Of a stretch of 64,000 bases of DNA, positions 1-64,000 are shown piece after piece (the stretch's first letter is position 1; each line of letters opens with the position of its first letter). The DNA comes from a virus: IMG/VR virus record IMGVR_UViG_3300027816_000052, positions 126,480 through 190,479 of that record; one strand, 5' to 3'. The position numbers were made by a program, and so were the translations under genes. The notes under the pieces were generated by a model. The model was not told the DNA's origin. It was given only the letters and a program-made list of their open reading frames with translations, and ran no database searches.

Positions 1-207
1 AGGATTAATAATCATTGAATCAAAATCACCATATCTTGATTTATATCCAAAAATATATTTTATTGCAACACCAATTCGTTTAAAAAAGTTACGATGTTGT
101 TGTAAGTGCGGCATAAAATGAACATCATTAAATTCTTCATCATACCAAAATGCGTATGTATGTTCAAGTGAACCACATTCACAAATAAAAATTTCTGTTT
201 TTTCCAT
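1..207 (-). CDS. Hypothetical phage protein (partial, C-terminus beyond window)
   Basis: An open frame runs from an ATG at 205-207 leftward off the window edge, giving 69 residues without a stop. The N-terminus carries a CxC motif (F-I-C-E-C-G), followed by an aromatic- and His-rich stretch. I do not recognise the family. It is the last visible member of a run of small minus-strand genes: its start lies 1 nt beyond the stop of the gene at 209-346, so the two are probably co-transcribed. The tight packing supports a real gene despite the truncation. Confidence 0.5.
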   Translation of the reverse strand, partial: MEKTEIFICECGSLEHTYAFWYDEEFNDVHFMPHLQQHRNFFKRIGVAIKYIFGYKSRYGDFDSMIINP

Positions 208-208
208 A

Positions 209-346
209 TTATTTAATTTTATAACTTAAAAAGGACCAAAATCCCCATTCAATAACAACATACTCAAAGGTATCATTTTTTTCAAAAAAACCAATGGGTA
301 ACCAATAAAAAGGTCCACCTTCAAAAAAACATTCAATTTTAATCAT
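209..346 (-). CDS. Small hypothetical protein, 45 aa
   Basis: A 45-residue ORF begins MIKIECFFEGGPFYWLP and ends SFLSYKIK before a TAA at 209-211. Its ATG overlaps the stop region of the upstream minus-strand gene (339-584), an arrangement typical of translational coupling. It is rich in Phe, Trp and Tyr and has no clear transmembrane segment or known motif. It fills the space between two neighbours almost exactly, which is the main evidence that it is real. Function unknown. Confidence 0.45.
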   Translation of the reverse strand: MIKIECFFEGGPFYWLPIGFFEKNDTFEYVVIEWGFWSFLSYKIK

Positions 347-584
347 TATGTGGGTCGGGTTTAAAAGTTATTCCTTCAATTAATTCATAATCACTTGTAT
401 CAACAACATCTTGTTTTGTTGCATCCTCATGTTTTCCCATCCATTCTTCATGATATACATTTAGACCAACGGTGATTTCTTTAATTCCGGTACAATAGTT
501 ATAACCACCTTCATATCCTTTAATAAAAACATGAAGTTCTGGATTAACTTTTGATAGTATTTCTATGAGTTCTTTTATTTTCAT
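339..584 (-). CDS. Hypothetical protein, 81 aa
   Basis: An 81-residue acidic protein starting MKIKELIEILSKVNPEL. The N-terminal helix followed by 'HVFIKGYEGGYNYCTGI' suggests a small alpha/beta fold of the kind often found in phage accessory proteins, but I do not recognise a family. It lies in a minus-strand cluster with its start 2 nt from the end of the membrane-protein gene at 587-769 and its end overlapping the start of the 45-aa ORF. Function unknown. Confidence 0.6.
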   Translation of the reverse strand: MKIKELIEILSKVNPELHVFIKGYEGGYNYCTGIKEITVGLNVYHEEWMGKHEDATKQDVVDTSDYELIEGITFKPDPHND

Positions 585-586
585 GT

Positions 587-769
587 TTATATAAAATTAT
601 TAATTAATAAATACAATAACACCATCATACTAATAAAAAATGCAATTATAACATATGATGAAAAAATATAGTATTTTTTGTTTTGAATGTCAAATTTTGT
701 TGGTAACCAAGCAATTAAAGTAAATAAAACAAACAAAAAAATTGTTATAATTGAAAATATTTGTATCAT
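587..769 (-). CDS. Small membrane protein, two predicted TM helices
   Basis: A 60-residue ORF with two long hydrophobic segments, residues about 3-22 (IFSIITIFLFVLFTLIAW) and about 37-58 (SSYVIIAFFISMMVLLYLL), joined by a charged loop containing Lys and Asp. This topology predicts a two-pass inner-membrane protein. Small membrane proteins in phage accessory clusters can be holin-, superinfection- or lysis-related, but nothing here distinguishes these. Its 5' end lies about 60 nt from the HAD-like gene on the other strand, so the two are divergent. Confidence 0.5.
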   Translation of the reverse strand: MIQIFSIITIFLFVLFTLIAWLPTKFDIQNKKYYIFSSYVIIAFFISMMVLLYLLINNFI

Positions 770-821
770 TGTATTAAATTTGATTACCGCAAAGCTAAAA
801 CTAAAATATCAAATTTCAAAA

Positions 822-829
822 TATTTATA
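822..829 (+). promoter_or_regulatory. TATTTA-type promoter-like element, 5 nt before ATG
   Basis: TATTTATA on the coding strand of the HAD-like gene. The hexamer TATTTA ends exactly 5 nt before the ATG at 833, the same spacing as in four other genes here. If it is a -10 element, the message would be leaderless. Confidence 0.4.
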
Positions 830-832
830 GAT

Positions 833-1651
833 ATGAAACAAAAACTTTTTAAGTTAACCGAGCAAATGTCTGAGTTGGGTTCACCAATTTTAAAGTATTA
901 TGCTTTTGATTGGGATGATAACATCGTTAAAATGCCAACCAGAATTTATCTTATGGATAATAATGGAAATGAGGTTGGAATGACCACAGATGATTATGCA
1001 AAATATAGGTCAATGATTGGTAAAGAAGAATTTGAATACGGAGGAAAAACAATCGTTGGATTCGCTGATGATGCATTTAAGAATTTTAAAACATCTGGTG
1101 ATAAAAATTTCTTAATTGATGCGATGCTTGCAAAACCCGGACCATCTTGGAATGATTTCGTTGAAAGCATAAATGGGGGATCAATATTTGCGATTATTAC
1201 AGCGAGGGGACATTCACCTGAAATTTTAAAGCAGGGTGTTTATAATTATATTATTTCCGATTTCAACGGAATAGATAGAAAAGAATTGGTTAAAAATTTA
1301 AGAAAATATAGAAATATTTCAGATGAAAAAGATTTAAATGATATCGAACTAATAAGAGAGTATTTAAATCTATGTCGTTTTTATCCGGTAACTTATGGAA
1401 ACGAAAATGAACTTAATCCTGAAAATGCTAAAGTTGTTGCATTAAAAGAATTTTCAAATTATGTGAAAGAAATGTCTGCGCAACTAAACCAAAAAGCATA
1501 CTTAAAAAATGATGTTAAAAACTATTTTATTCCTGTAATTGGTTTTTCAGATGATGATTTAAAGAACATTTCAACAATAAAATCACATTTTAAAAACGAA
1601 CCTGATATAAAAACTTATTATACTGGTACAGGTAAGAAAGAAAAATATTAA
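833..1651 (+). CDS. HAD-superfamily-like hydrolase with possible capsid-targeting N-terminus
   Basis: A 272-residue protein. I place the start at 833 (MKQKLFKLTE) because a promoter-like element overlaps the longer open frame upstream. HAD-type motifs are visible: motif I in 'YAFDWDDNIVKMPT' (DxDxN), motif II in 'FAIITARGHSPE', and an acidic motif IV-like 'VIGFSDDDLKN' near the C-terminus. The family includes phosphatases and nucleotidases; substrate unknown. T4 polynucleotide kinase contains a HAD phosphatase domain, but no kinase P-loop is present here. The first ten residues end in L-T-E, matching the [L/I]-x-E rule of T4-type prohead protease sites. It precedes the tail-tube gene and could be a packaged enzyme. 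The fold call is fairly firm; the function is open. Confidence 0.6.
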   Translation: MKQKLFKLTEQMSELGSPILKYYAFDWDDNIVKMPTRIYLMDNNGNEVGMTTDDYAKYRSMIGKEEFEYGGKTIVGFADDAFKNFKTSGDKNFLIDAMLAKPGPSWNDFVESINGGSIFAIITARGHSPEILKQGVYNYIISDFNGIDRKELVKNLRKYRNISDEKDLNDIELIREYLNLCRFYPVTYGNENELNPENAKVVALKEFSNYVKEMSAQLNQKAYLKNDVKNYFIPVIGFSDDDLKNISTIKSHFKNEPDIKTYYTGTGKKEKY

Positions 1652-1658
1652 TATAATA

Positions 1659-1666
1659 TATTTATA
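1659..1666 (+). promoter_or_regulatory. TATTTA-type element in tail-tube leader (distal)
   Basis: TATTTATA about 110 nt upstream of the tail-tube start. It is one of two copies in this 127-nt gap. Confidence 0.3.
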
Positions 1667-1737
1667 TAATAGAACTTCTATAGAGAGAATAATTTTTAAA
1701 AAACAAAAGTAAATAGAAAATTTTTTAAAAGTTATAG

Positions 1738-1745
1738 TATTTATA
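1738..1745 (+). promoter_or_regulatory. TATTTA-type element in tail-tube leader (proximal)
   Basis: TATTTATA 33 nt before the tail-tube ATG, followed by an A-rich leader with no Shine-Dalgarno sequence. Two such elements fit a highly expressed structural gene. Confidence 0.45.
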
Positions 1746-1778
1746 GATAAGAAATAAAAAAATTAAAAATTATAGAAC

Positions 1779-2267
1779 ATGGCAGACTTACTTATGAAAA
1801 TGCCCTTACCTTATGAACCTAAAAGGAAGAATAGATTTATTTTACGTTTTCCATCTTCATTAGGTATTAATGAATGGTACGTTGAGTCAACAAAAAGACC
1901 TTCAATTAAAATTAATGCTGTTACTATTCCTTTTTTAAATACCGAAACTTATGTTGCTGGTAAATTCAATTGGGATACAATTAACGTAACATTTAGAGAT
2001 CCTATTGGACCTTCAGCAGCGCAAGCTCTTATGGAGTGGGTTCGTTTACATGCAGAATCAGTCACAGGTAGAATGGGTTACGCAGCCGGTTACAAGAAAG
2101 ATATTGACTTGGAACTCCTTGATCCTACGGGAGTTGTGGTTGAAAAATGGATTTTACAAGGGACGTTCTTATCTGGTGTTGATTTCCAAGATTTGAACTA
2201 TGGTCAGGATGGTTTAGCAACAATTAATGCTACGCTTAGACCGGATCGTTGCATATTGGTATACTAA
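1779..2267 (+). CDS. 19: Tail tube protein (T4 gp19-like)
   Basis: A 162-residue protein, essentially the length of T4 gp19 (163 aa). The pattern 'KRKNRFILRFPSSLGINEWYVESTKRPS', a central 'WDTINVTFRDPIG' and a C-terminal 'FLSGVDFQDLNYGQDGLATINATLRPDRC' match the T4 gp19/Hcp-like tube fold: an initial membrane- or tube-facing strand and a terminal beta-sandwich strand. In a myovirus the protein stacks as hexameric rings that form the inner tail tube through which DNA passes. It is followed by a homing endonuclease and then by hub genes, consistent with a tail operon. The upstream gap holds two promoter-like elements, fitting high late expression. Confidence 0.92.
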   Translation: MADLLMKMPLPYEPKRKNRFILRFPSSLGINEWYVESTKRPSIKINAVTIPFLNTETYVAGKFNWDTINVTFRDPIGPSAAQALMEWVRLHAESVTGRMGYAAGYKKDIDLELLDPTGVVVEKWILQGTFLSGVDFQDLNYGQDGLATINATLRPDRCILVY

Positions 2268-2307
2268 AAATTAAGTATATCCTTTACAACCAAAATTAAA
2301 TTCCATA

Positions 2308-2315
2308 TATTTATA
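2308..2315 (+). promoter_or_regulatory. TATTTA-type element upstream of homing endonuclease
   Basis: TATTTATA 16 nt upstream of the endonuclease ATG at 2332. Confidence 0.35.
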
Positions 2316-2331
2316 TGAAAAGTATAGATAT

Positions 2332-3909
2332 ATGGAATTTTCTTTTTTCACAACAGATAATAAATCGGGTTATAAAACAAGAGAAGGTTGGTTTTCTAAA
2401 AATCATCCAGAAGTTTATGATGAAATTATTAGTTATTCTTCTAAAATAGATTTAAACCTTTCTTTCAAAGAAAAAATTTGGTTTTATTTTAACCAATTAT
2501 CTGAAAGACCAAAATGTGTAACATGTTCTAAAGAACTTAAATTTAGAGAACGATTCGATAATCCATACGGAGAATTTTGTTCATTAATTTGTATTAATAC
2601 AAATAAAGATGAAATGCTTAAACGACAAAAAAATACCTTCAATGAAAAGTATGGAATTGATTTTTATCCTCAACACCAAGACTTTGTAAAGAAACAAAAA
2701 CAAACAAAATTAGAACGTTATGGTGATGAAAATTTTGTTAATGCTGAAAAAATGCTAAAAACAAAATTATTAAAATATGGTAGAGAAAATATTAGTAACT
2801 CTAAAAAATATAAAGAAACATGTATTAAAAAATACGGTATAGATAATTTTGCAAAAACAACTGAATTTAAAAACAAAATTCATCAAAAATATAGAGATTT
2901 ATATCCAAATTATAATATAATCAATATTGATGGTACACAATTAACTGTTTTTTGTGAAAAATGTGGTGATAATTATGAAATTCATAAACAAGTTTTTTAT
3001 GAAAGAATTCGTGATAACAATATTGTCTGCACAAATTGTAATAAACTTGGTCAATGTTTCATTTCAAGCAAGGAACAAGAAATTAATGATTTTGTAAGAA
3101 GTTTAAATATTGAAACAATTCAAACATTTAAAACAAAAGACAAAACTGAAATCGACATTTTTGTACCATCAAAAAACTTAGGGATTGAGTTAAATGGTGT
3201 TTATTGGCACAACGAACTCTTTAAAGATAAGAATTTTCATTTAAGCAAAACAAAAAGTGCTGAAAATGATGGAATTGAATTGCTTCACATATTTGAGGAT
3301 GAATGGAATGGTAAAAAAGAAATTGTTAAATCTATAATTAAAAATAGATTAGGATTAGTTGATGAAAAAATCTATGCTAGAAAATGTTACATAAAAGAAT
3401 TAACCTCAAAGGTTACTAGTGATTTTTTAAATGAAAATCATATTCAAGGTGAAACTAAATCATTAGTAAAATTAGGTTTATTTAATGGTGAAAAATTAGT
3501 TTCAATTATGACCTTTTCAAAAGGTAGAATTATAATGGGTGGAAAAGACGATGAATGGGAGTTGGTTAGATTTTGTAATATTTTAAATACAAATGTTATC
3601 GGAGCGGCATCAAAATTATTAAATTATTTTATAAAAAACTATAATCCAAAGAAAATTGTGTCTTATTCAGATATTAGACTTTTTAATGGTAGTTTATATG
3701 AAAAAATAGGATTTACAAGAATATCACAATCACCACCAAGTTATTGGTATGTTATTAATGGTATTAGGCATTATCGTTTTAATTTTAGGAAATCCATTTT
3801 AATTAAAGAAGGTTTTGATTCAAATAAAACAGAACATCAAATAATGTTAGATAGGAGTATCTATAGAATTTATGACTGTGGTGCGATAAGATGGGAATTA
3901 AACTATTGA
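2332..3909 (+). CDS. Free-standing homing endonuclease, Vsr-like (EDxHD) type
   Basis: A 525-residue protein. The N-terminal 60% has a Cys4-like zinc site (CVTC ... C-x3-C near residues 63-88) and repeated 'KYGxxNxxxxxxxK' units around residues 105-190, the kind of DNA-binding repeats found in phage homing enzymes. A second CxxC pair follows (FCEKCG ... CTNC). The nuclease core, roughly residues 245-335, reads 'SSKEQEINDFVRSL ... EIDIFVPSKNLGIELNGVYWH ... HIFEDEW', matching the Vsr-like EDxHD fold exemplified by I-Bth0305I, with the acidic residues and His in place. It is inserted between tail tube and hub genes. It probably spreads its own locus and has no structural role. Confidence 0.8.
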   Translation: MEFSFFTTDNKSGYKTREGWFSKNHPEVYDEIISYSSKIDLNLSFKEKIWFYFNQLSERPKCVTCSKELKFRERFDNPYGEFCSLICINTNKDEMLKRQKNTFNEKYGIDFYPQHQDFVKKQKQTKLERYGDENFVNAEKMLKTKLLKYGRENISNSKKYKETCIKKYGIDNFAKTTEFKNKIHQKYRDLYPNYNIINIDGTQLTVFCEKCGDNYEIHKQVFYERIRDNNIVCTNCNKLGQCFISSKEQEINDFVRSLNIETIQTFKTKDKTEIDIFVPSKNLGIELNGVYWHNELFKDKNFHLSKTKSAENDGIELLHIFEDEWNGKKEIVKSIIKNRLGLVDEKIYARKCYIKELTSKVTSDFLNENHIQGETKSLVKLGLFNGEKLVSIMTFSKGRIIMGGKDDEWELVRFCNILNTNVIGAASKLLNYFIKNYNPKKIVSYSDIRLFNGSLYEKIGFTRISQSPPSYWYVINGIRHYRFNFRKSILIKEGFDSNKTEHQIMLDRSIYRIYDCGAIRWELNY

Positions 3910-3954
3910 TTAAAAAAAAATTATAATTATTTTTATGTTTAAACTATTATAATA

Positions 3955-4704
3955 ATGGAAAATCTAGATGCTCAATACGGTCAAATGAATTTTAATTTAC
4001 CTCACGATGTTGTATTATTACCGTCAAAAGGTATTTTTTATAAGAATAAGAAAAAGTCTGTTAAGGTTGGTTATTTGACCGCTGCGGATGAAAATATGTT
4101 GTTATCAACAAATAATAATGATTTGATTATTAACCTTCTACGTTCAAAAATTTATGAACCAGACTTAAGACCTGAAGATTTGCTAAACGGTGATATTGAA
4201 GCAATTCTAATCTTTTTAAGAAATACTTCATTTACTCCTGAATATAATATAACTGCTACAGATCCAAAAACAGGTAAAAAATTTGATAGCGTAATAGTTT
4301 TAGATTCATTAGAGTCAATCACACCTGAAGTAGAACCAGATGAAAATGGTTTATACACAACAACATTACCAAAATCAAATTCGGTTGTTAAATTAAAACC
4401 TTTAACATATCGAGAAAGAAATGAAATCGATAAAAATGCTGAAAATTATCCAAAGAATAGGACAGCGCCGATTGTAACGTGGAGACTACAAAAACAAATT
4501 GTTGAAATAAATGGTGATAGAGACCTTGGTAGTATTTCAAAAGCAATAGAAACTCTTCCAATTATGGATTCGAAATATATCAGAAATTTTATGTTAAGAA
4601 ATGAACCAAGATTGGATTTAGAAAAAGAAATTGTTTGTCCTTCCGGAGAGAGGATAAATGTCCAAATTAATTTTGGACCGGAGTTTTTTCGTCCTTTCTT
4701 CTGA
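3955..4704 (+). CDS. 26: Baseplate hub assembly protein (T4 gp26-like)
   Basis: A 249-residue protein beginning MENLDAQYGQMNFNLP. The pattern 'LPSKGIFYKNKKKSVKVGYLTAADENML', then 'LLNGDIEAILIFLRNTSFTPEYNI' and a 'LKPLTYRERNEID' segment fits the T4 baseplate hub assembly family (gp26/T4_baseplate). These proteins act as chaperones or minor parts of the hub and sit next to the tape measure gene, as here. The frame stops at a TGA inside the sequence 'PFF-stop', and an overlapping +1-frame ORF continues with similar spacing (see 4658-4843). Its C-terminus may therefore be extended by frameshifting. Family call moderately sure. Confidence 0.65.
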   Translation: MENLDAQYGQMNFNLPHDVVLLPSKGIFYKNKKKSVKVGYLTAADENMLLSTNNNDLIINLLRSKIYEPDLRPEDLLNGDIEAILIFLRNTSFTPEYNITATDPKTGKKFDSVIVLDSLESITPEVEPDENGLYTTTLPKSNSVVKLKPLTYRERNEIDKNAENYPKNRTAPIVTWRLQKQIVEINGDRDLGSISKAIETLPIMDSKYIRNFMLRNEPRLDLEKEIVCPSGERINVQINFGPEFFRPFF

Positions 4705-4843
4705 GTATAGAAAATCGTCACTTGACGAATATTATTATTTGGCGAAGTATTTGAATTTGGATTATAGTTCTTACTTATCCATGCCAATATTCATTCGACG
4801 TTATTTAATTGATAAATTGATTGAGGAATATACTAAAAAATAA
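4658..4843 (+). CDS. Overlapping small tail protein or +1-frame extension of gp26-like protein
   Basis: A 61-residue ORF in the +1 frame relative to the gp26-like gene, overlapping it by 47 nt. Its C-terminal half ('LDEYYYLAKYLNL ... MPIFIRRYLIDKLIEEYTKK') is a compact helical segment with the 'MPxxxRxxLIxKL' pattern I associate with C-terminal extensions of tail assembly chaperones. It may be a separate protein started from the internal ATG at 4658. It may instead be made as a fusion by +1 frameshift near the TTC-TTC-TGA at the end of the upstream gene. The codon pattern continues smoothly past the stop, supporting real coding. Confidence 0.55.
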   Translation: MSKLILDRSFFVLSSEYRKSSLDEYYYLAKYLNLDYSSYLSMPIFIRRYLIDKLIEEYTKK

Positions 4844-4852
4844 AATAACTTC

Positions 4853-4859
4853 TATTTAT
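4853..4859 (+). promoter_or_regulatory. TATTTA-type element upstream of tape measure gene
   Basis: TATTTAT 16 nt before the ATG at 4876, with no Shine-Dalgarno sequence between them. Confidence 0.45.
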
Positions 4860-4875
4860 TATAAAAAGTACCTCA

Positions 4876-7071
4876 ATGGCAAGTCAAGATGATTTACTAA
4901 AAAGAATAGATGAGTTAGAAGAAGAAGTTGAAGTTCTTAAAACAAGATTACAACGCTCAGAAAGAAAAGCATCATTTGGTCGTTTAGGTGATGTAGGTCA
5001 AGATACTTCAAATCCATTTGAAGCTATTTCTTTAGGTATTAATAAAATTGCAGAAGGATTTATTAACTTAGATAAAATTACTTCAGGTGTTTTTGTCGAT
5101 ATTAGAAATGCGGCAACAAATGCTGCTGCTGAATTTGGCACTGGGTTAAAAAATTATGAAAGTATTAGTCAGGAAATTGCAAAATCAATACCAGATTTAA
5201 CTAGACTTGGGTTTGAAGTATCACAAATTGGTGGTATGCAGGAAAAATTCACAGAAAAGATTCAAACAAATGTTGTTTTAAGTTCTGATGCATTAAAAAA
5301 TATTGGTGTTTTAGATAAACTTGGGGCTAATGGCGCTGCTATAGCTGCAAGTTTTAGAGATTCAGCACAATCTGTTTCTGGTATGATTGATGAATTGGAA
5401 GTTGCTGGTCAAGTTGCTGGTGATTATGGTGTTAATGCTAGTAAGATTTTTGCGGATATTGAAAAAACAATGCAAACAACGAACCAATATAGGTTTGAAA
5501 ATGGTGTTGAAGGTATTTCAAGAATGGCGGCACAGACAGCGATTATGGGAATTAGTTTTGAGAAAGTTGTTGAATTTGCGGATAGCGTAATGAACCCACA
5601 AGGTGCGATTGATGCTGTTGCAGCATTCCAAAGATTGGGCGTTACTGTTAGTGGATTACAAGATCCTTTTAAACTTATGTATATGGCTCAAAGTGATATG
5701 GAAGGTTTAACGGAGGAAATTGGTAAATCTGTTAGTAATTTAGGTACATTTAATAGAGAAACAGGTAAATTAGAAATTCCACCATCGGCTAGAATGCAGT
5801 TGAAAGAAATGGGAGACATTTTAAAACTTGGACCTGAACAAATGAATAAAATGGTAAGCCAGCAAGCTAAATTTAATGCAATGGCTGGCGATTTTGAAGG
5901 TCTTGGTGTCTCGGAAGAAGATAGAATGATGATTTCAAATTTAGCTGAGTTTAATAAAGAAACACAACAGTTCGAAGTAAAAGTTGGTGGTGAAACAAAA
6001 GCAGTAACATCATTAAGTGATGAAGATATTAAAATATTACAACAAAGACCGGAATCTTTAGAAGAAGCGGCATTTCAGCAACTTGATTACGTGAGTTCTA
6101 TAAATAACAATGTTGCTGCAATGTTAAAAACTCCCGGAGCAGCGGTTGCTGCGACAAAAGCTCAGTTAGATACTGAGCGATTAGCTAGGGGAATGTTTGA
6201 GTCGGGCGGGGAAGTTATTACAAAAGCATTTAAAGATGCTAAAATTAGAGAAGAAGTTGATAGATTTACAAAAGAATTTGGCGGGTCATTAGATGATGTT
6301 GTAAATGCATTAAAATCTGGTAATGTGGAAGAAATTAAAAAAGTGTTCGGAAATCTTTCTTCTATTGGAGAAATTGGGTTTGAAGATGCCTTTAATAGAT
6401 TCCAAAGTAGTTTTAGCGAAGGATTATCCAAAATACCTGAAAATTTAAGCGAAGTGTTAGGTGATAAAAATATTTATATGGGACTAAGTGGTGTTATAAA
6501 GGAGGTTGTTAATGAATTTGGTGCTAAAATTAAAGAAACGTTTAATACTTCTATTAACGAAACAACACAATCCCCAATACCAAATCAACCATCCCCCCAA
6601 GCAGGAATAACACAAGCAGCAGAAAATCAAATACAAAGTGTTGGAGTAACTGGGTCACAAGCAACCCCCTCTAGTGAAGTTCCCGCTGAAGATTTCGTAA
6701 TTAGAACATTACCAGAAGATACAATAAAAGTTGTCGGTGGAACAAATCTCCCCCCCGGTGGTGCAGATATAACAAATATTCTAAATAATCAAACAAATAA
6801 TACTCAAGCATTAACCTCAGTACAACCTGTTTTAAACAGAGATTTAGCAAACTTAGAAACACCAAGAACCGCTGAAAATAATAGGATTGAAGAAAAGGAA
6901 TTAAGAGTAAAATTTGACCCATTTATTGTTAAATTAGAAGGTGATGGAAAATCAATAGAGATGGCGTTACAAGATAATGTTGTTAGAGATAAAATAATCG
7001 ACATGGTTGGTAAAGCTATGACATCTGACTACAACACAATGGGTAGACCAATATTAGGTGGTCGTGCATAA
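4876..7071 (+). CDS. Tape measure protein
   Basis: A 731-residue protein with an N-terminal coiled coil (residues about 5-32, heptads of Leu and Glu/Lys) and then a long helical, Ala/Gly/Ile/Met-rich body with repeated amphipathic segments. Composition and position after the hub assembly gene fit a tail-length ruler that runs through the tube lumen, like T4 gp29 (590 aa). Residues about 555-640 are a Pro/Gln/Thr/Asn-rich linker (e.g. NNQTNNTQ). The C-terminus (VKFDPFIVKLEGDGKSIEM) is a small compact domain that could anchor to the hub. No lytic domain is obvious. Function inferred from architecture and order. Confidence 0.7.
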   Translation: MASQDDLLKRIDELEEEVEVLKTRLQRSERKASFGRLGDVGQDTSNPFEAISLGINKIAEGFINLDKITSGVFVDIRNAATNAAAEFGTGLKNYESISQEIAKSIPDLTRLGFEVSQIGGMQEKFTEKIQTNVVLSSDALKNIGVLDKLGANGAAIAASFRDSAQSVSGMIDELEVAGQVAGDYGVNASKIFADIEKTMQTTNQYRFENGVEGISRMAAQTAIMGISFEKVVEFADSVMNPQGAIDAVAAFQRLGVTVSGLQDPFKLMYMAQSDMEGLTEEIGKSVSNLGTFNRETGKLEIPPSARMQLKEMGDILKLGPEQMNKMVSQQAKFNAMAGDFEGLGVSEEDRMMISNLAEFNKETQQFEVKVGGETKAVTSLSDEDIKILQQRPESLEEAAFQQLDYVSSINNNVAAMLKTPGAAVAATKAQLDTERLARGMFESGGEVITKAFKDAKIREEVDRFTKEFGGSLDDVVNALKSGNVEEIKKVFGNLSSIGEIGFEDAFNRFQSSFSEGLSKIPENLSEVLGDKNIYMGLSGVIKEVVNEFGAKIKETFNTSINETTQSPIPNQPSPQAGITQAAENQIQSVGVTGSQATPSSEVPAEDFVIRTLPEDTIKVVGGTNLPPGGADITNILNNQTNNTQALTSVQPVLNRDLANLETPRTAENNRIEEKELRVKFDPFIVKLEGDGKSIEMALQDNVVRDKIIDMVGKAMTSDYNTMGRPILGGRA

Positions 7072-7087
7072 AATTTTAAAACTCATC

Positions 7088-7094
7088 TATTTAT
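7088..7094 (+). promoter_or_regulatory. TATTTA-type element upstream of giant baseplate gene
   Basis: TATTTAT 15 nt before the ATG at 7110, in the same arrangement as before the tape measure gene. Confidence 0.45.
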
Positions 7095-7109
7095 TGAGAA
7101 AGTGATAAT

Positions 7110-10100
7110 ATGCCAAGTCAATTAACATTTGAAGCTACTGAATTTTTAAGAAATAAGTTGTTGAATAGAAATTTACCTTCCTATAATAAAGAAGGTCAAT
7201 TTTCTTCTCCACCTCCCCCAAATGCTTATGAATATCAGCAAAATGATTTTAATGTTATTGATTCACCTGATAATTTAATCGACGATGGTATTTTAATTAG
7301 TGGACAATACGCTTCAAATAAATACGGTCCAGATGGTGGTTATACAACGGATATAGCATCAATAGGTACTGTTAGCATTGGTTCAAATGAGGGACCGTAT
7401 GGTAACAATGATGCTGACCTATTAGAATTTAGCAAAAGTTTTCTATCTAACTTAGGTCTTAATAACATATATTCACCAGTTGCTGGTGTGGTCGGTGAGA
7501 ATTATAATTTTGTTTATACAACAGATGTTAAATTTCCCCAACCATCACCTAAGTGGTTATATTCACCTTATTTACCTTATTGGGATCCCCCTAGTTTTAG
7601 ACCATCATTTTATTCACCATTTGAATTATTTATAAATCCGTTCCCTGTTGGGAATAATGGTTCTTTAAGTGATGATTCAGTTTTAGCACAAAATAGTGCT
7701 AATTCATTCAGAACCATGATGCAATATCGAGTACAACAAAATTTATATACCGAAACAATCGGTAGATTGAATTTTATTGATGCTCTTAGCGATCCGACAG
7801 ATTGGATTGCAATTTTAAATGGTAATGTACCTTTAATTGAAAGAAATTATCAAATTACCGTACCACAGAGTTTACTTGGAAGGGGTGCGGATTTCTTAGC
7901 TAGATTACAAGGGTTATATTATCCAGCTTCAACAATTCCGGGTGATTATTTTGAAGAAGCTAATAGAACAGAAAACAACAATACGACATTTATTGGTCGA
8001 ACAATAGATTATATTGGTGGTTTATTTGGATTGGGCGGTAGAAGAGGTAGAACACCTTCTCAGTTATTTTTGGATAACACTAGTGCTGGACAAAAGAAAC
8101 AATTATCAAATAACTTAGAATTTAATAAGTATAGACCTTTTTATGTAACAAATTCAGCACAAAATCCTGTTGGTTTTGTATCGAGATTGTTGGGTATTCA
8201 GTTTCCCGCTGGAAATTATTATGTTGGAAGTCAGGATAGAGACCCAAGCTATATTTCATCACCTCCGGGTCAAATTCCGTTGGATTCAAGTGGAAAACAA
8301 ATTGATGCGTTGGTTTATGGTCCCGAATTATTAGCTAAAGATTTTGAAGGTACCGATAATAATTTAAAAATTGGTTTAGCTGGTAAAACGGTTATTGATA
8401 GTGGTGGAATTAATGGTGGTATGTCTTGGAACTCACAAAAATTCAGCGGTAATGCTGGATTTAAAGTTGGTCCCGGTGGTGATATTGTTAAAAATGATGA
8501 TGAATTTAATGCGATAAGTTCACAATATGAATCAACAAAATCAACAAATTATGATTTTAAAGAGGGAAGCATTCTTTATAATACACAAAAACTAATTGAT
8601 TCACAACCACCTAATGCGAATAGATATTCACATGCTGGTAATGCTATTGACCAAGTTTCAAAAATATTTAATGATGGTTATAAAGAAATAACAAAAGGTT
8701 CAAAAGTAATCAGTTATATTAACGAAAATGGAATTGAAAAGGGTCAAGAATATTGCAGAATCTTTACCAAAGATACACCATATTTAACGTATGCTGATTT
8801 ACAAAAGACCGATGGTAATATTAGAAAGTTTGAAAATTCAGTATTAAATAATACGTTTAATTTGAATATTGCACCATTTAAAGGTAATGGTAGTACCAAT
8901 ATTTTAAATGATTCTTCAGCAAATGCTAATGATGGTAAAGTTAAAAAATATATGTTCTCACTTGAGAATTTAGCTTGGAGAACATCATCAAAACCCGGTT
9001 TTAGAGTTCAAGATTTACCAATTTGCGAAAGAGGACCGAATGGTGGAAGAATAATGTGGTTTCCACCATATGAATTAACTTTTAATGAAGATTCAAGACC
9101 AGATTTTGCAACTCACGTATTCTTGGGTAGACCTGAACCGATTTATACGTACAAAAGTACATCAAGAAGTGGTTCTTTAAGTTGGAAAATAATTGTTGAC
9201 CATCCATCTGTACTTAACGTTATAACAAATAAAGTTTTAAGCAAAGAAACTAGTAAGGAAAAAGTTAATTCAATTATTGATTCATTTTTTGCTGGTTGTA
9301 AAAAGTATGATCTTTATGAATTAGCTGCGAAATACCCATCAATCCCAATTTCTGAATTAGAACTTTTACAAAATGTAATTAATAATCCGAATTCTTCGGA
9401 AGAAGATGTTCGTGAAGCATATCGACAAAATACGGTAACTGATGCTGGAGCACAAGACCCCTCAAGTACATCAACAAGTGGGTCAATTGATAGTTTTAAT
9501 GAAACGATGTTTTATTTCCCTGTATTAGATAACTCACAAGGGGTTTTAGCTAATACTAGTTATGAAATTTATTATAATGAGTATATTACGCAGAAGCAAA
9601 ATAATTACGTATCAGATAATTTAGCAAAAACTTTTATTGAAACTGAAGTTGAGCCAACACTAAATAACCTTGATAGTTTAATAGAGACGGTATATGACGC
9701 AATAAAAAATAAAGGTGTCAGTGTTGTTAAATTAAATTTTGAAGCTTCTATATACCCACCAAATCGTTCATTAGATATTAGTTCTGAACAGATTGCTGGT
9801 TCAACACCCTCAAACAAAGTTAGTACAATTAAAACTTATTTAACTCAAAGAGTTTTACCATCAGGTAATGAGGAAAAAACCTTAAGAGATTATATAAATA
9901 ATAATAAAGTAATTATTACAACATTATCAAGTCTTTCAGATATTGCATCAACTAATACCAACAGTTTTAATTGCTTAAATCCTGAGGAACCACAAACTGA
10001 AACTAATAAAATGGCGTGTAATAGTATTAGAATTAAAAGTATTATTACGGAAATAACACCGGAATCAAATACTGTTACTGAAAATGAAACACCAGTAGCA

Positions 10101-11852
10101 CAACCCGCAACAACACAACAACCAACATTATCTGAGCAATCAATAACAGGTATTTCAAAAAGATTATTGAGAAATCTTCTTTCAGAATGTGATTATTTCG
10201 AAATGATAAAAGAAGATGACCCAATGTTGTATGACTCAATAAGTCAGAAAATTAAATATTTCCAACCAGCATTTCATAGTATAACACCTGAGGGATTAAA
10301 TTCTAGATTAACATTTTTGCAACAATGTATGAGACCCGGAGAAACAATCCCAACTATTGGTGCTGACGGTCAACCAAAAACAACTGACGCATTAAATACA
10401 TCATTTGGTGCTCCACCTGTTCTTGTTTTACGAGTTGGAGATTTCTTTAATACTAAAATAATACCAACTAGTTTAAGTTTAAAATATGAAAATTTAGATA
10501 TTAATCCAGAAGGCATTGGTGTCCAACCCATGATTGCGACAGTTACCATGAGCTTTAATTTTATTGGTGGTCATGGACTAAGAGAACCTGTACAAAGATT
10601 GCAGAATGCGTTATCATTCAATTATTATGCGAATACTGAAATGTATGATGAAAGAGCGATTGCAACCGAAGATACGAAAAAATTTGACCGTCAAGTTCTT
10701 GATGCGATATTAGCTCAGGTTGAACCACCAAAAGCAACAGTTAATAATATAACGAATAATGGTGGTAATACAATTGGAGAAATAATTAATAGCGTTCAAA
10801 CAAGTACTAGTGAGACGGGTACTACTAGCTATATTAAGATTATGGACACATTAATTTCAGAGTCTCAAACATATTTTAATGCAACTATAAATGGATTTGA
10901 AGGAATAATTAATAATTATAATTATGGAATTCTACAATTGATTTCTGATAATAGAAAATATACCACAGGTAATTTTGGAGCGACTAATGTGGAAATTGTT
11001 GGTAAATCAAATAAAATACAAGATAATATTGATAAATTATTTAAATCGGTCATTTCTGATATTAAAAATGAAAATAATCCCGTTTTTAATAGTTTTAGTG
11101 CTTACACAACTAATGCCGAAAAAAGAATATTTAAGAGAAATTATGAAAATTATTTGAATGAGTTAAGAAATTCATTTACCGATAATTTAAATAACACAAT
11201 TAATGATTTAACCACAGCACAAGAAAATTTAATTTTTACCGTTGAAAAAATTAATTATTTAATTGATGAAAAGGCTGATGGATTAATACAGGGAAATGGT
11301 GATGTTAAAATATATAAACTAGCATCAAATAATGAGAAATTTATTATAATGGTTAAAGATTATGGAATTATTGCAACATCAGCAAATACCTTCCAACAAA
11401 TGCTAGTTGAGAAAAAATTATTATTTAATTCTTATATAAATAACATATTTGTTCCGGCAAACAATGATTTTAATACGCTAGAAGATGAGGTTAAAACAGA
11501 ATATATGATTATTTGTCAAAAATTATTAAATAATACTGATGAATTTTTAAACAAAATAACAAAAGACATTAGTGAAGATGTTAGTGATTCAATTATAGGT
11601 TATTATAATACTTTAAAAAATAATAGTTATAAAGAAGAATTTGATTCTGAGATTAAATTAATTAATGATTTTAAACAAGACAATCCTCAATACACTAAAT
11701 TTATTCCACTTGATAGCACACCAACAGAAAGAACTGTTGAGTTTGAGGTCGCAAAGGCATCAACATCAGAAAGAAATAAATTAATTAAACTTTATGATGA
11801 AGAAAATAGTGGTTCAAATAATACATATAATGGAAAATACAAATTTTTATAA
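7110..11852 (+). CDS. Large baseplate/tail structural protein, 1580 aa
   Basis: A very large protein, rich in Asn, Ser, Tyr and Thr, with no signal peptide. The N-terminal 350 residues are Pro/Tyr-rich. A segment near residues 640-700 ('RGPNGGRIMWFPPYELTF ... FLGRPEPIYTYKSTSR') and one near 1110-1150 ('LRVGDFFNTKIIPTSLSLKY ... IATVTMSFNFIGG') look like beta-sandwich baseplate domains of the sort found in tail-tube-cap and hub proteins. The last 400 residues are predicted helical and Lys/Asn-rich. Position between the tape measure and the gp53-like gene suggests a hub or tube-initiation role (T4 gp48/gp54/gp27 region), but I cannot assign a specific T4 counterpart. It is much longer than any of these. 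Confidence 0.6.
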   Translation: MPSQLTFEATEFLRNKLLNRNLPSYNKEGQFSSPPPPNAYEYQQNDFNVIDSPDNLIDDGILISGQYASNKYGPDGGYTTDIASIGTVSIGSNEGPYGNNDADLLEFSKSFLSNLGLNNIYSPVAGVVGENYNFVYTTDVKFPQPSPKWLYSPYLPYWDPPSFRPSFYSPFELFINPFPVGNNGSLSDDSVLAQNSANSFRTMMQYRVQQNLYTETIGRLNFIDALSDPTDWIAILNGNVPLIERNYQITVPQSLLGRGADFLARLQGLYYPASTIPGDYFEEANRTENNNTTFIGRTIDYIGGLFGLGGRRGRTPSQLFLDNTSAGQKKQLSNNLEFNKYRPFYVTNSAQNPVGFVSRLLGIQFPAGNYYVGSQDRDPSYISSPPGQIPLDSSGKQIDALVYGPELLAKDFEGTDNNLKIGLAGKTVIDSGGINGGMSWNSQKFSGNAGFKVGPGGDIVKNDDEFNAISSQYESTKSTNYDFKEGSILYNTQKLIDSQPPNANRYSHAGNAIDQVSKIFNDGYKEITKGSKVISYINENGIEKGQEYCRIFTKDTPYLTYADLQKTDGNIRKFENSVLNNTFNLNIAPFKGNGSTNILNDSSANANDGKVKKYMFSLENLAWRTSSKPGFRVQDLPICERGPNGGRIMWFPPYELTFNEDSRPDFATHVFLGRPEPIYTYKSTSRSGSLSWKIIVDHPSVLNVITNKVLSKETSKEKVNSIIDSFFAGCKKYDLYELAAKYPSIPISELELLQNVINNPNSSEEDVREAYRQNTVTDAGAQDPSSTSTSGSIDSFNETMFYFPVLDNSQGVLANTSYEIYYNEYITQKQNNYVSDNLAKTFIETEVEPTLNNLDSLIETVYDAIKNKGVSVVKLNFEASIYPPNRSLDISSEQIAGSTPSNKVSTIKTYLTQRVLPSGNEEKTLRDYINNNKVIITTLSSLSDIASTNTNSFNCLNPEEPQTETNKMACNSIRIKSIITEITPESNTVTENETPVAQPATTQQPTLSEQSITGISKRLLRNLLSECDYFEMIKEDDPMLYDSISQKIKYFQPAFHSITPEGLNSRLTFLQQCMRPGETIPTIGADGQPKTTDALNTSFGAPPVLVLRVGDFFNTKIIPTSLSLKYENLDINPEGIGVQPMIATVTMSFNFIGGHGLREPVQRLQNALSFNYYANTEMYDERAIATEDTKKFDRQVLDAILAQVEPPKATVNNITNNGGNTIGEIINSVQTSTSETGTTSYIKIMDTLISESQTYFNATINGFEGIINNYNYGILQLISDNRKYTTGNFGATNVEIVGKSNKIQDNIDKLFKSVISDIKNENNPVFNSFSAYTTNAEKRIFKRNYENYLNELRNSFTDNLNNTINDLTTAQENLIFTVEKINYLIDEKADGLIQGNGDVKIYKLASNNEKFIIMVKDYGIIATSANTFQQMLVEKKLLFNSYINNIFVPANNDFNTLEDEVKTEYMIICQKLLNNTDEFLNKITKDISEDVSDSIIGYYNTLKNNSYKEEFDSEIKLINDFKQDNPQYTKFIPLDSTPTERTVEFEVAKASTSERNKLIKLYDEENSGSNNTYNGKYKFL

Positions 11853-11854
11853 GC

Positions 11855-12175
11855 ATGTATAGGTACTACGATAGATATAAAAATTTTTTAATTAATGGTC
11901 AACAAACTGTTGTACCATTTATATCTATTCCAGAAAAAAATTCAGATAAACAATACATATATAAAGAGAACGTTAGTCGTTTAGATAAGGTTTCATTTGA
12001 ATATTATGGTTCGCCATTATTTACTTGGTTAATATTATCAGCAAATCCAAAATTTGGTGGACTTGAAAGTAATATACCGGATGGATCAGTATTGACAATC
12101 CCATTTCCATTGGTAACTTCTCTACAAGATTATAATTCACAGTTAGAAAACTACTTCTTCTATTATGGTAGATAA
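11855..12175 (+). CDS. Baseplate wedge protein gp53-like with LysM/tail-X-like fold
   Basis: A 106-residue protein. The core 'RLDKVSFEYYGSPLFTWLILSANPKFGG ... IPDGSVLTIPFP' has the pattern of LysM-like tail proteins (tail protein X of P2, baseplate gp53 of T4): a short strand, 'YGSPxFTWxIL', an Asn-Pro turn, and a terminal 'GSVLTIP' strand. Such proteins link hub and wedge. It starts 3 nt after the stop of the upstream giant protein and overlaps the start of the next gene by 11 nt, so the three are probably translationally coupled. The N-terminal 'MYRYYDRYKNFLI' is a common start in this family. Confidence 0.65.
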   Translation: MYRYYDRYKNFLINGQQTVVPFISIPEKNSDKQYIYKENVSRLDKVSFEYYGSPLFTWLILSANPKFGGLESNIPDGSVLTIPFPLVTSLQDYNSQLENYFFYYGR

Positions 12176-15100
12176 CGAAAAAATATTAGTTGAGGTTGAT
12201 TATGACAATATTGTTTTAATTGACCCAAATAAAGTAATTGGTGATAATGGAAAATCGCAAGAACGACTTGTTAAGCAAGAAGATTTAGTTATGTATGCAA
12301 ATCTTGAAGCTATTTTTGTTCCTCGCACAAAATTTAATATAGGTTCCGCCCAAGACGATACGGTTCAACCAGTAACAATAGCAACAAATAATTTCGGCGC
12401 AATAAATTTTTTAAATCCCGGAAATGAAGGTTTTTTTACAACAGAATGGTCTGATGAAATTACGGGTAAAGATACTTTAAAAAATGAAGGTACAAATCAA
12501 ATAAGACAGGTAATTGATACAAATAGTGCTTTTTATTTAAAACAAAAAATCGATAATGTTAAAGATACACAAACGTTAGGTATAACTAACATTCTTGTTG
12601 ATAATAACGCATCTCAAACACCTGTGGTTACAATAGATTTGGTCGATGTTGGTGGAAGAACCCTTTTTGAAAAAGGTGACGAATCCCCATATTCTGTATT
12701 TTTTAATTTACCATATCCAACATTCTATTTAACATTAAAAGGTTATTTTGGAAAAGCAATCAGATATCAGTTGATTTTAGCTAAATTCACATCTGAATTA
12801 GATTCACAAAATGGTAATTTTACTGTTAGATTAACTTTTTATTCATATAAGTATACAATATTAGCTGATTTACAAATAGGTTCTGTTTTGGCGTTACCAA
12901 ACATGTATAATACAACTTATACGTTAATACCAACAACCGAAACCAACCAAAATTCAGATGCAGCAAGAATTTCTGTTGGACAAACAGATAAGCCGGTAAC
13001 AAATGTTGTTGTTGGTAAAGGCTATCAAAAAATAAGAGAATTATATTCTGAGTATAAAAGCAAGGACTTAATACCTGAAGATTTTCCTGAATTATCGATA
13101 CCACAATTAGTGGTTAAACTTGAAAATTTTGAAAGAAATATAATAGCACAATTAGGCACCGAAAAATTTGATTCATTTACCGACATTAAAAATTATAAAG
13201 AAGGTATTAAAAACCTACAAACTAAAGTATTCTCAACAAATCTTGAAGCTTGGTCCAGAAAATATTTGGATTTGGAAAATTACTATATTTTAATCAAACT
13301 AAAAACAAATGACCCAGAAGTAAGAGCTTATAGATATAAAAAAGAAATTAGTAGTGATTTACAAAAAATTGAAAATGCTAAAGCCGAACTAACTAAATTA
13401 ATAGAAGAATTAAAAGAAGTTTGGACAAAAAATAGCACATTAGGCCCAAATGGAACGTATACTATTAATGGTAAAACAATAGAATCACAAATTAATTTTA
13501 ACCTAAATGTTGATTTAATAAATAAAAATATTAGTGATAACCAAATTGATTGGTGTGAAACCTATAGAAGAAAATTTGGGCGACAGATAAATGAAAAATG
13601 TAAAGAAAGTGTTATAGAAAATTATGGTGATTTTTCTAGCACAATATATATTGAAAATAGTACAGAAATAGTAATTAATAATATATTTGTTTTTAATGGT
13701 GAAAATTCCTTCAATAAGGAAATTAATCAAATGATAACCAAAGCAAATAATATTGAAGAACAAATTGAAAAAGAATTAACCGCAATTTTACAAAAAAAAT
13801 TAGAATCTGCTGAAGGTTTAGGTTTTAAGCCAACAATTAGAAATATTTTTGCAATTATATTTGCATCGGTAGAAGGTATTTTTAGGTTACTTGATGATGT
13901 TCATAAAGATGCTTTTGATCAGAGATATAGTAGAGTTAGATACGATGCTTTATTTTCCGATGGTAAAGACGATGTTAGCTCTGATTCAACAGATTTAGTA
14001 TCAAAAACTCAAGAACCAAATCAAACTAACGGTGATATTCAGGTATATCCTTGGCCTGAGTTTTTTATAAAAACAGAAACTGAGAATAAAATTAGTTTTC
14101 CTTTAGCTTATCCGGCTGATCCTGAACTAATTGAAAAAACACAAGCAGATAATTACGATATTTGGCCTGAAGTTGAATTTGTTGAAGAAATGATAAAAGG
14201 TCTTACACAGAGAGATGTTGTGTTCAATACTTCCGATGTTACTTCAGACGAAGAATATAGTGTAAATAGATTATCACTTAATGCAATTGAATTTCCAACA
14301 ACAAATAGGTCTTATGGTCCAAAAGAATTTGTTAAATTCTTTTATGAAATAAAAGAAAGATTAATTGTAGCTTCAACAATTGATAAACTTAACAGAAATT
14401 ATAAGCAAACGAATGATATAACTGAGGTTATTGCTCAAATGGAGGCGTATAATATACTTACATCATTAAGTGTAGATAATCCTCAGATTATTACCGCATT
14501 AAAGAATTTTAAGATAGATAATCAAGAAAATTTTGATGCTTATTTGAAACAAATATCAAATGAAGGTATTGGTGAAAGCTGGCAATTATATATTAGAGGT
14601 TTATATAGCACACCATATTTAAGAGAATTAACAGAACAAACAAAAGATTTTAATATATTACCCAGCGATATAATTTCAGGTCCATCACCAAATTCTGAAG
14701 TTGAAAGTATTAACAAATTAGTTATGTTTTTAAATCAGGATTCAAATGTTATTGATTTTACCGATATATATCCGATAGTAAATCTTGAATGGGCAAGACA
14801 AAATTTGGCAAATGGTTCCGGATTAGGTTCAATAACTAATTTAACTAAAACATCTTCTGTTATTGGGTTTAATTCAGAAAAAAAACATATTACTAATTTT
14901 AACACTAATGAAAATGACAAAATAAAAAGACCATTAACAAGTTTTTCTTTTACATTACAGACACCGCCAAACACATATAACAACTCAATTGAACTAAATA
15001 CTTTTTATCAAAATAGATATAATAATTATAATAATTTATTACCAACCGAAGGACTTATAACATATGAAAATTCTCCACCTAGTTCAGTTGGTAACAATCA

Positions 15101-18100
15101 AACTACATCTATATTCAATACACCTTTTATGATTAATGCACTACAAAGTGCTGCGGATAAACTAAGAAATAATAACCCACACCCATTTACTGAGGCTGCG
15201 TACCTTTTTTTAAATTCACTACCGCTCTCAACTCTCAAAGAAAAGTATATTTCACAAAATGAAAATTCTATTAACAACTTAGATTACTTAATTTCATCAT
15301 TTAAAAAATTTGGTGCAACGCATAAGCTGCCATACGCTTGGATATTAAAATATGGATCTATTTGGCATAGATATAAAAATTATGTTGATTCAAACGGAAC
15401 AAATGATTTAATAAACAATGTTTGGACTAACGCAAATACATTCACAAATTTCGACCCTGTAAATAGTAACCCAACAAGGCAATATAATCTATCAATTAGT
15501 GGTGAAACAAATTCAATTGTTTTACAAAACGTTGGGAATAACGTTACAAGTATGAATTTGGGTTTTTATCCTAAATTAATAAATGATTTTTATTATCTAT
15601 TAACAAATAAAGAATATTTTCAAACATATTCAGATTCCGAAATACAGGAAAAAATTGATAACCAAAGTTTGTTTTTAAATCGAAATCAAGTCAATAGTTA
15701 TGCACAAGGGGTTGATTTATTAAATCCTAGTAGGTCGATTTCTATAAAATATTGGGATGTATTGTTAAAAACAAATGATTCAAGTGATTTTTCAGATGAA
15801 AATAAACAGAAAACAATTGTGTTACCATCGTTTGGTACAACAACTAATCAATCTAAGTTTGAGTGTTTTAGTGACTCAAACCAACTAAATGTTGAAGTTT
15901 TAAATAATCAATCACTTTTTAATGGTTCGGCTAGACTTTTCTGGGCAGCACCAAACTATGGATATTTTGACGAGTCTCAAGCGATCAAACCAAATTATGA
16001 CGAATATCTTAAAGAAATATTTACTCAAGCACAGAATCAAACACCATTTTCAATTAACTCGTCATATTCAAAAATAGATGAATTAATACCAACATTTAAA
16101 AAAGAAATTTTGGATAAATTTGAAGAGGAGTTTTTAAAATTCTCACAAAGCTCTTTAAATATTCCTGAAGAAAATAGAGGTACAAATTCTTATTTGAAAA
16201 ACTTTCAATTATTGTTATCAAATTTATTAATTATTGATGATGTTTCAGTAAATACATCTGTTGTTAATAACGTTTGGTCAAATCAAACAAAAAAGTTCTC
16301 ACAAACAATAACCACATTTTTATTAAATAATGATATCTATTTTAGATATGGTAATCCATCTAATTTTAATAGAAGAATTTTTAATTCATTTAACACAAAA
16401 ACTGTTGTAGATCCTTATTCTTATAATGGTTATATAAATAATACATTACCACCACAAATTAGCTTATCGGCATCAGAAACAAACAATCCTGATGCGTGGA
16501 ACGCAATGAAGAAATATATTGGGTTTTACACAATTTCGGGTATGAATTATTCTGATACCGGATCAACACTAACAGATTTTTTCATTGATATTGACGTTGA
16601 ATTTACAAAAGAAAATGTGGAAAATCTTTTCCCATTAATTCAAATTTATGGTACACAAAAATTAAATGGTCCAATAAATAAAGAACAATTTAAACAAAAA
16701 TTATATGATTATTTAATTAATAATGTTGATGGTTTTGAAGCAAATATTTTACAAAAAACAATAACCATTTTACAAAAACAACTACCAAATGTAAGTTCTG
16801 TTTCACAAGAAAATAGAATACCCCCTTCTAATGATAAGCAAGGTAAACTTGAATTATGGCAACATTTTAAGACCTTTAATGACAGATGGATTGCTGGTAA
16901 TGATTATAAAAACAAAACACTTTTTGAGGATGTTCTATTTTTAGATAGAGCAAGTAGAGATTTAGGTAATTTAGTTTATGTTGATATCTTTAAATTAAAA
17001 GATAGAATAAAAGCAAGATATGATGGAAAGGGTAGGGTTATTGATTTAATAAGCGCAATTCTTGAAGAAAACAAATTTATTATGATGCCTTTACCAGCAT
17101 TCGTTAATTTTTACGGAGTTACAACACCACAATTAACAGATAATCCTAGTATTGAATCATCTTTTGATTTTGCAAATGATTTATTTGGTACATTTTTAAA
17201 TGTAGATTATAGAAATTCATCACCAAAATTAGTTTGTTTTTACACCGATATCCCAAGTCAGCATTTAGATTTAAAAAATAATCCAAACTATCTTTATAGA
17301 ACCGATGCATTTGATTTAGGAAGACCATCAAATAACACAAATAGAGAAAGTTTAGCTAATAAAAAGGATTGGTATTTCTCAAATCGATGTGTTGGATTTA
17401 ATGTTGATTTTGGAACTAGAAATCAAAGTATGTTTAAAACATTAACTTTAAGTCAAGAAAATACTTCAAACACATCAGAAACATTTAAAATATATGAAAT
17501 GATGGCTGACCAAGCTGCTGGCAGGTCTGTTGCACAACAGAACGTTTCGTTATTTACTGAATATAGAAATAGATCATATACTTGTACCGTAATGGGAATG
17601 GGTAACGCATTAATCCAACCAACAATGTACTTTAATTTAAAACATGTACCAATGTTCAGCGGTCCTTATATGATTTTAAGTGTAAAACATATTTTAAATT
17701 CTGGTGAATTTATAACCCAGTTTACTGGTGTTAGAATGCCGGTATTTTCATTACCAACAATCAACAATTCATTAGCGTCACTAAACACTAATTTATTTAG
17801 TAAAATTTTTAGTGATATAAAAGCAGACGTACAAAAAGCACAAGCCGATGGTGATTTAAGTTCAAACAAAATAAACTCAAATAATTCAATACAACTTCAA
17901 ACTTCAAAAGATAAATCACCTGTTTCTGAAGGATGTACAATTTATACTCTTGGTGATAATACAAACACAATATACTCAACATATAGAAAAGCGGGTCAAG
18001 CAATTAGAAATTCATACTCAATTCAAGAAATAATTTCTATCATAAAAAGTAAAGTGGTTGGTTCAGATGATAATACCAAAAAAATTAGAGCAATGGTATT

Positions 18101-18557
18101 TTCAACAATTTATCTCGATGGTGGCGATAGACAAGAAGTAATTGCGTGGAACAATAATTTTGGAGGTGCGCCGTTAAAAGACCTTCAGGATAATATAATT
18201 TCTTATTCAGAATCCGCTAACGTATATTTCCAAAAACAATATTTATGTTTAAGAGGAATAGATGGATATACATTACCATACCCAACATTTGAAACCGTCG
18301 ATAATAATATCTTATTCTTAAGAGATAAATTTACGAATTTAACGGGAAATATTGATTTATCATCTTACACAAATGACACAATTACAGGAAACACTTTAAC
18401 AAATACATTATTTAAGAATTGGGTACAAAATTGGCCCAAGAATAATCAAGTTGATTTTGAAGATTTTGTAAGAACAAATGAAAAAAAGGCGCAAAGTTTA
18501 AAAAATAAATTTGGTCAATCGGTTTCATTAATGAATTCTATGAATCTTTTCACATAA
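12165..18557 (+). CDS. Giant baseplate hub protein, 2130 aa
   Basis: The largest gene in the window. The N-terminus (residues about 40-260) is a beta-rich domain containing 'SPYSVFFNLPYPTFYLTLKGYFG' and 'FTVRLTFYSYKYTILADLQIGS'. The middle 1400 residues are Asn/Ser/Thr-rich, with one coiled-coil-like stretch around 390-430. Near residues 1780-1865 the pattern 'CTVMGMGNALIQPTMYFNL ... PMFSGPYMILSVKHIL' resembles the terminal strands of gp27/gpD-type hub domains, in which a ligand-binding barrel ends in a 'G-x-Y-x-I-x-x-V-x-H' strand. Residues about 1920-2010 form a distinct small domain that could be a murein-degrading or plug module, but no catalytic motif is certain. It overlaps the gp53-like gene and is inferred to be part of the central hub. 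Confidence 0.55.
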   Translation: MVDNEKILVEVDYDNIVLIDPNKVIGDNGKSQERLVKQEDLVMYANLEAIFVPRTKFNIGSAQDDTVQPVTIATNNFGAINFLNPGNEGFFTTEWSDEITGKDTLKNEGTNQIRQVIDTNSAFYLKQKIDNVKDTQTLGITNILVDNNASQTPVVTIDLVDVGGRTLFEKGDESPYSVFFNLPYPTFYLTLKGYFGKAIRYQLILAKFTSELDSQNGNFTVRLTFYSYKYTILADLQIGSVLALPNMYNTTYTLIPTTETNQNSDAARISVGQTDKPVTNVVVGKGYQKIRELYSEYKSKDLIPEDFPELSIPQLVVKLENFERNIIAQLGTEKFDSFTDIKNYKEGIKNLQTKVFSTNLEAWSRKYLDLENYYILIKLKTNDPEVRAYRYKKEISSDLQKIENAKAELTKLIEELKEVWTKNSTLGPNGTYTINGKTIESQINFNLNVDLINKNISDNQIDWCETYRRKFGRQINEKCKESVIENYGDFSSTIYIENSTEIVINNIFVFNGENSFNKEINQMITKANNIEEQIEKELTAILQKKLESAEGLGFKPTIRNIFAIIFASVEGIFRLLDDVHKDAFDQRYSRVRYDALFSDGKDDVSSDSTDLVSKTQEPNQTNGDIQVYPWPEFFIKTETENKISFPLAYPADPELIEKTQADNYDIWPEVEFVEEMIKGLTQRDVVFNTSDVTSDEEYSVNRLSLNAIEFPTTNRSYGPKEFVKFFYEIKERLIVASTIDKLNRNYKQTNDITEVIAQMEAYNILTSLSVDNPQIITALKNFKIDNQENFDAYLKQISNEGIGESWQLYIRGLYSTPYLRELTEQTKDFNILPSDIISGPSPNSEVESINKLVMFLNQDSNVIDFTDIYPIVNLEWARQNLANGSGLGSITNLTKTSSVIGFNSEKKHITNFNTNENDKIKRPLTSFSFTLQTPPNTYNNSIELNTFYQNRYNNYNNLLPTEGLITYENSPPSSVGNNQTTSIFNTPFMINALQSAADKLRNNNPHPFTEAAYLFLNSLPLSTLKEKYISQNENSINNLDYLISSFKKFGATHKLPYAWILKYGSIWHRYKNYVDSNGTNDLINNVWTNANTFTNFDPVNSNPTRQYNLSISGETNSIVLQNVGNNVTSMNLGFYPKLINDFYYLLTNKEYFQTYSDSEIQEKIDNQSLFLNRNQVNSYAQGVDLLNPSRSISIKYWDVLLKTNDSSDFSDENKQKTIVLPSFGTTTNQSKFECFSDSNQLNVEVLNNQSLFNGSARLFWAAPNYGYFDESQAIKPNYDEYLKEIFTQAQNQTPFSINSSYSKIDELIPTFKKEILDKFEEEFLKFSQSSLNIPEENRGTNSYLKNFQLLLSNLLIIDDVSVNTSVVNNVWSNQTKKFSQTITTFLLNNDIYFRYGNPSNFNRRIFNSFNTKTVVDPYSYNGYINNTLPPQISLSASETNNPDAWNAMKKYIGFYTISGMNYSDTGSTLTDFFIDIDVEFTKENVENLFPLIQIYGTQKLNGPINKEQFKQKLYDYLINNVDGFEANILQKTITILQKQLPNVSSVSQENRIPPSNDKQGKLELWQHFKTFNDRWIAGNDYKNKTLFEDVLFLDRASRDLGNLVYVDIFKLKDRIKARYDGKGRVIDLISAILEENKFIMMPLPAFVNFYGVTTPQLTDNPSIESSFDFANDLFGTFLNVDYRNSSPKLVCFYTDIPSQHLDLKNNPNYLYRTDAFDLGRPSNNTNRESLANKKDWYFSNRCVGFNVDFGTRNQSMFKTLTLSQENTSNTSETFKIYEMMADQAAGRSVAQQNVSLFTEYRNRSYTCTVMGMGNALIQPTMYFNLKHVPMFSGPYMILSVKHILNSGEFITQFTGVRMPVFSLPTINNSLASLNTNLFSKIFSDIKADVQKAQADGDLSSNKINSNNSIQLQTSKDKSPVSEGCTIYTLGDNTNTIYSTYRKAGQAIRNSYSIQEIISIIKSKVVGSDDNTKKIRAMVFSTIYLDGGDRQEVIAWNNNFGGAPLKDLQDNIISYSESANVYFQKQYLCLRGIDGYTLPYPTFETVDNNILFLRDKFTNLTGNIDLSSYTNDTITGNTLTNTLFKNWVQNWPKNNQVDFEDFVRTNEKKAQSLKNKFGQSVSLMNSMNLFT

Positions 18558-18562
18558 TCATA

Positions 18563-18570
18563 TATTTATA
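18563..18570 (+). promoter_or_regulatory. TATTTA-type element upstream of 74-aa gene
   Basis: TATTTATA 13 nt before the ATG at 18584, followed by an A-rich leader. Confidence 0.45.
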
Positions 18571-18583
18571 TAATAAAAACAAA

Positions 18584-18808
18584 ATGAACATTCAATCAGC
18601 TTTAGATAGTTATTTAAACAAAAAGACAAGAATTACCCAAAAAGATATGGGTAATGGTTACAATGAAGTTTGTGATTTAGACACAGGCGATTGCTATACA
18701 GTTAGAATGAAAGACGGTCTAATTGAAAGAATTGACAACACTATGAGTGTAAATAAAAGAGTTCAAGTTGAAACACCTTCAGGTATTAAACAATTATTAA
18801 ATGGTTAA
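18584..18808 (+). CDS. Hypothetical protein, 74 aa
   Basis: A small protein starting MNIQSALDSYLNKKTRITQKD. A short helix is followed by a beta-hairpin-like stretch with 'VCDLDTGDCYTVRMKDGLIER', in which two Cys flank a DLDTGD turn. No known family recognised. It has its own promoter-like element and is followed directly by the Pro/Glu-rich gene, so the pair is probably co-transcribed up to the terminator at 19461. Neighbours suggest a virion or assembly role, but this is only positional. Confidence 0.6.
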   Translation: MNIQSALDSYLNKKTRITQKDMGNGYNEVCDLDTGDCYTVRMKDGLIERIDNTMSVNKRVQVETPSGIKQLLNG

Positions 18809-18812
18809 TAAA

Positions 18813-19448
18813 ATGAAAATGGACGATAGAATCTTAAATGAATTAAAAAGACATAATTCAATAAATAAATATATCTTTGAACAAGATGTTACAATTCCTC
18901 CCCCAGAAGGAGAAGAAATTCCACCCGCTCCAGAAGCTATACCGGATGCTACAATTCCATCGTCACCAATAACAGCAGAACCAACTCCTGTTGTTCCTGA
19001 AACAGACCCTGAAGTTGAAAAAATTGATGCTAGTGGAGCATCAGAAGAACAAACTTCAAGCACAGAAGAATTGGATATTACCGATTTGGTAACGTCACAA
19101 AAAAATGTAGAACAAAAACAAGAAGAATATTTCAAGAATTTATTTTCACAATTGGAAACATTGCAAACCAAACTTTCAGAAATGGATGGAATTGTTGGTA
19201 AATTAAATGATATTGAACAGAAAATTGAAAAATATCGTCAAAAAACACCCCAAGAAAAACTTGAATTAAGAAGTTTGGATAGCGGTCCTTACACACAAAA
19301 ATTATCCGATTTCTTCACCGACAAAGAGAGTGAAATGGAAGCATCTGGAAAAAATGAATATGTTTTAACATCTGATGAAGTAACAGATTTTACACCAAAT
19401 GAAATTAAAAACACATTTATTCCACCGACAGAAGACGAAACAATTTAA
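18813..19448 (+). CDS. Pro/Glu-rich coiled-coil protein with possible capsid-targeting N-terminus
   Basis: About 211 residues from the ATG at 18813; starts at 18801 and 18819 are also possible. I prefer 18813 because it follows the upstream stop after a short A-rich spacer. The N-terminal amphipathic helix (MKMDDRILNELKRHNSINKY) ends in I-F-E, which fits an [L/I]-x-E prohead protease site. Residues about 25-75 are a Pro/Glu/Ala-rich flexible region, 95-145 a coiled coil with Leu/Ile heptads, and the rest is acidic. This layout resembles scaffold, internal or tail-linker proteins. The gene ends just before a strong intrinsic terminator. Function unknown. Confidence 0.55.
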   Translation: MKMDDRILNELKRHNSINKYIFEQDVTIPPPEGEEIPPAPEAIPDATIPSSPITAEPTPVVPETDPEVEKIDASGASEEQTSSTEELDITDLVTSQKNVEQKQEEYFKNLFSQLETLQTKLSEMDGIVGKLNDIEQKIEKYRQKTPQEKLELRSLDSGPYTQKLSDFFTDKESEMEASGKNEYVLTSDEVTDFTPNEIKNTFIPPTEDETI

Positions 19449-19460
19449 TTAAGATTTTAA

Positions 19461-19497
19461 AAGAAAGGAAAAGATAGCATTTGTCTTTTCCTTTTTT
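19461..19497 (+). terminator. Intrinsic terminator after structural block
   Basis: A perfect 11-bp stem (arms 19464-19474 and 19484-19494, core GGAAAAGA/TCTTTTCC) with a 9-nt loop, followed by a T-rich run. It separates the tail block from the gp32 gene. Confidence 0.8.
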
Positions 19498-19505
19498 CTT
19501 TCCTA

Positions 19506-19511
19506 TATTTA
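19506..19511 (+). promoter_or_regulatory. TATTTA-type element upstream of gp32-like gene
   Basis: TATTTA directly after the terminator, with a leader of about 50 nt to the ATG. The leader contains the direct repeat AACAATTAAAAAC twice just before the start, and could be an autoregulatory binding site of the kind known for T4 gp32 mRNA. That role is inference only. Confidence 0.4.
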
Positions 19512-19561
19512 AAAACGGTCGATAATGACAAACAAATTAACAATTAAAAACAATTAAAAAC

Positions 19562-20386
19562 ATGAGTACATTAGATTCGATTTTATCGCAGTATGAAAAA
19601 AACACAACCAAAGACGGTAATAAAATGTCTATGGAGGAGAAGATGAAAAAGTATTTTGCTTGTCTTCTTCCAAATGGAGTATCAAATGGACAAAGGAGAA
19701 TCAGAATTCTTCCAACAAAAGATGGAAGCTCTCCCTTCAAAGAAGTTTGGTTCCACGAAGTTCAAGTTGGTGGTAAATGGGTTAAACTTTATGATCCCGG
19801 TAAGAATGACAATGAGCGTTCACCCTTAAATGAAATTTTTGAGGAATTAAATTCAACCGGAAAAGAATCCGATAAACAACTTGCTGCGCAATACAGATCC
19901 AGAAAGTTCTATATTGTAAAGGTTGTTGATAGAGATGCTGAAGGTGATGGTGTTAAGTTCTGGAGATTCAAACACAATTATAAGAACGAAGGAATTTTGG
20001 ATAAAATCATCCCCATCTTTAGAGCTAAGGGGGATATTACTGACCCAAAAGAAGGTAGAGATTTGATTATTCAGCTTGTCAAATCCAAAACCCCGAAAGG
20101 TAAGGAATATACAACAATTCAGACAATTATGCAAGAAGACCCTTCTGCTTTGAGCAAAAATAAAGAGCAAATGAAAGCTTGGGTTGAAGATGAATTAACT
20201 TGGGAGGATGTCTATTCGAAAAAACCGGTTGAATATCTTGAAGCAATTGCAAGGGGAGAAACACCGCGTTGGGATTCAGCAAAGGGTGGTTATGTTTATG
20301 GTGAAGAAGCTGAAAATCTTACATCTGAGAGCACCATTGTTATGGATGGTCAAGATGATGAACCAAGCGGAGAATTACCCTTCTAA
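19562..20386 (+). CDS. 32: Single-stranded DNA-binding protein (T4 gp32-like)
   Basis: A 274-residue protein. The N-terminal basic/hydrophilic arm is followed by the OB-fold core with 'RRIRILPTKDGSSPFKEVWFHEVQVGGKWVKLYDPG' and 'RSPLNEIFEEL', diagnostic of the T4 gp32 family. The acidic C-terminus ends 'DDEPSGELPF', comparable to the partner-binding tails of SSB proteins. The zinc-binding Cys/His set of T4 gp32 is absent; I see a single Cys in the whole protein. The protein coats single-stranded DNA at the fork and recruits the replication and recombination machinery. It stands alone between two intrinsic terminators, with UvsX downstream after an LRR gene. Confidence 0.88.
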   Translation: MSTLDSILSQYEKNTTKDGNKMSMEEKMKKYFACLLPNGVSNGQRRIRILPTKDGSSPFKEVWFHEVQVGGKWVKLYDPGKNDNERSPLNEIFEELNSTGKESDKQLAAQYRSRKFYIVKVVDRDAEGDGVKFWRFKHNYKNEGILDKIIPIFRAKGDITDPKEGRDLIIQLVKSKTPKGKEYTTIQTIMQEDPSALSKNKEQMKAWVEDELTWEDVYSKKPVEYLEAIARGETPRWDSAKGGYVYGEEAENLTSESTIVMDGQDDEPSGELPF

Positions 20387-20407
20387 AATAGAATTATATT
20401 AAATCAG

Positions 20408-20445
20408 AATCCCTCAGGTTATAGCTTGGGGGATTTTGCTTTTTT
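20408..20445 (+). terminator. Intrinsic terminator after gp32-like gene
   Basis: A 10-bp stem with G-U pairs (arms 20408-20417 and 20426-20435, core AATCCCTCA/TTGGGGGATT) and an 8-nt loop, then a T-rich tract. The next promoter-like element begins right after it. Confidence 0.75.
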
Positions 20446-20449
20446 ATGA

Positions 20450-20456
20450 TATTTAT
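20450..20456 (+). promoter_or_regulatory. TATTTA-type element, 5 nt before ATG of LRR gene
   Basis: The context TGATATTTATGG is shared with the elements at 26371-26378 and 26425-26431. The hexamer lies 5 nt before the ATG at 20461, predicting a leaderless message. Confidence 0.45.
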
Positions 20457-20460
20457 GGTT

Positions 20461-21177
20461 ATGAAAAAGATTAAATTAACAGAATCAGATTTATATAGGA
20501 TTGTTAGAAAGGTTCTTCTTGAGCAAGAGGAAGAAAATAACAGAAGAATTTTTAATGAGAATCCAGAATATTTTAAAACGATTCTTAAAAATGTATTTAA
20601 AAATGATTCTAAGAAATTAACAAGGTTTTTTAATAAACAATACGATAAGGTTATTATTAATGGAAGTTTGAATTTAGAAGGAGCACCAATTCAATCCTTA
20701 CCGGATAATCTTTATGTTGGGGAAAATTTGTATTTAAGTGAAACACCAATTCAATCCTTACCGGATAATCTTTATGTTGGGGGGGAGTTAGATTTATCTT
20801 ATTGTGAAGAAATTGAAACTTTACCTGAAACTCTTGAAGTTAAGGGTAATATTGATTTATCCTATTCGTCAATAAAATATTTACCCGATAACTTTAAAGT
20901 ACCAAAAAACCTATTTTTAGATTATTCTAAATTAGAACATTTACCGGATAATCTCACGGTTGGAAATAATTTAATAGTAAGGAGCACACTTATAACAAAA
21001 CTACCAAATAATTTAAAAGTTGGTGGTAAATTAAATATCCGCAATACAGAGGTGGAAGAATTACCTGATGATTTAGAAGTAAAATCTCTTATTTTAATAG
21101 ATTTTACACCATTGTCTTATAACTTAGATTTACAAAAGAAATACAAGGAAAAAGGTTTTATACTATATACCAATTAA
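20461..21177 (+). CDS. LPX-type leucine-rich repeat protein with targeting N-terminus (copy 1)
   Basis: 238 residues from the ATG at 20461. An in-frame ATG at 20446 lies inside the promoter-like element and is not conserved in the paralogue at 34687-35823. The first 21 residues (MKKIKLTESDLYRIVRKVLLE) are nearly identical in two other LRR genes of the window and end in L-L-E, an [L/I]-x-E site. A linker of about 50 residues follows, then about seven 20-residue repeats of the form LPDNLxVGGxLxLxxTPIQS. This is the LPX subclass of LRR, known from secreted bacterial effectors such as YopM and IpaH, which binds proteins through a curved parallel beta sheet. Repeats here are more diverged than in the other two copies. 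Likely a packaged or host-directed protein; not proven. Confidence 0.7.
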   Translation: MKKIKLTESDLYRIVRKVLLEQEEENNRRIFNENPEYFKTILKNVFKNDSKKLTRFFNKQYDKVIINGSLNLEGAPIQSLPDNLYVGENLYLSETPIQSLPDNLYVGGELDLSYCEEIETLPETLEVKGNIDLSYSSIKYLPDNFKVPKNLFLDYSKLEHLPDNLTVGNNLIVRSTLITKLPNNLKVGGKLNIRNTEVEELPDDLEVKSLILIDFTPLSYNLDLQKKYKEKGFILYTN

Positions 21178-21216
21178 ATTATCTTATCACAATATGTTGT
21201 TTTTTATTGGTTTTTT
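21169..21216 (+). terminator. Possible weak terminator or branched hairpin between LRR gene and uvsX
   Basis: ACCAAT (21169-21174) can pair with ATTGGT (21206-21211), followed by a run of T. The enclosed sequence contains a small ACAA/TTGT hairpin. The long loop makes this uncertain. Confidence 0.3.
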
Positions 21217-21242
21217 CTTATATTTTAAGAAAATCTAATAAT

Positions 21243-22235
21243 ATGGCACTTAAGAAAAAAGAAATTACATTAGCGGATATTAAGAATAAATTTTCGACCA
21301 AAACAAAATATAAGGAAACCCAGTTTTATAATTGTGGTGAAGCGTTTTTGGATGCTTGTGGTTTACCGGGACCGGTGATGGGTTCTATAAATTTGTTTAT
21401 GGGTCATTCAGACACGTCAAAATCGACAGCAATGATTTTATCTGCGGTTGATGCACAAAGTAAGGGTCATTTACCCGTATTTATTATTACGGAGAAGAAA
21501 TTCAGTTGGGAACATGCTATTGAATTGGGGTTGGACGCACAATTAGATTCAGATGGTTCTTATGTTGGTCAATTTATTTATAATGATTCATTTGATTATG
21601 TTGAACAAGCAACCGATTATATTAATTCATTATTAGATGCACAAGAAAAGGGGGAGTTACCGTACAATCTATTATTTTGTTTCGACAGTATTGGTTCAAT
21701 TCCTTGTTTGGCAACATACGAAGGAAAGGGTGGCGGCATGCATACGGCTAAGGTATTGGCGGATAAGATTGGCATGGGACTTCATTCTAGAATTACTAAA
21801 TCTAGAAAAGAAGAATATCCGTATATAAATACTATGGTTGTAATCAACCAAGTTTGGATTGAAATTCCAGATAATCCATATAGTCAACCTGTAGCAAAAC
21901 CTAAAGGTGGGGAAGCTTTATTTTTTTCGGCAGCATTAGTATTTTTATTTGGTAATCATAAAAATTCTGGTGTATCGCACATTACTGCGACAAAAAATGG
22001 TAGAACGGTATCATTTGCTACAAGAACTAAGATATCAATATTAAAGAATCACATTAATGGTATATCGTTTAAAGATGGTAAAATTATCGCAGTACCTCAA
22101 GGGTATATTAAAGACGATAAAGCAGACATTGATAAATATAAAAAGCAATATTCACAATATTGGAATAAAATATTAGGTGGTGGTGATGATGATATTAATT
22201 TAGAAGAAGGTAAAGATGAATTATTTGAATCATAA
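21243..22235 (+). CDS. uvsX: UvsX-like RecA-family recombinase
   Basis: 330 residues from the ATG at 21243. The longer open frame from 21207 runs through the AT-rich leader and is unlikely to be used. The P-loop is 'GHSDTSKST' (residues 54-62): the usual Gly before Lys is Ser, and T4 UvsX likewise has a non-Gly residue there (GPSKSFKS). Walker B is in 'LLFCFDSIGSIPC', and 'TMVVINQVW' matches the strand before loop L2. The acidic C-terminus (DDDINLEEGKDELFES) is typical. The protein pairs single-stranded DNA coated by gp32 with homologous duplex, for recombination-dependent replication and repair. It is followed by selfish elements, not by UvsY. Confidence 0.88.
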   Translation: MALKKKEITLADIKNKFSTKTKYKETQFYNCGEAFLDACGLPGPVMGSINLFMGHSDTSKSTAMILSAVDAQSKGHLPVFIITEKKFSWEHAIELGLDAQLDSDGSYVGQFIYNDSFDYVEQATDYINSLLDAQEKGELPYNLLFCFDSIGSIPCLATYEGKGGGMHTAKVLADKIGMGLHSRITKSRKEEYPYINTMVVINQVWIEIPDNPYSQPVAKPKGGEALFFSAALVFLFGNHKNSGVSHITATKNGRTVSFATRTKISILKNHINGISFKDGKIIAVPQGYIKDDKADIDKYKKQYSQYWNKILGGGDDDINLEEGKDELFES

Positions 22236-22270
22236 TTTGTTAATAATAACAACTTTTTATAAAATCTAGA

Positions 22271-22277
22271 TATTTAT
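22271..22277 (+). promoter_or_regulatory. TATTTA-type element, 5 nt before RHH ORF
   Basis: TATTTAT with the hexamer ending 5 nt before the ATG at 22282, the same spacing as in the LRR and HAD-like genes. Confidence 0.4.
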
Positions 22278-22281
22278 TAAT

Positions 22282-22440
22282 ATGGGAAGAAAGAAAATAA
22301 CTAACGAAGAAAAAAAACAAAGTATTTCTATTGCTCTGAAACCGGAGTTATTAGAATATTTTCGCGGACTCCATATTAATCTTTCTTCTCTAATAAATAA
22401 ATTATTAGAGGATTATAAAAATGGAAAAGAAAATATGTAA
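22282..22440 (+). CDS. Ribbon-helix-helix DNA-binding protein, 52 aa
   Basis: A 52-residue ORF starting MGRKKITNEEKKQ. The pattern 'QSISIALKPELLEYFRGL ... INLSSLINKLLEDYKNG' fits a ribbon-helix-helix (Arc/MetJ-like) domain: a basic N-terminal arm, a beta strand with alternating polar residues (SISIAL) that would enter the major groove, and two helices. Such small dimers are usually transcription repressors. Its 3' end overlaps the start of the following homing endonuclease by 20 nt, so it may control that gene or be part of the mobile unit. It has its own promoter-like element with leaderless spacing. Confidence 0.6.
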   Translation: MGRKKITNEEKKQSISIALKPELLEYFRGLHINLSSLINKLLEDYKNGKENM

Positions 22441-23455
22441 TAAATGTGGAATCGAAGCTCTTATATCGAACCAAGGAAAAGGTTTTTGTGAGACTTGTCG
22501 AGTTTTGGACATTAAAGAACAACGAAGTCGTAAATATTTTGAAAAAAAAGAGCAAGAGAGGTTAGAGTTATTTTATAGGGATTGTCCGATTTGTGGGAAA
22601 GTAATAACCTATAAAACAAGTAATGGATGTTATAAAGCTAATAAAAAAAACACATCTTGTTTGACTTGTTGTAAAATGGGCGAAAAAAATCCTTTTTATG
22701 GTAAAATCCATACCGCTGAAAGTATGGATAGAATGAAGAAGACCACACTAGAAAGTGAAAAAAGAAAAGACTTTTGGAAAAGACAACAAACACAAGAATT
22801 TAGAGATAAATTAAGTGAAACTTTAAAGATAAGACAACCAAATAAAGGTAAGGGTTATTATAAAGCGTGGATTAGAGATTATGGGTTAGAAGTTGCAAAC
22901 CAAATGGTAAAAGAATTTGGTGATAGAATATCTAAAACAGCTAAAGGTAAACGCTTAGGGATACCACCAAAACACGGGATTGCATGTGGTAACGGATGGT
23001 CTGGTTGGTATAAAGAATATTTCTTTAGAAGTGTTGGTGAGTTAAGTTTTATAATAAATGTGATTGAGAGATTTGGATTTAATGCGATTTCGGCTGAAAG
23101 TCAGAAATATAAAGTGCGTTATTTTATAGATGGTTTTGAAAGAAATTATTTTCCGGACTTTGTTTTAAATGATAAGTACGTAGTTGAATGTAAACCAAAA
23201 AAATTACAAGAAATACCTCATAATAAAATTAAGTTTGATGCCGCTAAATTAAAATTCAAAGAAGATGGTTTAATCTTTAAGGTTGTTGACATTCCAATTA
23301 TTGATTTTAATCTATTATTAGATTTACATGATAAGGATTTAATAAAATTTTCTAAAAAAACAAATGAAAAATTTATGGTATACGTTGAAAAGAAAAAAGA
23401 TATTAAATCTTTTATTGATAAAATATCTCAGAATATTACTAAACCTTTAACTTAA
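22421..23455 (+). CDS. Homing endonuclease with NUMOD3-like region and PD-(D/E)XK core
   Basis: A 344-residue protein. It begins with a CxxC...CxxC zinc ribbon (CNKCG ... CETC) and has a second Cys4 site (CPICG ... CLTC). A NUMOD3-type DNA-binding segment follows ('GEKNPFYGKIHTAESMDRMKK'). The nuclease core is at residues about 205-275: 'SVGELSFIINVIERFG', then 'NYFPDFVLNDKYVVECKPKK', giving the E...D...ExK arrangement of PD-(D/E)XK enzymes. Combined zinc and NUMOD modules are typical of phage homing endonucleases. It overlaps the ribbon-helix-helix ORF and is followed 4 nt later by an HNH endonuclease. Probably a mobile element with no host function. Confidence 0.7.
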   Translation: MEKKICNKCGIEALISNQGKGFCETCRVLDIKEQRSRKYFEKKEQERLELFYRDCPICGKVITYKTSNGCYKANKKNTSCLTCCKMGEKNPFYGKIHTAESMDRMKKTTLESEKRKDFWKRQQTQEFRDKLSETLKIRQPNKGKGYYKAWIRDYGLEVANQMVKEFGDRISKTAKGKRLGIPPKHGIACGNGWSGWYKEYFFRSVGELSFIINVIERFGFNAISAESQKYKVRYFIDGFERNYFPDFVLNDKYVVECKPKKLQEIPHNKIKFDAAKLKFKEDGLIFKVVDIPIIDFNLLLDLHDKDLIKFSKKTNEKFMVYVEKKKDIKSFIDKISQNITKPLT

Positions 23456-23459
23456 TAAA

Positions 23460-24233
23460 ATGATTCTAAATTATAAAAAACCGCAACCACTTAATTTAGA
23501 TTCTGTGGTCTTCGTACCAATAAGAAAATGTCGAAAATGTGCTGAGATTAAACCGTATTCAGAATTTAGAAAAGAAAAAAATAGAAAATTTGGTATTAGA
23601 CATATATGTAAAGAATGTAATAACATTAGAATAAAAAAATTGAGAGAAAAAAATCCTGAAAAAGTAAGAGAACATGAGAAAAAATGGAGAGAAAAAAATC
23701 CTGAAAAAGTAAAGGAAAAAAATAAAAGATGGATGAAAAAAAATCCTGAAAAAGCAAAGGAAAAGAATAAAATATGGAGAGAAAAAAATCCTGAAAAAAG
23801 AAATCTAATAAATAGAAGATATTTAAATAAAAATTTAAATCAAATTATGGAAAGACGTAAAAAAAGAATGGATAAAAACCCCGAATATAAACTAAGAATA
23901 CTTATGTCATATAGATTAAGTAAAATGTTTAAACAAAAAAAACTAGCAAAAAATAGCAAAACTCTAGAAATATTAGGAACATCATTTAATAATTTTAAAT
24001 GTTATCTAGAATCTCAATTTAATGACGGAATGACATGGGAAAATCATGGTAAGGTGTGGCAAATTGATCATAAGGTACCGGTATCATATGGAAAAAATGA
24101 AGAGGAAATATGTAAGCTAAATCATTATACAAATCTTCAACCACTATTCACCTTAGAAAACCAAAAAAAAAGCGATAAACTCCTCCCAGAACACGAAGAG
24201 TTATATAAAAAGCTATTAAATAGAGAGTTATAA
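23460..24233 (+). CDS. HNH homing endonuclease with Lys/Glu repeat linker
   Basis: A 257-residue protein. The N-terminal CxxC pairs (CRKCAE ... CKECN) form a zinc site typical of phage HNH proteins. Residues about 60-125 are four or five tandem 12-residue repeats of the form REKNPEKxxExxKxW. These are encoded by near-identical DNA and are predicted to be helical and DNA-contacting. The C-terminal domain has 'NDGMTWENHGKVWQIDHKVPVS' with the first His of the HNH motif, then 'HYTNLQPLFTLENQKKSDK', which supplies the Asn and the second basic site. It starts 4 nt after the preceding endonuclease, and the two make one selfish block between uvsX and the methyltransferase gene. Confidence 0.8.
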   Translation: MILNYKKPQPLNLDSVVFVPIRKCRKCAEIKPYSEFRKEKNRKFGIRHICKECNNIRIKKLREKNPEKVREHEKKWREKNPEKVKEKNKRWMKKNPEKAKEKNKIWREKNPEKRNLINRRYLNKNLNQIMERRKKRMDKNPEYKLRILMSYRLSKMFKQKKLAKNSKTLEILGTSFNNFKCYLESQFNDGMTWENHGKVWQIDHKVPVSYGKNEEEICKLNHYTNLQPLFTLENQKKSDKLLPEHEELYKKLLNREL

Positions 24234-24260
24234 TTTTCAAAAAACAAAAAACAAAAAAAC

Positions 24261-24881
24261 ATGAAAATACTCGAATTATTCGCAGGAAGTCGTTCATTCT
24301 CAAAGGTAGCAGAAGAACTTGGTCATCAAACATTTTCAGTTGACTGGGGACCATATGAGAATATTGATTTAAAAATGGACATTAAAGAAATGACCATTAA
24401 TCATGTTCCTTTTGTACCAGATGTTATTTGGTGTTCACCTGATTGCACAACTTATTCAATCGCAGCAATTAGCACACACAGAAATGGTACAGAACCAAAA
24501 AGCGAATATGCAAAAGAATGTGATTTAACAAATCAGCATTTTATTTCTTTAATCAAAGAATGGTTAGTAATTAATCCAAACTTAATCTTCTTTATAGAAA
24601 ATCCAAGAGGAATGCTAAGAAAGATGCCATTTATGCAAGAATTTAAGCGACATACTACTTGGTATTGCAAGTATGATGATGAAAGAGCCAAACCCACAGA
24701 TATTTGGACAAATTCAACAACTTGGATACCAAGACCGGTTTGTAAAAATGGTAATAAAGAATGTCATCACCAACCAGCACCAAGGGGTTCAAAAACTGGA
24801 ACGCAAGGTAGAGGTAATTCGTATGAGAGAAGTAAAATTCCTTATGAATTATGTTTAGAAATACTTAATAGCATACAATAA
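24261..24881 (+). CDS. Short C5-cytosine DNA methyltransferase-like protein
   Basis: A 206-residue protein. Motif I (AdoMet binding) is 'ILELFAGSRSFS' at residues 3-14. Motif IV is 'DVIWCSPDCTTYS', in which the catalytic Cys is C62 and the usual P-P-C is P-D-C. Motif VI is 'FFIENPRGMLRKMP' with the E-N-P at residues 113-115. A Cys/His cluster (CKNGNKECHH) follows, and the target-recognition region is very short. The length is about half of typical C5 methyltransferases, so it may have reduced specificity, or may be a C5-type enzyme acting on free nucleotides or on phage DNA for protection. It starts a pair with the 65-aa gene. Family call good, activity uncertain. Confidence 0.7.
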   Translation: MKILELFAGSRSFSKVAEELGHQTFSVDWGPYENIDLKMDIKEMTINHVPFVPDVIWCSPDCTTYSIAAISTHRNGTEPKSEYAKECDLTNQHFISLIKEWLVINPNLIFFIENPRGMLRKMPFMQEFKRHTTWYCKYDDERAKPTDIWTNSTTWIPRPVCKNGNKECHHQPAPRGSKTGTQGRGNSYERSKIPYELCLEILNSIQ

Positions 24882-24882
24882 C

Positions 24883-25080
24883 ATGAAACTCTATATTCAC
24901 GAAGGACCGGGACATTGTGTTGGTAGTGTTGTTATCGTGGTTTCAGATAATTATGAAACCGCATATGAAATCATTTCAAAACGACTGGATGATATGGGAT
25001 TAAACAAAGAGAATATTTCAATTATAGAAAAAGAAATAATCAATAACGAGATTGTTTTTTCAAAAAGTGGTGATTATTAA
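24883..25080 (+). CDS. Hypothetical protein, 65 aa
   Basis: A small protein starting MKLYIHEGPGHCVGSVVIVVSD. A beta strand, a Gly/His/Cys turn and a second strand precede a helix and a C-terminal strand, suggesting a ferredoxin-like alpha/beta fold. No known family recognised. It begins 1 nt after the methyltransferase stop and is probably co-translated with it. Its 3' end overlaps the convergent gene at 25077-25550 and lies in a 22-bp direct repeat (25062-25083), so its C-terminus may have been altered by a recombination event. Confidence 0.6.
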   Translation: MKLYIHEGPGHCVGSVVIVVSDNYETAYEIISKRLDDMGLNKENISIIEKEIINNEIVFSKSGDY

Positions 25081-25083
25081 TCT
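25062..25083. repeat. 22-bp direct repeat, left copy
   Basis: An exact copy of 25594-25615. The two flank the minus-strand gene at 25077-25550. Confidence 0.8.
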
Positions 25084-25550
25084 GGAAAATTAAAAAATAA
25101 TAGGTAAACATCACCATCTCTAAAATCATCTGAAATTATTACACCATCCATTTCTTCCCAATTTTTTTTACTTAATCTATCAAATTTTGTAATAATTAAA
25201 GGTCTTTCTTCACCCCATTTTGTGGTAATAATTGTATTACCTTCATCATCAATTCCAGTTTTACCTCTTAACATGAAAGGTATTGGATAATCCATATACA
25301 TTGACCCGTTTTCATAACCTTCATCTTTTAAATATTTTCTTGCGTTACCAATTGCGTCAAAGGTTTCTGTTGCGGTGAAAAATTTACTATAAACAATTAC
25401 CCTATCACTTATTGCATAAACACCATTAATATTTGGAAAAACTTCACCAACCTTTTTACCAATAATATCATAAGCTGTTTCATCTTCTTTAAGAACTCGT
25501 TTAACTAAATTAATTAAGTCAGATTCCGTTAATCTTATTATTTTTTTCAT
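25077..25550 (-). CDS. Hypothetical protein with LTESDL targeting N-terminus, 157 aa
   Basis: The N-terminus MKKIIRLTESDLINLVKRVLKE is the same signal as in the LRR proteins and ends in L-K-E, a possible prohead protease site at residue 22. The remaining 135 residues form a beta-rich domain ('VYAISDRVIVYSKFF ... RPLIITKFDRLS ... DGDVYLLFFNFP') that I do not recognise. The gene lies exactly between two 22-bp direct repeats and is transcribed opposite to the preceding genes, as expected for an inserted cassette. Its upstream sequence shares about 24 bases with the region upstream of the adjacent LRR gene. Possibly packaged cargo. Confidence 0.65.
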   Translation of the reverse strand: MKKIIRLTESDLINLVKRVLKEDETAYDIIGKKVGEVFPNINGVYAISDRVIVYSKFFTATETFDAIGNARKYLKDEGYENGSMYMDYPIPFMLRGKTGIDDEGNTIITTKWGEERPLIITKFDRLSKKNWEEMDGVIISDDFRDGDVYLLFFNFPD

Positions 25551-25565
25551 AGTGTGTTATTTTAA

Positions 25566-25573
25566 TGTAAATA
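25566..25573 (-). promoter_or_regulatory. TATTTA-type element, minus strand
   Basis: TATTTACA on the minus strand, about 17 nt before the ATG at 25550. The preceding GCTTTTTACTTTTAA is shared with the LRR gene at 25609-26367. Confidence 0.45.
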
Positions 25574-25593
25574 TCTTTAAAAGTAAAAAGCCA

Positions 25594-25615
25594 AAAAAGT
25601 GGTGATTATTAATCT
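25594..25615. repeat. 22-bp direct repeat, right copy
   Basis: Identical to 25062-25083. It overlaps the end of the LRR gene on the minus strand. Confidence 0.8.
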
Positions 25616-26367
25616 CTACTAATTCTATATTTTTCTTCATATTTCGCAACCAATTCATCATTATCTTTTAATGGTGTTTCACGAATATAAATTATCCCAT
25701 TAACATAAAGATTATCCCCTAAGGATTTAATTGGTGTTCCATTTAACCACAAATCTCCCCCAACACGAAGATTATCCGGTAAGGATTGAATTGGTGTTTC
25801 AGTTAAATCCAACCTTCCCTCAACATGAAGATTATCCGGTAAGGATTGAATTGGTGTTCCTCGTAAATACAAACTTCCCCCAACATGAAGATTATCCGGT
25901 AAGGATTGAATTTGCGTTCCTTCTAAATCCAAATTTCCCTTAACGTCAAGATTATCCGGTAAGGATTGAATTGGTGTTCCATTTAACCACAAACTTCCCC
26001 CAACACGAAGATTATCCGGTAAGGATTGAATTTGTGTTCTTTGTAAATACAAACTTCCCCCAACACGAAGATTATCCGGTAAGGATTTAAGATTTTTGCA
26101 TCCATATAAATTCAAATATCCCTCAACATGAAGATTATCCGGTAAGGATTGAATTTGTGTTTTTTCTAAATCCAAACCCCCATTAACAACAATCTCATCA
26201 TATTTGTTATTAAGATGTTTAACAAATCTTTCACCTGATGATGATGTTATAAAAGATGCAAATGCTCCCGGAGAAAATGTAAAACTTCTCTTTTCTTCCT
26301 CCTGTTCAAAAAGAACTTGTTTAATTATCCTATATAAATCTGATTCTGTTAATTTAATCTTTTTCAT
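25609..26367 (-). CDS. LPX-type leucine-rich repeat protein with targeting N-terminus (copy 2)
   Basis: 252 residues from the ATG at 26367. The longer frame to 26382 includes the promoter-like element. Residues 1-21 (MKKIKLTESDLYRIIKQVLFE) match the other two LRR genes and end in L-F-E. A linker that differs from the other copies follows, then about eight 20-residue repeats of the form SLPDNLxVGGxLxLxxTPIQ. The repeats are encoded by 60-bp DNA units that are highly similar, so copy number probably changes by recombination. LPX-type LRR surfaces bind proteins. The shared N-terminus and variable ligand-binding array suggest a family of delivered or virion-associated binding proteins. Molecular target unknown. 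Confidence 0.7.
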   Translation of the reverse strand: MKKIKLTESDLYRIIKQVLFEQEEEKRSFTFSPGAFASFITSSSGERFVKHLNNKYDEIVVNGGLDLEKTQIQSLPDNLHVEGYLNLYGCKNLKSLPDNLRVGGSLYLQRTQIQSLPDNLRVGGSLWLNGTPIQSLPDNLDVKGNLDLEGTQIQSLPDNLHVGGSLYLRGTPIQSLPDNLHVEGRLDLTETPIQSLPDNLRVGGDLWLNGTPIKSLGDNLYVNGIIYIRETPLKDNDELVAKYEEKYRISRD

Positions 26368-26370
26368 AAC

Positions 26371-26378
26371 CATAAATA
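26371..26378 (-). promoter_or_regulatory. TATTTA-type element, 5 nt before ATG of LRR copy 2
   Basis: TATTTATG on the minus strand, with the hexamer ending 5 nt before the ATG at 26367. It lies in the left arm of an inverted repeat. Confidence 0.45.
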
Positions 26379-26424
26379 TCATTAAAAGTAAAAAGCACGT
26401 CTTTAATAAACAAGATTCATATGA

Positions 26425-26431
26425 TATTTAT
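26425..26431 (+). promoter_or_regulatory. TATTTA-type element upstream of 182-aa gene
   Basis: TATTTAT 23 nt before the ATG at 26455. It lies in the right arm of the inverted repeat. Confidence 0.45.
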
Positions 26432-26454
26432 GGTTTAAATAGACACCCCAAGTC

Positions 26455-27003
26455 ATGAATCAAAGACGACTAATAAAAAAAATATTATTGGAATATACCA
26501 ATGAGCAAAAAGATGAATATCAAGACATTGCGCTTGATAATTTATCAAAAATTGGTGATTTTAATAGATTACGTGAAATTGATAAATTAACGTTGCTTGG
26601 AAGAAGTGGTGACACACAAAAGCTAAAACGATTAATGTTATCAAGAATTTATGAAGAAAAGGGTAATACATTTGGAATGCTTGAAATAAAGGTTAAGATA
26701 AAGGATTTAAAGGAACAAGCGGTTAAAAGTAAATTTTCAGAAGAGTTTGCGGGTGAAGAGGGGTATTTACTTCCCTCTATACAGTATTTTGATGACATTC
26801 CCTATGTTAGTGTTAAATTTAAACGTTTTGAACCAAGCGATAAAGCACTTGGTGGTGGTAATTATGAAAGCAGAGTTATACCTCTAGCTAATGTCTATCC
26901 TTTGTCTTATGAAAAAATCGACGATGAATTTGTTAAATATCAACAAAGAGTTGAAAGAGAAAGAAAAGAATTTAAAGATAGATTTGGACTTGATGAGTTT
27001 TGA
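26455..27003 (+). CDS. Hypothetical protein, 182 aa, possible targeting N-terminus
   Basis: Starts MNQRRLIKKILLEYTNEQ. The short basic helix ends in L-L-E at residue 13, comparable to the tripeptide ending the LTESDL signals. Residues 15-75 are helical, and the rest is mixed alpha/beta with 'YLLPSIQYFDDIPYVSVKFKRFEPSDKAL' and a charged C-terminal helix. No known family recognised. It has its own promoter-like element and is divergent from LRR copy 2. The following genes to 28942 run the same way with short gaps, so it may head a transcript that includes RNase H. Confidence 0.55.
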   Translation: MNQRRLIKKILLEYTNEQKDEYQDIALDNLSKIGDFNRLREIDKLTLLGRSGDTQKLKRLMLSRIYEEKGNTFGMLEIKVKIKDLKEQAVKSKFSEEFAGEEGYLLPSIQYFDDIPYVSVKFKRFEPSDKALGGGNYESRVIPLANVYPLSYEKIDDEFVKYQQRVERERKEFKDRFGLDEF

Positions 27004-27032
27004 TTGTTATATTTTAGCAAAAATATAAAACA

Positions 27033-27476
27033 ATGAATACTTTCGGAACATCTATTATGGTTCAATATAATAAGTTATTTAAAGATAATTTTGAACCACC
27101 TCATTTAATTATTATTAAAAATAAAGCAATTAAGTTTTATGAAAAAGAGTTGGAAAAACCAAATAAAAAATGGTTTGGTTGGGGATTTTTTAATGATGAA
27201 AATGAAAAAATCAATCTTCTAGATAAAATTTTTAATTCGAAACCGAATACAAAACTTCTTACACTAAAAAAACCCTCACATCCGGATTGTGATGTTGAAT
27301 TTATTTATTTTGGGAATAATATGAAGTATGAAATTTTAAAAAGCGTCCCCGTTGATTTAAATACACCAACAAATGAAATGTCTGAAATTCAAATAAATTT
27401 AACTAAAGAAAAGCAACCAGATATTCATTATAAGTTTAGTGTAAATGAAGAAGGTGAATTTGTTGAATTTAATTAA
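27033..27476 (+). CDS. Hypothetical protein, 147 aa
   Basis: Starts MNTFGTSIMVQYNKLFKDNF. Predicted mixed alpha/beta with a Trp/Gly/Phe-rich segment (KKWFGWGFF) and no known motif. It lies 8 nt before the RNase H-type gene and is likely co-transcribed with it. An upstream TATATTTTA sequence is a weaker version of the recurring promoter-like element, similar to the one before uvsX. Function unknown. Confidence 0.55.
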   Translation: MNTFGTSIMVQYNKLFKDNFEPPHLIIIKNKAIKFYEKELEKPNKKWFGWGFFNDENEKINLLDKIFNSKPNTKLLTLKKPSHPDCDVEFIYFGNNMKYEILKSVPVDLNTPTNEMSEIQINLTKEKQPDIHYKFSVNEEGEFVEFN

Positions 27477-27484
27477 TTTTATTA

Positions 27485-28480
27485 ATGACAAAAACTTTAT
27501 TAATTGATGGTGATAATCTCTTTAAGATTGGTTATCATGCAATAAATTACTTACATAAAGGAAAACATGTTGGAGCAATTTTTCATTTCATTAATACAAT
27601 AAAAAAATTATTGGAGTCAGAAAATTACGATAAGGTTGTTGTGTTTTGGGATGGTGAAAATAATTCAATTACCAGAAAAAGAATTTATTCAAAATATAAG
27701 GAAACCAGAAAAACTCCAATGGAGGATTATGAACTAGAATCTTATCTATATCAAAGAATTAGAATCAAACAATATCTTGAAGAAATATTCGTTCGACAAA
27801 TTGAATTTCCTGAAACCGAATCCGATGATTTAATTGCGTATTATTGTCAAATCTCACCAGATGAAAATAAAATAATATTTTCAGCGGATAGAGATTTAAT
27901 TCAATTAATAAATAAAGATGTTTCAGTTTATTCACCAAATACAAAAACAACATATAAATTTGGTGACAAAATCAAATTAAAAGATTGTATAATTCCTCAT
28001 TATAATTTAACAACATATAAAATTCTAATTGGTGATAAGTCAGATAACATTGACGGAATTTATCGATTGGGTGAGAAGAATCTTATAACTTTTTTTCCTG
28101 AGATACTTGATAAACCGGTAAGTTATTCCGATATTTTGAATAAGTCAAAAGACTTGGTTAAGGAAAGTAATAGTAACGTTTTAAAAAATATTTTAAGTGG
28201 GAAGACGAAAGATGGTGAGCACGGAGATGAGTTCTTCGAAAGAAATGACAAGATTATTAATCTCACAAACCCCCTCATATCAGAGGAAGCAAAAAAAATT
28301 GTTGAACTTTATTGTCATGAATCTTTAGACCCTGATGGTAGGGGTTATAAGGGATTCATTAAAATGATGAATGAGGACGGTTTCTTCAAATTCTTACCAA
28401 AATATAATAATGATTGGGTTGATTTTATTCGACCATTTTTAAAGCTAACCAGAAAAGAAAAACGAAATTTTAATAACTAA
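27485..28480 (+). CDS. rnh: 5'-3' exonuclease/flap nuclease (T4 RNase H-like)
   Basis: A 331-residue protein, close to T4 RNase H (305 aa). Metal-binding acidic motifs of the FEN/5' nuclease family are in order: 'LLIDGDNLF' (residues 5-13), 'VVFWDGENNSITRKRIYSKYKETR', 'ESDDLIAYY', 'FSADRDLIQLI' and 'IGDKSDNIDGI', the last being the helix-hairpin-helix region that grips the substrate. The enzyme removes RNA primers and 5' flaps from lagging-strand fragments, together with gp32. Its place just before the helicase gene fits the replication block. Confidence 0.88.
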   Translation: MTKTLLIDGDNLFKIGYHAINYLHKGKHVGAIFHFINTIKKLLESENYDKVVVFWDGENNSITRKRIYSKYKETRKTPMEDYELESYLYQRIRIKQYLEEIFVRQIEFPETESDDLIAYYCQISPDENKIIFSADRDLIQLINKDVSVYSPNTKTTYKFGDKIKLKDCIIPHYNLTTYKILIGDKSDNIDGIYRLGEKNLITFFPEILDKPVSYSDILNKSKDLVKESNSNVLKNILSGKTKDGEHGDEFFERNDKIINLTNPLISEEAKKIVELYCHESLDPDGRGYKGFIKMMNEDGFFKFLPKYNNDWVDFIRPFLKLTRKEKRNFNN

Positions 28481-28495
28481 AAACAATATAAAAAA

Positions 28496-28942
28496 ATGAA
28501 AGAGCAAGATTTAACAAAAATGGAGTTTTTAATTAAACTTAATAACAACGTTGTAATTCAGAGATATTTTAATGTTAAAGATTATAATCCCCAAGCAAGA
28601 CGTTCTATGGAATTATATGAATATATTAAAGATGTCGCAGAACTGCTTCAGAGGAAGTTAAAAATTAAGACGGTAACATATATGTTGGATAATTATTATG
28701 AGATTGAGGAGAACCCTCAAATTATGGAAACTTCAAATACCGATGGTCCCGAAACATTTAACATCTATGTTAAGATAAATGATGAGACAATTTGTCACAG
28801 AGTATTTGATGCTAAAGTATATCCTCCGAAGGTTAGATATACGATGGATGTACGACCAGAAGCAAAAAACGTCTTAAGAAATTTAACTGACATTTTTTCT
28901 GAGAAAAATTTTAATAACGAGTACCTTGGAATTATCCTATAA
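28496..28942 (+). CDS. Hypothetical protein with internal duplication, 148 aa
   Basis: Two similar halves are visible: 'FLIKLNNNVVIQRYFNVKDYNP' (about residues 11-32) and 'NIYVKINDETICHRVFDAKVYPP' (about 87-109), each followed by an Arg-rich turn and a helix. This suggests a small beta/alpha domain duplicated in tandem. It lies between RNase H and the helicase, the position of dsbA/33/59-type accessory genes in T4. A helicase-loader or transcription-accessory role is possible but unsupported by any motif. No known family recognised. Confidence 0.55.
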   Translation: MKEQDLTKMEFLIKLNNNVVIQRYFNVKDYNPQARRSMELYEYIKDVAELLQRKLKIKTVTYMLDNYYEIEENPQIMETSNTDGPETFNIYVKINDETICHRVFDAKVYPPKVRYTMDVRPEAKNVLRNLTDIFSEKNFNNEYLGIIL

Positions 28943-28948
28943 TCATAG

Positions 28949-28954
28949 TATTTA
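28949..28954 (+). promoter_or_regulatory. TATTTA element upstream of helicase gene
   Basis: TATTTA 24 nt before the ATG at 28979, followed by a leader with repeated ACAAAC. Confidence 0.35.
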
Positions 28955-28978
28955 GAAGATACAAACTAACAAACACAC

Positions 28979-31429
28979 ATGGGTAAAGATAAAAATTTCG
29001 AGTATCTCGGACAAACATTTCAGCTTCAATTGATTAACCAAATTATCATTGACAAAATATTCGGCTCATCAATTATTGACGTTATGGAAGTCTCTTATTT
29101 CGAGAATAAGTATTTTAAAATTGTTGTTCAATTTATTAAGGAACATTATGGAAAATATAATGAAATTCCTTCATTTACAACTTTAAAACAAATTATTAAA
29201 TCTGAGTTAGCACAGGATTTTCTTGTAAAGGTTGCAATTGATACCTTGGAATCAATAAAAAATGTGTCAACTGACGGTGCTGAGTTTGTACAAGAAAAAG
29301 CTTTAAAGTTTTGTAAACAACAAGAACTGAAAAAAGTAATGACTAAAGCACAAAAAATTATCGATGGTGGTGAATTTGAAAATTATGACCAAGTTGAATC
29401 TTTGGTTAGGAACGCACTTCAGGTTGGTGAATTGGATAAGGGTCAGATAGATGTTTTTGACGATACTGAGGGCGTTTTAAGTGAGGATTTCAGACATCCG
29501 ATTGCGATGGGTATTAAGGGTATTGATAAGCTCTTAAAGGGTGGTTTAGCGAGGGGTGAAATTGGTGTTATTCTCGCCCCGACAGGGGTGGGCAAAGCCC
29601 AAAATGTTAGTGAACCAATTTTAACACCAACAGGTTGGACCGAAATAGGAAATATTAAACTTGGTGATAAAATAATTGGTTCCGATGGTAATGAACAATA
29701 TGTGATTGGCGTTTATCCGCAAGGTCAACGTCCAATTTATAAAATTGAATTTACTGATGATACACATACTTTTTGTGATGCAGAACATTTATGGTATGTT
29801 AATACATTAAACATGCGTACAAGAAAAACACGCATAAAAAATGTGAATAACTATGCTCCGAATTATGGGTATAAAGTGATTAAAACTAGCGATATGTTAG
29901 TTGATATAAAAAAACGAGGTAGATATAATTATAGACTACCTATTGTTAATCCTATTAATTTTAACGAAAAAGATATATTAATTAATCCTTATTTATTGGG
30001 TATTTTATTGGGGGATGGTTATTTATCTGCAAAAGATAGTATTACTTTAAGTACTAAAGATGATGAAATATTTGATAATATTTCTAATTTAAATCTACAC
30101 ACATCATTTTCTGAATACCATAGGGACACTAAAACAATTAAAGTTGTTCGCATTAAAAATGTTATTAAACCTCATTTAACTCATTATGGTTTACTTGGTA
30201 TGAAATCTGACCAAAAGTTTATACCGAAAGATTATATTTTTAATTCAGTAAATAATAGACTTGAATTATTGAGAGGATTAATGGATACTGATGGTTATGC
30301 GGATAAAAGAGGTTGTTGTCAATTTACAACTGTTTCAGAACAATTAGCAAAAGATGTTAGAGAAATTGTTCTTTCTTTAGGTGGTACAGCTAAAATTAAA
30401 ACAAAAATACCTAAATATAAGTATAAAGGTGAGGTAAAGGATGGTAAAATGGCTTATACTGTAACAATATCGTTTGCAAATAATATTGTTCCGTTTAAGT
30501 TGTTAAGAAAAGTAAATAGGTTCGTAAAAAGAAAAAAATATATTGAACAAAAATATATTAAATCAATAAACTATTCTCACGATGAAGAAGCTGTTTGCAT
30601 AAAAGTATCAAATCCTGATGAATTATATGTTACTAGAGATTATGTGTTAACACATAATACAACCGTAATGACAAAAATTGCAAATCACGCATATAATTTG
30701 GGTTTCAATGTCCTTCAAATCTTCTTTGAAGACAATCCAAAAATCATTCAGCGCAAGCATTTTACGATGTGGACCGGAATTAAACCCGATGATTTGACCG
30801 CAAATAAGGAAGAAGTTTTGGAAACGGTTAAAGAGTTGAGAAGTACCTTACCCAATAAATTGATTCTAAAGAAGTTACCTTCAGAATCATTAACCATGTC
30901 AAACATTAAAAATCAGGTAAGAAAAATAATTTCTGAGGGCGTTAAGATTGATTTAATTTGCTTGGATTATATCGATTGTGTATTACCAGAAAAATTCAAT
31001 GGTGATGAATGGAAGGGTGAGGGTTCGGTTATCAGAGCATTTGAAGCAATGTGTCATGAATTGGATATTGTTGGATGGACCGCGACCCAAGGTAATCGAT
31101 CCAGTATTTCAGCAGATGTTGTAACAACTGACCAAATGGGTGGTAGCATTAAAAAAGCACAAGTTGGTCACGTTATCATATCAATTGCTAAATCTCTTGA
31201 ACAAAAAGACCAAAAACTTGCGACAATTGCAATTACAAAATCAAGAATTGGTTCTGATGGTGTGGTGTTTGCAAACTGCAAATTTGACAATGAAATGCTT
31301 ATTATTGATACAGAGGAATCAAAAACATTATTAGGTCATGAAAAAGAGGTTGAAGAAATTAATGAAATGAATGCAAAAAAACGATTAGGTGAATTACAAT
31401 CTAATAAAAAAAGAACAACAATAAATTAA
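28979..31429 (+). CDS. 41: Replicative DNA helicase (T4 gp41/DnaB family) with intein
   Basis: An 816-residue precursor. After removing a 354-residue intein the mature helicase is 462 residues, matching T4 gp41 (475). The extein N-domain is helical (primase-interacting). The Walker A motif 'APTGVGK-TT' is interrupted by the intein between Lys and Thr. Walker B is in 'IDLICLDYIDCV', followed by 'WTATQGNRSS' (the H/Q-like region) and an arginine-finger region in 'TKSRIGSDG'. The hexamer unwinds DNA at the fork in the 5'-3' direction and recruits primase. Because the intein splits the ATP-binding loop, splicing is needed for activity. Confidence 0.9.
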   Translation: MGKDKNFEYLGQTFQLQLINQIIIDKIFGSSIIDVMEVSYFENKYFKIVVQFIKEHYGKYNEIPSFTTLKQIIKSELAQDFLVKVAIDTLESIKNVSTDGAEFVQEKALKFCKQQELKKVMTKAQKIIDGGEFENYDQVESLVRNALQVGELDKGQIDVFDDTEGVLSEDFRHPIAMGIKGIDKLLKGGLARGEIGVILAPTGVGKAQNVSEPILTPTGWTEIGNIKLGDKIIGSDGNEQYVIGVYPQGQRPIYKIEFTDDTHTFCDAEHLWYVNTLNMRTRKTRIKNVNNYAPNYGYKVIKTSDMLVDIKKRGRYNYRLPIVNPINFNEKDILINPYLLGILLGDGYLSAKDSITLSTKDDEIFDNISNLNLHTSFSEYHRDTKTIKVVRIKNVIKPHLTHYGLLGMKSDQKFIPKDYIFNSVNNRLELLRGLMDTDGYADKRGCCQFTTVSEQLAKDVREIVLSLGGTAKIKTKIPKYKYKGEVKDGKMAYTVTISFANNIVPFKLLRKVNRFVKRKKYIEQKYIKSINYSHDEEAVCIKVSNPDELYVTRDYVLTHNTTVMTKIANHAYNLGFNVLQIFFEDNPKIIQRKHFTMWTGIKPDDLTANKEEVLETVKELRSTLPNKLILKKLPSESLTMSNIKNQVRKIISEGVKIDLICLDYIDCVLPEKFNGDEWKGEGSVIRAFEAMCHELDIVGWTATQGNRSSISADVVTTDQMGGSIKKAQVGHVIISIAKSLEQKDQKLATIAITKSRIGSDGVVFANCKFDNEMLIIDTEESKTLLGHEKEVEEINEMNAKKRLGELQSNKKRTTIN
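29597..30658 (+). mobile_element. Class 3-like intein with LAGLIDADG endonuclease, in helicase Walker A
   Basis: 354 residues (207-560 of the precursor), beginning Ala-Gln-Asn and ending Thr-His-Asn, followed by Thr as the +1 residue. Features match class 3 inteins: Ala at position 1, Trp two residues after the block-B His ('AEHLWYV'), Cys in block F ('EAVCIKV'), and Thr before the terminal His-Asn ('VLTHN'). These form the WCT triad in which the block-F Cys is the first nucleophile. Two LAGLIDADG motifs are present, 'LLGILLGDGYL' and 'LRGLMDTDGYA', so the homing endonuclease is probably active. The insertion point in the P-loop is a recurrent DnaB-type intein site. Confidence 0.85.
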
Positions 31430-31447
31430 TAAAAAATATATAATAAA

Positions 31448-34399
31448 ATGGACAGTAAATTTAAAGAAATTACCCCGCCTTGGGGTGAAATTGGTTATAT
31501 AACATTTAAGAGAACATACGCTAGAAGATTAAAAGAAGATGACCCTTTGTCAAAAACTGAAGAGTTTTGGCAAGTAATTGAAAGAGAATTAGAGGCATCA
31601 GAAAAACAATTAAATGTTGGGTTTACAGAAGACGAGAAAAAAAGATATGCGGAATTACGCATGAACCTTAAGTTTTCAACTGCTGGTAGATTTATGTGGC
31701 AATTGGGGACTAAAACGGTTGATAGATTAGGTTTACCATCTTTACAAAACTGTGCTTTTACCGTTGTTAATTCACCAATAAGACCATTTACTTGGTGTTT
31801 TGAAATGTTAATGTTAGGTAGCGGTGTTGGTTACAATATTCAAAAACATAATGTGTATCAATTACCAAAGTTGAAAAATAAAATTAAAATTGAAAGAAAA
31901 GACACAAATGATGCGGATTTTATTGTTCCGGATAGCAGAGAAGGGTGGGTTAAACTTTTGGGTAAAGTACTTAAAGCACATTTTTATGGTGGTGAGGGTT
32001 TTACATATTCTACTGTTTGTATTAGGTCTAAAGGTGCGGTAATAAAAGGGTTCGGGGGAACCGCATCTGGACCCGAAGATTTATGTTGGGGTATAAGTGA
32101 AATTAACAAAATATTAAATTCACGCTCAAATAAAAAATTAAGACCTATTGATTGTCTTGATATTATGAATATTATCGGTAATATTGTGGTCGCCGGAAAC
32201 GTCCGAAGATCGGCACAAATCGCAATTGGTGATTTTGATGATATTGAATTTTTAAAAGCAAAAAGATGGGATTTATATAAAATTCCAAACTGGAGAGCGA
32301 TGAGTAATAATTCAATCGTTGCGCCAGAAAATATTGATGATTTACCTAAAGAATTTTGGGATACTTATAACCAAGGCGAACCATATGGATTGATTAATTT
32401 AGAATTAGCTAGAAGTGTTGGTAGAACTGGAGAAAATCAATATCCGGACCCTGAAGTTGAAGGATTTAATCCTTGCAAACCCTTAAATTCGCTTATTTTA
32501 ACAAATAAGGGATATATTACGTTTGAACAAGCACTTAATGAGGATGAGCTTACCGTTTTAGGAATTGATGGTCAGTGGAAAAAAGCAACAAAACCATTTA
32601 AAACAGGGGAAAATAGGGTTGTGAATAGAATTTTATTGTCTAATGGTTCTTATCTATATGGTACCGATAATCATCTTCATATGGATAGAGATGGTAATTG
32701 GGTTAGAATGGATAAATTAGAAATTGGTAATCAATTAAAGTGGGAAAATAAACCAATATATACGTCTTTTGATATAGATAATGAAGAAGATTATAAATTA
32801 GGTACTTTCGCGGGATGGGTTCAGGGTGATGGATGGTATAGTAAACGATTAGATAATGTTGGTTATACGGTCGGTATGTGTTTTGGTATTAATGAAATGG
32901 ATGTCGTTTCTTATTTTGAACAAATGTTAAATGTAAAGACAAAACCTCATGAACAAAAACCAAACACATGTTTATATTTTTCATCGCATAGAAATGATTT
33001 ATCAAAATCATTATCTGATATTGGAATGCCAACTAATAAAATGGACTTAAAATGGTTGTATGGAAAATCTAAATCATTTAAACTTGGTTTTATTCGAGCT
33101 ATTTTCACCGCTGACGGCTCAGTTAGAAAAATGAATAATGTTGAACTTTATTCTGTTAATAGAAATATTTTGGAAGTTGTTTCGACAATTTTAAACGAAT
33201 TTGGTATTCATAATACAATAACAACACATAATAATGGTCGAGTTTATGTTGGAAAAGATGGAAAAATGAGAAATAATTCCACATGTTTTAAAATTAATGT
33301 ATATGCTGGTCAATTTAAACAGATTGGGTTTTTATCTAAATTTAAAAATGAGTTATTAGAAAAACATGAAATTAAACCGATTTATAGATACAAAGATTAT
33401 GTTACAGTAATCGATATCGAACCAGAATATTCGGTAGAGGATGTTTATGATATAACTGTCAATGATGAAACACACGCATTTTATGATACTGGGGTTGTAA
33501 CACATAATTGTGCAGAACAATCATTAGCTAATTTTGAGACCTGTTGTCTAGCTGAAGTTTATCTACCAAACATTGAAACATATGATCAATTATTGGAAGC
33601 CTTAACATATGCTTATAGAATGAATAAACACTCATTGGCATTAAAATGTTCTTTAAAAGAAACTGAAGAAATTGTTAATCGAAATATGAGAATGGGTATT
33701 GGAATGACCGGTGTTTTACAGGCAACCGAAGAACAAAGGTCTTGGTTAAGTTCTGCATATGAATGGTTAAGAAAATATGATGTGGAATATTCAAAAAAAC
33801 ATGGTTTTCCAAATAGTATAAAACTTACCACTATTAAGCCATCCGGTACACTTTCGCTTTTAGCAGGAGTAACACCGGGAGTACATCCAAATCCTGCTGG
33901 ACCGTATTATATTAGAAGAATTAGAATTTCATCACAATCTACATTAATTGATGTATGTAGGAAACATGGATTTCCAATAGAATACCAAAGAAATTATGAT
34001 GGTACTGAGGACAAAACCACAATGGTAATATCTTTCCCATGTAAACTTCCGGATGAAACACCTGTAGCATCAAATTATACTTGGAAAGAACAATTAGATA
34101 TGGTAAGAAGAATGCAAGCTGAATGGTCGGATAATTCGGTTAGCTGCACTGTTTATTATAAAAAAGAAGATATTGATGATATTAAAAATTACTTACGTGA
34201 ACATTTTAAACATGAAATAAAAACTGTATCATTCCTTCTATATTATGGACATGGTTTTGATCAAGCACCATATGAAACAATAACAAAAGAACAATATGAT
34301 GATATGATAAAAAATATTAAACAAATAACATCTATTGAGGTTAAAGAAGATGAGTTTACAATTATGGATTGTGATACCGGTGCTTGTCCAATAAAATAA
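31448..34399 (+). CDS. nrdJ: Adenosylcobalamin-dependent ribonucleoside-triphosphate reductase (class II) with intein
   Basis: A 983-residue precursor; 638 residues after intein removal. It resembles the monomeric Lactobacillus leichmannii type: 'GRFMWQLGTKTVDRLGLPSLQNCAF' holds the first redox Cys, and the spliced 'NP-CAEQSL' holds the thiyl-radical Cys and catalytic Glu. A Cys eleven residues further (ETCC) matches the partner redox Cys of that enzyme. The C-terminal tail 'MDCDTGACPIK' carries the Cys pair that shuttles electrons from thioredoxin. The enzyme makes dNTPs from NTPs using vitamin B12 coenzyme with no oxygen requirement, feeding phage replication. Effector-site loops appear present, but I cannot confirm allosteric sites. 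Confidence 0.9.
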   Translation: MDSKFKEITPPWGEIGYITFKRTYARRLKEDDPLSKTEEFWQVIERELEASEKQLNVGFTEDEKKRYAELRMNLKFSTAGRFMWQLGTKTVDRLGLPSLQNCAFTVVNSPIRPFTWCFEMLMLGSGVGYNIQKHNVYQLPKLKNKIKIERKDTNDADFIVPDSREGWVKLLGKVLKAHFYGGEGFTYSTVCIRSKGAVIKGFGGTASGPEDLCWGISEINKILNSRSNKKLRPIDCLDIMNIIGNIVVAGNVRRSAQIAIGDFDDIEFLKAKRWDLYKIPNWRAMSNNSIVAPENIDDLPKEFWDTYNQGEPYGLINLELARSVGRTGENQYPDPEVEGFNPCKPLNSLILTNKGYITFEQALNEDELTVLGIDGQWKKATKPFKTGENRVVNRILLSNGSYLYGTDNHLHMDRDGNWVRMDKLEIGNQLKWENKPIYTSFDIDNEEDYKLGTFAGWVQGDGWYSKRLDNVGYTVGMCFGINEMDVVSYFEQMLNVKTKPHEQKPNTCLYFSSHRNDLSKSLSDIGMPTNKMDLKWLYGKSKSFKLGFIRAIFTADGSVRKMNNVELYSVNRNILEVVSTILNEFGIHNTITTHNNGRVYVGKDGKMRNNSTCFKINVYAGQFKQIGFLSKFKNELLEKHEIKPIYRYKDYVTVIDIEPEYSVEDVYDITVNDETHAFYDTGVVTHNCAEQSLANFETCCLAEVYLPNIETYDQLLEALTYAYRMNKHSLALKCSLKETEEIVNRNMRMGIGMTGVLQATEEQRSWLSSAYEWLRKYDVEYSKKHGFPNSIKLTTIKPSGTLSLLAGVTPGVHPNPAGPYYIRRIRISSQSTLIDVCRKHGFPIEYQRNYDGTEDKTTMVISFPCKLPDETPVASNYTWKEQLDMVRRMQAEWSDNSVSCTVYYKKEDIDDIKNYLREHFKHEIKTVSFLLYYGHGFDQAPYETITKEQYDDMIKNIKQITSIEVKEDEFTIMDCDTGACPIK
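32474..33508 (+). mobile_element. Class 1 intein with LAGLIDADG endonuclease, in RNR active site
   Basis: 345 residues (343-687 of the precursor). It begins Cys-Lys-Pro and ends Val-Val-Thr-His-Asn, with Cys as the +1 residue. Block B is in 'LYGTDNHLHM' and block F in 'EDVYDITVNDETHAFYDTGVVTHN' as two overlapping halves. The LAGLIDADG motifs are 'TFAGWVQGDGWYS' and 'FIRAIFTADGSVR'. The +1 Cys is the catalytic radical Cys of the reductase, so precise splicing is essential. This NP/C site is a known hot spot for inteins in ribonucleotide reductases. Confidence 0.9.
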
Positions 34400-34420
34400 T
34401 TAAATTTTTTTAATTATTTT
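34393..34420 (+). terminator. Possible AT-only terminator after reductase gene
   Basis: A 12-bp stem made only of A-T pairs (arms 34393-34404 and 34409-34420) with a TTTT loop. It includes the nrdJ stop codon and is followed by A-rich sequence. Weak because it has no G-C pair. Confidence 0.35.
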
Positions 34421-34457
34421 AAATGATAACATTAAAAAAAAATAATGAAAAATAGAA

Positions 34458-34667
34458 ATGAAAAACGATTGGATAACAGAACAATACATTAAAGAAACAT
34501 TGCAAAATAAAGATTCTGATTTTTATGTCAATTCGGATGGTAAAAAAGTTATGACCGAAAATTTTCATAAAAAACGAGGTTATTGTTGTGGTTCCGGTTG
34601 TTTACATTGTCCTTATGAACCAAGAGCGCAAAAAGGAAATACAAAATTAAAAAATCCCCAATCATAA
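34458..34667 (+). CDS. Small Cys-rich protein (DUF5522-like), 69 aa
   Basis: The core 'KKRGYCCGSGCLHCPYEP' has four Cys in a C-C-x3-C-x2-C arrangement plus a His, typical of the DUF5522 family, which is common in Bacteroidota. It could bind a metal ion or iron-sulfur cluster. Upstream, 'SDFYVNSDGKKVMTENFHKKRGYC' is also characteristic. The stop codon lies inside the loop of an intrinsic terminator. Its position right after the reductase suggests a redox or metal role, but this is inference. The gene is a good indicator of host phylum. Confidence 0.7.
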   Translation: MKNDWITEQYIKETLQNKDSDFYVNSDGKKVMTENFHKKRGYCCGSGCLHCPYEPRAQKGNTKLKNPQS

Positions 34668-34682
34668 GTTGGGGATTTTTTT
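34651..34682 (+). terminator. Intrinsic terminator after DUF5522-like gene
   Basis: An 11-bp stem (34651-34661 with 34669-34679, core ATCCCCAA/TTGGGGAT) with a 7-nt loop and a T run. It is close to bidirectional and may also end the LRR gene transcribed from the opposite strand. Confidence 0.8.
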
Positions 34683-34686
34683 AATT

Positions 34687-35823
34687 TTATACATAAAACC
34701 TATAACCCTTTACCTGATATTTCAAAATCAAATCAATATCATTATTTAACGGAGTTCCACCGATTGAAATAACACCTACAACCTTAAGATTATCCGGTAA
34801 GGATTGAATTGGTGTTCCTACTAAACTCAAATCTCCCCCAACATGAAGATTATCCGGTAAGGATTTAAGATTTTTGCATCCATATAAATTCAAATTTCCC
34901 CCAACATGAAGATTATCCGGCAAGGATTGGATTGGTGTATCATATAACTCCAAATTTTTCTTAACATGAAGATTATCCGGTAAGGATTTAATTGGTGTTT
35001 CATTTAACCACAAATCTCCCCCAACATGAAGATTATCCGGTAAGGATTGAATTGGTGTTCCTACTAAACTCAAATCTCCCCCAACATGAAGATTATCCGG
35101 TAAGGATTTAAGATTTTTGCATCCATATAAATTCAAATTTCCCCCAACATGAAGATTATCCGGCAAGGATTGGATTGGTGTATCATATAACTCCAAATTT
35201 TTCTTAACATGAAGATTATCCGGTAAGGATTTAATTGGTGTTTCATTTAACCACAAATCTCCCCCAACATGAAGATTATCCGGTAAGGATTGAATTGGTG
35301 TTCCTACTAAACTCAAATCTCCCCCAACATGAAGATTATCCGGTAAGGATTGAATTGGTGTTCCTACTAAACTCAAATTTCCCCCAACATGAAGATTATC
35401 CGGTAAGGATTGAATTGGTGTTCCTACTAAACTCAAACTTCCCCCAACACGAAGATTATCCGGTAAGGATTGAATTGGTGTTCCTCTTAAATACAAACTT
35501 CCCCCAACATGAAGATTATCCGGTAAGGATTGAATTGGTGTTCCTTGTAAATACAAACTTCCCCCAACATGAAGATTATCCGGTAATGATTGAATTTGTG
35601 TATCTCTTAAATCCAAATCCCCATTAATAATAACCTTATCATATTGTTTATTAAAAACTCTTGTTAATTTCTCAGAATCATTTCTAAATACATTTTCAAG
35701 AATCGTTTTAAAATATTCTGGATTCTTATTGAAGATTCTTCTGTTATTTTCTTCCTCTTGCTCAAGAAGAACCTTTCTAACAATCCTATATAAATCTGAT
35801 TCTGTTAATTTAATCTTTTTCAT
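34687..35823 (-). CDS. LPX-type leucine-rich repeat protein with targeting N-terminus (copy 3)
   Basis: 378 residues from the ATG at 35823. Residues 1-21 (MKKIKLTESDLYRIVRKVLLE) equal those of copy 1, and the following 50-residue linker is also nearly the same, so copies 1 and 3 share ancestry. About 14 repeats of the form SLPDNLHVGGxLxLxxTPIQ follow, two of them 21 residues long (NLNLYGCKNLK). The order of units 5-8 is repeated as units 9-12 because of an exact 243-bp DNA duplication. The gene is on the minus strand between two plus-strand blocks and faces the DUF5522-like gene. As for the other copies, a delivered binding protein is the favoured but untested idea. Confidence 0.7.
   Translation of the reverse strand: MKKIKLTESDLYRIVRKVLLEQEEENNRRIFNKNPEYFKTILENVFRNDSEKLTRVFNKQYDKVIINGDLDLRDTQIQSLPDNLHVGGSLYLQGTPIQSLPDNLHVGGSLYLRGTPIQSLPDNLRVGGSLSLVGTPIQSLPDNLHVGGNLSLVGTPIQSLPDNLHVGGDLSLVGTPIQSLPDNLHVGGDLWLNETPIKSLPDNLHVKKNLELYDTPIQSLPDNLHVGGNLNLYGCKNLKSLPDNLHVGGDLSLVGTPIQSLPDNLHVGGDLWLNETPIKSLPDNLHVKKNLELYDTPIQSLPDNLHVGGNLNLYGCKNLKSLPDNLHVGGDLSLVGTPIQSLPDNLKVVGVISIGGTPLNNDIDLILKYQVKGYRFYV
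34798..35283. repeat. Exact 243-bp tandem duplication inside the LRR array
   Basis: 34798-35040 and 35041-35283 are identical by eye, each covering four LRR units (60+63+60+60 bp). It keeps the reading frame. The flanking array consists of further 60-bp near-identical units up to about 35600. Confidence 0.85.
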
Positions 35824-35826
35824 AAC

Positions 35827-35834
35827 CATAAATA
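35827..35834 (-). promoter_or_regulatory. TATTTA-type element, 5 nt before ATG of LRR copy 3
   Basis: TATTTATG on the minus strand, with the hexamer ending 5 nt before the ATG at 35823. Confidence 0.45.
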
Positions 35835-35866
35835 TTATACCATTTCTAAAAATTGTTATTCTACTA

Positions 35867-35873
35867 TATTTAT
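35867..35873 (+). promoter_or_regulatory. TATTTA-type element upstream of gp25-like gene
   Basis: TATTTAT 22 nt before the ATG at 35896, divergent from the LRR promoter-like element 33 nt away. Confidence 0.45.
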
Positions 35874-35895
35874 TGTTAACGAATCACTATTTTAA

Positions 35896-36357
35896 ATGGC
35901 GGAAGGAAAAACATACGGTATAATATTTCCCTTTAGAGAATCCTCAGAGGGGAAATATTTGGAGTTATCCAACTACACAAATGATGAATTGCGTTCAAAT
36001 TTGATTCATTTATTACTTACAAAAAAAGGAACCAGATATTATCTTCCCGACTTTGGTACCAGACTTTATGAATATATCTTTGAACCATTGGATGGTCCCA
36101 CTTTTGGTAGTATTGAATCTGATATTAGAGAAGCGGTTGAAAAATTTATACCTCAACTACAAATAAAAAATATTACCGTAACAGCAGCAAGTAGCGAAGA
36201 AGATTCATCCTTTGTTACAACTGCGGGTAATGTGATTAATAGAACTGTTGGAGAACCGGCAAAACAAACATATGAATATACAGCAAAAGTAAGAATCGAT
36301 TATGTTGATACAAGTAGTGCTTTTGGTTCCACAGATTTTATTATTCTTAATATTTAA
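35896..36357 (+). CDS. 25: Baseplate wedge protein (gp25-like)
   Basis: A 153-residue protein (T4 gp25 is 132). The pattern 'NDELRSNLIHLLLTKKGTRYYLPDFGTRLYEYIFEPLDGPTFGSIESDIREAVEKFIPQLQI' is split here for reading: a helix, then 'KGTRYYLPDFGTRLYEYIFE', then an acidic helix. It is the hallmark of the GPW/gp25 family, including the conserved Arg and 'DFG' turn. The protein sits in the baseplate wedge core and helps start sheath assembly. It is followed 8 nt later by the gp6-like gene, as in many contractile tails. Confidence 0.92.
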   Translation: MAEGKTYGIIFPFRESSEGKYLELSNYTNDELRSNLIHLLLTKKGTRYYLPDFGTRLYEYIFEPLDGPTFGSIESDIREAVEKFIPQLQIKNITVTAASSEEDSSFVTTAGNVINRTVGEPAKQTYEYTAKVRIDYVDTSSAFGSTDFIILNI

Positions 36358-36365
36358 TTATTAAA

Positions 36366-38204
36366 ATGGCAGAAAGAAGAATAAATTATACCGATAGAGA
36401 TTTTGTTGCAATAAGACAAGATTTAATTAATTATGTTAATACGTATTATCCCGACTTAATTAGCAATTTTAATGATGCTTCGGTATTTTCTGTTTTAATG
36501 GATTTAAATGCTGCTGTCACAGATAACTTACATTTTCATATTGATAGAAGCATACAAGAAACGGTATTACAGTATGCGCAACAAAAATCATCAGTTTTTA
36601 ATATCGCAAGAACTTACGGATTAAAAATACCGGGTCAAAGACCTTCTGTTGCGCTCGTTGATTTTTCAATTACGGTTCCAGTTTTTGGTGATAAAGAAGA
36701 TGAAAGATATTTGGGAATATTAAGAAGGGGAAGTCAGGTATCGGGTGCGGGACAAATTTTTGAAACCGTTCACGATATTGATTTTGCGTCACCTTTTAAT
36801 AATGAAGGGTTCCCAAACAGATTAAAAATTCCAAATTTTGATGCAAACAATATTCTTATAAATTATACCATAGTTAAAAGAGATGTTGTTGTTAATGGTA
36901 TCACAAAGGTGTTCAAAAAAGTTATAACAAATGCTGATGTTAGACCATTTCTTGACTTATTTTTACCAGAAAAGAATGTTTTGGGTGTTACATCGGTTAT
37001 TCAAAAAGATGGTGTATCATATGCTAATGTTCCTTCAGTACAAGAATTTCTTGGTACTTCAGGAAGATGGTATGAAGTTGATGCTCTTGTTGAAGATAGA
37101 ATTTTTATCGAAGACCCAACAAAACCATCAGACCAACCCGGAATTAAGGTTGGAAAATACATAACAACAAATCAACGATTTATAACAGAATTTACCCCTC
37201 AAGGATTTTTGAAAATGACATTTGGTGGTGGTAATGTAAGTGCTGAAGAGCAACTTAGGGAGTTTACCAGATTAGGAACTCCGCTTAATATACAAAAATA
37301 TCAAAATAATATGGCGTTAGGTTCCGCACTAAAACCTAACACAACATTATTTGTTCAATATCGAGTTGGTGGCGGTTTATCAACGAATTTAGGTGTTAAC
37401 GTAATCACACAAGTTAATACAGCAAATTTTGCGGTTAACGGTCCATCACAAAGTGTTAATACCTCAGTTATAAATTCATTAAGATGTTCAAACGTTACCG
37501 CAGCTATTGGTGGAGCAAATGCACCAACATTAGAAGAGGTTAGGAATTATGTTTCATTTAATTTTTCCGCACAAAATAGAGCGGTAACAATAAGCGATTA
37601 TGAAGCATTAATTAGAAAAATGCCGGGACAATTTGGCGCACCAGCAAAAGTTGCAATTGTTGAGGAAGATAATAAAATTAAGGTTAAAATATTATCATTT
37701 GATTCTTCGGGTAAATTAACACAAATAGTTTCAAATACATTAAAAAATAATTTAGCTAATTATTTATCGAACTATAGAATGATAAATGATTATGTTTCAA
37801 TTGAAACCGCTGAAGTTATTGATTTAACTGTTGATGTTTCAGTTGTTTTAGATGCAACACAAAATCAAGGTGCGGTTGTTTCTGATATTATTAATACAAT
37901 AACAACTTATTTTAATCCTTTAACAAGACAACTTGGTGAAAATGCTTATATATCCGAAATAAGAAGATTGATTCAATCATTAAATGGCGTTATTACAATA
38001 ACATCATTGGATTTCTTTAATAAGGTAGGCGGACAATATTCATCAGCAGAAACATCTCAACCCTATTTGGATAACAACACCAAACAAATTCAACCGATTG
38101 ATGATACACTTTTTGCAGAACCAAAACAAATTTATCAAATTAGATATCCTCAAAAAGATATTACGGTAAGGGTTAAGAATTTTAAAGGTGTTAGCTTTTC
38201 ATAA
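36366..38204 (+). CDS. 6: Baseplate wedge protein (gp6/baseplate J-like)
   Basis: A 612-residue protein (T4 gp6 is 660). 'INYTDRDFVAIRQDLINYVNTYYPDLISNF' and 'SVFSVLMDLNAAVTDNLHFHIDRS', each partly shown, are the N-terminal baseplate-J pattern. 'SFNFSAQNRAVTISDYEALIRKMPG' marks the second half, and the C-terminus has alternating beta strands. gp6 dimers form the ring of the baseplate inner wedge and couple conformational change to contraction. It lies directly after gp25 and ends the transcript, with a 144-nt gap after it. Confidence 0.9.
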   Translation: MAERRINYTDRDFVAIRQDLINYVNTYYPDLISNFNDASVFSVLMDLNAAVTDNLHFHIDRSIQETVLQYAQQKSSVFNIARTYGLKIPGQRPSVALVDFSITVPVFGDKEDERYLGILRRGSQVSGAGQIFETVHDIDFASPFNNEGFPNRLKIPNFDANNILINYTIVKRDVVVNGITKVFKKVITNADVRPFLDLFLPEKNVLGVTSVIQKDGVSYANVPSVQEFLGTSGRWYEVDALVEDRIFIEDPTKPSDQPGIKVGKYITTNQRFITEFTPQGFLKMTFGGGNVSAEEQLREFTRLGTPLNIQKYQNNMALGSALKPNTTLFVQYRVGGGLSTNLGVNVITQVNTANFAVNGPSQSVNTSVINSLRCSNVTAAIGGANAPTLEEVRNYVSFNFSAQNRAVTISDYEALIRKMPGQFGAPAKVAIVEEDNKIKVKILSFDSSGKLTQIVSNTLKNNLANYLSNYRMINDYVSIETAEVIDLTVDVSVVLDATQNQGAVVSDIINTITTYFNPLTRQLGENAYISEIRRLIQSLNGVITITSLDFFNKVGGQYSSAETSQPYLDNNTKQIQPIDDTLFAEPKQIYQIRYPQKDITVRVKNFKGVSFS

Positions 38205-38269
38205 TTTATATGTTGAATTAAAAATAAAATAAAATTTTTTAAAAAAAATCAATCTTTTTTTTTTGGATA

Positions 38270-38276
38270 TATTTAT
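38270..38276 (+). promoter_or_regulatory. TATTTA-type element in the gap before 38349
   Basis: TATTTAT 72 nt upstream of the ATG. It overlaps the left arm of an imperfect hairpin. Confidence 0.35.
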
Positions 38277-38325
38277 CAAATAGGTAATTTTGCAAATATC
38301 AGTCATATTACTTATTTTTGATAAA
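38272..38325. repeat. Imperfect inverted repeat in leader of 38349 gene
   Basis: Arms 38272-38288 and 38307-38325 pair along about 17 bp with one G-U pair and a 2-nt bulge, with an 18-nt loop. It may act as a terminator for gp6, an mRNA hairpin or a protein-binding site. Confidence 0.5.
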
Positions 38326-38348
38326 TAAACAATTAATACAATTAAAAT

Positions 38349-38699
38349 ATGAATTTTAAAATTTCTAAAACCGAAAAACAAGCTATTTTGGAAATGTACC
38401 AAAATAAAAAAAATATTAATGAACTTATTGGTATTAAACCGGGTCCGGAATCCTCTACTGAGGATTCGTTCCAAGAATATTTAGAGATTGGTTCCACAGT
38501 TGCAAACCAGATTAATGGATTTTTTCCATTATGGGATGTTACTAAAAACAATCAGTTTATTGGTAGAATACAAATGACATTTGGTATATTTACATTTGTA
38601 AATAAAGATTTTGAACCCCGTAATTCTAAAAACGATAAAAGAATTAAAATGGCATCCTTAGAAAAATTAGTAAAATATATTGATGAAAATTATAACTAA
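38349..38699 (+). CDS. Hypothetical protein, 116 aa, possible targeting N-terminus
   Basis: Starts MNFKISKTEKQAILEMYQNKKNI. The short helix ends in I-L-E at residue 15, a possible [L/I]-x-E cleavage site. Residues 60-90 contain a beta strand with 'PLWDVTKNNQFIGRIQMTFGIFTF'. No known family recognised. It is followed 2 nt later by the protease-like gene with a similar N-terminal pattern, so the two probably form a cargo operon inserted in the baseplate gene cluster. Confidence 0.55.
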   Translation: MNFKISKTEKQAILEMYQNKKNINELIGIKPGPESSTEDSFQEYLEIGSTVANQINGFFPLWDVTKNNQFIGRIQMTFGIFTFVNKDFEPRNSKNDKRIKMASLEKLVKYIDENYN

Positions 38700-38701
38700 A
38701 A

Positions 38702-39460
38702 ATGAAAATTATAATAACAGAAAGTCAACTTAAATATTTATATAATTTAACTGAAAGTGGTGGCATTACGTCAAAATCTAGAGTATGGACACCTATTGTT
38801 ATGAAATTTTTAGATACTGAGGAAGATAAGATTATAATTTTGGGTAAAGATTACCCAGAACAATATAAAGATTTTCCAATTGATAAAATGGTTGTTACTT
38901 TAAATGGAATACCACATTATGATGAACAAAAATCAGGTTATGATAAAAAAACAGGTTTATATACCGTTTATATAACAATTAATAGTAGCGTTTCTTTTAT
39001 CCAACATGAATTTAAACACGCATATCAAGACTTAATGCGTTATTTAAATAAATCAAAACCATTTAAAGAAAGTAATTTTATTAAAGATTTATATACACCA
39101 GATTTTGAAAAATTTGTAATAAATGTTTTTGGTGGTTCAGATAATACACTAGAATTAATTTTATATTATTATTACATTACTTCAAAAGTTGAACAAGACG
39201 CTTATTTAGAAAATATGTATGATGACAGTGAAACACTAAATTCATTTATTAAAGATTTAAATGAAATAAATAACTTTGATTTTAATAAAAATTTATCAGA
39301 AAAAAAATGGAACGAAATAAAGAGTTCTAATATTCCATTTATTAAAAAATTTAAATCAAAGGAAGATTTTGCATCTTATAGCGAAAAACGAATCAAAGGT
39401 GAAATAAACAACTTTAAAAAGAAAATTTATAAAATGAAGGTGGTTCATAATTTAAAATGA
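38702..39460 (+). CDS. Putative zincin metalloprotease with targeting N-terminus
   Basis: A 252-residue protein. The N-terminus MKIIITESQLKYLYNLTE is an LTESDL-like signal ending in L-T-E at residue 18. The HExxH zinc motif is 'QHEFKHAYQD' (His102, Glu103, His106), and a downstream Glu in 'SKVEQDAYLENM' (Glu164) fits the third ligand of gluzincin-type enzymes. The C-terminal third is Lys-rich and helical. The protein could cleave host or phage proteins after delivery or during head maturation. It has no secretion signal for a host pathway. Enzyme class by motif only; substrate unknown. Confidence 0.65.
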   Translation: MKIIITESQLKYLYNLTESGGITSKSRVWTPIVMKFLDTEEDKIIILGKDYPEQYKDFPIDKMVVTLNGIPHYDEQKSGYDKKTGLYTVYITINSSVSFIQHEFKHAYQDLMRYLNKSKPFKESNFIKDLYTPDFEKFVINVFGGSDNTLELILYYYYITSKVEQDAYLENMYDDSETLNSFIKDLNEINNFDFNKNLSEKKWNEIKSSNIPFIKKFKSKEDFASYSEKRIKGEINNFKKKIYKMKVVHNLK

Positions 39461-39651
39461 GTTATTTTCCAAATCCAGTTGTAATCATTTGTGATTATTT
39501 TTTACAGTTAAATGATATTTTTTTAACCAAACACCTTGTACTTTTATCACCTTTCCAAATTTCATTATCCATTTTCTTTTTTTGTATGATAATATGTATT
39601 ACTAAATTTAATTGGGTTACAATGTCAATAATCACCATAAAATTCAATTAA
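39457..39651 (+). CDS. Doubtful 64-aa ORF in the gap before the large baseplate gene
   Basis: The ORF starts at an ATG overlapping the previous stop (ATGA) and encodes a Phe/Ile-rich hydrophobic peptide. The composition looks like the shadow of AT-rich non-coding DNA. On the minus strand a 47-residue ORF ending 'DKSTRCLVKKISFNCKK' also exists. Neither has a good leader or a known family. The 266-base gap otherwise holds only a promoter-like element at 39707. Confidence 0.2.
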   Translation: MSYFPNPVVIICDYFLQLNDIFLTKHLVLLSPFQISLSIFFFCMIICITKFNWVTMSIITIKFN

Positions 39652-39706
39652 TTTATATTTAATTTAATATAAATTGTTGTATGTTTTCTAAAAAAACATC
39701 ATCAAC

Positions 39707-39713
39707 TATTTAT
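39707..39713 (+). promoter_or_regulatory. TATTTA-type element upstream of large baseplate gene
   Basis: TATTTAT 13 nt before the ATG at 39727. It probably serves the long plus-strand run that follows. Confidence 0.45.
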
Positions 39714-39726
39714 CGTTAAAGAAGAA

Positions 39727-42700
39727 ATGGGAAAATCGTATAGGATAAGGACTGAGCTTGGAATTAACAAACAAATACAGGTTAATTTAGAACAGGATTA
39801 TGATTTTCTTGAAATTCTTTCTTTAAAATTTAGACCCGAAGAAATATATCCAAGATCTTGCGCTGATTTTGGAGTAATCACTGGTAGGGTAATAGCAAAT
39901 GGTGGTTACGGTATTCCAAATGCTAAAATTAGCGTATTTGTACCAATATCCGATGAAGACGCTTTAAATCCTGTAATATCAACTTTATATCCTTATAGAA
40001 AAGTTTCTGATGTTAACGAAGACGGATATCGTTATAATCTTTTACCATATATAAAACAACATGCTGGTCATACACCAACAGGAACATTTCCATCCATAAA
40101 TGATGTTTTGGTTGATAATACAGTTATTGAAATATATGACAAATATTATAAATTCACGGTTAAAACAAACGAAAGTGGTGATTATATGATATTTGGAGTA
40201 CCACTTGGTAATCAAACGGTTTTTATGGATTTAGATTTATCGGATATGGGACCATTTTCATTATCGCCACAAGATTTGATAAGAATGGGTCGTGCAACAC
40301 AAACACAAATTGATGGTACTCTTTTTAAAGCATCAGAAAATCTTGATTCATTACCACAAATTGTAAGTGAAGTAATTGAAATATCAGTTGAACCATTTTG
40401 GGGACAAGAAGATTTATGTCAAACCAAAATTCATCGTTTGGATTTCGATTTAAGAAAATTGGGTATTGAGATTGAACCGACATCTGTTTTTATCGGTTCC
40501 ATGATTTCAGATGCTGATAAATATAAGATAAAAAGAAGATGTAAACCAGCATCTGAAGGTGGTGATTTATGTAATTTGGTTGCTGGTCCGGGAGAAATAT
40601 TGGCAATAAGACAAACAATTTTTTTAGATGATAATAATCGACCAGTTTTAGAAGAGTTCAGATTAGAAAACGGTGGTAGAGTAATCGATGAAGACGGTAC
40701 TTGGGTTGTTGATTTACCAATGAATTTGGACTTTGTAACAACAAATGAATTTGGTGAAACGATATTAAGTGCTAATCCATCAATCGGTATTCCAACCTCA
40801 GCAAAATATCGATTTAAAGTTAAATGGCAACAATCTTCTGATTTATCTGAGGGAACAAAAAGAGGTTATTACTTGGTTCCAAATATACGAGAATATGGTT
40901 GGACATCATCAGATGATGACCCAGTACCAACAGCACAAGATACAAATCAACCACCATCAACAATTCCTTTTGATGTTTTAGCATCATATGCTTTTAGTTT
41001 AGATTGGAATGACTATGGTAATACTGGGACGACAATTGGAAATCAAATGATTTTTGATGCAATTAATTGTGTTGATAAGTTTTATGTGTTTAAATACAAA
41101 AAATTATATACAGTATCACAATTAATTGACCAATACCATAATGGTACTGGTAAACAAAGATTTATTGGAATAAAAGAAATTACTGATACGAGATGTGAAA
41201 GCGAAAATAATAAGTTTCCAACCACAGATGGTGTAAGAAATACTAATTTATTTTATACGATATCATCAATATTTTTATTGATTATTTATTTTTTAATTTT
41301 TGGTTTATTAATACCGATTCATTTAATAGCATTCATTTCACGATTATTTTGTAGAATTTATAATTCAATAATCATACCAGCATGTAGATTATTAAGAAGT
41401 TTAGGTTTAAGAAGAAAACCATGTCCAGAACCAATCGAGTGTAAAGATATTTTAACCCTTAGATTACCGATGTTAACATATCCAGATTGTTCATTATGTG
41501 AAGATTGTAAATCGGATGTAACAGATAGTAATTCAGCGGTAAATGATGAAGTCCCCGGAATTGAAGATGTGGGCAATACGGGGCTGTTGTTGGCACCAAT
41601 AGATGTTACATCGGTTAATTTAAACACACCATGCCTCACCCAAGGCGATGTTGTTGATCAAAATGTTGCATTGGTTTTACAAGCCGGTAGATATTTTGGG
41701 CAACCAACTAATTCAATAACTGGAAATGCACAAGATTCTTTTAATAGTCCTTGGAGACATACATCTATGTACATAAATCGAATTGACACCGTAATTGGCT
41801 TAGGTTCTTATCTTGGGGAAGATAGGTATTTTGCATGTGAGTTACCATTTGCTGAAAAAATTAATTTATTTAATACTAAAGCAAAATATTTTGATGGTGA
41901 TTTTGGCGGTTCATTTGTTAACGGTGGTATTGGTGGTGCAAACCAAATTAAAGTTTATGTTGAACCTAATTTAAATAATAGTGCAACAACTTACCACTTA
42001 GATAATACATATATTTTAATTGTTGATCCAGAAACTTTAGAAAATTATACGCAGGGTAGATTAGTTTCTTTTCAAGACTTTTTACTATCAAACGATTTTA
42101 ATGTAACAGGAAATTCAGGTAATTCGATTATTGGTTCTGGAAATACTGGATTAACACAAATTAATGTAACTTATGCTAATCCGCAAGACACACCTCTCGT
42201 TTTAAATCCAACACCTTTATCAACAACATATAATGTTAATTTTACCGAAGGAAGTCCAGAATATAAATACCCAACAGATATTGAGTATTTCCAAGTAATA
42301 ACCGGAATGACATATACCGAATTTATGTCAAAAGTTAATCCAAGTGGAGTTAATGATTTAGCATCAAGATATCTTAATTACATAGTTAACATTAAGCGTT
42401 CTCGTAAGTTATTTACACCTCTAACACAACTCGGTTTCCCGCCATATAATTTTACGACTTTATTACCAGTTGATTCGTCTTGCCCCCCAATTCAACCATA
42501 CGGAAATTTATCAATTTGTGATAATACAATAACGGATGTTTGTTCTTTAAGTGCAATAACAGCATTCAATAATTACCAAAATTTTGGTGTTATTATTTTA
42601 AATAGAGGTGTTGATGTTAACACTGAAAGGGTTAATATTAGCTATGATTTAAGTAGAATTTTCGGTTATACCACGTATACAGACAATAATATTGTAAACG

Positions 42701-44841
42701 GAAACTATAAACTTAATGTTCCAATACAACCAAATTATCGATTAGCAAATCATAATAATCTATCAAATAATGCAAATGATGGGGATTATTTTAATAGATT
42801 TATATATTATCCATCATACAATACAGATTTTAATACCTCCTTTAGTTCTTATACAACAAATTTACACACATATTATTCTTCATTAGATTTATCATCGGTA
42901 ACATCAAATTTCACAGTTAATAATAATTATCCTTGGACGCAATTAACTGTTGGACATATTACTGTTGCTGCTGGTAGCCAATTAGAGCTAAGAACCGGTG
43001 GTCCAATCAGTTCAGCTTTTATTGGTTGTGGTGGTTATTTTGAAACAACATTCGGCGGTAGTGATATTGGTGAATATATTGAGGGTGGTTCTTATACTTA
43101 CCAAAGACCTGAAGGTTATTTTGTCTATGATCAAAATTGTGTATCAACACCCTCATCCCCCAATGCGAATAATTGCGATAATAACGAGGAAACCTTTATT
43201 TATTTTGCACCAAAATATGATTCCGGTAACACACTAACTGTATCAGCATCAACTAGATTGGTATTTAGGTCCGATAGATTGCCAACATCAACTAATCTAG
43301 ATCAGGATTTTGTTTATTTTGGCTTATTCGGTAATCAAAATAATTCTGCTCCGGGACAGCAAAATAATAACTTCTTTATTTATCTTTATGGTGAGGATTC
43401 AACAGGTGAAGGAATTGGTCAACCTTGGTTAGATAGTGCTGTGGATGTTGAAGTTACAAGTGATGTTGATGGTAATACTATATCTGACACTCAAGATGAT
43501 TATGATAATAATTCGGGTGGTCCAAATATTAGTGGTATAATTAATTCATTAAGTTGTGAATCATTGGTTGATTTAAGTTGTTATCAGAATGGAACACCAG
43601 CAACTCTTTCGGAAACAGCATCAACAGATAATTGTAATAGGACCGGACCAAATATTGCAGTAGACAATGGTTGTTATATTTTAGTAAAAAGAGCAATACT
43701 TGATTTAAATCCTCTCCAAGAAAACAATGATTTTGCACAATTAGGTGAGTGGGTTGGTAGATTAAGACTAAATTTAGGTGCGTGTTTAGGCGTTATCTCT
43801 CATACATTCGTTAATTCATGGGTAAATGGTGTATTATATCATTTTGCAATTAAAAATAATAGATTTTTTGATAACCAAAATAATCAACCATATTCATTAT
43901 ATTGCTCAGATGTGGTTATTTTAGACCCAAACACAAATAACTATTATTATCGCTCATCACCTTATAATACGACTTTTAATCAATTTATTGGTAAATCTAC
44001 AATTAATTCAGTACAAGATAAAAATTTATTATATCCCACAACAATTATGGATTTAGGACCATTAAATTCATACACAAATGAACTTATTTATGGTCCCGAA
44101 TATGAAGGTTATGTCGCAAATAAATTAAAACCAACATCATATCAAGATGTTACAGAAATATTACAATTATTTTTCTTAAGTAGATTAACTAACGCTAATT
44201 CATTAGCATTAGCTTTGGGTGTTGGACAAAATTCTGGCGTTGCTGCATTATTTAAAAATCAAAGAGGTGATAGTAAAAAAAGAATTGATGGTGATTATGC
44301 ACAGTCAATTCAAATTAATAGCCAATTTGGTGTATTTGAGTTTTCTCCAGACCAATACAATAATTCGGATATTTACTTTGGCGGAAATGCCGATGGTGGG
44401 TTATTAGGTATTTTCTTTGATGGTGATAACCAAAATAGAGATTTAATCTCACCGAGAAGACTCATTTTTAGTGAATCCCCATTAGTAGGTCAACAAATAC
44501 CCATTTTTACTCAAAAAGTTCCATATTACAAATGGTACATAGAACCAAACACATCATTGATTTTTGGTAATCAAAATAATGATTGGTCTATGTCTATAGG
44601 TTCACATCCATATCAATTATTGGATAGAATATCTTCAGACTTTTTTAGAGGTAACGCTAATAGTGCGGAAGAATCATATAGAGGTTTTATAACAAATGTT
44701 AATCCATCTGGAACTAATATTTCGTTACTTGGTAGTAGCGGACCAAACCCAACAATAATTGGCGGTCCTTGGTATTTTTATTTTGGTTTAAAGAATGCGG
44801 CAACAGCAATCGATAAATTCTACTTAAAATATGTTGAATAA
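39727..44841 (+). CDS. Large baseplate/virion protein with internal hydrophobic segment, 1704 aa
   Basis: Starts MGKSYRIRTELGINKQIQVNL. The N-terminal 500 residues include carboxypeptidase-regulatory-like beta domains ('VITGRVIANGGYGIPNAKISVFVP', 'FTVKTNESGDYMIFGVPLG', quoted in part). Residues about 508-555 are strongly hydrophobic ('SSIFLLIIYFLIFGLLIP' and 'HLIAFISRLFCRIYN'), enough for one or two transmembrane helices. A Cys-rich stretch follows (about 560-600: CPEPIEC ... CSLCEDC). The C-terminal 1000 residues are Asn/Thr/Tyr-rich beta structure. The position after gp6 suggests a gp7-like wedge or peripheral baseplate protein, and the hydrophobic segment might enter the host membrane. Role inferred from context. 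Confidence 0.55.
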   Translation: MGKSYRIRTELGINKQIQVNLEQDYDFLEILSLKFRPEEIYPRSCADFGVITGRVIANGGYGIPNAKISVFVPISDEDALNPVISTLYPYRKVSDVNEDGYRYNLLPYIKQHAGHTPTGTFPSINDVLVDNTVIEIYDKYYKFTVKTNESGDYMIFGVPLGNQTVFMDLDLSDMGPFSLSPQDLIRMGRATQTQIDGTLFKASENLDSLPQIVSEVIEISVEPFWGQEDLCQTKIHRLDFDLRKLGIEIEPTSVFIGSMISDADKYKIKRRCKPASEGGDLCNLVAGPGEILAIRQTIFLDDNNRPVLEEFRLENGGRVIDEDGTWVVDLPMNLDFVTTNEFGETILSANPSIGIPTSAKYRFKVKWQQSSDLSEGTKRGYYLVPNIREYGWTSSDDDPVPTAQDTNQPPSTIPFDVLASYAFSLDWNDYGNTGTTIGNQMIFDAINCVDKFYVFKYKKLYTVSQLIDQYHNGTGKQRFIGIKEITDTRCESENNKFPTTDGVRNTNLFYTISSIFLLIIYFLIFGLLIPIHLIAFISRLFCRIYNSIIIPACRLLRSLGLRRKPCPEPIECKDILTLRLPMLTYPDCSLCEDCKSDVTDSNSAVNDEVPGIEDVGNTGLLLAPIDVTSVNLNTPCLTQGDVVDQNVALVLQAGRYFGQPTNSITGNAQDSFNSPWRHTSMYINRIDTVIGLGSYLGEDRYFACELPFAEKINLFNTKAKYFDGDFGGSFVNGGIGGANQIKVYVEPNLNNSATTYHLDNTYILIVDPETLENYTQGRLVSFQDFLLSNDFNVTGNSGNSIIGSGNTGLTQINVTYANPQDTPLVLNPTPLSTTYNVNFTEGSPEYKYPTDIEYFQVITGMTYTEFMSKVNPSGVNDLASRYLNYIVNIKRSRKLFTPLTQLGFPPYNFTTLLPVDSSCPPIQPYGNLSICDNTITDVCSLSAITAFNNYQNFGVIILNRGVDVNTERVNISYDLSRIFGYTTYTDNNIVNGNYKLNVPIQPNYRLANHNNLSNNANDGDYFNRFIYYPSYNTDFNTSFSSYTTNLHTYYSSLDLSSVTSNFTVNNNYPWTQLTVGHITVAAGSQLELRTGGPISSAFIGCGGYFETTFGGSDIGEYIEGGSYTYQRPEGYFVYDQNCVSTPSSPNANNCDNNEETFIYFAPKYDSGNTLTVSASTRLVFRSDRLPTSTNLDQDFVYFGLFGNQNNSAPGQQNNNFFIYLYGEDSTGEGIGQPWLDSAVDVEVTSDVDGNTISDTQDDYDNNSGGPNISGIINSLSCESLVDLSCYQNGTPATLSETASTDNCNRTGPNIAVDNGCYILVKRAILDLNPLQENNDFAQLGEWVGRLRLNLGACLGVISHTFVNSWVNGVLYHFAIKNNRFFDNQNNQPYSLYCSDVVILDPNTNNYYYRSSPYNTTFNQFIGKSTINSVQDKNLLYPTTIMDLGPLNSYTNELIYGPEYEGYVANKLKPTSYQDVTEILQLFFLSRLTNANSLALALGVGQNSGVAALFKNQRGDSKKRIDGDYAQSIQINSQFGVFEFSPDQYNNSDIYFGGNADGGLLGIFFDGDNQNRDLISPRRLIFSESPLVGQQIPIFTQKVPYYKWYIEPNTSLIFGNQNNDWSMSIGSHPYQLLDRISSDFFRGNANSAEESYRGFITNVNPSGTNISLLGSSGPNPTIIGGPWYFYFGLKNAATAIDKFYLKYVE

Positions 44842-46622
44842 TGGAAAGTAGAAACAACACAACCGTGGTTTTAGGTTCATTGCGATATAAATCAGCAATT
44901 GATACAGATATATCATTAATTCCGCCATTTGAACAAAAACAGAAAGAATTATTAGAAACAAATAGAAATTCAGCAATTAGTTTAAATCAAATTTTTGATA
45001 ATGAAAGACAACAATCAACAAATTTTAGATTTACATTTAATGTTAAGTTTTTATACGAGAACGACTTAATTGGTAGAACTGATTATGACCCATTTTTAAA
45101 TAATTTATATTATGTTAATAATACATATCAATCAGCATGGAGCGGTTATCCCCAGAATATTGAATTTGATTTAATTAGAAATGATATCAATAATGCGCAT
45201 ATTAACTTTATTAGTAAAAGTGCGTCAACATATAATTGGAATTATTTTTTAAGTTATGGTTATAGTAACGACCAATCAACAACTTTACAATATGTTGATT
45301 CCACAAACACAATAACTTGGACCGCTGGTGATGGTATTCCTGTTTTTATCGCAAGAAGCGAAATTAACGGAACTAATGTTATCCAGTTTAGAACATTTGT
45401 TAACCATAATTTAACCGCTGGTGAGTTTGTTATGTTAAATGGTTTACAGAATCAAAATGAGTTTGTTTTTAATGGAACGAATATCTATGAAGTTTATTCA
45501 TTAGGAAACGGTGAGTTTGCATCAGATGAAAAAATATTTAATGTTATTGATGTTGGGTATTCATTATCGTTGTTTAATACGCAAACCGCTTTATTTAAGC
45601 GTGTATTGGACCCAAATAATATAAATGAAACAACTTCAAAATATTACATAAGAAAAAATAAAATATTAACCAATTTAGATGATTTAACGTTAACATATAA
45701 TGGTTATCAAAATAACTCATTTAAAGATGTTAAAAAATATGAGTTTAGTGCGTTAACTCCAAATTTGGAAAGTAGAATCAGTATTAGAAATACAAATAGA
45801 ACATACAACGTAACGAACGCGAATGATTTAAATATTTCAGGATTAACTGATAATAATGGTAAACCTGTAAGTGAAATCTTTTTAACGTTTATTCATAAAG
45901 GTTATATGGGTTGGTTTAACTATCCAAATATAGCTTTACCACCACAAACACAAACAACCCCCTCAGCATTAAAAAAAGGTTGGTATTTTAACATAACAAA
46001 TAATACCATTAATAGCTGGTGGGAAAATACAAATACGTTGTCGGATACAAATATTCCAACTGAGTGGTATTCAGATAGTACAAATGCTTATTATTTTTTC
46101 TATAATAAAACATTAAATATAGGTGATATTATTGACGGTGATTTTTGTGAATACAATGATTTCGAACAAAAAGAAAATATTATTTCAGAACATTATCATA
46201 AAATAAAATACAATCCAAATTTATTTGATGTTTCTTTAGGTAATCAAATAAACCAAAACAATTTACCCGGTTATTATTATCAAGCGCATTTTCCATGTAA
46301 AATAAGAGCTTTTTCACCTTATATTGAAACAGGAACAAATAATTCTAGCACATTTTTTGAGTCAACAACTAATTACTCTGGATACACCGCTGTTGATATA
46401 CCACCATATAGTTTCTACTCAACATTCATGCAAGAATGGAGATGGAGAGATGTATATACTTATGGTTATATTGATGCTGATGAAGTTGGTGTAGATTTTC
46501 CATTTTTAAATAAAACACATTATCCATATAATTCAATATTCTTCAGATTAATACCTGACCAAGCAAATTATTTAGGATATTCAAATGTAATTATAGACCC
46601 AGTAATTGATGAGTGTGAATAA
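44841..46622 (+). CDS. Virion structural protein, 593 aa
   Basis: Starts MESRNNTTVVLGSLRYKSAIDTD. The ATG overlaps the stop of the large baseplate protein, so the two are translationally coupled. It is Asn/Tyr/Ser-rich, with a Trp-rich C-terminal half (e.g. YMGWFNYPN, SWWENTNT), and resembles beta-structured baseplate periphery proteins. No specific family recognised. The next gene overlaps its end by 14 nt. Position in a baseplate-to-fibre run supports a structural role (gp8-like or fibre-connecting), but there is no direct evidence for that name. Confidence 0.5.
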   Translation: MESRNNTTVVLGSLRYKSAIDTDISLIPPFEQKQKELLETNRNSAISLNQIFDNERQQSTNFRFTFNVKFLYENDLIGRTDYDPFLNNLYYVNNTYQSAWSGYPQNIEFDLIRNDINNAHINFISKSASTYNWNYFLSYGYSNDQSTTLQYVDSTNTITWTAGDGIPVFIARSEINGTNVIQFRTFVNHNLTAGEFVMLNGLQNQNEFVFNGTNIYEVYSLGNGEFASDEKIFNVIDVGYSLSLFNTQTALFKRVLDPNNINETTSKYYIRKNKILTNLDDLTLTYNGYQNNSFKDVKKYEFSALTPNLESRISIRNTNRTYNVTNANDLNISGLTDNNGKPVSEIFLTFIHKGYMGWFNYPNIALPPQTQTTPSALKKGWYFNITNNTINSWWENTNTLSDTNIPTEWYSDSTNAYYFFYNKTLNIGDIIDGDFCEYNDFEQKENIISEHYHKIKYNPNLFDVSLGNQINQNNLPGYYYQAHFPCKIRAFSPYIETGTNNSSTFFESTTNYSGYTAVDIPPYSFYSTFMQEWRWRDVYTYGYIDADEVGVDFPFLNKTHYPYNSIFFRLIPDQANYLGYSNVIIDPVIDECE

Positions 46623-47385
46623 ATTTAAAATAGCATTTGATAGTAGAGACCAAGAAATTAATCTTCGGTTTAATTCTGATTGGGAATATAATGGATTAGA
46701 TGATGGTTATTCAGTTTATGAAGCTGGCGCTATTGAACGTTCAATAAACCCACCAGTTGATTTTGAAGTTAGTAGATTTTCAAATGATTTTTATTTGGAA
46801 GATGGAGAACAAAAAACAGAAATTAATTATGAATTTAATTTTTATAATCAAATAAATAGTACATACTACAGTAGTTATGTCCAATCCAATTTATTTACAC
46901 CACAAGAATGTTATTATAATTCAAATTCATTTAGTAAATCATTTTTTAAACTGGATTTTTATGATTTTAGCGCATCAACAGAACAAAAAAACTACATTAC
47001 AATAATTTTACCAACACAACAAGGACTAACACAATCAGCACTTATTGGTAATAATTCCGTTAATATAAAAAAACCAGTCTTTCCATTAGATTTTATTGGT
47101 GACAAAGAAGGGTTTTTTATTTATTGGTTAAAAAATAGAGATTATCTTAATATTGATACATTTTATATGTCAGCAAAGTTTTTTGACGCTAAAAATGGAA
47201 GATTTGTTAGACTCATAAATAAACAATTAACAAATATTACAAATTTTAATCCTGATGAGTATTTTTATTATAAGGTGAAGTTAGATTATCCAACACAAAC
47301 ATATAGAGTATATGATTATTGGACTCAAAATAGAGTTGGAGATTCCTTAACACCCATAAAATGGTTTGAATATATTAATCCATAA
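46609..47385 (+). CDS. Virion structural protein, 258 aa
   Basis: The start is the ATG at 46609; an in-frame TTG at 46606 is less likely. It begins MSVNKFKIAFDSRDQEINLRF. It is rich in Asn, Tyr, Phe and Ser, with a mostly beta pattern and a C-terminal 'YFYYKVKLDYPTQTYRVYDYW'. It overlaps the preceding gene by 14 nt, and the next gene begins on its final base. No known family recognised. It is probably a small baseplate or fibre adaptor in this tightly packed structural operon. Confidence 0.5.
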   Translation: MSVNKFKIAFDSRDQEINLRFNSDWEYNGLDDGYSVYEAGAIERSINPPVDFEVSRFSNDFYLEDGEQKTEINYEFNFYNQINSTYYSSYVQSNLFTPQECYYNSNSFSKSFFKLDFYDFSASTEQKNYITIILPTQQGLTQSALIGNNSVNIKKPVFPLDFIGDKEGFFIYWLKNRDYLNIDTFYMSAKFFDAKNGRFVRLINKQLTNITNFNPDEYFYYKVKLDYPTQTYRVYDYWTQNRVGDSLTPIKWFEYINP

Positions 47386-48506
47386 TGGAAGAAAATACGA
47401 TATATATAAAAATTTCTCCTGAGGTTTTATTAACAAACGACACAACTGTTACTTATAGTGGGGGTACCGCTCAAGTTTTTTCTTCCATGACCCAAATGTT
47501 GAGTGGTGGAACAAATGGTAGTTCTTTATATACCGATATGACTTTACCCGTTTATTTAAATCAAAATTTTGAAGATATTGGTTATTATAGCACATGGGAT
47601 GGTGATATAATACAGAAAGAAATTTTAAATAACTTCATATATTCTGCTGATTCAGCGGATACAACATTTAATACAATTTGTGTATACAATACATCGGATG
47701 TTCAGTTCAACACTTTTTTAGTAAATCAAAATACAACATATACAATTAATTGGGGCGATGGGACACCAACACAACCGATTAATATTTTTTCACCCTTAAG
47801 TAGTTGTCATTTTTATGCATCAAGTGGAAATTATCAAATAACATTAACTTCTTTAAATATTTTTGGGGTTATTGAAACAACTAGAAATATAGTAATACCT
47901 TTAAATCAATCTCCAATTAGTTCAAACCCATCCGGAACGGTATTATTTGATGTTACGACAGGTTCTTGGACAGCAACACCAGCGTCTTATGATTTTATTT
48001 ATGATTATGATGCAAATAATTCTGTTGCAGAACAAATCTCAATCCCAAATTATATTTCATCACCATTTGCAATAACTGGTTATACTTATTCTAGAATTAA
48101 TGATTTAGCTCGTTATGGTTCAAATCCATTCGCGCCCGGACCTGTATTTTTAGGTGGTGAACAAATTGGTAGTATTGATTGTAATCCGTGTCTTGATGGG
48201 AGTACTGGATACACAATTGGAACAGGTGTAACTCAGTCAGTACAATTTTTTGATTTACCCGATGGATCAACAATTTATAGCGGATTAAGCAGTGGGTTAA
48301 TTGCTGAATGGTTGCTTGAGGAACCAATTGTAAAAGAAGAACACCTTCTTAAGATTTCTATGCAACCAGAAGTACAATCTAATATATTTATTGAGAGAGG
48401 AAAAAATTCTGCGTATGAAAGAATACAAAGAATAGGTGAAGTTGATAATCTTGGTGATTTAGAAAAATATGGTTATGGATTTTTTAATGTGGTAAAAATA
48501 AACTAA
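47385..48506 (+). CDS. Tail protein with PKD-like domain, 373 aa
   Basis: Starts MEENTIYIKISPEVLLTND. A PKD-like domain is visible around residues 110-170: 'TYTINWGDGTPTQPINI' with the WGDGT loop, then 'SSCHFYASSGNYQITLTS' as the paired strand. PKD domains are immunoglobulin-like adhesion modules common on bacterial and phage surfaces. The C-terminal part (about 290-373) is a mixed domain ending 'DLEKYGYGFFNVVKIN'. The protein probably forms a short tail appendage or fibre adaptor. The chain of overlapping genes with 44841 and 46609 indicates co-expression. Confidence 0.55.
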   Translation: MEENTIYIKISPEVLLTNDTTVTYSGGTAQVFSSMTQMLSGGTNGSSLYTDMTLPVYLNQNFEDIGYYSTWDGDIIQKEILNNFIYSADSADTTFNTICVYNTSDVQFNTFLVNQNTTYTINWGDGTPTQPINIFSPLSSCHFYASSGNYQITLTSLNIFGVIETTRNIVIPLNQSPISSNPSGTVLFDVTTGSWTATPASYDFIYDYDANNSVAEQISIPNYISSPFAITGYTYSRINDLARYGSNPFAPGPVFLGGEQIGSIDCNPCLDGSTGYTIGTGVTQSVQFFDLPDGSTIYSGLSSGLIAEWLLEEPIVKEEHLLKISMQPEVQSNIFIERGKNSAYERIQRIGEVDNLGDLEKYGYGFFNVVKIN

Positions 48507-48519
48507 ATAATGATTTAAA

Positions 48520-49425
48520 ATGGCTTTAGGAGCATATGGAACAATAAGACCTGCGGACGTTAGTCCGGAAGATGTGGAAATAATTTTAAATTATACACCA
48601 TCAAGAGATGTTACAAATGATTTTGTTTTAACAAAATTAGATGCCCCGTCAATTTTAAGACCGTATTTTAGCAACTCAACAGTAGGAGGTACTAATTTAG
48701 AGATTTTAGGTGGATTGTATAATCTTAGATTACCTGCTGATCAGTTTAATAAATTAGGAATTTATACTTTATACATTAGACCAAAACAAATTAGAACAAC
48801 AATTACTGATTGTGGAGTACTTTCGTCATTACCAAACGTTAAAGGTATTGTTATTGATTTAAATAATGTACCCGCACAAGATTTAAATAAATTTATCGCA
48901 CAAGGACTTGTTGGTTATAGAGTTGAATATTTAAATGCAGACGGCACAAAAATACCAAATTTTTTTAGAGTTATAACATCTAATTTTTTCTGTGAACCTG
49001 TTGTTCAAAACTTAACAAATACGGTTCAAAAAGCAATTAGATATCGATATGTTGATGGAACAACTAATTTAATGTTCTGCACACTATCACCATCTTCTGC
49101 ACCAACAAACAAACCAAATGCAACACCGTTTATTGGACAACCAGCACAAACTATATTATTAAATAATACGTATTTTAATCCAATTACTTTAGATATTGAA
49201 ATTGTTGAACACGACATTCAAACACTTTCTTATGCAATCTATGGTAATCAAACTAAGTCGATTGAAGATGGTATTTACACAATTTACGATGGTGAAAATA
49301 ACATTTACAGACAATATAACCTATATGAAATCAAAGATGAGTTTAATAATCTACTCTATGAAGTTAGAGAAGATCGTGAAAATAATATTGATTTCAGTAA
49401 AAACTTTGTCAATATAACATCATAA
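48520..49425 (+). CDS. Virion structural protein, 301 aa
   Basis: Starts MALGAYGTIRPADVSPEDVEIIL. 'YTLYIRPKQIRTTITDCGVL' and 'GYRVEYLNADGTKIPNFFRV' suggest beta-sandwich domains, and the C-terminus has 'DGIYTIYDGENNIYRQYNLYEIKDE', quoted in part. I associate this layout with conserved virion proteins of Bacteroidota myophages but cannot name a T4 counterpart. The following gene starts on its last base. Probably a baseplate or tail-fibre connector. Confidence 0.5.
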   Translation: MALGAYGTIRPADVSPEDVEIILNYTPSRDVTNDFVLTKLDAPSILRPYFSNSTVGGTNLEILGGLYNLRLPADQFNKLGIYTLYIRPKQIRTTITDCGVLSSLPNVKGIVIDLNNVPAQDLNKFIAQGLVGYRVEYLNADGTKIPNFFRVITSNFFCEPVVQNLTNTVQKAIRYRYVDGTTNLMFCTLSPSSAPTNKPNATPFIGQPAQTILLNNTYFNPITLDIEIVEHDIQTLSYAIYGNQTKSIEDGIYTIYDGENNIYRQYNLYEIKDEFNNLLYEVREDRENNIDFSKNFVNITS

Positions 49426-52394
49426 TGGCAAAATTTAAATGTCCTCCACAATATGCTAGCGGCTCTCAAACGCCATTTGACAACATAGTTGGCTTCCAAT
49501 TAGTTGATGGTGGTGGCTTGACACAAGCAAATTTTGAGTTTACGACATCAGCAAGTGAAAAAGTAAACAGGACTTTTAGTATTGGTTCGTTTTCCGAACC
49601 AATATCTCTTGAAAATCTTGAATTAGACTCAACACTAGAGTCCAGAATTTTATTTGCAAAAAATTATGGTGTATTCCCTAATTTAGACTTAAGTGACGTA
49701 ACTAATTTTACTCTTTATGGTTCACTATCAAAACGATTAGAAGTTTCTATACAAAAAATAATAAATTATTTTCCTGCGGCAATTGAAGTTTTAAACTTAA
49801 ATTCCGACTATTCAACAGGGGTAACTGCTTATAATTCAGCATACAATTCAATTGAAGATGAAACTGAGTTCACAATTAATATTTATCAATTAAGAAATCC
49901 ATTCTTAATTGATTATTCTGTTAATGCAACCAGAAATTTAGAAACAAGAGAAATTAAAGTTTCTGGATTAAGAAACCTTAAAACAGAATTTGAGAAATAT
50001 TCATTATTTTATAACAATAATGAATATGAAATCATTGATTTTACTCCATCTGAAACATTAGATTCTGGGACATTAACATTTATTGTTAGAGGTAATCCAT
50101 TTAGTGGTCTTTCATATATACTTGAAGATTTTTACATTAAACCAAATTCTTATTACACCGAACTTTCATTTAATCAAGATTTTGATGAAGTCGAAAAATT
50201 TCTCTTAAATAGATTAATTGTTCCTGAATATACCGCAGTATTTAAAGTACCAAAACAAACTGATGATGGTAAATTTTATATAAATAATGTATCATTAACT
50301 TGGCCTAAAAGATTTATATGGAATTTAGATATTGAATCAACAAAGTTTTCATCATATTTGGAAAATCTATCAGAAATTGGAGCATCATTTGATATTGTTA
50401 AAACGAATCTAATTTCTAGATTTTTAACAACTGAGGCTATTAAAGAATTTGATACTTCTGACCAAAAAATTGAAAAAGTTTTACAAATTTATGGTAGAAG
50501 TTTTGATGAAGTTAAAAAATTTATTGATGGATTGGCTTATATGAATTCGGTTCATTATAACCCATCTAATGATATTCCATCTCAGTTACTTAAAAATCTT
50601 TCGATGACTTTGGGTTGGAAAATTAATGTTTCACCAATATCTGAAGACGAATTTTTAAATGCTATATTCTCAACTGGAGGTGAATCTCAATATCAAGGAT
50701 TTAGCGTAAACAAAACGCCTGATGAATTAAACTATCAATTTTATAGAAACTTAATACTTAATTCCGCTTACTTATTTAAGTCAAAAGGAACCAGACGTTC
50801 AATTGAATTTTTATTAAGGATGATTGGTGCTCCGGATGCTCTTATTGAATTTAATGAGAATATTTACATGGCGGATCAAAGAATTAATATGTTTCAATTT
50901 GAGACCAAATTTGCACAAATTTCTGCTGGGACGTTTACACAAATAAATCCGGAACTTATTCCCGGAAATACATTTAATTTACTTGGTATACAATATACAG
51001 CATTTACATCTGTAACATCTTTTGAGCAAGTAAATGTCTTACTTGAAAACTATCCAGTTGATGAGTTTGGTTTCCCAAAACCACCAGAAGATAATGAATC
51101 GTTCTTTTTCCAACAAGGTGCTGGTTGGTATCAGTCAACACCTCAACATAGAAGTCCTGAGGAAGTTAATTTAACAAATTCAGTTTTCACGGGAAATAAT
51201 CCATCAATTCAAACGCAATTAGAACCATTTACTTACGGTCAAAAATACCTTGAAAGATTTAGAAAATTCCCATATATGAGGGAAGGTTTTAAATTACAAA
51301 GAGTATTAGATAATAAAAAATCTTGGCCCTCAACAGAAGTTGGATTAAGAGAAAATTTTGATGGTAATTATAACGCATATTATTATGCTTATGATGAAAA
51401 ATTAGTTTTAAATGTTAAAAATACTGAAATTTTCTTAAATCCAGCACAAGGATTGGTTTACGATGTTTGGTCATCATCTCAAAAATATAATTATCCAATT
51501 CCAGATTCTGGACTAACTTCACCATATCCAGTACCCGGAGGTATTGATTGGACAATAATTAATCCACAACCAAAAAGAAGAACATTTTTTGAATTTGCTC
51601 AAACATTTTGGACAAATATGATTAATGTTCGTAATCGAATGTATATAACGGATGGAAAAACTGGTGGATATCCAACATTAGCATCTGTATTTTGGAAATA
51701 CATACAAACTAATCAAGCTGTTTGCATTCCATTTGATGATTTTACGTATCAAAAATTAATTGATTACGTGGAACAAATAGGTGATTATTGGATTCAATTA
51801 ATTGAACAAATGGTTCCCGCAACAACGATATGGGATACGGGTATTAAATATGAAAATTCAATCTTTCATCGACAAAAATTTGTTTATAGAAGACAAAGAG
51901 GTTGTCAGATTATTCCAGTCCCATGTAAACCATGTATTGCACAAGACAATTTATTTACGTATGATTGTAATTATGGATTATATTCTTGTTCCATTTTACC
52001 AAGAGTTGGTGGTGGATTACAAACACTACAAACAACATCATTTAATACGGTTCTTTATCAAACATTAATTTCTTATTTAATAAGTCAGGGACTAACAATA
52101 AATGAATGTATTTTAAGTTCACTTGTTTCTGAATGGTACGTTGATATTAGAATTGACGGTAATTCTATCGTACAAGAACCATTTTTTACAGGATATGGAA
52201 TAAATCAAGTTCCCACACAATTACAGTGGACAAATGCAATTATTGCAAATCTTGGTGAATTGAATGATAATGGATATTATGGGTATTTAGATGGTAATAC
52301 TCTATATGTAAGAACTTTAGGTTGTGTATTTTCTATTTCAAATAATCCACTAGAATTAAATGTGGGAATAAATTTATCGATTAATTGTAATTAA
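49425..52394 (+). CDS. Baseplate protein with tail-protein-I-like core, 989 aa
   Basis: Starts MAKFKCPPQYASGSQTPFDNIVG. Residues about 330-470 have the pattern of phage tail protein I: 'FDTSDQKIEKVLQIYGRSFDEVKKFIDGL', then 'QLLKNLSMTLGWK', then 'FKSKGTRRSIEFLLRMIGAPD' (each quoted in part). In other contractile tails this helical domain ties the wedge to tail fibres. The C-terminus (about 830-870) has a cluster of Cys (CQIIPVPCKPCIAQ ... YDCNYGLYSC). The gene begins on the last base of its neighbour and ends on the first base of the SprB-repeat gene, so it is the likely attachment platform for the fibres downstream. Confidence 0.55.
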   Translation: MAKFKCPPQYASGSQTPFDNIVGFQLVDGGGLTQANFEFTTSASEKVNRTFSIGSFSEPISLENLELDSTLESRILFAKNYGVFPNLDLSDVTNFTLYGSLSKRLEVSIQKIINYFPAAIEVLNLNSDYSTGVTAYNSAYNSIEDETEFTINIYQLRNPFLIDYSVNATRNLETREIKVSGLRNLKTEFEKYSLFYNNNEYEIIDFTPSETLDSGTLTFIVRGNPFSGLSYILEDFYIKPNSYYTELSFNQDFDEVEKFLLNRLIVPEYTAVFKVPKQTDDGKFYINNVSLTWPKRFIWNLDIESTKFSSYLENLSEIGASFDIVKTNLISRFLTTEAIKEFDTSDQKIEKVLQIYGRSFDEVKKFIDGLAYMNSVHYNPSNDIPSQLLKNLSMTLGWKINVSPISEDEFLNAIFSTGGESQYQGFSVNKTPDELNYQFYRNLILNSAYLFKSKGTRRSIEFLLRMIGAPDALIEFNENIYMADQRINMFQFETKFAQISAGTFTQINPELIPGNTFNLLGIQYTAFTSVTSFEQVNVLLENYPVDEFGFPKPPEDNESFFFQQGAGWYQSTPQHRSPEEVNLTNSVFTGNNPSIQTQLEPFTYGQKYLERFRKFPYMREGFKLQRVLDNKKSWPSTEVGLRENFDGNYNAYYYAYDEKLVLNVKNTEIFLNPAQGLVYDVWSSSQKYNYPIPDSGLTSPYPVPGGIDWTIINPQPKRRTFFEFAQTFWTNMINVRNRMYITDGKTGGYPTLASVFWKYIQTNQAVCIPFDDFTYQKLIDYVEQIGDYWIQLIEQMVPATTIWDTGIKYENSIFHRQKFVYRRQRGCQIIPVPCKPCIAQDNLFTYDCNYGLYSCSILPRVGGGLQTLQTTSFNTVLYQTLISYLISQGLTINECILSSLVSEWYVDIRIDGNSIVQEPFFTGYGINQVPTQLQWTNAIIANLGELNDNGYYGYLDGNTLYVRTLGCVFSISNNPLELNVGINLSINCN

Positions 52395-54526
52395 TGAATA
52401 TTTTTGATGTCAATATAATATTAACCGGTGATTGTACAAATAGTAATCTTGGTGCTGCGACTTTAACCGCAGTACCTAATGTTAATACCACATCTCCTTT
52501 TAGTTATTTGTGGTATGACCCATATTTAGGTACCGGACAAACACAAACTGGATTATCCGCTGGAACATATTTTGTGGAGGTAAACGACTCAAGTACACCA
52601 AATAATATTAGCTTAGTAAACGTTACAATTAGTTCGGGTGCTTGCGCATCAATAATAAATGTAGTAGATACAACTTGTAATCAAAATAATGGTGAAATCA
52701 CAATATCAGGTAATACAAGTTCTCCATTTGAAAATGTTTTTTATTTATATAGTGGTACATCTTTAGTTGATAGCTATACAGCAACAAGTGAAAGTCATAC
52801 ATTTATCTCATTATCTCCCGGAATCTATTATGGGGTTATTGAAGATGCTGGTGGATGTACTGGTGTTACTGAAACATGTATTATTCACGAATCTACTAAT
52901 TTAACATATGGTGCATTTATTATACCCGCAACTAGTTGTGTCGGCACTGGTGGAAAAATAATTATAACAGGGGAAACTGGAACACCACCATTTACTTATC
53001 AGTGGAGCGATATTAATGGACCTATTTTAAGCGAAACTGGAAGTACAATCAGTGGTTTAACAAGTGGTCTATATACCGTTAATGTGACTTCAGCAGATAA
53101 CTGCTCTTTGACTACGGCTTATAACTTACCTCAAACAGATTCGTTGGGTGCTTTTGTAACTAGTGTAATTTCTCCAAGCTGTTTTTCTTCTGATGGGGAA
53201 ATAACTATAACAGTAACGGGAGGTACCGGCCCATTTTTTTATTCCGGTTCTAATGCTACAACAGAAATTACATATTCAACAAATTATGTGTTTACTGGAC
53301 TTTCTTCAGGACCATTTAGCGTATCAATAACTGATGTTGGTTTATGCAATACGCAATTAACAACCTCATTAGAAACACCAAATACCTTTGATATTGTTTC
53401 TGTAAATGTCGTTAATACAACTTGTGGTGCAACCGATGGTCAAATTAGTGTTGTAATAAATGGAGGAACAGCACCATATTTCTATCAAATAGACGGACCA
53501 AATGGTACTGAGTCGTTAATATCTAATTTTTTAACACAAACTTTCACTAATTTATCAGGTGGCTCATACACTTTAATTATTTCAGCAAGTAGTACAACTT
53601 GTGTTTATACACAATCGTTGTCAATAATATCAACACCCTTATTTAACGTTTCTACCTCAACAACCGGGTCAACTTGCGGACAAAATAATGGCGTTGTTTT
53701 AATACAAAAAACAACAGGCGGCACATCACCATTTTTATATGAAATAAGTGGACCCGTTAATTTAAGTTCATTGTCTGTTGATGATAATTTTACATTTACA
53801 AATTTACCCACAGGAAATTATGTTGCAAATGTAACTAGCCAAGAAGGTTGCGTAATCAGTTCAAGTTTTTATATACAAGAAGAACCACCATTAAACTTCA
53901 CATTATTTGGCACAGATTGTGGTTTAGGTAGTGAAGGAACAATAACTGTAATATTAACATCTGGTGCACCACCGTTTACAATAAATTGGTTCCCAAGCGT
54001 TTCTAGCGGTATTTATGCAACAGGATTAACTTCTGGTAACTACTCAGTAACTATAACCGATAGTAATGGTTGTACAGATACGCAAGAAATAGAAATTACT
54101 TGTAGCGCACTTTATACTGGATATAGAACATTCAATATTTGTTCCGATAATATGGAGTTAAGTTATGGTAATAAATTTGGGTTAATTGAAATGTTAAATT
54201 ATGGTTTTCAGGATATAACAACCGGCGACACTACATGTGTTCTTAACAATGCTCAATTTATTGCAAGCGTCACTGCAAATACAATAACAACATCTGGTTC
54301 GGTTTATACAAGTTATTCATTAATTGATGTACCAACAGATGAACAACTTTATGGAACAATAGAAACTTTACTTGAATCTATAAGTGGTATTGGTGATGTT
54401 ACAATTGATTATACAAATAACCAAATAATTATAAATTCCGATTGCACATTAAATAATAATTTAAGTGATATTGGAGTAAAAATTGAACTTATAATTATTT
54501 ATGATATAACATGTGACGATATATAA
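52394..54526 (+). CDS. Tail adhesin with SprB-type repeats, 710 aa
   Basis: About seven tandem repeats of roughly 80-90 residues. Each begins with a Cys near 'TTCNQNNGEITIS' or 'PSCFSSDGEITITVTGG', then 'GTPPFTYQWSD', 'GLTSGLYTVNVT' and a 'DNCSLTT'-like Cys. This is the SprB repeat pattern (PF13573) known from the giant gliding adhesin of Flavobacterium. Six units are clear and the first is degenerate. The C-terminal 130 residues ('GYRTFNICSDNMELSYG ...') form a different domain. In the phage it is probably a tail fibre or adhesin, and the repeats may let the virion interact with the same surface partners as the host adhesin. Confidence 0.75.
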   Translation: MNIFDVNIILTGDCTNSNLGAATLTAVPNVNTTSPFSYLWYDPYLGTGQTQTGLSAGTYFVEVNDSSTPNNISLVNVTISSGACASIINVVDTTCNQNNGEITISGNTSSPFENVFYLYSGTSLVDSYTATSESHTFISLSPGIYYGVIEDAGGCTGVTETCIIHESTNLTYGAFIIPATSCVGTGGKIIITGETGTPPFTYQWSDINGPILSETGSTISGLTSGLYTVNVTSADNCSLTTAYNLPQTDSLGAFVTSVISPSCFSSDGEITITVTGGTGPFFYSGSNATTEITYSTNYVFTGLSSGPFSVSITDVGLCNTQLTTSLETPNTFDIVSVNVVNTTCGATDGQISVVINGGTAPYFYQIDGPNGTESLISNFLTQTFTNLSGGSYTLIISASSTTCVYTQSLSIISTPLFNVSTSTTGSTCGQNNGVVLIQKTTGGTSPFLYEISGPVNLSSLSVDDNFTFTNLPTGNYVANVTSQEGCVISSSFYIQEEPPLNFTLFGTDCGLGSEGTITVILTSGAPPFTINWFPSVSSGIYATGLTSGNYSVTITDSNGCTDTQEIEITCSALYTGYRTFNICSDNMELSYGNKFGLIEMLNYGFQDITTGDTTCVLNNAQFIASVTANTITTSGSVYTSYSLIDVPTDEQLYGTIETLLESISGIGDVTIDYTNNQIIINSDCTLNNNLSDIGVKIELIIIYDITCDDI

Positions 54527-54529
54527 AAT

Positions 54530-55327
54530 ATGTGTACATTAACCTTCAATAGTATTACTGGCGCATCACCATTTGATGTGTTTGTTTCTGATGTAAATGG
54601 GTATTATCCACCTGTAAATATTGGACCCATTCCCAGTGGTGCAACATTTCCTGTAACATTATCTTTACCACCTTATTTGAATTCAGCACCTTCAATTTTA
54701 ATTGAGATTGTTGATGCTAGCGGGTGTACGGATTCTACAATAATTATACCACCCGGTCCACCCTCAACAGCAAATTTATTTGCTTTATTATTTATAGAAC
54801 CAATAAGCAGAAGTTCAGAAATTTATACGTATTTATCAGCACAAGGAAATACCACATTTTTTGGGTTTGGTTATGGTACACCACCATTAAATGGTACAGA
54901 ATTTATTGAATATATGAAAATGTATGCAACTTCTGGTGTAACAGGACTTCCTCCCGTTTTTTATCAAAGTGTACCACAAACAACGTCAGGTAATGATTCA
55001 TTTGGAAATCCAAATATAACATATAATTTTACAACAACGCAAGTTCCCGCTGGAACAGCAATAGAGGATGCTTGGTATACTTGGGTTATACCAAATAGCT
55101 TAACAAATAATCAACTCCAAACTGAAATTTCATATGGTAATCAAAATTCACCATTTATATTAAATGGTGCTATTATGAATACTAACATTGATTCCTATAT
55201 TTTTAATTACACGGGGTCAACATTTGCAAATACATTTTATCGAACATATACGACTTTCCCAAGTACAGAATTTTATTTAAATAACATAAACGTTGATATT
55301 TATTTTAGAGGTTTAACAGTTCAATAA
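54530..55327 (+). CDS. Tail adhesin/fibre-associated protein, 265 aa
   Basis: Starts MCTLTFNSITGASPFDVFVSD, whose opening resembles the first half of a SprB repeat ('GASPFDVFVSDVNGYY ... VDASGCTDSTIIIP'). The rest is a Thr/Asn/Tyr-rich beta domain ('EFIEYMKMYATSGVTGLPP ... FYLNNINVDIYFRG'). The two parts suggest that the gene split from the upstream SprB-repeat protein or shares its assembly. It lies 3 nt after that gene and 1 nt before the long fibre gene. Probably a small fibre component or chaperone-like adaptor. Confidence 0.5.
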   Translation: MCTLTFNSITGASPFDVFVSDVNGYYPPVNIGPIPSGATFPVTLSLPPYLNSAPSILIEIVDASGCTDSTIIIPPGPPSTANLFALLFIEPISRSSEIYTYLSAQGNTTFFGFGYGTPPLNGTEFIEYMKMYATSGVTGLPPVFYQSVPQTTSGNDSFGNPNITYNFTTTQVPAGTAIEDAWYTWVIPNSLTNNQLQTEISYGNQNSPFILNGAIMNTNIDSYIFNYTGSTFANTFYRTYTTFPSTEFYLNNINVDIYFRGLTVQ

Positions 55328-55328
55328 T

Positions 55329-58300
55329 ATGTCATTATATAAAAATCCACAAACAGCAACGCAATTAAATGCGCCCGAATCGGTAAATCCAAATCGATTT
55401 TATGGAACTAATTTTAGTATATTAGGTATTGGTGGTTATGTTGAAGTATATTCTGTAAATGATTTAATTTATACAATACCGGTGGGTTCTTCTGGACCTG
55501 TTGAAACTTCAGGAAATACAATTCCAATACGTTTAAATATAAACACACCAAATCCTGATGTATTAACTTTAAATTCTGATAATATATCTTCTGGTAGAAG
55601 AAGATTAGGAATGTTAGCATATGTTTATGAAAATGAAACAACATATCAATATAACATTCCGAATTATACATCATTATTTAGTGCGGCAACAGGAACAACC
55701 GCAGTCACAATAACACAATTTGGTACTACGGTTGATAGCTCAACTCCCGAAGGTCAAGCATTTATTGATGCTTGGACAGCATCAACAATTGAAGGAATAA
55801 CTCCGGGTGCAACATATGCGACAGCAAATTGGAGAATTTTATCACAAAGTGGATCTTCATCATTTGATGTATATGTAACGGGTGGAACATATTCTGCTGG
55901 TACTCTAAGTTTTACTAACAATTCTGGTGGGACATTTGATATCAGTGGTTTAACATCTACGGATATATTTGTTACGGGATTAACATATACCGGAGCATCA
56001 TATACTTTAGGTGCAACAAGAAATGATGGAACTTTATTAACGGTAACATTACCCGGATATGGTGATGTTTTTGTAACTGGTGGCACATATAATCCATTAA
56101 ATGGTGAAGTAACCTACTTTAATAATTCTGGTGGAACATTTGTTGTTAGTGGATTTACAAGTGGATATACTGATTTCTATGTTACTGGTGGAACTTATGA
56201 TGATAATACAAATACATTAACATTAACTAGAACCGATGCCGGTACTGTACAGGTTACTGGATGGACACAACCAGTAATTATTTCTGGAAGCGGAAGTTGT
56301 AGTTCGGTTAGGCGAGACAATCTTAATGTTGCGTCCGGCGCTTACTCGACGGTGTATGGTCATTCAAATAACACATGCCAAATAGGTACCGTTATTGCTG
56401 GTGGTCAAGGTAATTCTGCTTTAAATAACGGTTTTAATAACTTTATTGGTGGGGGTATTTTAAATTGGTATGGTTTGAATAATACAACGCAAAGTGCGTA
56501 TTATAATGTAGGTAATACCGTGTGTGTTCCCGGAGATTTGACTTCAATATATCAAATTGGTAATTTAGCGTCTTTTTATAATGGGATTGATAATGTGATA
56601 TATAGTGCGGCAATAACTAATAGTACATATAATCCACCTTATACTGAAATACAATTAGATGTTTTTGATACCGGTTCTAATGTTTATTTTCAGGGTTCCA
56701 TCACTAATTTAAGTTGTTTTAGTGGAAATTCATTTTATTCTACTATAAGTGGTGGTTATAATAATAAAATATGTGGTTCATTTTCATCTATAATTGGAGG
56801 TAGTAACAATTTAATTTGCAATAATAATGCATCAATTGGTGGTGGATGTTTAAATATTGCGAGTGGTTTTGGTTCGGTTATAACCGGTGGTTATTTAAAT
56901 AGAACGACAAATTTTTATTCAAGCGTTGTTGGAGGATTATCAAATATTGCTAGTGGTAGTGGTTCATTTATCGGTGGAGGTTGTTCTAATAGTGCAACAA
57001 CAACATATTCGACTATTGTTGCTGGTGAATGTAATTTATCATCCGGAAACTGTTCATTTATAGGAGGTGGAAGTTCAAATAAAGCATTATCTTCAGGTTC
57101 ATTTATAGGGGGTGGTTTTAACAATAGTGCAACAACGTGTTGTTCAGTTATTGTTGCAGGTGAAAATAATTTATCATCTGGAAACAATTCATTTGTTGGA
57201 GGTGGTGGTTCGAATAGTGCAACAACGTGTTGTTCAGTTATTGTTGCAGGTGAAAATAATTTATCTTGTGGTCCTTGTTCATTTATCGGTGGAGGTAGTT
57301 CAAATTGTGCAACATCTGACGCTTCTGTGGTTGTTGGAGGTGCATTAAATGTTAATATTGGTACTTATTCATTTATTGGCGGTGGTCGCTGTAATATAAT
57401 TTCTGGCGCAACAACTCTTTATTCATCAGTTGTTGGAGGATTATCAAATATTGTTAGTTGCGATGGTTCATTTATCGGTGGAGGTAGTTCAAATTGTGTA
57501 ACATCAGCTATTTCTGTAGTTGTTGGAGGATTATCAAATATTGCTAGTGGTAGTGGTTCATTTATCGGTGGAGGTTGTTCTAATAGTGCGACAACAACTT
57601 ACGCAACTGTTGTTGGTGGTCAAAATAATTTATCTTCTAATAATTATTCATTTATTGGTGGCGGATTTTTAAATACCGCAACAGGTTTATGTTCATTAAT
57701 TGTTGGTGGAAGTTGCAATAGTGCTACAACAATCTTTTCTACAATTGTTGGTGGTCGTTCTAATTTAATTTCACCAATAGTCGGTCTTCAAAATGCCGAA
57801 GGTTCATTTATCGGTGGTGGTTACAATAATTCAATATATGCCCAAAAATATAGCGTTATTGGCGGAGGTTCAGGGAATACTATAACTGGAAGCGGTAATT
57901 GTATTTTATGCGACTCAACAATAGCCGGTGGGAGGGAAAATTATATTTATGGATTAGTATCAACAATCGGTGGCGGTAGGGCAAATAGCGCCACAACAAG
58001 ATCAACAATAACCGGTGGAGCTAGAAATAGTGCTAGCGGTAACTACTCAACAATAAATGCTGGCGTTAATAATTTTGCAACAGGGTGTGGTTCTATTGCA
58101 GCAGGAATTGGTGCTAACACAACAGGAGGTACAAGTGACGCACAAGCAATATTAATTAATGCGATAGGGATTCCAAATGGTGATTTCTCTGTGGTATCAG
58201 GTGGATTTCAAAATAGATCGCAAGGAAATTATTCATTTGTTGGTGGAGGACAATTAAATATATCATCTGGTTGTCGCTCAACAATTGCTGGAGGATTTAA

Positions 58301-58580
58301 TAATTCCGAAAGCGGTGTTTATTCATTTATTGGCGGTGGTTGCGGTAATATAATTTCTGGAGCAACCACATCATCTGGTATTTTAGGCGGTGTAAATAAT
58401 ACTATAACAGGTAATACAAACACCTTTATTATTGGGTCAAATATCATACCAAATAGAAATTGTGCTACGTTTGTTAATAATTTATCAATAATTGGATTAC
58501 CAAACGGACCTATTGGGCTACCGTCAGGGTCAATATATTATTGCTCAACCGATTCAAATCGACTATATTACGTACCTTAA
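55329..58580 (+). CDS. Long tail fibre with YadA-head-like glycine repeats, 1083 aa
   Basis: Residues about 165-320 carry repeats of the form 'VTGGTYNxxxGxxTFxNNSGGTFxVSG' that recur in fibres of Bacteroidota phages. Residues about 330-1030 are a long series of 15-20-residue repeats such as 'SFIGGGSSNxAxSxxSVVxGGxxN', resembling the left-handed beta-roll heads of trimeric autotransporter adhesins (YadA_head type). Trimeric fibres of this sort bind receptors. The C-terminus 'GLPSGSIYYCSTDSNRLYYVP' is a typical fibre tip or release segment. Internal DNA repeats of 53 and 71 bp favour recombination. Likely a principal receptor-binding fibre. Confidence 0.75.
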   Translation: MSLYKNPQTATQLNAPESVNPNRFYGTNFSILGIGGYVEVYSVNDLIYTIPVGSSGPVETSGNTIPIRLNINTPNPDVLTLNSDNISSGRRRLGMLAYVYENETTYQYNIPNYTSLFSAATGTTAVTITQFGTTVDSSTPEGQAFIDAWTASTIEGITPGATYATANWRILSQSGSSSFDVYVTGGTYSAGTLSFTNNSGGTFDISGLTSTDIFVTGLTYTGASYTLGATRNDGTLLTVTLPGYGDVFVTGGTYNPLNGEVTYFNNSGGTFVVSGFTSGYTDFYVTGGTYDDNTNTLTLTRTDAGTVQVTGWTQPVIISGSGSCSSVRRDNLNVASGAYSTVYGHSNNTCQIGTVIAGGQGNSALNNGFNNFIGGGILNWYGLNNTTQSAYYNVGNTVCVPGDLTSIYQIGNLASFYNGIDNVIYSAAITNSTYNPPYTEIQLDVFDTGSNVYFQGSITNLSCFSGNSFYSTISGGYNNKICGSFSSIIGGSNNLICNNNASIGGGCLNIASGFGSVITGGYLNRTTNFYSSVVGGLSNIASGSGSFIGGGCSNSATTTYSTIVAGECNLSSGNCSFIGGGSSNKALSSGSFIGGGFNNSATTCCSVIVAGENNLSSGNNSFVGGGGSNSATTCCSVIVAGENNLSCGPCSFIGGGSSNCATSDASVVVGGALNVNIGTYSFIGGGRCNIISGATTLYSSVVGGLSNIVSCDGSFIGGGSSNCVTSAISVVVGGLSNIASGSGSFIGGGCSNSATTTYATVVGGQNNLSSNNYSFIGGGFLNTATGLCSLIVGGSCNSATTIFSTIVGGRSNLISPIVGLQNAEGSFIGGGYNNSIYAQKYSVIGGGSGNTITGSGNCILCDSTIAGGRENYIYGLVSTIGGGRANSATTRSTITGGARNSASGNYSTINAGVNNFATGCGSIAAGIGANTTGGTSDAQAILINAIGIPNGDFSVVSGGFQNRSQGNYSFVGGGQLNISSGCRSTIAGGFNNSESGVYSFIGGGCGNIISGATTSSGILGGVNNTITGNTNTFIIGSNIIPNRNCATFVNNLSIIGLPNGPIGLPSGSIYYCSTDSNRLYYVP
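56925..56995 (+). repeat. 71-bp direct repeat in fibre gene, copy 1
   Basis: Exact match to 57519-57589, 594 bp (198 codons) apart and in frame. Confidence 0.75.
57123..57175 (+). repeat. 53-bp direct repeat in fibre gene, copy 1
   Basis: Exact match to 57213-57265, 90 bp (30 codons) apart and in frame. Confidence 0.75.
57213..57265 (+). repeat. 53-bp direct repeat in fibre gene, copy 2
   Basis: Exact match to 57123-57175. Confidence 0.75.
57519..57589 (+). repeat. 71-bp direct repeat in fibre gene, copy 2
   Basis: Exact match to 56925-56995. Confidence 0.75.
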
Positions 58581-58582
58581 TC

Positions 58583-58588
58583 TATTTA
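58583..58588 (+). promoter_or_regulatory. TATTTA element upstream of glycosyltransferase cassette
   Basis: TATTTA about 39 nt before the ATG at 58628. It could give the three-gene modification cassette its own transcript. Confidence 0.35.
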
Positions 58589-58627
58589 CTTAAATTAATT
58601 TATTAAGATTTTTTCTATAAAAAAATT

Positions 58628-59506
58628 ATGGAAAAATATTGTCTTTTTCACATAGAAGGTGGTCTTGGAAAGAATGTTGCAGCAACAGCAGTTGCAAAAT
58701 GTATTAAGAATAACTATCAAGATAGAAAATTAATTGTTGTTGCGAGTTATCCTGAGGTATTTTTAACATTACCTTTTGTTGATAGAGTTTTTAGAATTGG
58801 AATTACGCCATATTTCTATCAGGATTACATATTAAATAATGATACTTTAATATTTAAACATGAACCATACTTTACAACAGACCATATTTACAAGAGGAAA
58901 CATCTAATTGAAAATTGGTGTAATATATATAATTTAACATATAATAATGAAACACCTGAATTAGTTTTTAATTTAAGACATAAACAATTAGCAATTAGAG
59001 ATTGGAGACGTAATAAACCAATTATGATACTTCAGACAAATGGTGGTCCAATAAATGAACAACCATATAATTACTCTTGGACAAGAGATATGCCATTTTC
59101 TACATCACAAGCAATTGTAAATGCTTTTAAAAATGATTATCATATAATACAGATTTGTAGAAATGAAAATAATGTAATTGAAGGAACTGAACCCTTATTT
59201 AAACCCATGACAAATATGGAGCTTTTTTCGCTATTAATGGCATCAGAAAAAAGAGTTTTAATTGATTCTAGTTTACAACACGCTGCTGCGGCAATGGGTT
59301 TACCTTCAGTGGTTCTCTGGGTCGGGACTAGTCCAACAGTTTTTGGTTATGGACTACATAAAAATATCATATCTAATTTACCCGAAATAAAACTACCAGA
59401 CAGTTATTTATTCGATTATTCATTTAATGGTTCAACACAAGAATGCCCATTTATTGATGATAATATTTTTAATCCTGAAATCGTAATTCAAACAATTTTA
59501 CAATAA
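58628..59506 (+). CDS. Glycosyltransferase family 9-like protein
   Basis: A 292-residue protein. The N-terminus 'CLFHIEGGLGKNVAATAVAKCI' is the Gly-rich acceptor loop of GT-B enzymes of the heptosyltransferase type. Near residues 215-245 'LIDSSLQHAAAAMGLPSVVLWVGTSP' (quoted in part) is the conserved nucleotide-sugar-binding region, with an Asp-Ser in place of the usual Asp-Ser/Thr-Gly pattern. Family 9 enzymes transfer heptose or related sugars to lipopolysaccharide. Here the gene lies in the fibre cluster with a sulfotransferase and a second transferase, so virion proteins or host surface glycans are both possible substrates. Confidence 0.75.
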   Translation: MEKYCLFHIEGGLGKNVAATAVAKCIKNNYQDRKLIVVASYPEVFLTLPFVDRVFRIGITPYFYQDYILNNDTLIFKHEPYFTTDHIYKRKHLIENWCNIYNLTYNNETPELVFNLRHKQLAIRDWRRNKPIMILQTNGGPINEQPYNYSWTRDMPFSTSQAIVNAFKNDYHIIQICRNENNVIEGTEPLFKPMTNMELFSLLMASEKRVLIDSSLQHAAAAMGLPSVVLWVGTSPTVFGYGLHKNIISNLPEIKLPDSYLFDYSFNGSTQECPFIDDNIFNPEIVIQTILQ

Positions 59507-60327
59507 TGCCAGAACAAATATTTTTTCAATCCTCATTACCTAGAGCGGGGTCAACTTTATTACAAAATATAATAGGACAAAATCCAAATTTTTATGTAAC
59601 ACCGACTTCTGGTGTTCTTGAATTGGTTTATGCTGCTAGAAATAATTATACAAATTCACCAGAATTTAAAGCACAAGAATATGAATTAATGAAAAGTGGT
59701 TTTAATAAATTTTGTCATGACGGTATGTTTGGTTTTTTTAATGCAATTACAGATAAAAAATATGTTTTAGATAAAAGTAGAGGGTGGGGAATACATTACA
59801 ATTTTTTAGATGGATTTTATCCAAATCCAAAAATAATTTGTATGGTTAGAGATTTACGAGACATATTTTGTTCTCTTGAAAAAAAGTTTAGGGAAAATCA
59901 GCATATGGATTCCGGTTTAATAGACCACTCAAAAATGCTAGGCACAACAACCGAGAAAAGAGTTGATATTTGGGCAAATAGTCAACCAGTTGGTTTAGCA
60001 GTTGAAAGACTATATCAAATTTTTAGGGAAGGAAATAATCAAAAAATGCTTTTTATAAGATACGAAGATTTGGTAACTAACCCAAGAAGAGAAGTTGAAA
60101 GGATTTATAATTATTTTGAATTACCAACTTTTTATCACTCTTTTGATAGAATTGATCAAATAACAAAAGAAGATGATTCTGTATATGGAATATATGGCGA
60201 CCACACAATCAAAACAAAACTTGAATTACCAAAAAGTAACGCAAAAGAAATCTTAGGTGAGGGTGTTTGTAATTGGATTCAAGACCGTTATAAATGGTAT
60301 TATGATATTTTTTATAGAAACCTTTGA
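59506..60327 (+). CDS. Sulfotransferase
   Basis: A 273-residue protein. The PAPS 5'-phosphosulfate loop is 'SSLPRAGSTLLQNII' (residues 9-23). The 3'-phosphate site is in 'ICMVRDLRDIFCSLEKKF', and 'RYEDLVTNPRREVERIYNYFEL' is the usual C-terminal pattern of the family. It uses PAPS to sulfate hydroxyl groups on sugars or proteins. The start overlaps the stop of the glycosyltransferase gene by one base, and its own stop overlaps the next start, so the three proteins are made together. Sulfation of sugars added by the neighbouring transferases is the natural inference. Confidence 0.85.
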   Translation: MPEQIFFQSSLPRAGSTLLQNIIGQNPNFYVTPTSGVLELVYAARNNYTNSPEFKAQEYELMKSGFNKFCHDGMFGFFNAITDKKYVLDKSRGWGIHYNFLDGFYPNPKIICMVRDLRDIFCSLEKKFRENQHMDSGLIDHSKMLGTTTEKRVDIWANSQPVGLAVERLYQIFREGNNQKMLFIRYEDLVTNPRREVERIYNYFELPTFYHSFDRIDQITKEDDSVYGIYGDHTIKTKLELPKSNAKEILGEGVCNWIQDRYKWYYDIFYRNL

Positions 60328-61304
60328 GTGAATTATTATTTGTATCGGCACAACATGATGTACCTTACTTCCATTGGCAAGCAGAGGTATATATAAATAA
60401 TTTTATTGAAAAGGGAGTACCCCCAGAAAATATTCATGTTATTTTTTCTCTTCATAATGGCGCGGACAAACCATCTAAGGGTGCTAGGACGCTAAAATTA
60501 AAATATGGTAATGTTCATTTTTACAAAGATGATAGAGAAAAAACTCATTATATTCCAAGCATAAAACCATTTTTAATTTCAAAGTGGTTAAAAGAAGAAC
60601 CAAGCAGAGGTAATTTATTTTTTTTACATGATTCCGATATTCTATTAACCAGAATTCCTAATTTTTCAAAACTTTTAGATGACGATATTATTTATATGTC
60701 TGATACTGTTGGATATATAGGTTATAGTTACTTAAATGAATGTTCTAAAAGATATGAACAAAAACATCCAATATTATCTGAAAATAAATTAATCGATGAA
60801 ATGTCGGAAGTTATTGGATTACATCCTGAAACAATAAGGATAAATCAAAAAAATTCAGGCGGTGCTCAATATGTTTTTAAAAAACAAGAATGGAAATTAT
60901 GGGATAAAATCCATAAAGATTCAACTGAATTATATGATAAACTTTTAAGTTTTCATAAAAAATATCCAATTTCTCCCGGTGAAATACAATTTTGGACCGC
61001 TGAAATGTGGTCCATTCTATGGAATATGTGGTATGCGGGGTATAAAACCGAAGTGGTGAATGAATTAAATTTTTCTTGGGCAACCGATGACATTCACAAA
61101 TATGAAACAAACCCAATTTTTCATTTAGCTGGAATTACCGAACAACAAAAAAACGAAAGATTTTATAAGGCGGATTTTATTAATAAAAATCCGTTAGACT
61201 CATTAAGAAATAATATTGATTTTTTTGATTATGTTGATAAAAATAATGCAACATATAAATACGTTGAAAATATGAGGTTGCTTGTTAAAAAACAAGGTTA
61301 CTGA
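60324..61304 (+). CDS. GT-A-like glycosyltransferase (DxD), TTG start
   Basis: A 326-residue protein. The start appears to be a TTG at 60324 overlapping the sulfotransferase TGA; I see no ATG that would keep the N-terminal strand. The metal-binding DxD motif is 'FFLHDSDILLTR' (Asp103-Ser-Asp105). 'NSGGAQYVFKKQEW' and 'EMWSILWNMWYAGYKTEV' are acceptor-domain features. I do not recognise a numbered family. Tight coupling to the sulfotransferase suggests that it adds the sugar to be sulfated, or modifies the same target. A hydroxylase-type fold is unlikely given the DxD motif. Confidence 0.65.
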   Translation: MSELLFVSAQHDVPYFHWQAEVYINNFIEKGVPPENIHVIFSLHNGADKPSKGARTLKLKYGNVHFYKDDREKTHYIPSIKPFLISKWLKEEPSRGNLFFLHDSDILLTRIPNFSKLLDDDIIYMSDTVGYIGYSYLNECSKRYEQKHPILSENKLIDEMSEVIGLHPETIRINQKNSGGAQYVFKKQEWKLWDKIHKDSTELYDKLLSFHKKYPISPGEIQFWTAEMWSILWNMWYAGYKTEVVNELNFSWATDDIHKYETNPIFHLAGITEQQKNERFYKADFINKNPLDSLRNNIDFFDYVDKNNATYKYVENMRLLVKKQGY

Positions 61305-61305
61305 T

Positions 61306-61312
61306 TATTTAT
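61306..61312 (+). promoter_or_regulatory. TATTTA-type element upstream of Thr-rich adhesin gene
   Basis: TATTTAT 16 nt before the ATG at 61329. Confidence 0.4.
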
Positions 61313-61328
61313 GTTTAAAGAATAGAAT

Positions 61329-63179
61329 ATGGCTGATTATCAACTTAGAGATTGTGCAAATAATGATTATCTATTCATTTTAAGTGCATATACGTTAACC
61401 TCCCTATCAACAGGGTCAACATATTTTATTGAATATACCGGAAACACATCGAATGGAGCGCAACCATACTCTGGTTGTTCTACTGTCGTAAATTTTTCAG
61501 GCTCCGGATATACCTTTGAGGGTTCTTTTGTTACAGTAACAGCGACATATACTTCATGTGAAGAGTGTTTAAGTGCTAATACTCTTTGTGATATTGGAAA
61601 ATATTGCTTAAATACAAATTTTGTAGATACAATAAGTTATGACGGTGATTATCAAGTGGTTGGTTCATATAATGGTAATTATTTTTATACTGCAACAACA
61701 AGTGGAGTAACCGCAGTTGTTTATTATGACGGTAATAAATGGTGTTTGTCTAGTTCATTGGGTGGTTCATGTATTTTATTTGGTGCTGAACCTTGTCAAT
61801 CAATATGTCCAGATATATGTGATGATATATTTTTTACAGGTCAATGCCCAACGACAACCACAACAACTACGTGTCTAATTAATTTTGATGCGATTTTTGA
61901 TTGCACACCAACGCCAACACCTTGTCAAATATGTTGTATATGCTCACCATCTTCTTGTGATTGGCAACCATATACTGGTACATCATGTGTTTGTATTCAG
62001 ACAACGGCGGCAACAACACCAAATTCAGCAACCACTTACAGTGCAATTAGTCAAACTTATTTTGAATATTCAGAATTTGGAACTTTTATTTATGATTCGG
62101 GTTATTCAATTGACGGTACTGGTACCACTGTTTCATATTTAACAGGAACAACAGTTTGGGAAAATACGGGAAATACTTCAGGAAATACTATAATAGATGG
62201 TCCATTAAATAGATCGGGTATTTGGACAACATTAACAGGTGGAACAGATTTACCAGAGGATACTTGGATTGGTTATTCTTTCTGCATTGAATCAACATCG
62301 GCAAAAACTTATTATGTTGGTCTAGGTGCTGATAATAAGTTCTCATTTAGACTTAACGGGCAAACAGTTGTTCAATCTATTTGGAATGATACAACATCAT
62401 TCAAATATTGGCATGTTTATCCTATTGATGTTCCTCAGGGAACAAACGTCATTGAATTATTTGGTTTAAATACTAGTTCCGATGCGGCATTTGGTTGCGA
62501 AATTTATGATAATACATTATCTGAATTGACCGCAGCAACGGTTTATAGTGATTTAAATATTATTTATACAACATCTTCACAAATTGGCGGTATTTTTGAT
62601 TTGGTTGCTGATTCTGGGTTTACTTATTTAACTTCAGGCTACACATGTCCATCTGGTTATGTCTATCAATCTTGTAGTGGTAATTGTTTATCATACACAA
62701 TATGCGATAACGCCATTACACCCACACCAACACCGGTACCAACATCGACACCATTACCAAATCCATGTTCAGCAACAAGTATTGATATAACAATTACAGC
62801 AATAACATCAATTACAACGACAACAACCACATCAACAACAACAGTACCAACAGTTGGACTTAGCGGTAGTAGTGTATTTGAATTAGTTAATACCGTATTT
62901 ATTTGTCCTGATGTTGTTAAAAAATTACAAAGTTGTACAACAGGACAAATTTATTATACTGTTGATAATTTAGTTACCGGAACAACATACGTTCAGACTG
63001 GAGAAACGATTAATGCATTATTTAATGGTGAATATGATTGTGCAACTTATCTTGAGGATGTTATGAATATTTCACCAAATACTGTTGTGACTGAAATTAA
63101 TGCGGTATTCTGCGATTGTAATAACTGCGTTCCGGCAACAACCACAACAACATCAACTACAACAGATTGTTGTCCATAA
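61329..63179 (+). CDS. Cys/Thr-rich tail adhesin with lectin-like domain, 616 aa
   Basis: Starts MADYQLRDCANNDYLFILSA. Domains are separated by low-complexity linkers: 'CPTTTTTTTC' near residue 175, 'CTPTPTPCQICCICSP' near 193, 'PTPTPVPTSTPLPNPC' near 465, and 'TTTTTTSTTT' runs near 500 and 608. The central part (about 300-420) has 'GYSFCIESTSAKTYYVGLGADNKFSFRLNG' (quoted in part) and 'FGCEIYDNTLSEL', a carbohydrate-binding-like jelly-roll. This domain recurs in the next gene. Many Cys suggest disulfide or metal cross-links. Thr-rich linkers are plausible glycosylation targets for the transferases just upstream. Confidence 0.65.
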   Translation: MADYQLRDCANNDYLFILSAYTLTSLSTGSTYFIEYTGNTSNGAQPYSGCSTVVNFSGSGYTFEGSFVTVTATYTSCEECLSANTLCDIGKYCLNTNFVDTISYDGDYQVVGSYNGNYFYTATTSGVTAVVYYDGNKWCLSSSLGGSCILFGAEPCQSICPDICDDIFFTGQCPTTTTTTTCLINFDAIFDCTPTPTPCQICCICSPSSCDWQPYTGTSCVCIQTTAATTPNSATTYSAISQTYFEYSEFGTFIYDSGYSIDGTGTTVSYLTGTTVWENTGNTSGNTIIDGPLNRSGIWTTLTGGTDLPEDTWIGYSFCIESTSAKTYYVGLGADNKFSFRLNGQTVVQSIWNDTTSFKYWHVYPIDVPQGTNVIELFGLNTSSDAAFGCEIYDNTLSELTAATVYSDLNIIYTTSSQIGGIFDLVADSGFTYLTSGYTCPSGYVYQSCSGNCLSYTICDNAITPTPTPVPTSTPLPNPCSATSIDITITAITSITTTTTTSTTTVPTVGLSGSSVFELVNTVFICPDVVKKLQSCTTGQIYYTVDNLVTGTTYVQTGETINALFNGEYDCATYLEDVMNISPNTVVTEINAVFCDCNNCVPATTTTTSTTTDCCP

Positions 63180-63202
63180 ATGGTTAAAAAAACTAAAATA
63201 TA

Positions 63203-64000
63203 ATGTCTTATCAATATTGTAGTGGTGGTTCTTATTGCTTTTCTTCAAACACTACTAGTGTAACAGCAAGTACTATTGGTTGTTTATCTAAAGTAGATAA
63301 TGTTCAATATAGTATTAATGGTACAAGAATCTATAATACAAATTTTACTAATGAATCGATTTATGCTGAATTTCCATCTGACCCCGGATTTTTGGGTATT
63401 CAAGCGAATTTAACTTCACCAGCAACTCAGTGGGGATCAACAGGAAATTCAATTTTTGGTCCCATGAATAGACAAGCTGTTTGGTATGACGGAGATTGCA
63501 ATGGGTCAACAGAAATAATTTCAGGTGAATTAACTCTTAGTTATTATTTTTATAATTCAGGAACAACAAATCAGTATTATCTAGGTTTTGGGGCTTGGAT
63601 TTATCCAACAGGACAAATAAATTTAACAATAAATAATGATATTATTTTATCTGGTGATGCGTCTATAATTGGTTCAAATTCACAACTCTATCATAGATTT
63701 TGGCACATAATTCCAATTACTTTACTATCTTGTGATAATCATATTAATTTAACAATTACTTCGTCAGGTATTATTCAAAATGCGGTTGGTTTAGTAATAT
63801 ATGATAGCACATATTCTGAAATTATTAATGCGACTAATGATAATGATTTGGATATTATTTATAGTACAAATTCTTTATTAACCACAGCAGGAAAAACTGG
63901 ACCTTTTGTTAAGGCGGGATGTCCGTCAGGATACATGTTAAGCGCAAATACGCTTACTGCAACTTGTATAACAACAATTTATACTGGTTGTACCTGTAAT
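63203..64000 (+). CDS. Tail adhesin, paralogue of 61329 gene (partial, C-terminus beyond window)
   Basis: An open frame from the ATG at 63203 runs to the window end, giving 266 residues without a stop. The segment 'YHRFWHIIPI ... AVGLVIYDSTYSEIINATN ... DLDIIYSTNSL ... CPSGYMLSANT' matches the order of the lectin-like domain in the previous gene ('KYWHVYPID ... CEIYDNTLSEL ... LNIIYTTSSQ ... CPSGYVYQSC'). The two are tandem duplicates with diverged N-termini. Probably another receptor-binding or decorating adhesin. Confidence 0.65.
   Translation, partial: MSYQYCSGGSYCFSSNTTSVTASTIGCLSKVDNVQYSINGTRIYNTNFTNESIYAEFPSDPGFLGIQANLTSPATQWGSTGNSIFGPMNRQAVWYDGDCNGSTEIISGELTLSYYFYNSGTTNQYYLGFGAWIYPTGQINLTINNDIILSGDASIIGSNSQLYHRFWHIIPITLLSCDNHINLTITSSGIIQNAVGLVIYDSTYSEIINATNDNDLDIIYSTNSLLTTAGKTGPFVKAGCPSGYMLSANTLTATCITTIYTGCTCN

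Follow-up and report, generated by a model that had tools for sequence, protein, structure and literature searches.

The 64,000-nucleotide stretch analysed here (the window) belongs to a 256,029-bp IMG/VR virus record and carries an 816-aa open reading frame. Its outer 462 residues match gp41/DnaB-like replicative helicases (PHROG 19, E=9e-50) and, under the respective cut-offs, NCBIfam phage_DnaB (E=3e-8) and Pfam DnaB_C. Within this frame lies one open 354-aa segment without a stop codon (A1-Q-N-V...V-L-T-H-N on translation), which splits the Walker A motif APTGVGK|TT between Lys and Thr; an identical protein is present on three IMG/VR contigs. The inserted segment, an intein, is precisely absent from many close helicase homologues: of 67 empty loci, 66 have an uninterrupted APTGVGK[S/T]T that neither gains nor loses a residue, and the remaining one lacks this region. 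Because these intein-less relatives show nothing added or lost, both junctions are exact. A first-pass annotation had placed an intein in the helicase P-loop, and translation together with these relatives shows its coordinates to be right to the base (Table 1).

Table 1 Features of the helicase locus and of the other inteins and ORFs discussed (window positions unless another sequence is named).
Feature	Position	Strand	Remarks
Helicase ORF	28979-31429		
N-extein, 206 aa, gp41/DnaB-like replicative helicase, ends in APTGVGK	28979-29596	+	PHROG 19
Intein, class 3 signature and LAGLIDADG homing endonuclease domain	29597-30658	+	
Ala1 (GCC), no N-terminal nucleophile	29597-29599	+	A/S/D/E in relatives
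Block B His64 (B:10) Leu Trp66 (B:12), Asp61 before	29786-29794	+	
LAGLIDADG motif 1, LLGILLGDG, catalytic Asp140	29993-30019	+	
LAGLIDADG motif 2, LRGLMDTDG, catalytic Asp232	30269-30295	+	
Cys334 (block F:4), predicted branch-point nucleophile	30596-30598	+	Invariant at site and in 186/187 homologues
Thr352 (G:5)-His353-Asn354, C-terminal splice end	30650-30658	+	
C-extein, first residue Thr+1 = Walker A Thr of GVGKT	30659-31429	+	
Class 1 intein (Cys1, THN|C) at NP|CAEQ of adenosylcobalamin-dependent RNR	32474-33508		Right after helicase gene
Second class 3 intein, in PhoH P-loop, GTGK|A...VTHN|S	L082 1501-2580 = G000 79146-80225	-	Same phage genome, outside window
Free-standing endonuclease-like ORF	2332-3906		
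Leucine-rich-like repeat run	25609-26382	-	Neighbours on opposite strand
gp41 with two inteins, L004	L004 2955-4560		
gp41 with two inteins, L009	L009 about 6120-6550		

The intein begins with Ala, as the first-pass annotation had read it, and thus lacks the Cys, Ser or Thr that opens class 1 inteins. Block B reads D61-A-E-H64-L-W66, block F V-C334-I-K-V and block G V-L-T352-H-N|T. The WCT triplet named by that annotation is complete (Trp66 at B:12, Cys334 at F:4 and Thr352 at G:5), with the same residues in the aligned structures 6RIX and 6BS8, and Thr+1, the block B His64 (B:10), the penultimate His353 and the final Asn354 are all present. Class 3 inteins are defined by Cys F:4 as the first nucleophile, the mutation of which blocks splicing, and their +1 residue is usually Ser or Thr (PMC5222942, PMC7891396, PMC3196547). 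By sequence, the intein is matched best in the PDB by MchDnaB1 (6RIX, E=7.6e-12) and MsmDnaB1 (6BS8), both of class 3; the 6RIX match and the Pfam LAGLIDADG_3 match (E=6.6e-12) both lie far beyond chance. An AlphaFold2 model built with 67 homologues (mean pLDDT 92.3, pTM 0.90) predicts a HINT fold that resembles the solved class 3 structures, the N part of the splicing domain fitting 6BS8 and 6RIX at 1.3-1.4 A over 69 columns with 36-38% identity.

In order to place the intein phylogenetically, a 28-taxon tree was built from ~130 splicing-domain columns after removal of the four signature columns, so that the class label could not drive the grouping. A single branch of this tree separates the class 3 inteins from the rest (support 78/97; 96% of bootstrap trees), and the window intein groups with gp41 inteins of uncultured phages (support 99/96). 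An AU test rejects a placement beside KlbA of class 2 (p=0.0009), so the phylogenetic outcome that the first-pass annotation had named as refuting its reading did not arise; for a placement beside the class 1 intein in the adjacent RNR gene, the AU p is 0.039. Strict class 3 monophyly is weak in bootstraps of a 57-taxon FastTree analysis, found in 13 of 60 with the signature columns and 6 of 60 without them. Two inteins are unstable neighbours there and fall inside the class 3 group or close to it: gp41-1, of class 1, and the PhoH intein of Lactococcus phage LW81, which has Cys1. Since only ~130 columns align, the unity of class 3 receives moderate support in the first tree and low support in the second, and the deep branching order is tentative. 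Of the sequences in the trees, KlbA was checked against PDB 2JMZ and a stretch of gp41-1 against 6QAZ.

Residue 1 varies among 27 inteins at the same helicase site (Ala in 18, Ser in 6, Asp in 2 and Glu in 1), while His64, Trp66, Cys334, Thr352, His353 and Asn354 are invariant in all of them; the six Ser1 inteins thus retain the complete WCT set. Two inteins that are 96.4% identical differ in this residue (Ala1, GCA, in L007 and Ser1, TCA, in L009). Both AGY and TCN codons encode Ser1 at this site, which makes repeated origins of it probable. Neither Asp nor Glu can serve as the usual class 1 nucleophile, and a free residue 1 combined with an invariant Cys334 is the pattern predicted by the class 3 mechanism. 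The pattern extends to a wider set of 128 homologues in which the GK| and T/S+1 junctions are unambiguous: eleven amino acids occur at residue 1, and Cys F:4 is present in every sequence. In a count over 187 homologues, Cys F:4 is found in 186. The search patterns used on the viral collection held no WCT residue, and one genome-scan pattern included the THN end, so the Thr count is biased there and the Cys and Trp counts are not. Together, the signature, the tree, the aligned class 3 structures and this residue 1 pattern give good support to the class 3 reading, and we hold with high confidence that the intein is real and correctly assigned.

Some inteins in the wider collection combine features of two classes. 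L253 and L259 carry Cys1 together with the full WCT set, and in the PhoH intein of LW81 (L091), Cys1 and Cys F:4 are accompanied by Ile at B:12; these are possible class 1/class 3 intermediates. The terminase intein of Vibrio phage VCO139 (L100) has an apparent Ala1, Cys F:4 and THN|T, with Asn replacing the class 3 Trp (HIN).

Both LAGLIDADG motifs are intact, as the earlier reading had it, and their Asp140 and Asp232 are conserved in 27 of 27 inteins at the site. In pairs with enough differences (synonymous sites are saturated in more distant ones), dN/dS is 0.14-0.49 for the endonuclease region and 0.03-0.26 for the splicing region; these low values indicate that both are under purifying selection. 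Comparison with L004, limited to codons upstream of the second, fractured intein in its C-extein, reveals synonymous differences in 44 of 206 N-extein codons, 9 of 354 intein codons and 1 of the next 80 codons (Fisher p=7e-15), beyond which they climb again. This distribution resembles that left by homing, with intein transfer and co-conversion of the downstream flank, although general recombination between phages could also have produced it. The reverse is seen between L191 and L192, whose exteins share 96.6% identity and whose inteins share 77.4%, which would fit a replacement of the intein. Two motifs with a catalytic Asp, intein-less alleles and a trace of transfer are the marks of a LAGLIDADG homing intein.

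Given this anatomy, class placement, empty site, conservation and recombination signature, the locus very probably holds a class 3 intein that is full-length and mobile and interrupts the P-loop of a gp41-type phage helicase; we infer its splicing and DNA cleavage from characterised class 3 inteins. By analogy with these, the Lys(-1)-Ala1 peptide bond would be attacked after translation by Cys334 to give an internal branched thioester, and the acyl group would then move to Thr+1. Cyclisation of Asn354 and an O-N shift would yield GVGKTT and restore Walker A. The LAGLIDADG domain would cut intein-less gp41 alleles at the P-loop codons, and repair would copy the intein in.

A KlbA-type class 2 intein also lacks Cys or Ser at position 1, but it is extremely unlikely that the window intein is one: class 2 has been described from KlbA only (PMC3196547) and the host protein here is a helicase, the KlbA intein is without the WCT set and the tree rejects their grouping, Cys F:4 is invariant at the helicase site, and in tested class 3 inteins Ser+1, or even Cys+1, was unable to start the reaction (PMC5222942). 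Loss of splicing, with the helicase inactivated or supplied from elsewhere, has a precedent in the class 3 pseudogene intein Arth_1007 (PMC3196547). We consider it very unlikely at this locus, where every catalytic residue is kept, splicing-domain dN/dS is low, the C-extein is still in frame and conserved, and the helicase is expected to be essential.

The intein might instead splice only under certain conditions and so regulate the helicase like a switch, a role that has been proposed for Msm DnaB1 in oxidative stress. It occupies the same P-loop position in a replicative helicase, its catalytic Cys would be open to oxidation, and Cys60 beside block B is conserved in the close family. This seems improbable, however, as the intein is missing from most relatives among the top matches, its conserved endonuclease is expected of a selfish element, and the partner Cys48 of Msm (RPCYVVEF) is Ile in the window intein (RPIYKIEF). 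A redox trap of the Msm DnaB1 type is therefore absent from the window intein and was rejected. We see a small chance that members with Ser1 or Cys1 can start splicing through residue 1 as well, as two-route inteins that would be living intermediates between class 1 and class 3; if so, they would be relevant to the question whether class 3 diverged from class 1 or is a product of convergence. For the window intein itself, mobile class 3 remains the preferred reading, and the near-identical Ala1 and Ser1 versions, with many empty alleles, form a good natural set for studying what part residue 1 plays when class 3 inteins splice and how inteins of the P-loop pass from phage to phage.

The same phage genome encodes a second class 3 intein, in PhoH. 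A recent copy within the genome was considered and rejected: the two inteins are only 41% identical and are therefore not recent duplicates. For the class 1 intein of the RNR gene, only one weak phage relative was found (25% identity). That RNR gene seems to have been exchanged, because the RNR encoded downstream of the helicase in the relatives L004, L014 and L185 is a different one (NPCCEI). Elsewhere in the window, a free-standing ORF matches PHROG homing/HNH endonuclease families (E=9e-118) and Pfam DUF7487, and a repeat run follows the pattern IQSLPDNLxVxGxLxL. In both L004 and L009, a single phage helicase contains two inteins of different class, one of them fractured: gp41 has a P-loop class 3 intein and a split class 1 intein at TATQGNR|SSIS. 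The split halves flank a 374-aa ORF with similarity to MTES_1575/DUF559 endonucleases in L004 and are almost adjacent in L009. A RecA-like protein of Salicola phage SCTP-2 (L101), annotated as hypothetical, contains two class 1 inteins.

Class 3 inteins had been described in the first-pass annotation as a minority, well studied mostly in actinobacterial phages. They are in fact neither rare nor derived mainly from such phages, 1,701 having been catalogued by 2020, 82.5% of them with LAGLIDADG motifs (PMC7891396). Full-length WCT relatives were found here in genomes of many phyla and in phages infecting Mycobacterium, Vibrio, Pseudomonas, Enterococcus, Proteus, Shewanella, Bacteroides and Parabacteroides. 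The Lys/Thr site of the P-loop is described as a classic intein position (PMC5050341); insertion after GK is found in 129 of 160 homologues, and Bacteroidota genomes as well as phages infecting Vibrio, Pseudomonas, Enterococcus and Bacteroides have WCT inteins at GK|T/S. Nine Bacteroidota loci have the complete WCT set (four Hymenobacter, Sediminibacterium, a Porphyromonadaceae, two Bacteroidaceae and Millionella). Phages and genomes of the Bacteroidota, the host group suggested in the first-pass annotation, thus already have class 3 inteins (L086, L087, L106, L129, L142, L150, L152). The suggested Bacteroidota host itself finds no support in the helicase relatives or the promoter pattern: the nearest cultured helicases share <30% identity with the extein and belong to phages whose hosts span several phyla, promoters of the Bacteroidota type show no significant enrichment (9 found against 5.6 expected), and ten other ORFs had no PHROG match, which gave no help on the host either. 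Class 3 inteins are common in phages and bacteria of many kinds, and the window intein is therefore a sound addition, not a surprise, which leaves the picture of the class unchanged. It adds a full-length class 3 family with an intact endonuclease at the P-loop position of the endonuclease-free mycobacterial DnaB mini-inteins, and its main value lies in the natural Ala1/Ser1 series at one site.

The mycobacterial class 3 DnaB inteins (Msm DnaB1, Mle DnaB and Mch DnaB1; 6BS8, 6RIX), which include the closest PDB sequences, share Ala1, the WCT set, a DxxH block B and insertion in the helicase P-loop at GVGK|S/T with the window intein. Msm DnaB1 lies in the P-loop of DnaB and has the DxxH block B (PMC6195587), and its native flanks, FGVGK|...|ST (PMC5222942), are nearly those of the window intein, TGVGK and TTVMT. 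Unlike the window intein, which has a full LAGLIDADG domain and Thr+1, they are mini-inteins without an endonuclease and with Ser+1, and Msm DnaB1 has the Cys48 redox partner that the window intein lacks. Other phage class 3 inteins lie in the helicase of Mycobacterium phage Pinkcreek, gp41 of Vibrio phages 1.244.A and GR28A, the helicase of Enterococcus phage Riverwalk, and in Bacteroides phage BS-TP3 and Pseudomonas phage phiHQ, all of them full-length WCT inteins with a LAGLIDADG domain, inserted after GK and 33-39% identical to the window intein over the whole length; they differ in belonging to different phages and, in some cases, to other P-loop proteins. Together with uncultured gp41 inteins that are ~58-69% identical, the window family makes up a separate clade. 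The split intein gp41-1 also comes from a gp41 helicase gene and has a splicing domain near class 3 in sequence, but it has Cys1, Asp at F:4 and Phe at B:12, is split, follows the class 1 mechanism and has a different insertion sequence. PI-SceI (VMA), the best whole-chain fold match of the model (TM 0.71), has the same HINT and LAGLIDADG architecture but is a eukaryotic class 1 intein with ~18% identity.
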